From: a virus | Length of the DNA: 27,272 nucleotides | Reading direction: 5' to 3' (one strand) | IMG/VR virus record: IMGVR_UViG_3300048686_000159 | Coordinates: 1-27,272 of that record | Shown here: positions 1-27,272 of the stretch, piece after piece | How the letters are laid out: every line of letters starts with the position of its first letter | Numbering within the stretch: the first letter of the stretch is position 1 | The notes under the pieces: generated by a model | Databases searched by the model: none | What the model saw: only the letters and a program-made list of their open reading frames with translations | Told to the model about the DNA's origin: nothing | Translations under genes and position numbers: made by a program

Positions 1-489
1 CAGCCAGAGCTTGATGCGTTTTTGGGGCGAAATCCAGAGTTTTCTCCTATTTATCCAAAAATCTCTCGCAACTACGTCATGTTCGACGATCAATTCCCAA
101 ACATTGTTAGCAGAAATGGAGTAAGTCTTAGTGACTTGTTGAAGTCAGAGACTCCACAAAGCAAATTAAACGCGCTGATTCAAAATCTTGAATCACAAGG
201 ACTCAACGTAGACGCTTTCTATAATCCAAAGTCCAATCAGGTTTCATTGTCTAGGCTTGTTGTCCCTAAAGAATCACGCGGTCAGGGCATTGGAACAAAA
301 GCAATGCAAGATTTAATTGATTTTGCTGACGAACAAAATGCTTTAATGTCTCTTTCTCCATCTACTGACTTTGGCGCAACGTCAATCAATAGGTTAAAGG
401 ATTTCTATAGTCGATTTGGTTTTGTTCCAAACAAAGGAAAATACAAAGATTATTCTATTAGTGAGTCAATGTATCGGCCAAAAAAATGA
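1..489 (+). CDS. GNAT-family acetyltransferase domain protein, 5'-truncated by the window edge
   Basis: The frame is open from base 1, so the visible 162 residues are the C-terminal part of a longer protein; a TTG at 22 is a possible start but has no convincing ribosome-binding site. The C-terminal half shows a GNAT fold signature: a beta-strand SLSRLVVPKE, followed directly by the acetyl-CoA pyrophosphate-binding loop RGQGIGT and its helix, then a late LKDFYSRFGFVP segment typical of GNAT motif B. GNAT enzymes transfer an acetyl group from acetyl-CoA to an amine. In phages such domains are often the tail of large multidomain proteins; the substrate here is unknown. The gene ends in an ATGA overlap with the small terminase gene, so it is probably co-transcribed with packaging genes. 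Domain call fairly sure, function unknown. Confidence 0.7.
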   Translation, partial: QPELDAFLGRNPEFSPIYPKISRNYVMFDDQFPNIVSRNGVSLSDLLKSETPQSKLNALIQNLESQGLNVDAFYNPKSNQVSLSRLVVPKESRGQGIGTKAMQDLIDFADEQNALMSLSPSTDFGATSINRLKDFYSRFGFVPNKGKYKDYSISESMYRPKK

Positions 490-794
490 ACACTGTTAGC
501 GAAAAAATAACGAAGAAAAAACCGCGAGGCAAACCATTTGACGGTCAACCTGGTCCAGGTCGGCCAAAAGGCGTTCCAAACAAAAGCACAGCAGCCATTA
601 AAGACATGCTGCTTGCATCATTAGATCAAGTCGGCGGTCAGGCTTATTTCAAACAACAAGCGATTGAGAATCCAAACGCTTACATGTCTCTTATCGGCAA
701 GATCATTCCTGCTGAAGTGAAGAACCAAATAACTGGCGCAGACGGCGGTCCAGTACAACATTCAATCAAGGTGTCTTTTGGAGACGACAGCTAA
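486..794 (+). CDS. terS: Small terminase subunit candidate (DUF5681-like)
   Basis: A 102-residue basic, low-complexity N-terminus carries GQPGPGRPKGVPNKST, a signature seen in phage proteins directly upstream of large terminases (DUF5681-type). A predicted helical segment follows (AAIKDMLLASLDQVGG... to about residue 75). Small terminases recognise the packaging site on concatemeric DNA and load the large subunit. The start ATG overlaps the stop of the upstream gene (ATGA) and there is no good Shine-Dalgarno, suggesting translational coupling. Its 3' end overlaps the large terminase start by 17 nt. The role rests mainly on position and on the GRPKG motif; a DNA-binding accessory protein is the alternative. 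Confidence 0.65.
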   Translation: MNTVSEKITKKKPRGKPFDGQPGPGRPKGVPNKSTAAIKDMLLASLDQVGGQAYFKQQAIENPNAYMSLIGKIIPAEVKNQITGADGGPVQHSIKVSFGDDS

Positions 795-2046
795 ATTCCC
801 TCCAAAGCTAAAAGAGCTTTTCAATCCCTATCGCTACAAGATCCTGCATGGCGGCAGAGGATCTGGAAAGTCTTACTCTGTCTCTGCTGCATTACTCATC
901 AAAGGCGCTGAGAAGCCATTGCGTATTCTCTGTGCGAGAGAAGTGCAGAAATCTATCAAGCAATCTGTTCATACGCTTTTAGTGGATCAGATTCAAACAC
1001 TGAATCTAGGCTATTTCTATAACGTCACTGAAACAGAGATTCGCGGCAAGAACGGCACGATATTCACATTCTCAGGTCTGGCTAATCACACTGTTGAATC
1101 AGTTAAGTCAATGGCTAACATTGATATATGCTGGATAGAAGAAGCTCAGAGCGTTAGCAAAAAGTCCTGGGATATTCTCATCCCAACGATCAGGGCCGAA
1201 AACTCTGAAATCTGGGTCACGATGAATCCAGACTTAGACACTGACGACACTTATACGCGCTTCATTGCTAATCAAGTGCCAAATAGCTTAGTGGTGCAAA
1301 TCAACTATCTGGACAATCCATGGTTTCCGAACGTCCTTGAGGTTGAGCGTATTCACTGCGAGCGACATAACAGCCGCGATTATGAAAACATCTGGCTAGG
1401 CAAGCCAAAGACAGTTGTAGATGGAGCAATCTACGCTGATGAATATCAGGAGATGGTCGAGCAACATCGTATCAATCTAGTTACGCACGATCCGATGCTT
1501 AAGACGCATGTCGTCGTAGACCTTGGCTGGAACGATGCAATGTCTATCATCATGGTGCAACGCGCTGGCTCAGAAGCCCGCATTGTTGATTACATTGAAG
1601 AATCTTTTCAAACGCTCGACTGGTATAGCGCAGAACTAAAGCGCCGCAACTACAACTGGGGCAAGATGTGGTTGCCGCATGATGCAGTGCATAAAGACTA
1701 CAAGACTGGCAAATCTGCCGCAGAGATCATGACTCAACTCGGCTGGGAAGTTGAAGTCATTCCTATTGGCGACGTAGAGCACGGCATAAAACTATCCAGA
1801 ATGCTTTTCCCTCGCGTCTGGATGGATAAGGTAAAAACTTTTAGATTACAAGAGTGCCTGAAGCGTTATCGGCGCTCTATCAATCAAACAACTGGTCAAC
1901 CAACAGGACCATTGCATGACGAATACTCTCACGGCGCTGACGCTTTCCGTTATCTTGCAACTTGTATAGACATGATGCGTAACGATAACTTGAAACGTAA
2001 AAAAGAGTATGATAACGGCAGGGCTTCAAACTGGATGAGTTACTAA
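778..2046 (+). CDS. terL: Large terminase subunit (ATPase/nuclease packaging motor)
   Basis: This 422-residue protein has the two-domain architecture of the PBSX/Terminase_3 type of TerL. Residues 25-32 GGRGSGKS form the Walker A loop; residues 116-122 DICWIEE form Walker B plus the catalytic glutamate; WVTMNPD (about 146-152) fits the coupling motif. The C-terminal RNase H-like nuclease shows acidic residues in the expected contexts: D248 in VVVDLGW, D302 in LPHDA, and D388 in SHGADAF. It docks on the portal and uses ATP to translocate and cut DNA. The start used is TTG at 778, with AAGG about 6-10 nt upstream inside the preceding gene; no ATG or GTG in frame would keep the Walker A context better. 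Very sure of family. Confidence 0.95.
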   Translation: METTAKFPPKLKELFNPYRYKILHGGRGSGKSYSVSAALLIKGAEKPLRILCAREVQKSIKQSVHTLLVDQIQTLNLGYFYNVTETEIRGKNGTIFTFSGLANHTVESVKSMANIDICWIEEAQSVSKKSWDILIPTIRAENSEIWVTMNPDLDTDDTYTRFIANQVPNSLVVQINYLDNPWFPNVLEVERIHCERHNSRDYENIWLGKPKTVVDGAIYADEYQEMVEQHRINLVTHDPMLKTHVVVDLGWNDAMSIIMVQRAGSEARIVDYIEESFQTLDWYSAELKRRNYNWGKMWLPHDAVHKDYKTGKSAAEIMTQLGWEVEVIPIGDVEHGIKLSRMLFPRVWMDKVKTFRLQECLKRYRRSINQTTGQPTGPLHDEYSHGADAFRYLATCIDMMRNDNLKRKKEYDNGRASNWMSY

Positions 2047-2047
2047 T

Positions 2048-4216
2048 ATGACAGATTATGCCGACTATGATGCAACGTCTGATTCTGATCTGTTGAATGA
2101 GATCAGAAAACGTTTTGACATATCCCTTGAAGCTACGGCGCAAATCAGGCAGGAAATGCTTGATGATATTCGCTTTGCAAGGCTAGGCGATCAATGGACG
2201 GAAGCGAGTAAATATGACCGCGCTCGTCCAGGCAAAGAACGGCCAATGCTTGTTGTTAATCGACTCCTGCAGTTCAGAGATCGAGTCGTCAATGAGATTC
2301 GCCAGAACACGCCAAGTATTCGTATTCGCCCTGTAGCAGACGGTGCAGACCAAGAGACTGCTGAAGTCCTCATGGGCATTGTCCGTCATATACAAGACAA
2401 CAGTAACGCAAGCATTGCATACGACACTGCAGTGGAATGGCAAGTAGATGCAGGCCTTGGCTATTTCCGTGTTCGTAATGACTGGGCGGATGCAACTTCA
2501 TTTGACCAAGAGATTTACATTGACCGCATTGTAGATCCAATGAAAGTTTATCTTGACCCGCACAGCAAACAGCCAGATGGCTCAGATGCAGAATGGTGCA
2601 TCATTGCCGAAGAGATTCCAAAGGAAGAGTTCAAGCGCTTGTATCCAGAAGTTCCAGAAACGAACTGGGAAGAAGCAGGCAATGGCGACATGCAGGGCTG
2701 GTATACAAAAGACAGTATAAGAATCGCAGAGTATTACTGCATTGAGCATGACAACCAAGAGATCATGGACCCTGAAACCGGTAAGACGCGCATGATTGAT
2801 GTGCGCCGGTGCATGTGGCACAAGGTCACTGGCGAAACAATTCTGGAAACGTCAGAGCTTCCGACAAGTTACATTCCGATTATTCCAGTGCTTGGTCATG
2901 AAGTCTGGGTGCAAGGAAGACGTTATGTCTCAGGTCTTGTACGCAACGCAAAAGACGCTCAGAGGCTCTATAACTACTATTTGAGCGCCAATGCTGAGAA
3001 CGTAGCACTTGCACCAAAAGCGCCGTTTATTGGCGTTGCAGGACAGTTTGAGACTGATCCGCGATGGGGTAGAGCTAACCAGGAGTCGCTTGCTTATCTC
3101 GAATACGATCCAGTTAGCATTGCAGGCACTCCAGTCGGTCCTCCTCAGAGAGCGCAACCTCCTCAAGCATCTAGCGCGATCATGCAGGCAGTTCAGCTTG
3201 CTGAGAACGACATTATGCAGTCCATGGGTATTTACCAGCCAAGTCTCGGCGGTGAATCTAACGAAACTTCTGGACGCGCATTGTTATTGCGTCAGAAGCA
3301 ATCCGAAACTGGCAACTTCCATTATCAGGACAATCTCAATCGATCCATCCGTCATGCAGGACGAATTATTCTTGAGATGATTCCAAGGATTTATGATCGC
3401 GCAAGAGTCATCCGTATTCTTGGCGAAGACGGTAGCCCAAGAGAGATCAACGTAGATCCGAATATGCCGCAAGCGAGCATGTATACGGATCGGCCAGATA
3501 TTGACAGCATCTACAATCCAACAGTCGGCAAGTATGACGTTGTATGCGATGCAGGGCCTAGCTATGCAACGAAGCGCGATGAAGCTGCAAACATGATGCT
3601 TGCGCTGACGCAGGCTAATCCGAATCTGTTTAACATGATTGGCGATCTGATGCTCAAGAACATGGATTGGCCCGGCGCAGAGGAGATTAGCAAGAGACTG
3701 CAGGCAATGTTGCCACCAAATCTTCAGCCTAGCGCGGACGGAACAAAGATTGATCCGCAAGTCCTGCAAGCACAACAGATGGTTGAGCAGATGGCTAACC
3801 AGATGGAAGAGATGGATGCAGAAATTAGATCCTTGCGCGATGAGCGTTTACTGAAAATCCAAGAGGCTGAACGTCAATGGTTTGACTCTCAAACAAAGCG
3901 CATGGATACGGAAGGCAAGATAATGATGACTGACACGCAATTGCAGTCAATCATTCAGCAAAACCTCATGATTATGCTTGGTCAGGAAACTGAGGAGCTG
4001 CATGAAGAGGAAAAAGAGTTTGAGGCTATGGAAGAAGCGACAATGCAGCAGCCGCATAGCGCTTTACCTGAGAAACAGCCTCATCAGATTGCGGCAGGAT
4101 CTGCGCCAAAAGCTCCAAGGCCAAAGGCGCAAAAGCCTGGTGCGATGACAAGGAAGCCAAACGTGGCTGCTCTCACTGGCGAGCAAAAGCCAGAACAACA
4201 AGACGAAATGGGGTAA
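2048..4216 (+). CDS. Portal protein, P22 gp1-like
   Basis: At 722 residues this is close in length to the P22 portal (725 residues) and follows TerL after a 1-nt gap. The N-terminal part (RFARLGDQWTE, RPMLVVNRLLQFRDRVVNEI, NTPSIRIRPV) and the later segment LYNYYLSANAENVALAPKAP are typical of the P22-type portal family, as is GIYQPSLGGESNETSGRALL around residue 395-415. The C-terminus (about 570-680) is helix and coiled-coil rich, rich in Gln/Met/Glu, and matches the long barrel that projects into the capsid in P22. It forms the dodecameric ring at one vertex, binding TerL during packaging and the gp4-like adaptor afterwards. The tail after about residue 680 is Pro/Lys-rich and probably disordered. 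Confidence 0.92.
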   Translation: MTDYADYDATSDSDLLNEIRKRFDISLEATAQIRQEMLDDIRFARLGDQWTEASKYDRARPGKERPMLVVNRLLQFRDRVVNEIRQNTPSIRIRPVADGADQETAEVLMGIVRHIQDNSNASIAYDTAVEWQVDAGLGYFRVRNDWADATSFDQEIYIDRIVDPMKVYLDPHSKQPDGSDAEWCIIAEEIPKEEFKRLYPEVPETNWEEAGNGDMQGWYTKDSIRIAEYYCIEHDNQEIMDPETGKTRMIDVRRCMWHKVTGETILETSELPTSYIPIIPVLGHEVWVQGRRYVSGLVRNAKDAQRLYNYYLSANAENVALAPKAPFIGVAGQFETDPRWGRANQESLAYLEYDPVSIAGTPVGPPQRAQPPQASSAIMQAVQLAENDIMQSMGIYQPSLGGESNETSGRALLLRQKQSETGNFHYQDNLNRSIRHAGRIILEMIPRIYDRARVIRILGEDGSPREINVDPNMPQASMYTDRPDIDSIYNPTVGKYDVVCDAGPSYATKRDEAANMMLALTQANPNLFNMIGDLMLKNMDWPGAEEISKRLQAMLPPNLQPSADGTKIDPQVLQAQQMVEQMANQMEEMDAEIRSLRDERLLKIQEAERQWFDSQTKRMDTEGKIMMTDTQLQSIIQQNLMIMLGQETEELHEEEKEFEAMEEATMQQPHSALPEKQPHQIAAGSAPKAPRPKAQKPGAMTRKPNVAALTGEQKPEQQDEMG

Positions 4217-4219
4217 GCA

Positions 4220-5083
4220 ATGAATGAAGCAGAACTCGATACAACTGCAAGTGCTGATGTGCAAGTTGAACAGCAAAACGCCAATGCCGATCAGGTTGTT
4301 GATGATGAAAGCCTGGTATCAGCAGAGGAAACAGAAGCTGAGATTGCACAAGATGAGGAAGCACCTATCGACAAGAAAGATCCATGGTACAAGCGGCGTA
4401 TTGATGAACTAACCAAGGACAAGCACGAGGCTCGCAGACATGCAGAACGTCTTGAGCGCATGCTGGAGCAACTTTCTGCACAGCAAAGGCAACTTGTAGA
4501 GAAACCGCCAGCATTACAGCCTCCGAATCCTGAAGACTTTGCAGGTGGACAATATGATCCAAGGTACATGCAGGCGCAGCTCGATTACACAAAAGCTGCT
4601 GCGATTGAAGAAGCGAAGAGAGCCGTTGCAGCGGAGTATGAACAACGTCAGGCAATTGAGCGCCAAGCACAGGCACAAGCAAAACTTGAGACTGCAGAGG
4701 CGGCAGCGCGACAAAAGTATGTTGATTATGATGCAGCTATTGAAGGGATTACGTCTGATCCGAGGCTGGCGCAAAACTCGACAATCAGACAAGCATTGCT
4801 TGGCTTAGACAATGGGCCAGAGATTGCTTACATTCTTGGCAAGAACCTAGACGTTGCATATGAAATTGCCAACATGAATCCTATTCAGGCTGGACTGCGC
4901 TTGGCTGAACTTATCAATAGAGCGCCAAGGAAAGTATCTAATGCGCCAACGCCTATTAAGCCAATCAATGCAACTGGCGGAATAGGCAGAAAGTCTTATG
5001 CTGATATGTCTACAGCAGAATACATTGCGGCTAGAAACGCTGAAGAGTTTGCTGCAAGACAAGCAAGATATAATCGCAAGTGA
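4220..5083 (+). CDS. Capsid scaffold protein
   Basis: A 287-residue protein lying between portal and coat, the standard scaffold position. The N-terminus (1-50) is very acidic, residues about 55-95 (KRRIDELTKDKHEARRHAER...) and 110-165 are strongly helical/coiled-coil with Ala, Glu and Gln, and the C-terminus is basic (RQARYNRK). A basic helical C-terminus that binds coat is known for P22 gp8. It would direct assembly of coat into a procapsid and leave before or during packaging. The start ATG lies 3 nt after the portal stop with GGGG about 8 nt upstream. Sequence itself is not diagnostic, so the call rests on position and composition. It is the last gene before the terminator at 5105. Confidence 0.85.
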   Translation: MNEAELDTTASADVQVEQQNANADQVVDDESLVSAEETEAEIAQDEEAPIDKKDPWYKRRIDELTKDKHEARRHAERLERMLEQLSAQQRQLVEKPPALQPPNPEDFAGGQYDPRYMQAQLDYTKAAAIEEAKRAVAAEYEQRQAIERQAQAQAKLETAEAAARQKYVDYDAAIEGITSDPRLAQNSTIRQALLGLDNGPEIAYILGKNLDVAYEIANMNPIQAGLRLAELINRAPRKVSNAPTPIKPINATGGIGRKSYADMSTAEYIAARNAEEFAARQARYNRK

Positions 5084-5104
5084 CATAGAATCCCACCCCC
5101 CACT

Positions 5105-5132
5105 GCCTAGGTATTTGCCTAGGCTTTTTTTT
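5105..5132 (+). terminator. Rho-independent terminator after the packaging/scaffold genes
   Basis: A perfect 7-bp stem GCCTAGG/CCTAGGC with a 6-nt loop (TATTTG) is followed at once by eight T residues. It sits 22 nt after the scaffold stop and just before a promoter-like sequence, so it separates the packaging operon from the coat operon. Confidence 0.9.
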
Positions 5133-5134
5133 GC

Positions 5135-5163
5135 TTAACAGAAATGTTTCTGTGTGTTATATC
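5135..5163 (+). promoter_or_regulatory. Promoter candidate for the coat gene
   Basis: TTAACA (5135-5140, five of six matches to the sigma70 -35 box) is followed by a 17-bp spacer and TATATC (5158-5163, four of six to -10). A TG one base before the -10 (5155-5156) gives an extended -10. It begins 3 nt after the T-tract of the terminator and would give a coat mRNA leader of about 115 nt. Prediction from consensus only. Confidence 0.6.
5138..5153. promoter_or_regulatory. Palindrome inside the promoter spacer, possible operator
   Basis: ACAGAAA-TG-TTTCTGT is a perfect 7+7 inverted repeat with a 2-nt centre. It overlaps the last three bases of the -35 box and the first part of the spacer, where a dimeric regulator would block or recruit RNA polymerase. 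It is too tight to be an RNA hairpin with a normal loop. No regulator is visible in the window. Confidence 0.45.
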
Positions 5164-5186
5164 TGTCGCACCAAGATAGTGTGCTG

Positions 5187-5252
5187 GCCCTGACATTACT
5201 TGCGGCATTCAGATAATTCGAGGGATCGGCTCCCATCTGAAATAATAAGGGC
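5187..5252 (+). promoter_or_regulatory. Nested stem-loop in the coat-gene 5' leader
   Basis: Three co-linear inverted repeats nest inside one another: GCCCT (5187-5191)/AGGGC (5248-5252), TTCAGAT (5208-5214)/ATCTGAA (5235-5241) and GGGA (5222-5225)/TCCC (5231-5234) around a 5-nt loop. The ribosome-binding site (GGAG at 5273-5276) lies outside and stays free. A stable leader could protect the very abundant coat mRNA from 5' decay; this is inference. Confidence 0.5.
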
Positions 5253-5284
5253 AAAACCTTTATTTTTCATTTGGAGTAATCATT

Positions 5285-6538
5285 ATGAGCAATCAGTTGC
5301 TTACTATTTCAATGATTACGAACGAAGCTCTGCGGGTGCTGACTAACAGCTTGGTATTTACTAAGGCTGTATCTCGCCAGTATGACGATAAGTTCGCAAT
5401 CGAAGGCGCAAAGATTGGTACGACGATCAATCTTCGCAAACCGCCGCGCTATGTAGGTCGTACCGGTCCTGCACTGCAGGTTGAATCCTCTGTTGAAACG
5501 TATGTACCGCTGACTCTGGGAACTCAGTTCGGCGTAGACATGGCGTTTACGACTCAGGATCTGACGATGAACATCAGCGATTTCTCTGATCGTTTCATCA
5601 AGCCTGCTGTTGCCGCTGTAGCCAACAAAATTGACTACGATGGCCTGCAGCAGTTCCTGAACGTTTACAACCTTGTTGGCACTCCTGGCCAGCTTACCGG
5701 CACTCCGACTCAGGCACAGTCTACGGCTGCAATTCTTGCTGCTCGTGCGCGTCTGAATCAGGAAGCGGCTCCTGTTGATGAACAGCGTCATTTTGTTGTC
5801 GATCCGACTGTGGAAGTAGGTATCGTCTCTGGTCTGACGAACCTGTTCAATCCGCAGGGTACTATCTCTAGCATCTTCCAGAAGGGTGCGCTCGGCGACA
5901 ACACGCTCGGCTTTAATTTCGCAATGGACCAGAACGTAGGTAACTTCACCTCTGGTACGTTCGTTGTTGGAACCGATACGCTTGCTGTTGCTGCACAGGC
6001 TGGCGGCTCAGTACAGACCAATGCACAGACTGCATTCTCTCTGTCTGCAACGATCAGCGTAGGCAAGACTTTGACTGCTGGCACTGTATTCACCATTCCT
6101 GGTGTATATGCAGTTAACCCGCAGAATCGTCAGTCTACGGGCGCATTGCGTAACTTTGTCCTGACTGCAAGCGTAACCGGCACTGGTTCTGCACAGAACA
6201 TTTCTGTGTTCCCGACTCCGGTATTCTCTGGTCAGTTCCAGAATGTCACTAGCTCAACCGGCACTATTCCGAGCGCTAATGCTTCTGTAATCTCTGGTTC
6301 TAATGGCGCAAGCTATCCTAATGCACTTGCATTCCATCGTGATGCATTTGCTTTCGGTACGGCTGACCTTATCTTGCCGCAGGGCGTAGATATGGCTGGC
6401 AGGGCTTCAGCAGATGGCGTTTCTATTCGTCTTGTCCGTCAGTACGACATTAACAGCGATCAGCTCCCATGTCGTCTTGATGTGCTCTACGGATGGTCCA
6501 CCATCTATCCTGAACTTGCTTGTCGCGTAACGGGTTAA
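5285..6538 (+). CDS. Major capsid (coat) protein, P22 gp5-like
   Basis: At 417 residues it is near the P22 coat length (430). The N-terminus MSNQLLTISMITNEALRVL, the segment TKAVSRQYDDKFAIEGAKIG, and the block TTINLRKPPRYVGRTGPALQ are typical of the P22 coat family with its HK97-type fold. A Thr/Ser/Gly/Ala-rich central stretch (about 215-345) fits an inserted domain as in P22 gp5. The C-terminus RLVRQYDINSDQLPCRLDVL followed by YGW closes the fold. Translation starts at ATG 5285 with TTGGAG 9 nt upstream. It follows a dedicated terminator and promoter, consistent with high expression, and its codon use is more GC-rich (one sampled 60-nt line 55%) than the AT-rich fibre body. Confidence 0.93.
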   Translation: MSNQLLTISMITNEALRVLTNSLVFTKAVSRQYDDKFAIEGAKIGTTINLRKPPRYVGRTGPALQVESSVETYVPLTLGTQFGVDMAFTTQDLTMNISDFSDRFIKPAVAAVANKIDYDGLQQFLNVYNLVGTPGQLTGTPTQAQSTAAILAARARLNQEAAPVDEQRHFVVDPTVEVGIVSGLTNLFNPQGTISSIFQKGALGDNTLGFNFAMDQNVGNFTSGTFVVGTDTLAVAAQAGGSVQTNAQTAFSLSATISVGKTLTAGTVFTIPGVYAVNPQNRQSTGALRNFVLTASVTGTGSAQNISVFPTPVFSGQFQNVTSSTGTIPSANASVISGSNGASYPNALAFHRDAFAFGTADLILPQGVDMAGRASADGVSIRLVRQYDINSDQLPCRLDVLYGWSTIYPELACRVTG

Positions 6539-6550
6539 TAGGAGGATCAC

Positions 6551-6919
6551 ATGTCTAATCCGGGTCCAAATATCGTCACCCCCGACATTCAGCGCGGTCA
6601 GGCTGTACTGACTGTTTCTCTGACTCCCGCCAGTGTTGGTGCGGCTACGTCAGCAGAACAGACTTTCACTGTCTCTGGTCTTGCTGTAGGGGATTTTGTC
6701 TCTGTAAACGGCTCAACTGGTAATGCAAGTGCCATTGCTGGCGCTCGCGTTTCAGCGGCTAACACGCTTGCTATTCGGTTTATCAATCCGACTGCAGGCG
6801 CACTTACCCCAGGTGCTGGCAGCTATCTTGTATACGTTGCTCGTTCCTATCCTGTCATGAGTGATTTCGGTGTCACGGCCTTCAATAACGTTGGTCCTGT
6901 CGCTGGAACCAATCCGTAA
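6551..6919 (+). CDS. Small head-associated protein of unknown function, decoration candidate
   Basis: A 122-residue protein with a consensus AGGAGG 5 nt before its ATG, directly behind the coat gene. It is rich in Val, Thr, Ala and Gly with alternating hydrophobic pattern (LTVSLTPASVGAATSAEQTF, then TVSGLAVGDFVSVNG), pointing to an all-beta domain. Similar small beta proteins after coat genes in phages are often decoration or structural proteins. No Cys, no membrane segment, no catalytic motif. Strong RBS plus coat operon position imply high copy number. The specific role is inferred. Confidence 0.7.
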   Translation: MSNPGPNIVTPDIQRGQAVLTVSLTPASVGAATSAEQTFTVSGLAVGDFVSVNGSTGNASAIAGARVSAANTLAIRFINPTAGALTPGAGSYLVYVARSYPVMSDFGVTAFNNVGPVAGTNP

Positions 6920-6930
6920 AGGATGAAACT

Positions 6931-6962
6931 AAGGGGCCAGTGTAAAAGCTGGCCTCTTATTT
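6931..6962 (+). terminator. Terminator or attenuator after the coat operon
   Basis: AAGGGGCCAG and CTGGCCTCTT form a 10-bp stem with one G-U pair and an 8-nt loop (6941-6948), followed by the weak tract ATTTAA. It starts 11 nt after the stop at 6919. The short T-run suggests partial termination, reducing transcription into the fibre block. Confidence 0.65.
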
Positions 6963-6985
6963 AACTTTCAAAGAAATACTTAATC

Positions 6986-7165
6986 ATGGGTAGGCCAAGA
7001 AAAGTTATTGAATTAGCAGAGCCTGAAGTGCAGGCATCTGACAATCAACAATTTCCAATCGCTGTCTATGATCCAACAGCAATACAGCTCAGAATCTTAG
7101 AAGCGTATAATCAAGATGAACTAGACAAGCTGCTATCAGGCGGCTGGTTACTTTATAAACCTTAG
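6986..7165 (+). CDS. Small protein of unknown function (59 aa)
   Basis: ATG 6986 to TAG 7163-7165 encodes 59 residues beginning MGRPRKVIELAEPEV and ending GGWLLYKP. The N-terminal GRPRK resembles a minor-groove-binding AT-hook-like patch, the rest is acidic with a helix-like QLRILEAYNQDELDKLL. The Shine-Dalgarno is weak (AAAGAAA about 11-17 nt upstream). It fills the gap between the coat-operon hairpin and the next gene, in frame-typical composition for this phage. I do not recognise a family. Confidence 0.6.
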   Translation: MGRPRKVIELAEPEVQASDNQQFPIAVYDPTAIQLRILEAYNQDELDKLLSGGWLLYKP

Positions 7166-7177
7166 TATGGTGAAAAT

Positions 7178-7501
7178 ATGCCGAATTGGTTAGACACTCC
7201 GGGTAAAAGCGTACCAGGCAACATTGGTGTAGAACCGGCGGCAATGAAGCCACTCGGTTTTCAGCAAATCTCCACGTTATCTAGCGCGGTGGGACTCACT
7301 GTCCCTGCAGGCGCACTCATTGCGCTTATCCAAGCAGAATCTCAGGATGTACGCTGGCGAGATGATGGATCTAATCCTAGCGCAACGGTTGGCATGACAA
7401 TCGGCACTGGACTCACTCTTCCTTACACTGGCGATCTTTCTGCGATTAAGTTCATAGAAATATCTGCTTCTGCAAAGTTGAACGTCAGTTATTACGGTTG
7501 A
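7178..7501 (+). CDS. Phage structural protein of unknown function (107 aa)
   Basis: A 107-residue protein with an all-beta look. The core IALIQAESQDVRWRDDGSNP followed by SATVGMTIGTG is a pattern I recognise from small phage and prophage structural proteins, where the (V)R(W/Y)RDDG..P...VGM segment recurs; no function is established to my knowledge. Ends with a strand-like LSAIKFIEISASAKLNVSYY. Start ATG 7178 has GGTGA 5-9 nt upstream. Position between coat and the first fibre suggests a virion component such as a decoration or fibre-attachment protein. Confidence 0.7.
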   Translation: MPNWLDTPGKSVPGNIGVEPAAMKPLGFQQISTLSSAVGLTVPAGALIALIQAESQDVRWRDDGSNPSATVGMTIGTGLTLPYTGDLSAIKFIEISASAKLNVSYYG

Positions 7502-7504
7502 CGT

Positions 7505-7654
7505 ATGTTTGAACTTCTTGGAATGTTCAGCAAGGCGCTCGGTATGTTTTATTCCGAGAATGATTCTGCTGTATCAACGACAATTTTTGAGATTGTTTCA
7601 GAAAGCAACGATCCTTTGTTGTCTGAATCAAGCGAATTCATTATTACGGAGTAA
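7505..7654 (+). CDS. Small acidic protein of unknown function (49 aa)
   Basis: ATG 7505 lies 3 nt after the previous stop and the frame closes with TAA at 7652-7654, three bases before the first fibre gene. The 49 residues start MFELLGMFSKALGMFYSEND with a hydrophobic amphipathic N-terminus and end acidic (SESSEFIITE). There is no clear Shine-Dalgarno, so translation would rely on coupling to the upstream gene. No family recognised; supported by exact fit between neighbours rather than by homology. Confidence 0.5.
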   Translation: MFELLGMFSKALGMFYSENDSAVSTTIFEIVSESNDPLLSESSEFIITE

Positions 7655-7657
7655 GCA

Positions 7658-8941
7658 ATGGCCAATGTAAAGATTTCAGCATTACCTGCTGTTACTACTG
7701 TTGTTCCGGGAACAGACGTTCTTCCTCTTGTATCAGGCGGTGTAACGACCAAGGCAACGCCAAATGCAATTATTAATGCAAGTCTGTCTGCACAGACCAG
7801 TTTGAGTTTGTATGGCGGAACATGGAGCCTTGCAAATAATACGACGATCAGCGCTGCAAGCACGAAAACGCTCACCCTCAACGGCGGCGCAGGATCAAAT
7901 GGTCTGGTGCTGGATGCGTCGAATAATGTAGGGATTGGCGGCGCTGCAGCACAAAAGTTTCATGTACAAAACGCTGGTGCAGTTATTGGGCTGCTTCAAA
8001 ACACCGCCTCAACCGCTGATGCTCGTTATCGCGTTCAAAACACTGGCGGGTCTTCTGATTGGGGCGTGGACGGAACGGGTACTTACTTTCAGGACAACAA
8101 CAGTCGCCCTTTTATTTGGTATACGGCTGGTTCAGAACGCCTCCGCCTCGACTCCTCCGGCAACCTTGGCTTGGGTGTTACGCCGAGTGCTTGGAGTTTG
8201 TATAAGGGAATCCAGCTATTTTACGGTGGGTCGATAACTGCTAGCACCGTTGTTCCTATCACCGCTATCGGAGCAAATTATTACTACGACGGGTCTGCCT
8301 ACAGATACCTATATTCTTCTCATTATGCTTCTAGATTTTTAGTTGATGGATATTCTGGCGGTTTTTCTTGGAGTATAGCCCCCTCCGGCACAGCAGGAAA
8401 CGCAATTTCCTTCACTCAGGCGATGACGCTGGATGGGAGTGGGAATTTGTTGGTTGGGACGACTACTAATACTTATTCTGCAGTTGGGTCGTTTAAATCT
8501 ATAGCCGACAATGTAGCGTGTGAATTTTACCGACAAGGGACAGGCTCTGGTTCAGCTATTGTAACTTTCAACTCAAATGCAACGGCTACAGAATCGTTAA
8601 GGTCTTACATTGATGCCTCTAGTGGAAACCTAACTGTTATCTCGGATGAACGGGTAAAAGAAAACATATCAAGCATTACTTATGGCCTTGCTGATATTCT
8701 TTTGCTTCGCCCTGTAAGTTTCACATGGAAAAACAGCACCGGCACCAAAATTAATTTTGGTTTTATTGCCCAAGAAGTTGAAAGTGTAGTGCCGGAAATT
8801 ATTACCACGCTAGGTGAGGACTTATCAAATACCATCCCAAATCAAAAGATGCTTGATAAAGAATCTGTAATACCAATCTTAGTCAAAGCCATCCAAGAAC
8901 TCTCCGCAGAACTCAACGAACTCAAACAGAGGATTAACTAA
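7658..8941 (+). CDS. Tail fibre with C-terminal S74 intramolecular chaperone
   Basis: A 427-residue fibre. The N-terminus (MANVKISALPAVTTVVPGTD) is a common phage fibre start. The middle contains beta-rich phage fibre repeats of the type SERLRLDSSGNLGLG and MTLDGSGNLLVGTTTN. The last ~99 residues are a Peptidase_S74 domain: S329-D-E-R-V-K334 gives the Ser and Lys of the self-cleavage dyad known from endosialidase-type chaperones, followed by FGFIAQEVESVVPEI and a final coiled coil (VKAIQELSAELNELKQ). In that family the domain folds the trimer, then cuts itself off just before the Ser. The mature fibre would then end near residue 328. Start ATG 7658 has GGAG 6 nt upstream; its stop overlaps the next ATG (TAATG). 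Confidence 0.88.
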   Translation: MANVKISALPAVTTVVPGTDVLPLVSGGVTTKATPNAIINASLSAQTSLSLYGGTWSLANNTTISAASTKTLTLNGGAGSNGLVLDASNNVGIGGAAAQKFHVQNAGAVIGLLQNTASTADARYRVQNTGGSSDWGVDGTGTYFQDNNSRPFIWYTAGSERLRLDSSGNLGLGVTPSAWSLYKGIQLFYGGSITASTVVPITAIGANYYYDGSAYRYLYSSHYASRFLVDGYSGGFSWSIAPSGTAGNAISFTQAMTLDGSGNLLVGTTTNTYSAVGSFKSIADNVACEFYRQGTGSGSAIVTFNSNATATESLRSYIDASSGNLTVISDERVKENISSITYGLADILLLRPVSFTWKNSTGTKINFGFIAQEVESVVPEIITTLGEDLSNTIPNQKMLDKESVIPILVKAIQELSAELNELKQRIN

Positions 8942-9276
8942 TGTCAACTCAATTTGTATGGACGATTTCACAGCTTGACTGTATCCCGCAGGTTGGCGAT
9001 CTCACAGACTACTGCGTAGTCTCCCACTGGCAATGCCAAGGCTCAGACGGCGAAGGGCACACGGGTCAGGTCTATTCCACCGTTTCTTTCCCGGTCGATC
9101 CTGATAAACAGGACTTCACGCCCTACGAAGACATCACGCTTGAACAGGCAATCCTCTGGACGCAAGAAGCACTCGGTGAAGAACAGGTCGCGGCGGTGTA
9201 CACGTCTATTGACACGCAGATTGAGAATCAAATCAATCCTCCTATCGTCAGTCCTCCTCTTCCTTGGAGCAACTAA
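8941..9276 (+). CDS. Small fibre-associated protein of unknown function (111 aa)
   Basis: A 111-residue acidic protein overlapping the fibre stop by 1 nt, with AGAGGA 8 nt before its ATG. It starts STQFVWTISQLDCIPQVGD, includes VSHWQCQGSDGEGHTGQVYS and a helical ITLEQAILWTQEALGEEQVA, and ends in a Pro-rich tail (NPPIVSPPLPWSN). Proteins of this type recur next to tail fibre genes in environmental phages and have no proven function. Translational coupling to the fibre suggests a role in fibre assembly or attachment; this is inference. Confidence 0.65.
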   Translation: MSTQFVWTISQLDCIPQVGDLTDYCVVSHWQCQGSDGEGHTGQVYSTVSFPVDPDKQDFTPYEDITLEQAILWTQEALGEEQVAAVYTSIDTQIENQINPPIVSPPLPWSN

Positions 9277-9287
9277 GCTCAATAGGC

Positions 9288-9293
9288 TATAAT
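9288..9293 (+). promoter_or_regulatory. Promoter -10 candidate before the giant fibre operon
   Basis: TATAAT is a perfect sigma70 -10 hexamer in the 53-nt gap after the preceding gene. The best -35 (TTGGAG at 9264-9269, 18-bp spacer) matches only three of six, so it may be weak or need an activator. A start about 7 nt downstream would fall inside the left arm of the hairpin at 9294-9326. Confidence 0.4.
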
Positions 9294-9326
9294 CTTTACT
9301 CCAATAACTGTTTTACTGGAGTAAAG
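9294..9326 (+). promoter_or_regulatory. Hairpin sequestering a ribosome-binding site
   Basis: CTTTACTCCA (9294-9303) pairs perfectly with TGGAGTAAAG (9317-9326), giving a 10-bp stem and a 13-nt loop. The right arm contains GGAG (9318-9321), the only good Shine-Dalgarno for the ATG at 9330. There is no T-tract, so it is not a terminator. It should block translation in long read-through mRNAs. Confidence 0.65.
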
Positions 9327-9329
9327 TAA

Positions 9330-9491
9330 ATGAAACTGGAACTTGAAATTGCTGAGGTCAACAACATTCTAGCTGCTCTCAGCAAATTTCCATTTGAACA
9401 GGTCGCTGAACTAATCGCTAAGATTCGTGAACAAGCGATTCCGCAAGTTCCCGCAGAAGAAGCAGAAAGTGGCGACATAACCTCCGACTAA
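9330..9491 (+). CDS. Small fibre-linked protein (53 aa) of unknown function
   Basis: ATG 9330 to TAA 9489-9491 encodes 53 residues starting MKLELEIAEVNNILAALSKF, then a helix (PFEQVAELIAKIREQAIPQV) and an acidic end. I recognise this as a recurrent tiny phage protein type (MKLELE.AEVN.ILAALSKLP..QV..LI.KI..QA.PQ) located near tail fibre genes; its role is not known to me. It is almost entirely helical. GGAG lies 8 nt upstream but inside the hairpin at 9294-9326, so its translation is probably regulated. It is 9 nt ahead of the giant fibre gene and may be coupled to it. Confidence 0.8.
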   Translation: MKLELEIAEVNNILAALSKFPFEQVAELIAKIREQAIPQVPAEEAESGDITSD

Positions 9492-9500
9492 AGAGGATTC

Positions 9501-12500
9501 ATGTCAAACTTAGGCCCACAGCAGATAAATTCATCTTATCCAGGACTTCTTCAGGTTCCTGGCGGTGCAACAGCAACATTAAAAACTGTTACTGATGGAC
9601 TTGGAACGGAAGTTCCCATTCAAATCAGCACAACTAATGTTGTTATCTCGGGCCTAACAAATGATTATGCGGCCAATCTGATAGGCGGATCTGCAGGACG
9701 GATTCCCTATCAGACTGGTTTATCCTCTACTGCTTTCACAACAGTAGGCATTGCAGGCCAAGTTCTTGTTAGCTCTGGTACTGGCGCTCCAGCATGGAGC
9801 AATACTGCGCCAAGTGCTTTAACGTCAAACACTGCGCTTTCAAGCACTAACTTGCTTGGAGGATCTGCAGGACAACTTCCGTATCAAACAGGATCTGGCG
9901 CAACTGGATTCATTGCAAATGGTTTTGCAGGACAAGTATTGCGCTCTAACGGCGCATTAGCTCCGAGCTGGACAACTCTCAACGCAATTAGCGTCAATGC
10001 TTTGCCAATTACAGGCGGAAGCATGTCTGGCGCGATTGACATGAACAATTACGCGCTTACTGATTTGCCTGCACCAAGTGCAGCATCTGATGCAGCGACA
10101 AAAGCGTATGTTGATTCTGTTGCAACAGGATTAAACATTAAAGCATCATGCGTTGCCGCAACTACGGCTAATATAACGCTTTCTGGCGCACAAACAATAG
10201 ACACTGTTGCGGTAACGGCTGGCCAGCGCGTTCTAGTCAAGAATCAAACGACAACGGCTGATAATGGCATCTATGTCTGTGATGCAAGCACTTGGACCAG
10301 ATCAACTGATGCTGATACATGGAGCGAGCTTGTCGGAGCAACGGTATTCATTACCGGAGGATCAGCAAATCTTGCAACAACATGGACATGCAACGTAGCA
10401 GCAGGTGGACTTCTCGGTGTCACGCCAGTTACGTTTGTTCAATTTGCAGGATCTCAAAGCTACACTGCAGGAAATGGCCTAACTTTAGTTGGCACTCAAT
10501 TTAGCTTGTCTGCGCCAGTTTCTGTCACTAATGGTGGTACTGGAGTTAGCACTTTAACTGGTATTGCTTACGGCAATGCAACTTCTGCGTTTACTGCAGC
10601 AACAGCGGCTCAGATTGTTTCAGCGATTGGCTCCACGGCGGTAACGAATGCCACAAATGCAGCATCTTGTTCTGGCAATGCAGCCACAGCTACAGCTTTA
10701 GAAACTGCAAGACTTATCAATGGCGTTTCTTTCAACGGAACGGCAAATATCTCTATTACGGCGAGCGATCCGTACTCATTAACGTTTAACACATCAGGGG
10801 CAGGCGCTGCATCTGGTGCAACATTCGATGGTTCAGCAGCAAGAACCATTTCTTACAACACGATTGGCGCAGCCAATGTCAGCGGATCAAATGCAACTGC
10901 AGGCAGCACATGGGATATAAACATTGCTCGCACTGCAGCATATGCGGATGACCTAAACGGCGGTTCTGCTGGTAACGTTATCTATCAGTCTGCGGCGGGT
11001 TCAACAGCGTTTCTTGCTAACGGATCTGCTGGATTGATTCTTGCCAGCAATGGTGTTGGATCTTCTCCATATTGGACTAGCACTGCGCCAGGTGCGGTTA
11101 ATGTTGTAAGCAAAAACGCTGGCGATATTCTTTATCAGTCTTCTACGAATGTCACTGCAGGGCTCGCAATTGCGCCGAATGGATACATTCTTGCATCAGA
11201 TGGCGTAACGCCAGTTTGGACTGCAGGCATCAATCTCAGCACTCAAGCAATCGGTGTCCTGCCTATTTCAAATGGTGGGACTGGCGCTTCTACTGCGGCT
11301 AATGCAATAAACAACTTGCTTCCGTATCAGGGGGCAACGCCAGACAGATACCTGAAGACAGATGGAACTAATGTTTCTTGGCAGCATGCTGTTAGCTCAG
11401 TCACCTTAGACACGCTTTCAACCGGATTGCTGGTAAATACGCTGACCAGCGCAACGATAACGACTGCAGGCACTTTTAATCTATCAGGTGTGCTGAATGC
11501 TACTAATGGCGGCACAGGCGTATCTACATTGTCTGGCATTGTATACGGTAATGGCACAAGCGCGTTTACTGCAGCCACTGGGCCACAGGTTGTAGGCGTT
11601 ATTGGCGCAAACTATGTGCAAAACGCCACTAATGCAACGAACTCAGTAAATTCAACAACTGCAACTAATCTAGCTAATGGCACTGCAGGCGCGATTGTTT
11701 ATCAATCTTCTGCAAGCACAACAGATTTTGTTTCTGGTACATCTGGAAGATTCCTGCAGTCTAACGGTTCTGCTGCTCCTGCATTTGTTGCGCTTTCTGC
11801 TGGCGCTGGTCTTACGTTTTCAAGCAATACGTTTAGTCTTGATATTCCTGTAACAGTAGCCAATGGCGGAACAGGCGTAACGACATTATCAGGTGTCCTA
11901 TACGGAAATGGCACTAGTGCAGTCTCTAGCGCAACTGGCGCTCAAATTGTCGATGCAATCGGATCTGTTTCGGTAGAAAACGCAGACTTTGCAACGCTTG
12001 CACAAAATGCATTTTTCGCAGGAAACATAGCGGGAAAATCAGCAGGACAATTACTGTATCAATCTGCTCCTGATACAACAAGCGCGGTTGCTGCAGGCGT
12101 TTCCAATCAAATTCTTTTGTCTGCTGGAACTTCTGCTCCAGTTTGGGCAAATAGCGCTCCAAAAGCGACAAATCTTGATGCTGGTGTTGCAGGATCAGTG
12201 CCGTATCAGTCAGCAATCGGTGTTACTGCTTACACCGCTGCAGGCGCAAACAATCAGGTGCTTACCAGCAACGGAACTGTTCCTCAATGGAGCAATTCCG
12301 TCTCTTCCGCAAACAACCTTGCGGGAGGAGCTGCAGGAGCTGTTCCTTATCAGTCAGCTACCGGAACAACTGCCTTCTCGTTATCTGGCGCGTCTGGGCA
12401 GTTTTTAAGCTCAACAGGGTCAACTGCTCCTACTTGGACAACGATTACTCCTGCACTTATTGGCGCATTGGCAGTAAACGGATCGAATAGCATGTCTGCA

Positions 12501-15500
12501 GACCTGAACATGTCTGCATACAAAATCACTAACCTTGCAACTCCAACAAATTCTGGAGATGCAGCAAATAAATCTTACGTTGACTCGGTTGCGTCTGGAC
12601 TAAATCTCAAGACTGCGTGTGTTGCAGCAACGACTGCAAACATTACGTTGTCAGGCACTCAGACAATTGATGGCGTTTCTGTTGTTGCAACCAATCGAGT
12701 GCTTGTAAAGAATCAGTCAGCAAGCGCAGAGAACGGAATTTACGTTGTTGACGCTAGTACATGGTCGCGTTCGACGGATGCTGACACATGGTCTGAGCTT
12801 GTTGGCGCTACTGTCTTTGTCACTGGAGGTTCAACGAACGGCACAACGACATGGGCATGTAATGTTTCTCCAGGTGGAACGCTTGGAACTACGCCTGTCA
12901 CGTTTGTGCAGTTTTCTGGCTCGCAGTCATACACTGCAGGAGCAGGTTTAACGCTTGCTGGCAATCAGTTTTCTATCACTGCGCCTGTCTCCGTCTCTCT
13001 TGGCGGAACTGGCGTTACAACGCTTTCAGGTATTGCTTACGGAAACGGCACTAGCGCCTTTACAGCAGCCTCTGCAGCGCAAATTGTTAGCGCTATCGGA
13101 TCAACTCCGGTTGCAAATGCAACGACTGCTGCAAGTTGTTCAGGAAACTCAGCAACTTCAGACAAAGTAAACAACGCAGTAACGTTTTCGGCTGACGGCA
13201 CTGGTGATTATGCCGCTGATGATCTGCTTGCTGAAAACAATGACTTTATCTTGTCAGAAGCAAGTAGCTTTATTGTTACGCAAGCAACTGGTTCCACTAC
13301 ATTTGATGGAAGTTCTGCGCTTAATATCTCTTACAATAGCATAAACGCTGCGGCAATTGATGGAAATAATGTTGATGCTGGTTCAACATGGAATATTAAC
13401 GTATCAGGCACTTCGACTTCATTGGCTGGCGGCGATACTGGAAATATTCCTTATCAGTTGTCTTCTGGTCAAACAGCGTTTCTAAACACTGGCGGTATTG
13501 GCTACATTCTGACTTCTGACGGATATGCGCCACAATGGTCTGCAACAATTGATCTTGCAAGCAACGTTTCTGGCGTATTGTCTCCTCAGTTTGGTGGAAC
13601 CGGCGCTGTTTCATTGACTGGTATTTTTTACGGAAATGCTCTTGGAGCTGCAACTGCTGCTACTCCAGCGCAAATTGTTGCCGCAATTGGATCGGAGTCC
13701 GTACAAAACTCCTATTTTGCTGGAACTGCTGTTCTTGCACAATCATCTTTAGATATTTCAGGCGGAAACACAGGTCAGCTTGTATATCAAGGAAGTCCAG
13801 GTTTCACTACGTTCTTAACTGCAGGCACTAATGGCCAAGCCTTAACGTACAACACTTCTTTATCGCGCCCGCAATGGACAACGCTTGGCGATTTGTCATT
13901 AATAAATACAAATGCGTCAACGACACAATATCTTAGAGGCGATGGAACATGGGTAACACCTCCAGTTAACGCTGGAACTGTTACTTCTGTTGCACTAACT
14001 GCCCCTACTGGATTCTCTGTCTCTGGTTCGCCAGTAACGGCATCAGGAACGCTTGCTCTTTCATTTGCTGCAGGTTACTCGCTTCCAACGACTGCTTCAC
14101 AGGCAAACTGGGACAATGCTTATTCTCAAAGACTGCAATGGGATGGCGGATCTACAAATCTCAATGCAGTAACCGGCAGAACGTCTCTTGGTCTTGGATC
14201 ATTATCAACGCTGTCTCCAACTGGCGCTGCATCAAGCAGTACATTTTTGCGTGGAGATGGAGTCTGGGCAACGCCTCCTACAGCAGTAGGCACTGTAACA
14301 AGCGTTGGACTAACTGTACCGACTGGATTGGTTGTTGCGGGTTCTCCAATTACGTCATCTGGAACGTTTGCAGTTAGTCTTCAATCTGGCTATTCAATTC
14401 CAACAACAGCATCTCAAGCAAACTGGGATAGCGCATACACGCAACGTTTGCAATGGGATGGCGGCGCAACTAATCTTAATGCGACAACTGGTCGCGCTAG
14501 TCTTGGCCTTGGAAACGTAGCAACCATCAGCACCAATGGTTCTACAAGTCAATTTTTGCGTGGTGACGGTGCATGGGCTACACCAGCAGCAGGATCAGGG
14601 ACAGTTACTAGCGTAGGAACAGGAACTGGCTTAACCGGTGGGCCGATAACTACGTCAGGAACTATTTCACTTGCAAACACATCGGTTACTCCCGGATCGT
14701 ATACGAGCGCAAACATTACTGTTGACGCGCAAGGCAGGATTACTGCTGCTTCAAACGGATCTGCGGCGGCTGGCGTTACGCAAATTGTTGCAGGATCTAA
14801 CGTAACAATTTCTCCTGCAGGTGGCACAGGAGTTGTAACAATCAATGCCTCTGGCGGCGGTGGCGGAAGTTCAATTTACTTTAATGTCACAGCATATGGT
14901 GCTTCTCCAAGTGCTTCACCGTCTGCAAATAGAGCTGCATTTCAGAATGCAATCAATGCGGCTGCAACATCTAGAGGCACTGTATATGTTCCTGCAGGCA
15001 CTTATGCGATAGATGACACGCTTGTTCTGAGCAATGTTAACTTGCTTGGAGAAGGAACTGCATCTTACATTGCTGCAGGGATTGCAAATGCTGCGTCTCC
15101 GATTATTTATGCCAGCGGAATGATTTCAGTAAGAAATCTGCAGATTGGTTATACGTCTGGAGTAACAGGTAATGAAACCCAAGGACAAAAGGTTATATTT
15201 AGATGTGGTGACTTAAGGCCATCAATACCTTACGGCAATCTTCGCAATTCAATCTTTGATTACTTGTTGCTTGGTTCATGTGGAACTGCTTTTTACGAAA
15301 GCGGACAATTTACTGATGCTGCTCATTATGAAGCTGTCTTTTCAACGACATTTAGCAACATTTGGGCGTATGGATTTAGATATAGAGCATTTGATTTTCA
15401 TAGCGCAATCAGAACAGGAAATGTTTATCAAAACGTTTATCTTGGAGTAGGAGACGACAATACAACATGTGATTGTTTTTTTGCACTACAAGGTATTGAA

Positions 15501-16472
15501 TCTGAAAGCTCTATCATTCAGTTAAACGTAGAACACGGAACTTACAAAACTGCTGGCGTTATTTTTGATGGATGTGAAGGAATTGGCGCAACCTCAATGC
15601 ACATTGAGGCAATTAAACCAAATGGAAACGGTAAACCATATGTAAGATGCTCGCATTCATCAGGTTCATTCAATGATTTTACAATCATTAACTGCGACCA
15701 TACGTTTATTAACGTTCCTATTTTTGAGTTAAATTCATCTTATAACAATTATTGGTCAGCAAATGGAGTTGCTGGGGATTCACCTACAGCAAACTATTAT
15801 CATTTTGGCGTTTTGTATATTGGCAATGTTCCTACAAATTCTGGATGCACTGTATTTAGCAGAGGAACAAATGACGGATCAATGTATGTTGACATTGGAA
15901 ACTTTGAGTATGGTCCTTCTTGGTCTGCATGGCAGGCATTCCCGTATAGTGGAAACATTACGATAATAGATTCTGGCGTCAATTCGTTTTACGGCAATCC
16001 AGTAAGAACGTTAAATGGCTCTACTACAATAGGTAATCCAAACCTAACAACTGCAAATAACGGAACACCATTTTTCTTATCTAGGCCAACTAATGGATCT
16101 GTATTACATATTCTCATAAATAATGTTGCTTCTGGCCAGCTCATTTCAACATCAGGTGGAACGCCTGGATTATTTAGCGGATCAGATTATCGACTAAAAG
16201 AAAATGTTGCACCAATTACTGATGCATTGGATAGAATAAAGAAAATAAAGTCTTATCAATACAACATCATTGGAAATAATTCACTGCAAGAAGGATTCTT
16301 AGCGCATGAGCTGGAAGACGTTTGTAGTCTAGCAGTGCATGGATCAAAAGATGCGGTTGATGAAGACGGAAACCCAGTCTATCAGCAGGTTGCTCCAGCA
16401 TTACTGATTCCTGTTCTTGCTCAAGCAGTGCATGATTTATTGATTAGACTTGAAGCCTTGGAGAACAAATAA
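9501..16472 (+). CDS. Giant multidomain tail fibre with beta-helix body and S74 chaperone
   Basis: A 2,323-residue fibre. From the N-terminus: an attachment-like start (MSNLGPQQINSSYPGLLQVP); about ten copies of a ~38-residue motif GGSAG..PYQT....TAF...G.AGQ.L.S.G..AP.W between residues 60 and 1470; five or six copies of NGGTGV(S/T)TLSGI.YGNGTSAF followed by AA.IV.AIGS; a ~197-residue module present twice (197-393 and 1020-1216); tandem ~104-residue modules starting GTVTSV at 1492, 1597 and 1700, punctuated by LRGDG.W; a Gly-rich hinge (~1780-1790); a pectate-lyase-like beta-helix (NVTAYGASPSA... to ~2180, with RGTVYVPAGTYAI); and an S74 chaperone (S2228-D-Y-R-L-K2233 to the end). The beta-helix may bind or cut surface polysaccharide; no catalytic residues are certain. 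AGAGGA precedes the ATG by 3-8 nt. The beta-helix region is AT-rich (32-37% GC in four sampled lines). Confidence 0.9.
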   Translation: MSNLGPQQINSSYPGLLQVPGGATATLKTVTDGLGTEVPIQISTTNVVISGLTNDYAANLIGGSAGRIPYQTGLSSTAFTTVGIAGQVLVSSGTGAPAWSNTAPSALTSNTALSSTNLLGGSAGQLPYQTGSGATGFIANGFAGQVLRSNGALAPSWTTLNAISVNALPITGGSMSGAIDMNNYALTDLPAPSAASDAATKAYVDSVATGLNIKASCVAATTANITLSGAQTIDTVAVTAGQRVLVKNQTTTADNGIYVCDASTWTRSTDADTWSELVGATVFITGGSANLATTWTCNVAAGGLLGVTPVTFVQFAGSQSYTAGNGLTLVGTQFSLSAPVSVTNGGTGVSTLTGIAYGNATSAFTAATAAQIVSAIGSTAVTNATNAASCSGNAATATALETARLINGVSFNGTANISITASDPYSLTFNTSGAGAASGATFDGSAARTISYNTIGAANVSGSNATAGSTWDINIARTAAYADDLNGGSAGNVIYQSAAGSTAFLANGSAGLILASNGVGSSPYWTSTAPGAVNVVSKNAGDILYQSSTNVTAGLAIAPNGYILASDGVTPVWTAGINLSTQAIGVLPISNGGTGASTAANAINNLLPYQGATPDRYLKTDGTNVSWQHAVSSVTLDTLSTGLLVNTLTSATITTAGTFNLSGVLNATNGGTGVSTLSGIVYGNGTSAFTAATGPQVVGVIGANYVQNATNATNSVNSTTATNLANGTAGAIVYQSSASTTDFVSGTSGRFLQSNGSAAPAFVALSAGAGLTFSSNTFSLDIPVTVANGGTGVTTLSGVLYGNGTSAVSSATGAQIVDAIGSVSVENADFATLAQNAFFAGNIAGKSAGQLLYQSAPDTTSAVAAGVSNQILLSAGTSAPVWANSAPKATNLDAGVAGSVPYQSAIGVTAYTAAGANNQVLTSNGTVPQWSNSVSSANNLAGGAAGAVPYQSATGTTAFSLSGASGQFLSSTGSTAPTWTTITPALIGALAVNGSNSMSADLNMSAYKITNLATPTNSGDAANKSYVDSVASGLNLKTACVAATTANITLSGTQTIDGVSVVATNRVLVKNQSASAENGIYVVDASTWSRSTDADTWSELVGATVFVTGGSTNGTTTWACNVSPGGTLGTTPVTFVQFSGSQSYTAGAGLTLAGNQFSITAPVSVSLGGTGVTTLSGIAYGNGTSAFTAASAAQIVSAIGSTPVANATTAASCSGNSATSDKVNNAVTFSADGTGDYAADDLLAENNDFILSEASSFIVTQATGSTTFDGSSALNISYNSINAAAIDGNNVDAGSTWNINVSGTSTSLAGGDTGNIPYQLSSGQTAFLNTGGIGYILTSDGYAPQWSATIDLASNVSGVLSPQFGGTGAVSLTGIFYGNALGAATAATPAQIVAAIGSESVQNSYFAGTAVLAQSSLDISGGNTGQLVYQGSPGFTTFLTAGTNGQALTYNTSLSRPQWTTLGDLSLINTNASTTQYLRGDGTWVTPPVNAGTVTSVALTAPTGFSVSGSPVTASGTLALSFAAGYSLPTTASQANWDNAYSQRLQWDGGSTNLNAVTGRTSLGLGSLSTLSPTGAASSSTFLRGDGVWATPPTAVGTVTSVGLTVPTGLVVAGSPITSSGTFAVSLQSGYSIPTTASQANWDSAYTQRLQWDGGATNLNATTGRASLGLGNVATISTNGSTSQFLRGDGAWATPAAGSGTVTSVGTGTGLTGGPITTSGTISLANTSVTPGSYTSANITVDAQGRITAASNGSAAAGVTQIVAGSNVTISPAGGTGVVTINASGGGGGSSIYFNVTAYGASPSASPSANRAAFQNAINAAATSRGTVYVPAGTYAIDDTLVLSNVNLLGEGTASYIAAGIANAASPIIYASGMISVRNLQIGYTSGVTGNETQGQKVIFRCGDLRPSIPYGNLRNSIFDYLLLGSCGTAFYESGQFTDAAHYEAVFSTTFSNIWAYGFRYRAFDFHSAIRTGNVYQNVYLGVGDDNTTCDCFFALQGIESESSIIQLNVEHGTYKTAGVIFDGCEGIGATSMHIEAIKPNGNGKPYVRCSHSSGSFNDFTIINCDHTFINVPIFELNSSYNNYWSANGVAGDSPTANYYHFGVLYIGNVPTNSGCTVFSRGTNDGSMYVDIGNFEYGPSWSAWQAFPYSGNITIIDSGVNSFYGNPVRTLNGSTTIGNPNLTTANNGTPFFLSRPTNGSVLHILINNVASGQLISTSGGTPGLFSGSDYRLKENVAPITDALDRIKKIKSYQYNIIGNNSLQEGFLAHELEDVCSLAVHGSKDAVDEDGNPVYQQVAPALLIPVLAQAVHDLLIRLEALENK
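10089..10679 (+). repeat. Fibre module duplication, copy 1
   Basis: Residues 197-393 of the giant fibre (DAATKAYVDS... to AASCSGN) align without any gap to copy 2 exactly 2,469 bp downstream. By hand about 155 of 197 residues are identical. Contains the invariant RSTDADTWSELVGATVF block. Confidence 0.85.
12558..13148 (+). repeat. Fibre module duplication, copy 2
   Basis: Residues 1020-1216 of the giant fibre (DAANKSYVDS... to AASCSGN), the partner of 10089-10679. Codons often differ at synonymous positions, for example AGA versus CGT for Arg and AGC versus TCT for Ser inside the invariant block. Confidence 0.85.
13974..14678 (+). repeat. Tandem ~104-residue modules in the giant fibre
   Basis: Unit 1 (13974-14288) and unit 2 (14289-14597) share GTVTSV, the block LPTTASQANWDNAY or IPTTASQANWDSAY, RLQWDGG.TNLNA.TGR.SLGLG and FLRGDG.WATP. 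A third, truncated unit (14598-14678) keeps only GTVTSV...GGPITTSGT before the sequence diverges. A further LRGDGTW precedes unit 1. Confidence 0.85.
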
Positions 16473-17590
16473 TGTCCCGATTTTTCACTACAACATTAAT
16501 TCCTCCTACTGGCGCAACCATTGGCGATGCTGTTGGGCAGCTTTTTGTAAAAGACACGCTGACTACAGTAAACGTATATGAAGATGCTGCTTGCACTCAG
16601 CTAATCACAAGTCCTTTTCCGGTCGGAACAAATCCTGTTGAGTTTTATGTTGTTGATGGAACGATTGACTACTCACTGCTAATCGGCGGTGGCAATCTTG
16701 TTAAGTCAACGACTATCCCTGACATCTGGAACATTCCAGCGCAAGTCTGGACGCTGAATGGATCATTATGGCTAAACGATCCTGCTCTTTGGGCAGCAAC
16801 TGATCCCTATCCGGTCAGTGTTCCTTTTGTTCAGAACGTTGGGCAAATGTACACTGGCTATGATCTGGTGCGAGCAGCAATGCGCCTTATCCAGGTGTCT
16901 GCTGTTGACACTGACCTGACTGCATCAGAACTGCAAGACGGTATAGAGTCACTCAACCGTATGATTGATTCATGGTCTGCAGATGAACTGACCTTGTATC
17001 AAGTCATCAGAGAGGCTTTTCCTCTGGTTTCTGGACAAAATCCCTATTCAATGGGCTATGGCGGAGACTTCAACACTAGCAGGCCAATGAAGATTGTTGA
17101 TGCATATCTGACGCTCAACAATGGCTCTATTCCTGTTGATTATCCAATGCAGGTGCTTGGATATGACGATTACAACGCGATCAGGCTAAAGACTCTCAGC
17201 ACAAACTTCCCTAATTATCTGTATGTTCAGCCTAGTTTCCCGCTGAGTCAGATTTATATCTATCCTGTTTTTTCGCCAAATGATCCAGCAACGATTGGGC
17301 CAGCTTACATAACGCTGACAAGCTGGAAACCGTTTGATCTTATTGTTGATCCGACTGCATACATTTCGCTTCCTCCTGGATACTGGGAAGCGCTTGTGTT
17401 TAATCTTGCAGTACGGATTGCGGAGGAGTATCAGTTTCAGCTTAGAGAAACAACAGTACAATTGGCCGTTAGCGCCATGAAACGGATTAAAAGACTTAAT
17501 CAAAGAACAGTAACTTTACAAACTGATGTAGCACTCATGAATACAAGTCAACTTCGTTACAATATTTACAGCGATGGCTTTGGAAGGTAA
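16472..17590 (+). CDS. Neck/tail accessory factor, P22 gp4-like, with N-terminal extension
   Basis: A 372-residue protein whose C-terminal part (about 125-372) fits the P22 gp4 / phage adaptor family: YTGYDLVRAAMRLIQVSA, DGIESLNRMIDSWSADELTL, YQVIREAFPLVSG, then LSQIYIYPVFSPNDPATI and a helical LPPGYWEALVFNLAVRIAEEY. P22 gp4 is much shorter (166 residues), binds the portal after packaging and starts the neck. The first ~120 residues are extra: they contain VNVYEDAACTQLITSPFPVG and FYVVDGTIDYSLLIGG, a beta-rich pattern more usual at the start of fibre or spike proteins. The start overlaps the giant fibre stop (TAATG). The following gp10-like gene is separated from it by an antisense endonuclease. 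Confidence 0.85.
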   Translation: MSRFFTTTLIPPTGATIGDAVGQLFVKDTLTTVNVYEDAACTQLITSPFPVGTNPVEFYVVDGTIDYSLLIGGGNLVKSTTIPDIWNIPAQVWTLNGSLWLNDPALWAATDPYPVSVPFVQNVGQMYTGYDLVRAAMRLIQVSAVDTDLTASELQDGIESLNRMIDSWSADELTLYQVIREAFPLVSGQNPYSMGYGGDFNTSRPMKIVDAYLTLNNGSIPVDYPMQVLGYDDYNAIRLKTLSTNFPNYLYVQPSFPLSQIYIYPVFSPNDPATIGPAYITLTSWKPFDLIVDPTAYISLPPGYWEALVFNLAVRIAEEYQFQLRETTVQLAVSAMKRIKRLNQRTVTLQTDVALMNTSQLRYNIYSDGFGR

Positions 17591-17592
17591 AT

Positions 17593-18117
17593 CTATTTGA
17601 TATGACTATAAGTTCGACCGGCCTTGATATTGCAAACATTGTTTGAAGTGACTATTTTTCCAAGAATCTCAGAAATTTCTTTGTGTGTTTTTCCGTTTGC
17701 GCTTAAAGTCTTAATTGTTCTGACGTCATCATCCGTAAATTTTGCTTGCCATTGTTTTATTCCTCTAGGACGTTTAGCCATTCCGTCAAGAGATTGATAA
17801 TAATGCTTGAGGTTATCGCTTCTAGATATCCATTCAAGATTTTCTGGGACATTATTATTTTTGTTGCCGTCTAGATGATTAACTTCTTTTTTTCCATCTG
17901 GCGGCATTCCATGAAAGGCCATAGCAACAAGACGATGCACAAGAAAATCTTTTCTCTCATAAAGGCTGGTAGTCAGCAAAAGACGCTCATATCCTTTCTG
18001 AACTCTTGTCCACATGATAAGGTCTTCTTTACCTGGGCGTATTTTTGCAATGCGGCCAAAGCTAGAAGCAAAGTATGGCGGAAGATTTGGAATTGGCATC
18101 CAGACTTCATTTGTCAT
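17593..18117 (-). CDS. HNH homing endonuclease (NUMOD4 + HNH_3)
   Basis: A 174-residue protein on the opposite strand. Residues 5-27 (VWMPIPNLPPYFASSFGRIA) form a NUMOD4 motif; 60-105 form an HNH_3 nuclease with VHRLVAMAF (H61), EVNHLDGNKNNN (N80, H81) and NLEWISRSDN; residues 125-170 look like a DNA-binding helix-turn-helix (THKEISEILGKIV). Such free-standing endonucleases cut phage DNA lacking the gene and spread by repair. Start ATG has AGAAGG about 9 nt upstream on the minus strand. Its stop lies 2 nt from the gp4-like stop and its start 49 nt from the gp10-like start, so it splits the gp4-gp10 pair without breaking either. It is AT-rich (about 33% in one sampled line). Confidence 0.92.
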   Translation of the reverse strand: MTNEVWMPIPNLPPYFASSFGRIAKIRPGKEDLIMWTRVQKGYERLLLTTSLYERKDFLVHRLVAMAFHGMPPDGKKEVNHLDGNKNNNVPENLEWISRSDNLKHYYQSLDGMAKRPRGIKQWQAKFTDDDVRTIKTLSANGKTHKEISEILGKIVTSNNVCNIKAGRTYSHIK

Positions 18118-18166
18118 AGCGGTTTACCTTCTGAGGAAGAAAGACAGTTTGATATAGGATACACCA

Positions 18167-19960
18167 ATGCCTGAGGCCGTACAACTCCCTATTCTCGGAC
18201 CTGGAATCGCTGGACGATCAAGAGCAGTAACGGCGCAGAAGCGTCAGAATTTGTTCCTTGAAGTTAAGCCAGAGAAGGACAAGTCTTTGCTTGTTGCATA
18301 CGGCACTCCGGGATTGAAGTATTTTGCTGATCTTGGCAGTACACCTAGCCGTGGCCTCTGGTGGTTTCAGGCATACAATCGGCTGTACACAGTTGTCTAC
18401 AATGAACTGCTAGAAATCTATCCGGACGGAACTGTCTTCAGTCGCGGTCAGATTGCTTCTAATTCTGGCACTGTCTCAATGGCTGACAACGGCATTCAGC
18501 TAATGATCGTGGACGGTGAGAATGGTTATATTTATCAGCCAGCTACTGGTGATTTACCTTACAGCAGAACTGGCACAACGGTTGTTGTCACGGAAACGCT
18601 TACGACTCGTGTTGCTGGACAGACAGTTTATGTATCAGGCGATGGCAGCATTCCTTCTGGCGATTACGTTATTGACGTACCGGAAATTGGCGCTGTTAGC
18701 TTAGTCGCTGATACTGAATATGTTATTACGTCTCTTGGCACAACCGACTTTACATTGATCGGTGCGCCTCTGAATGAGGTCGGCACTGTGTTTACAGCAA
18801 CCGGTGCTGGCACTGGCACTGGTACTGCAAGCAATGCAAATCAATTCCGCTTTGAAACAGTTGCGTCTGGTACTGCGTCTGGCACGATAAAGGTGCTGAA
18901 CAATCTACGCAACATTAGATCAGCATACACTGGCGTTAATTTTCCAAGAGCAACCACTGTTGCTTTTTTAGATAGCTACTTTGCGGTCAATGTCGTAGAC
19001 ACCAAGCAATTCTGGCTGTCAGGAAACTATGATGGCTTCTACTGGGATCCGCTGCAGTTTGCAAGCAAAGAGGCCTACACGGACAACCTAGAAGCAGTCA
19101 CTGTAGACAACGGCTGTCTTGTACTTATCGGAGCAGCCTCACAAGAATACTGGCAGAACACTGGCGCATATCCTTTCCCGCTGCAGCGTATTGCTGGCTC
19201 ACCCACTGATACGGGTATTGTTGCGCTTTGGTCGTTGGCTCGCTGTGCTGGCCAGATGTTTTATCTTGGCCGTAATCGGCGCGGTGGGATCAGCGTTTTC
19301 CGCACCGAAAACTATCGGCCTATTGCTGTTTCAACGCCTGATCTGGATTACAACTTCCAGAATTATCAATCGCCAGAAGATGCAATTGCCTATGGCTATC
19401 GCTATGCTGGTCATGAGTTCTATGTCATCAGCTTTCAGGCTGAAGCAAAAACATGGATGTATGATGCCACCTCGGATGTATGGTCTGACTTAACTTCTGG
19501 CGCAGATACTCGGCATTACGGCCAAAGGGCTGTGCAGTTTGCTAATGAGATTTTTGTCTCAGACTACAGGACTGGCCTGCTCTATACCTATGACCCTGAT
19601 ACCTATACAGACAACGGCGACTACATTGCTAGAGAACTGATTACGCCTCATTTCTTCGCCAACACCAGCTTTAACAAGCTGCATATCTATCGTTTGCGCT
19701 TAGACATGGAGCAGGGAACTGGCCTCTCTGTTGGTCAAGGAGTCAATCCGCAAGCTATGCTGCAAGTCTCAAGAGATGGCGGTTTCACATATGGCAATGA
19801 GATGTGGACTAATTTTGGTCAGCTTGGCCAGTATCTAAGAAGAGCTGAATGGCGCAGACTTGGTGTCAGTCGTAACTTTGTCTTTAAGTTCCGAATTACT
19901 GATCCTGTTAAGGTTGTTTTAATCAGTGCAGCAGCTTATGCAACGCAGGCGGCAAAATGA
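18167..19960 (+). CDS. Packaged DNA stabilisation / neck protein, P22 gp10-like
   Basis: A 597-residue protein of the Phage_stabilise (P22 gp10) family: N-terminal AVTAQKRQNLFLEVKPEKDK, YGTPGLKYFADLG, RGLWWFQAYNRLYTVVYNEL, then VAFLDSYFAVNVVDTKQFWL, SGNYDGFYWDPLQFASKEAY and later IVALWSLARCAGQMFYLGRN. P22 gp10 (472 residues) binds below gp4 and carries the tail spikes. The excess length comes from residues about 135-245, a Thr/Gly/Val-rich insertion that itself seems to contain a second inserted module (see 18686-18832). AGGA (18156-18159) lies 7 nt before the ATG. The gene end overlaps the next start (ATGA). Confidence 0.9.
   Translation: MPEAVQLPILGPGIAGRSRAVTAQKRQNLFLEVKPEKDKSLLVAYGTPGLKYFADLGSTPSRGLWWFQAYNRLYTVVYNELLEIYPDGTVFSRGQIASNSGTVSMADNGIQLMIVDGENGYIYQPATGDLPYSRTGTTVVVTETLTTRVAGQTVYVSGDGSIPSGDYVIDVPEIGAVSLVADTEYVITSLGTTDFTLIGAPLNEVGTVFTATGAGTGTGTASNANQFRFETVASGTASGTIKVLNNLRNIRSAYTGVNFPRATTVAFLDSYFAVNVVDTKQFWLSGNYDGFYWDPLQFASKEAYTDNLEAVTVDNGCLVLIGAASQEYWQNTGAYPFPLQRIAGSPTDTGIVALWSLARCAGQMFYLGRNRRGGISVFRTENYRPIAVSTPDLDYNFQNYQSPEDAIAYGYRYAGHEFYVISFQAEAKTWMYDATSDVWSDLTSGADTRHYGQRAVQFANEIFVSDYRTGLLYTYDPDTYTDNGDYIARELITPHFFANTSFNKLHIYRLRLDMEQGTGLSVGQGVNPQAMLQVSRDGGFTYGNEMWTNFGQLGQYLRRAEWRRLGVSRNFVFKFRITDPVKVVLISAAAYATQAAK
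18686..18832 (+). other. Nested GTTDFTLIGA-type module inside the gp10-like protein
   Basis: Residues 174-222 (EIGAVSLVADTEYVITSLGT, then TDFTLIGAPLNEVGTVFTAT and GAGTGTGTA) form a ~49-residue module of a type I recall from many unrelated phage structural proteins. It interrupts a second domain whose halves (GSIPSGDYVIDVP before, NQFRFETVASGTASGTI after) read as a continuous beta domain. It ends in a hexanucleotide-like run of GGCACT/GGTACT units. Confidence 0.55.
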
Positions 19961-20667
19961 GCTTTCCTAAAGCGCCGTTTCAGTCTGCAATTCAAGCTGC
20001 AACAAACAAGGTTGAATCTGTCTGGCAGCAATGGTTTGATCGAGTACAGAATGTGCTTGAGTTTGTCACTGGCGCAACGCCAAGCAATGCAAGGCCAAGT
20101 AAGAACTTATTTACTGGCGCAACGAATTGGGACACGGATCTAAACGCGCCTGCATGGTGGAATGGCCAGCAATGGGTGACATTGAATTCATTGTCTACAA
20201 AGTCTTACGGCACTTTCTACGATAACACCGACCAGACTGCGGCTGATACGCTGACTGCTTATCCGGTGACATTCAATACGCCAAATGGCGCAAGCAATGT
20301 TGTGCTGGAGTCAGGTAGTCACATTAAAGTTCTTGTTGCTGGAGTCTACAACGCGCAGTTTAGTATTCAGTTTATAAGCACTGAAAACAACGCAAACAAT
20401 CCAAGTGAAGTCAACGTTTGGTTCAGGAAAAACGGCGTAGATGTGGCTGAGTCAAACAGCATGTTCACAGTTCCGACCAGACACGGAACGCACAACGGCG
20501 CATTGATTGCAGCATTGAACTTTATGATTGAACTGCAAGCAAACGATTACATTCAGCTAATCTGGCAAACAGAAAACACAAACATTAGCTTACAGACCCT
20601 TCCTGCTGGCACAACTCCAACAACGCCAGTTACTCCAAGTGTTATATTTACAATGCAACAGGTGTAG
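19957..20667 (+). CDS. Structural protein with C1q-like C-terminal domain, receptor-binding or neck candidate
   Basis: A 236-residue protein coupled to the gp10-like gene by ATGA. The N-terminal 50 residues are helical (FQSAIQAATNKVESVWQQWF); residues 65-80 carry a Trp-rich patch (PAWWNGQQWVTL). The C-terminal ~140 residues show a jelly-roll pattern typical of C1q/TNF-like heads: FNTPNGASNVVLES, VAGVYNAQFSIQFISTEN, EVNVWFRKNGVDVAES and MIELQANDYIQLIWQTENTN. Such domains form trimers at tips of phage fibres or spikes. It occupies the place of P22 gp26, the tail needle, whose trimer can also end in a knob; that equivalence is inference. Confidence 0.7.
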   Translation: MSFPKAPFQSAIQAATNKVESVWQQWFDRVQNVLEFVTGATPSNARPSKNLFTGATNWDTDLNAPAWWNGQQWVTLNSLSTKSYGTFYDNTDQTAADTLTAYPVTFNTPNGASNVVLESGSHIKVLVAGVYNAQFSIQFISTENNANNPSEVNVWFRKNGVDVAESNSMFTVPTRHGTHNGALIAALNFMIELQANDYIQLIWQTENTNISLQTLPAGTTPTTPVTPSVIFTMQQV

Positions 20668-20668
20668 T

Positions 20669-20815
20669 ATGCTCAAAAAAGGATCAAGCAAATCAACCAT
20701 TTCTAAAAACATTGCGACTGAAGTTAAGGCTGGAAAGCCTGTAAAGCAGGCTGCGGCTATTGCATATAACGTAGCAAGAAAGGCAAAAGCAAGTGCTGGA
20801 AAAAAAGGAAAATAA
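20669..20815 (+). CDS. Small basic protein (48 aa) of unknown function
   Basis: ATG 20669 (1 nt after the previous stop) to TAA 20813-20815. The 48 residues start MLKKGSSKSTISKNIATEVK and continue AGKPVKQAAAIAYNVARKAK, with a very high Lys/Ala content. I recognise a recurrent phage micro-protein pattern (S...I..NI.....AGKP.KQA.AIAY..A), usually near structural genes, without known role. Its basic helical nature suggests nucleic acid binding or internal virion placement. The last 23 nt overlap the next gene. Confidence 0.75.
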   Translation: MLKKGSSKSTISKNIATEVKAGKPVKQAAAIAYNVARKAKASAGKKGK

Positions 20816-21248
20816 ATCTGTCATACCAGTAGGGGTTAAACGTATTGAAACATTGCGCTATGCAATGGAAGAAGCAGTAAAGCGCGGAATTATGGAGGAA
20901 TTTAAGCCTCCAGTGGATCATCTGTTTTGTTCTGGTTTATATGCGCGGCGGAACTATGTAAAAGCTGGCGTAACGGTTGTTACTAAAGTGCATGCAAAGG
21001 AGCATGTTTGCATTGTTTTATATGGAAAATGTCATGTGTACGATCAGGACGGAAAGCGTAAAATAGTGCAAGGTCCTGATATGTTTATTACTAAACCGGG
21101 AACGCAAAGAGCGATTTATTGTGAGACAGATACTAGCTGGATTAACGTGCATGTATCTGCAACAGATTCTGTTGATGTGATTGAAGAAGAGATTTTTAAC
21201 GACACGTTTGCTGATTATCAGCATCGTCTTGAGTATATAGAGGCATAG
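20793..21248 (+). CDS. Cupin-fold protein of unknown function
   Basis: A 151-residue protein with a single cupin barrel: motif 1 is VHAKEHVCIVLYGK (H67, E70, H71, G78), the inter-motif CHVYDQDGKRKIVQGPDMF, and motif 2 ITKPGTQRAIYCETDTSWIN (P102, G103). The usual motif-2 histidine is replaced (Arg/Ala), so a full metal site is doubtful. Cupins bind sugars or small metabolites or serve as structural beta barrels. The GTG start at 20793 has AAAGG 9 nt upstream and overlaps the preceding gene; a later start is possible because the first ~15 residues are not conserved-looking. Found among virion genes, so it may be a structural or assembly protein. Confidence 0.75.
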   Translation: MLEKKENKSVIPVGVKRIETLRYAMEEAVKRGIMEEFKPPVDHLFCSGLYARRNYVKAGVTVVTKVHAKEHVCIVLYGKCHVYDQDGKRKIVQGPDMFITKPGTQRAIYCETDTSWINVHVSATDSVDVIEEEIFNDTFADYQHRLEYIEA

Positions 21249-21250
21249 CT

Positions 21251-22015
21251 ATGGCTGGTGCAATTATCGGTGGAACTGTTGCTGCTGCAGGCGCTCTAGG
21301 TGGTGCAGCCATGGGCGCTTCGTCTAGTGCTAGTGCTGCTGCTCAAAACAAGCAAATGATGGAAGACATTTTCAGGCTATCTTCCAAGCAAATGAAGCCT
21401 TATCAGCGCCTTGGCCGACAGGGTGTTGAGACGTACAGAGAAATGCTTCCGGGTATTCTTGAGCAGAGTGCTTATCAGCCATATACGCAGGCTGAATACG
21501 AACAGTCTCCGCTGTATACGCCAATGGTGCGTAATCTTGCAGAGCTGCAGGCAACTCCAGGCTATCAGTTTCAGTTGCAACAAGGACAGAAAGCTCTAGC
21601 GCAGAATGCTGCTGCTCGCGGTGGGCTTCTCTCTGGCGCACAGTTGCAAGCATCTCAAAGATTTGGCCAGCAACAAGCCGCTACTGGATTTCAGGCTGCA
21701 TGGGAAAGAGCGCAACAAGCCTATGGCAGAGCGTTTGAGCAGAATCTTGCAGCGCAGAGAGTTAGACAGCAGGGAGCTGGACAGCAGGCTAGTATTCTCG
21801 GCAATGTTGTCTCTGGCGGATATAACGCTGTACAAGCTCCGTACAGTCTTGCTCAAGGTCTTGCGCCAAGCGTAATGCAATCCAATACTTACGCAGGGAA
21901 TCAACAGGGCAATGCATGGGGAACAGCAGGTGCGACTATCGGAAACATTGGAAGTTACCTTGGTAATTATTACCAAGCCAAACAAGATGTTAATGATCTT
22001 GGCTTAATGATGTAA
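21251..22015 (+). CDS. DNA ejection (internal virion) protein, P22 gp7-like type
   Basis: A 254-residue protein that starts with a Gly/Ala-rich hydrophobic segment (MAGAIIGGTVAAAGALGGAA), followed by a Gln/Ala-rich helical body (QQGQKALAQNAAARGGLLSG, QAAWERAQQAYGRAFEQNLA) and a Gly/Asn/Tyr-rich tail. This build is common for phage ejection proteins carried in the head that help DNA cross the cell envelope. It sits after the neck genes and before two more such proteins, the same order as P22 genes 7, 20 and 16. Start ATG 21251 follows the cupin stop by 2 nt with AGAGG about 8-12 nt upstream. A perfect inverted repeat lies near the 3' end. Confidence 0.75.
   Translation: MAGAIIGGTVAAAGALGGAAMGASSSASAAAQNKQMMEDIFRLSSKQMKPYQRLGRQGVETYREMLPGILEQSAYQPYTQAEYEQSPLYTPMVRNLAELQATPGYQFQLQQGQKALAQNAAARGGLLSGAQLQASQRFGQQQAATGFQAAWERAQQAYGRAFEQNLAAQRVRQQGAGQQASILGNVVSGGYNAVQAPYSLAQGLAPSVMQSNTYAGNQQGNAWGTAGATIGNIGSYLGNYYQAKQDVNDLGLMM
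21959..21977. repeat. Perfect 8-bp inverted repeat in the 3' end of the gp7-like gene
   Basis: CTTGGTAA-TTA-TTACCAAG, encoding LGNYYQ, 36 nt before the stop codon. It has no following T-tract. It could be an mRNA processing or stability hairpin, or chance. Confidence 0.4.
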
Positions 22016-22030
22016 AAGCAGGTAATAGTT

Positions 22031-23359
22031 ATGGCTGATCCAGCAGTTTGGCAAGCATTGATCGAAACCGGCAATCCTTATTTGCAGCAGGAGCGCCAGC
22101 AGAAAGGCTTAATGGGCATGATGCAGCTTCAGGAAAAACAGCGAGAACTTGAAGACTCGCAAAGACTACGACAATTGTATATGTCTGGTCGTCAGCCAAG
22201 TATGCAAGAGATTATGTCTGTCAGCCCTCAACTTGGCATTGAGATGCAGAAAGCTCAGTTTCAGAACATGTATCAGATGCAACAAATGGAGAAGCTGCAG
22301 AGAGAACAGCAAGAGGCAAACGCAAAGACTTATGCTCAATATGTAGGTCCAATTGCTGACACTTACTTCATGGACATTGAGCAAGGCATGAAGCCTGAGA
22401 TGGCGCAGCAGAAGTATCATTCAGCGATTGGCAATGCACAGGCTGAACTTGAGAAAAAGCACGGCATTTCACCGACTGGAGATTTCAGGCAGTTTAGTCC
22501 TGAACAAGTCTTGCAGCGCTCAGTAGGTCTTGGCGTACCGAGCAGATATTATCAGCGTCAGGAAGAAATGCAGAAGCGGATGATGCCTCCTGCAATGAGT
22601 TCTGAACAGTATTATGGCGGCGTTGAAATGACTCCCTATGGAGCTATGAGAAAGCCAAGTATCCGGCAGGATACAGGCTTCACTAAGGCGACTGCTGAAG
22701 ACATTGGAATGCTGCAGCAAGCCTATGATGCTGAACAGGATCCAACCGCAAAGCAGAAGATTGGCGGATTGCTGAATCAGCTTAAGCAGCAAGTTGGCGC
22801 AGGACTTAGCCAGAGTCAATTTATTACGCCAGAGCAGATGCCTGCACTGAAGGCTGAAGAGGCTGGAGCAAAGAAAAAGGCAGAGCTTGAAGCTGAAAAG
22901 GCCATGACTCAGGAGCAGAGAGCTGAAACGCTTTCAAACATTCCTGATAGAGAGCAGATTGAATCTTTGATTGATAAGTCAATTGGCTCCGGTCTTGAGC
23001 AGCAAGTCAAAGGCAAACTTGCGCCCATGGTTGGCATGAGTACAGAAGCGCTTGAAGCAACGAAACAGTTAGACGTTATTGCTCCACAGCTTAAGAGCAT
23101 TACTAAATCACTTGCAGGCGCTGGCGCTATTTCTGACTTTGAGCAGAAAATGATGGCTGATGCTGCAGGCGCTATTGCGGATCCTAATGTTCCTCCCGCT
23201 GCGAGAAAGGCTGCGTACAGAACGTTTATGGATGTAATGGATAAAGCAAACAACAAGCCTGCTAGTGCTGTGACTTCATTGCAGGTCGGCCATGAAGAAG
23301 GCGGATACGTCTATAAAGGCGGCGATCCTAGTAAACAGTCCTCATGGGAGAAAAAGTAA
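22031..23359 (+). CDS. DNA ejection (internal virion) protein, P22 gp20-position
   Basis: A 442-residue, Gln/Met/Glu-rich, mostly helical protein. Residues 20-115 are strongly coiled-coil (QQERQQKGLMGMMQLQEKQR...), a second helical stretch spans about 275-340 (KAEEAGAKKKAELEAEKAMT), and a more hydrophobic Ala/Gly-rich part (APQLKSITKSLAGAGAISDF) lies near 355-375. No catalytic motif. It is the middle of three long helical proteins located like P22 genes 7, 20 and 16; homology to gp20 is not claimed from sequence. Its stop overlaps the next gene's likely ATG (TAATG). Confidence 0.7.
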   Translation: MADPAVWQALIETGNPYLQQERQQKGLMGMMQLQEKQRELEDSQRLRQLYMSGRQPSMQEIMSVSPQLGIEMQKAQFQNMYQMQQMEKLQREQQEANAKTYAQYVGPIADTYFMDIEQGMKPEMAQQKYHSAIGNAQAELEKKHGISPTGDFRQFSPEQVLQRSVGLGVPSRYYQRQEEMQKRMMPPAMSSEQYYGGVEMTPYGAMRKPSIRQDTGFTKATAEDIGMLQQAYDAEQDPTAKQKIGGLLNQLKQQVGAGLSQSQFITPEQMPALKAEEAGAKKKAELEAEKAMTQEQRAETLSNIPDREQIESLIDKSIGSGLEQQVKGKLAPMVGMSTEALEATKQLDVIAPQLKSITKSLAGAGAISDFEQKMMADAAGAIADPNVPPAARKAAYRTFMDVMDKANNKPASAVTSLQVGHEEGGYVYKGGDPSKQSSWEKK

Positions 23360-25059
23360 TGGCTGGTCCATGGGAGAAGTATGGCGCTGTAGAGTCTGGG
23401 CCTTGGAGCAAGTATCAAACAAAACCAGAATTGCCTTCTAGCGTTGGCGCTGTCGAACGTTTTATCAAAGGAGCATCCGCAGCAGGGTACAAGGGCGCAA
23501 TGGGTGTTAAAGGCGCTTTCATGGGCCTTTCTCCAGAAGAGGAACAGAGACTTGCAGGACAAGCTGAATGGGTTAGACAAGCTGGATTACCGGCGCAGGC
23601 TGGAGGGTTTGCGGCGGAAGTTGCAATGTTTTCGCCAACAATGGCATTTGGTGGCTCTGGAGTATTGCCAGCAGCTCAACGTGCGTATACATCAGGCTTA
23701 TTATCTTCGCTATATGAACCTGGCGGACGTTATGAACGTGAAAAGGCAGGCGCTTTTGGCGCTCTTGGTTCTGTTGCTGGTGAGGCTTTACCTTATGCCG
23801 CTGGAACCGTGGCAAGGTCAATAGAGCCATTATTTGAGTCTGGAAGAACAAATATCATTTCAAGAGCTTTACAGCGCACAGTGGGAGAAAATGCGCCAAG
23901 CGTAATTAGACAGCTTGAATCTACGCAATCCGGTGTGCCTGGTGTGCAATACACTGCCTCAGAAGCGGCTCCTAGTTCTGGTGGATTGGCTGCAATGCAG
24001 CGTTGGGCAGAACAAGCTGCTCCCGAGCCATACTTTCAGCGCAGAGCTGAGAATGTTGGCGCTAGACGCATGGCCATGCAGGAAATTGCTGGCACTGAGA
24101 TGGAAAAACTTGCCGCCATTGGAGCAAGAAAATCTGCATCAGAACCATTGTATGAAGCAGCTATGCAGCGTTCAGTTCCTGTAGATGAAACTCTGCGTGA
24201 ATTGTTGCAGCGGCCTAGCATGAAAAATGCATTGTCTCAAGCAAAGCAAATTGCTGCAGAAGAAGGGACTGCGATTGCTCCAGAAATTGAGAAGGCAATC
24301 TTGTCTGGCGAAATGCCAGCAGAGATTTCTGGCCAAGGCTTGCACTGGATCAAAATTGGGCTTGATTCGCTAAAAGATGAAGCAACGACTTCACTTAGCA
24401 AGGCGCAACAAAAAGCAATCAAGGGGACCATTAGCGCGTTTGAAGACTGGCGCGGTCAGAACATTCCCGAGTATGCAAGAGCGCAAGAAACCTTTAGAGA
24501 GCTGTCTAAGCCAATTGCAAGACAAACTGTCGGGCAATCTTTATATGAGAAACTTGCTCCAGCATTGTCTGATTTCGGCCCTGCAACCAGAGAAAGGGCG
24601 GAGAGTTTTGCTAGAGCATTGCGCGATGCAGACATTACTGCACAACAGGCACTTGGCTTTAAGGGCGCAAGATTTGGCGATGTTATGCGGCAATCGGATC
24701 AGGATCTTTATTCAGCAATCGCTGCTGATCTTTCAAGGCAGGCTGAATCTGCTGGCGCTGGCAGGGGGATAGGCTCAAACACATTTCAGAATCTTGCAAT
24801 GCAGAATCTTGCAGAGCGCTCTGGTTTTCCCGGGACAATGATTGGCAAGGCAATGCATTTACCGCTGATAGACTACGGATACACGAGGGCAGAGCAGGCA
24901 ATGCAAAAAGAGCTCGCAGATGCTTTGCTTAATCCAAAGAAGACTGCCTCACTTCTCAAAAGACAACCTGGATTGCTCACAAAACTGCTTGAAGCAGAAT
25001 ATGCTCAAGTTCCAAGCAGTGTTTTGGGTGCTGCGGCTGGTTCATTTATTAACAGGTAA
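23359..25059 (+). CDS. DNA ejection (internal virion) protein, P22 gp16-position
   Basis: I place the start at ATG 23359, overlapping the previous stop by 1 nt, because GGGAG (23347-23351) is 7 nt upstream; an in-frame ATG at 23344 would add five residues but has no ribosome-binding site. The 566-residue protein begins with two copies of a GPW(E/S)KY motif (GPWEKYGAVESGPWSKY), then a Gly/Ala-rich region with possible membrane-active segments (about 50-140), and a long helical C-terminal half (SKAQQKAIKGTISAFEDWRG, ITAQQALGFKGARFGDVMRQ). The N-terminal WSKY-type repeats recur in phage internal proteins. No peptidoglycan-cutting motif is visible. It is the third ejection candidate. Confidence 0.7.
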   Translation: MAGPWEKYGAVESGPWSKYQTKPELPSSVGAVERFIKGASAAGYKGAMGVKGAFMGLSPEEEQRLAGQAEWVRQAGLPAQAGGFAAEVAMFSPTMAFGGSGVLPAAQRAYTSGLLSSLYEPGGRYEREKAGAFGALGSVAGEALPYAAGTVARSIEPLFESGRTNIISRALQRTVGENAPSVIRQLESTQSGVPGVQYTASEAAPSSGGLAAMQRWAEQAAPEPYFQRRAENVGARRMAMQEIAGTEMEKLAAIGARKSASEPLYEAAMQRSVPVDETLRELLQRPSMKNALSQAKQIAAEEGTAIAPEIEKAILSGEMPAEISGQGLHWIKIGLDSLKDEATTSLSKAQQKAIKGTISAFEDWRGQNIPEYARAQETFRELSKPIARQTVGQSLYEKLAPALSDFGPATRERAESFARALRDADITAQQALGFKGARFGDVMRQSDQDLYSAIAADLSRQAESAGAGRGIGSNTFQNLAMQNLAERSGFPGTMIGKAMHLPLIDYGYTRAEQAMQKELADALLNPKKTASLLKRQPGLLTKLLEAEYAQVPSSVLGAAAGSFINR

Positions 25060-25064
25060 ATTCA

Positions 25065-26132
25065 ATGTCAAACGCCTATCTTTGTCCGATCCTGCAAGAC
25101 AGCCAGTTTACTGATGACGTTACTTTTCTATCTGGCGGTCTGATCTGGTTTTATGAAGCTGGCACTAGTACGCCTGTTCCTGCATACACAGGTCCAAGCG
25201 CCACTACTGCTTGGAGTAATCCTATTGTCTTAAACAGCAGAGGCATTACTGGCGGAGAAATTTGGCTACTTGCAGGGCAAAACTACAAAATTGTTCTTGA
25301 AGAACCGCCAATTTACGGCCAAGCTCACGGAACGGTTATTAGTGTTTTTGACAATATCACTGGCGTTAATGATCCTGAAAGTTCTGCATCCAACGGTAAT
25401 TGGATTTCTTATGCTGGCACTCCTGTTTATGTGTCTGCGTCTGAATTCAGCGTGTCTGGCGATCAGAGAGCAATCTTTGTATTTGGCCGTAGAGTAAAGC
25501 TCACTAAGTCATCTGGCGTTGCATATGGCACTGTCATCAGCGCTACTTTTGCGGCTGGCTCAACGACAATTACTTTGAGTGTTGACTACGGCAATAGCAT
25601 CAACAGCTCTATCAGCGCAGTCAGTTATGGCTTTATCGAAACTGGCGCAATCAGCTCCATTCCAGTTCCAATTTATGCTGGCAGCTCTCTCGGAGGCAGT
25701 CAGTATAGCCTCTGGATGGAGTATGACGGGTTTAACTTGCGTTGGGCGAGGGATAGCCTCGCAAGCTCTCTGAACTGGCCAATCAATGCTGCTACTGCAG
25801 ATTCTGCAGATACTGCAGATTTTGCAACCAGTGCATCTAATGGAATTTTTGGAACTGTTACTGATGTAACTGCAAGCAGAGCATTTGGTACTACTTACAC
25901 AAACTCTGGAACCAATACAAAAGTTGTATATGTTTCTCTCAATACAACAGCAGTTGGGGAAACCGGCTATGCTACAGTGAACGGAGCAAATGCTATACAG
26001 TGGCAAGGCACTGCAGTAAACGCAGCGCAACCTAATATGACAATACTTGTTCCACCTGGTGCAACGTATAGCGTTACAAATACTGGCACTGCAGGAGCAT
26101 CTATTGCACTCTGGACGGAGCAATCATCATGA
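25065..26132 (+). CDS. Tail spike/fibre-like protein with jelly-roll tip
   Basis: A 355-residue protein. Residues 1-100 form an N-terminal domain widespread in phage spikes and fibres: CPILQDSQFTDDVTFLSGGL, IWFYEAGTSTPVPAYTGPSA, NPIVLNSRG, IWLLAGQNYKIVLEE and VISVFDNITG. The middle (110-260) is beta-rich. The last ~95 residues (TASRAFGTTYTNSGTNTKVV... ending MTILVPPGATYSVTNTGTAG) match a recurring phage jelly-roll C-terminal domain, a plausible receptor-binding tip. There is no enzyme motif. AGG lies about 10 nt before the ATG. It occupies the place of the P22 tailspike gene at the end of the structural operon and overlaps the next gene by ATGA. Confidence 0.8.
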   Translation: MSNAYLCPILQDSQFTDDVTFLSGGLIWFYEAGTSTPVPAYTGPSATTAWSNPIVLNSRGITGGEIWLLAGQNYKIVLEEPPIYGQAHGTVISVFDNITGVNDPESSASNGNWISYAGTPVYVSASEFSVSGDQRAIFVFGRRVKLTKSSGVAYGTVISATFAAGSTTITLSVDYGNSINSSISAVSYGFIETGAISSIPVPIYAGSSLGGSQYSLWMEYDGFNLRWARDSLASSLNWPINAATADSADTADFATSASNGIFGTVTDVTASRAFGTTYTNSGTNTKVVYVSLNTTAVGETGYATVNGANAIQWQGTAVNAAQPNMTILVPPGATYSVTNTGTAGASIALWTEQSS

Positions 26133-26362
26133 ACAGTTTCATAGCGTTTCTAATCAAACAGCTGGCATCTCTCATCCTTGGCAGTCAGGTTTTCACTCGC
26201 ATTCTAGGCGCAGTAGAACGCTGGTCTGAAAAAGAAATTGACGGAGCAGAGAAGAAAGAGGGAGTGCTTGCTGAAGTTGAAATCATTGGCCTGAAGCTAA
26301 CGAACCAGCTTGCTAACTTCGGCATTGAGCTTGCAGTACAATACCTTAAAACAAAGGTGTAA
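26129..26362 (+). CDS. Small lysis-cassette protein with N-terminal hydrophobic helix (77 aa)
   Basis: A 77-residue protein starting MNSFIAFLIKQLASLILGSQ, a hydrophobic or amphipathic N-terminal helix, followed by a charged helical part (RWSEKEIDGAEKKEGVLAEV) and a C-terminal amphipathic helix ending LKTKV. It lies directly before the endolysin gene (2-nt gap) and is coupled to the spike gene by ATGA. It may be a membrane-associated lysis factor or a peripheral holin-like protein; no lipobox is seen, so an outer-membrane spanin is unlikely. Confidence 0.65.
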   Translation: MNSFIAFLIKQLASLILGSQVFTRILGAVERWSEKEIDGAEKKEGVLAEVEIIGLKLTNQLANFGIELAVQYLKTKV

Positions 26363-26364
26363 TC

Positions 26365-26787
26365 ATGGTTACGGCTAAACAATGCCTAGCGCGTTGGGGC
26401 GATCCTGCAGCCAATGAATCTAAATTCATGGTCATGTGGGATGTGCCAGCAGAGTTAGAAATTGGTGTAATACCAAAGAAAATCTACTGTAACAGGATTC
26501 TTGTAGAGCCTTTGACTAAGGCGTTTGAGAACTTAATTTCAACTGGTTGTGTCAATGAATTAAAGACATGGAACGGATGCTTCAACATTCGCAAAAAGAC
26601 CAGTGGACGATCTCCTAGCCTTCATTCTTGGGGTATTGCTATCGATGTCAATGCCGCTTGGAATGGATACGGGAGAAAACCTGTATTGTCAGCAGAGTTC
26701 GTTAAGTGTTTTGTTGATGCAGGATTCGTTTGGGGCGGTAACTGGAGAACTCCAGATGGCATGCATTTTGAAGTAAAGGAGATTTAG
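26365..26787 (+). CDS. Endolysin, M15-family zinc peptidase
   Basis: A 140-residue protein of the Peptidase_M15_4 type. The zinc ligands are visible in SLHSWGIAIDVN (H87, D94) and GMHFEV (H134), with E136-containing HFE context typical of the family; WGGNW (123-127) precedes the last ligand as usual. These enzymes cut peptide stems of peptidoglycan (L-Ala-D-Glu or D-Ala-D-Ala type). There is no signal peptide, so export should need a holin. AAAGG is upstream of the ATG (about 9 nt). It sits between two small hydrophobic-protein genes, a classical lysis cassette. Confidence 0.92.
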   Translation: MVTAKQCLARWGDPAANESKFMVMWDVPAELEIGVIPKKIYCNRILVEPLTKAFENLISTGCVNELKTWNGCFNIRKKTSGRSPSLHSWGIAIDVNAAWNGYGRKPVLSAEFVKCFVDAGFVWGGNWRTPDGMHFEVKEI

Positions 26788-26789
26788 TC

Positions 26790-26966
26790 ATGGGTCAACT
26801 TGGCATTGCTTTGAATGAACCGTCTACTTGGCGCGGTATTGTCTATCTTTTAATGGCTCTTGGAGTGCAAGTCAGTCCAGAGCTACAGGGCGCTATCGTA
26901 ACTGCTGGACTGTCTGTTGCTGCTGCTATTGGCATCTTTGTCAAGGACAAAGAAAAAGATGACTGA
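26790..26966 (+). CDS. Holin-like small membrane protein (58 aa)
   Basis: ATG 26790 to TGA 26964-26966, 58 residues. Two hydrophobic segments are visible: about 14-28 (WRGIVYLLMALGVQV) and about 34-51 (GAIVTAGLSVAAAIGIFV), followed by a charged tail KDKEKDD. Size, two short membrane helices and position after the endolysin fit a small holin. AAGGAG lies 8 nt upstream, an excellent ribosome-binding site. Its last 8 nt overlap the next start codon region. Confidence 0.75.
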   Translation: MGQLGIALNEPSTWRGIVYLLMALGVQVSPELQGAIVTAGLSVAAAIGIFVKDKEKDD

Positions 26967-27150
26967 GCGCGAGGGTGATGGGCTTAAAGTCATCGACACA
27001 AGCAATGCGCTGACCAAAGAAGAGCTTCAGGAGCTTAAACGTCTAGCGTCTATGAGCAAAATGGCGAAGCTCATCTTTAGTGTTGTCTTTAGCCTCATTA
27101 TGCTAATCGGCGCGGATCATTTAGTCGAGTGGCTCAAAGATCGGCATTGA
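26959..27150 (+). CDS. Small membrane protein of the lysis cassette (63 aa)
   Basis: I choose ATG 26959, which overlaps the holin-like gene's stop and has AAGGA about 11 nt upstream; the longer frame from TTG 26917 would lie within the holin-like gene and has no ribosome-binding site. The 63-residue product has a charged helical N-terminus (LTKEELQELKRLASMSKMAK) and one membrane helix (LIFSVVFSLIMLIGADHLVE) near the C-terminus. It may be an antiholin or accessory membrane protein. Its last 30 nt overlap a gene on the opposite strand. Confidence 0.7.
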   Translation: MTEREGDGLKVIDTSNALTKEELQELKRLASMSKMAKLIFSVVFSLIMLIGADHLVEWLKDRH

Positions 27151-27272
27151 CTGCAATGGTTGCACTTGCACTGGCGCAACTGGTTGACTTGGAACGATTT
27201 TGAGTTGATTGCCTGATTGATAGATATTTGTAAGCTGTCCGTTCGGCTGTCTCATCTGAGATATGTTTGCGC
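27121..27272 (-). CDS. C-terminal end of a minus-strand gene, truncated by the window edge
   Basis: Reading the minus strand from the window end, the frame is open (ANISQMRQPNGQLTNIYQSG, then NQLKIVPSQPVAPVQVQPLQ and SMPIFEPLD) and stops at TAA, complement of 27121-27123. The 49 visible residues have natural Gln/Pro-rich composition, and an internal Met at 27255 lacks a ribosome-binding site, so this is probably the tail of a longer protein. It occupies the final 120 nt, where no + strand gene exists, and converges on the lysis cassette. No family recognised. Confidence 0.6.
   Translation of the reverse strand, partial: ANISQMRQPNGQLTNIYQSGNQLKIVPSQPVAPVQVQPLQSMPIFEPLD

Follow-up and report, generated by a model that had tools for sequence, protein, structure and literature searches.

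A conserved promoter-like block and a lineage-specific Shine-Dalgarno hairpin upstream of a small gene and a giant fibre gene in a phage fragment

In phage T4, the long early transcripts of gene e, soc and I-TevI sequester the Shine-Dalgarno (SD) sequence, and the late transcripts of these genes are made without the 5' arm of the hairpin (PMC3014915; PMC2988022). Another leader element, the pseudoknot of T4 gene 32, was considered in a 2010 review as possibly the sole viral pseudoknot involved in translational autoregulation (PMC3014915). A switch of the first kind had been proposed, in an earlier note made from the sequence, for one leader of a 27,272-base virus fragment (hereafter the window, i.e. 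the whole stretch of DNA analysed). The phage genes of this fragment include those for a portal protein, a major head protein and a P22 tail-accessory-like protein.

The leader lies on the plus strand between the gene of a DUF7936 / phrog_7802 protein (8941-9276, 111 amino acids; Pfam PF25590, E 3.5e-24, and a PHROG match) and a gene coding for 53 amino acids (9330-9491). The giant fibre gene comes next (9501-16472, 2323 amino acids), with PHROG tail-fibre and head-decoration matches. The 53-amino acid protein has 80 relatives and gave no match against PHROG and Pfam. AlphaFold predicts a two-helix protein (mean pLDDT 75.7; helices 7-17 and 22-36), and the family is widespread, with a length of 50-65 amino acids, a predicted two-helix hairpin and a conserved REQAIPQVP core. 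Elsewhere in the window, strong terminator-like hairpins are present on either side of the major head protein gene (5105-5132 and 6930-6959) with a promoter-like match of 10/12 between them (5190-5217), which suggests that the structural module is transcribed in separate units. At the major head protein gene, a 9-bp inverted repeat (5276-5284/5311-5319) spans the start codon and is possibly another start-region hairpin.

In the leader, the hexamer TATAAT (9288-9293), located 11 nt 3' of the DUF7936 stop codon, is directly followed by the left arm of a hairpin (CTTTACTCCA, 9294-9303). The right arm (TGGAGTAAAG, 9317-9326) contains the SD sequence GGAG (9318-9321), 8 nt from the ATG of the small gene at 9330. 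These positions were exact in the earlier note. The 10-bp stem is perfect and is prolonged by three inner pairs beyond one A/C mismatch, the extended arms (9294-9307/9313-9326) being 93% paired. For loops of 3-20 nt, the window contains no other perfect stem reaching 10 bp; its dinucleotide shuffles contain 0.8 such stems on average, so that a length of 10 bp alone proves nothing. The fold energy of the region 9280-9360 is unexceptional (z -1.1; 23 of 200 shuffles equally good). The unusual aspect of the stem is its placement on the SD, directly after a -10 hexamer. A terminator was ruled out, as no T run follows the stem on either strand, and the best pseudoknot candidate in the leader of the window was no better than those of shuffles (13 of 40).

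Related loci were gathered by similarity to the 53-amino acid protein, the DUF7936 protein and homologues, the leader itself not being considered. Eleven diverged leaders have in common TAnAnT, exactly 5 nt, CTCC (TTCC in one) and then about WWTnAAC. Aligned on the -10, the window reads TATAAT-CTTTA-CTCC-AATAAC, and the relatives TATAAT-CTAAT-CTCC-TACAAAC (L016), TAAAAT-AAAGC-CTCC-AATAAC (L226 and L227), TATAAT-AGCGA-CTCC-TTTTAAC (L005), TAAACT-ACGCG-CTCC-TTTTAAC (L237), TAAACT-ACGCC-TTCC-TATAAAC (L145), TAAACT-GAGCG-CTCC-AATCAAC (L007), TAAACT-ACCCG-CTCC-TATCAAC (L270), TACACT-ACGCG-CTCC-TATCAAC (L103), TACACT-ACCCT-CTCC-TTTAAC (L109) and TATACT-GCTCG-CTCC-CTTAAC (L113). In the window, CTTTA (9294-9298) forms the half of the left arm next to the promoter, CTCC (9299-9302) is the presumed transcript start and also an anti-SD, and AATAAC (9303-9308) is the downstream part of the block. 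Over the 11 leaders, the mean information per column is 1.59 bits for the -10, 0.34 for the spacer, 1.89 for CTCC and 1.13 for the next seven positions, and about 0.4 bits for the upstream flank. The spacer, of length 5 in 11/11 leaders, is unconserved in sequence: pairwise identity is about 31% for the spacer and for the 40 nt upstream.

Conservation of TATAAT, a check named in the earlier note, holds in the form TAnAnT: T1, A2 and T6 of a sigma70 -10 are invariant in the 11 leaders together with A4. Positions 3 and 5, which vary here, are the less conserved ones in sigma70 -10 elements. The -35 of the window is weak: TTGGAG (9264-9269, spacer 18), chosen by eye, scores 3/6, as does the alternative TGGAGC at 17 nt, and a simple promoter scan missed the 9288 site because of this poor -35. 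For the best -35 match at a spacing of 15-19, the family mean is 3.82/6 versus 2.78 in shuffles (0 of 2000), a statistic inflated by the shared ancestry of some leaders and by a TTGCC located within the conserved Leu-Pro-Trp coding end. The exact block motif occurs about once per contig, at the leader site, and other matches are near control level. The window has one other exact match (10542, minus strand, inside the fibre gene), which is within chance, and a promoter motif repeated across the window was thus discarded. In L226 the upstream gene is another one, so that the block accompanies the small gene and the fibre.

Judged by this alignment, chance is no explanation for the TAnAnT-N5-[CT]TCC pattern common to ten relatives, with the caution that the block was defined on the very leaders showing it. 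The promoter claimed at 9288 is thus supported by the block and by the -35 enrichment, and we consider an internal promoter at this position quite probable from these sequence features. The block is absent from the near relatives with shorter gaps, of at most about 30 nt (L001, L099/L236, L234, L240-L242 and L148). No DNA relative of the leader itself was found among phage records; the nearest one, MW202825, possesses both genes without leader gap. A scan of genome contigs yielded one relative, devoid of the leader, and the final relative search gave no further promoter-type leader. With respect to a T7-like promoter, which would call for a single-subunit RNA polymerase encoded by the phage, the family PF00940 had no match in 15 fragmentary records, in which the control was likewise silent, and comparison of the window leader with Rfam 15 gave no credible match.

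The two transcripts were compared by predicted folding. In a transcript entering from upstream, the mean probability that the SD is unpaired is 0.00, whereas it reaches 0.72-0.98 in transcripts starting at 9299-9303 (+6 to +10 after the -10), all starts giving high values. These starts remove 5-9 of the 10 left-arm bases. The earlier expectation that a start about 7 nt downstream would remove the left arm was right for most of it, not for all: from 9300, 4 of 10 bases (TCCA) remain. Between long and short transcripts, predicted SD access also rises from 0.01 to about 0.6 in L226 and from 0.21 to 0.45 in L016. Opening of the SD would cost 0.1 kcal/mol without 9294-9298 and 6.6 with these five bases, which add 6.5 and rank among the best 0.2% of all 5-mers for locking the SD. 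Of 300 shuffles that kept the -10, CTCC, SD and ATG in place, none equalled the long/short difference of the window, a case picked by a reader who had seen the hairpin. In the same shuffles, the fixed CTCC and SD already gave a closed SD for most of the long transcripts (null probability unpaired 0.11-0.32). At the level of RNA folding, the long mRNA of the window is thus likely closed and the short one open.

These data are best explained by the following mechanism. An internal sigma70-like promoter with its -10 at 9288-9293 would start transcription at about 9299-9303, inside the conserved start-region block formed by CTCC and then AATAAC, and would feed the 53-amino acid gene and perhaps the giant fibre. 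In the phage of the window, the spacer 9294-9298 and CTCCA happen to complement the SD region, so that read-through mRNA from upstream could fold the 10-bp hairpin over the SD. Locally started mRNA, lacking at least half of the left arm, would have an open SD. Promoter activity, start position and a difference in translation between the two mRNAs are suggested here by geometry, block conservation and predicted folds. In this explanation, to which we give as a whole a probability of about 0.6, the promoter would be a property of the leader family, and the transcript-dependent hairpin would belong to this lineage, either as a switch or as a by-product of CTCC facing GGAG.

The hairpin could be incidental to a plain internal promoter, its origin being the conserved start-site CTCC located opposite a GGAG-type SD; we hold this at slightly below even odds. 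In agreement with it, such stems are expected by chance in a window of this size, and random spacers mostly close the SD once CTCC and SD are fixed. The relatives point in the same direction. In the six which bear an SD, the promoter-side 5-mers lock it no better than random ones, the fraction of 5-mers performing as well or better being 0.52 in L016, 0.41 in L226, 0.38 in L227, 0.66 in L005, 0.77 in L237 and 0.25 in L145. In five others (L007, L270, L103, L109 and L113), no SD of at least 4 nt and no such hairpin could be detected, and the CTCC block is kept. CTCC is for this reason best read as a part of the start region, and by this comparison it is probably a promoter or start element; as it is also an anti-SD, some SD pairing arises wherever GGAG or GAGG follows. 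Against a purely incidental hairpin stand the rank of the window spacer among 5-mers and the shuffles mentioned above.

A true timing switch as in T4, in which the hairpin purposely silences the read-through mRNA and a local late promoter yields the protein, is a more tentative reading. It would account for the window geometry, the predicted folding and the spacer rank, and the late promoters of T4 gene e and I-TevI are likewise located within the 5' arm or beside it (PMC3014915; PMC2988022). The upstream stop codon at 9276 would moreover be too distant for a terminating ribosome to keep the left arm open. The arrangement is, however, conserved in none of the six SD-bearing relatives. In L005 and L237 the SD hairpin (CTCCTTTTA/TAAAAGAG) is wholly at or past the presumed start, from CTCC onward, so that short transcripts retain it. 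The expected conservation of the stem arms therefore failed: they drift without compensation in the relatives, which tells against the switch for the family and not for the window alone. The contrast of silent read-through and active local mRNA stands in the window at the level of predicted SD access. On sequence grounds, the transcript-dependent hairpin is a lineage-specific addition and not a family trait; it is perhaps a real gene e-like switch, perhaps incidental, and a single lineage could have gained such a switch.

A rather unlikely reading dispenses with the promoter: one long mRNA would be made, and the block in its leader would be conserved as a signal in the RNA, such as a site for a protein or a nuclease. 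Conservation does run about 7 nt beyond the presumed start, which is unusual for a sigma70 promoter, but the positions that never vary match a -10 element, and the family is enriched in -35 matches. Against the promoter counts the placement of pyrimidines by CTCC 7-9 nt after the -10, where transcripts usually start, since this is unusual for sigma70 promoters. In enterobacterial pyrC and pyrD, which have pyrimidines at the start, the start position decides SD hairpin formation. A nucleotide-sensing choice of this type, in which the CTCC pyrimidine used would decide the SD hairpin, is very improbable in the window despite pyrimidines at the normal start positions in all block leaders, since all starts between +6 and +10 give the window high SD access; such a choice would fit better L145, in which predicted access goes from 0.03 to 0.78 as the start shifts from +6 to +9.

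In many more distant relatives, the gap before the same small gene holds a compact pseudoknot of the H-type, close to the SD on its 5' side. The common plan is GGGN/NCCC crossed with a stem of 6-8 bp, a few nt 5' of the SD, and its types are GGGC-aac-CCGCTG-GCCC-tga-CAGCGG, GGGG-tatt-CACCGCTG-CCCC-atct-CAGCGGTG, GGGC-aa-GCCAGCA-GCCC-acct-TGCTGGC, GGGT-aa-GCCATCA-ACCC-tttt-TGATGGC and CGG-taa-AGACCTG-CCG-att-CAGGTCT. The carriers are L017-L050, L064-L091, L119-L144, L008 and L195, with the element about 20-75 nt upstream of the small gene. Stem 2 shows 35 doubly changed cells, a covariation matched by 0 of 500 shuffles, and the fourth pair of stem 1 has C-G, U-A, G-C and U-G variants. A strict scan of all fetched loci detected 69 copies, 67 of them with an SD and a start codon within 30 nt, versus 1 copy in 0.76 Mb of shuffled control. 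No single protein goes with the element: in L008 (5255-5302) the gene that follows it is small and unrelated (MGEKQAKPL...), and L274 and L284 have this gene after another leader, in which no pseudoknot is obvious. Larger H-type pseudoknots were found in the leaders of L157 (2497-2563), L160 (883-952), L163 (3334-3402), L173 (3331-3405) and L177 (3332-3405). Their two helices of 8 and 10 bp covary (100% paired, six doubly changed pairs), and loop 3 (about TTCTCCA) shows complementarity over 7 bp with the region of the SD. Representatives of the pseudoknot leader classes gave no credible match in Rfam 15.

These covarying pseudoknots are probably a more novel discovery than the window hairpin and, if true, would represent new families of phage translational control RNA. 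We put at even chances the wider proposal that, among uncultured phages, this leader is a hot spot of regulation, combining the promoter block, an SD-locking upgrade in the window and pseudoknots as new translational-control RNA families. Should the switch be real, five bases between the -10 and the start would have brought the T4 lysozyme trick to a phage that is no relative of T4. Even without it, a little-known group of phages gains a testable promoter block, and control at the RNA or promoter level has arisen repeatedly at one gene junction, including covarying pseudoknots not in Rfam.

The pseudoknots of the relatives resemble that of T4 gene 32 in their H-type and in their place 5' of the SD in the leader of a phage mRNA (PMC3014915), but they are much nearer the SD, belong to an unrelated gene, have two new architectures and have no known ligand. 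As in the leaders of phage Aeh1 mobE and T4 segB, the window hairpin would cover the ribosome-binding site of a small gene within a read-through unit (PMC2988022); those genes encode endonucleases, whereas that of the window codes for a 53-amino acid protein beside fibre genes. With pyrC and pyrD the window shares pyrimidines at the putative start, but its SD would be open for all starts. In T4-like gene e, the hairpin arrangement is reported to be kept in related phages. That of the window is not, with six spacers like random 5-mers and five leaders without SD or hairpin, and its starts and repression are putative, so that membership in the class of T4 e, soc and I-TevI cannot be claimed. These three T4 genes use late promoters (TATAAATA, gp55), in place of which the window has TATAAT and a CTCC start block. 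With them it nevertheless shares an SD that a stable helix of the long mRNA is predicted to enclose, a 5' arm at or just downstream of a putative local promoter, and a long mRNA predicted closed where the short one is predicted open.
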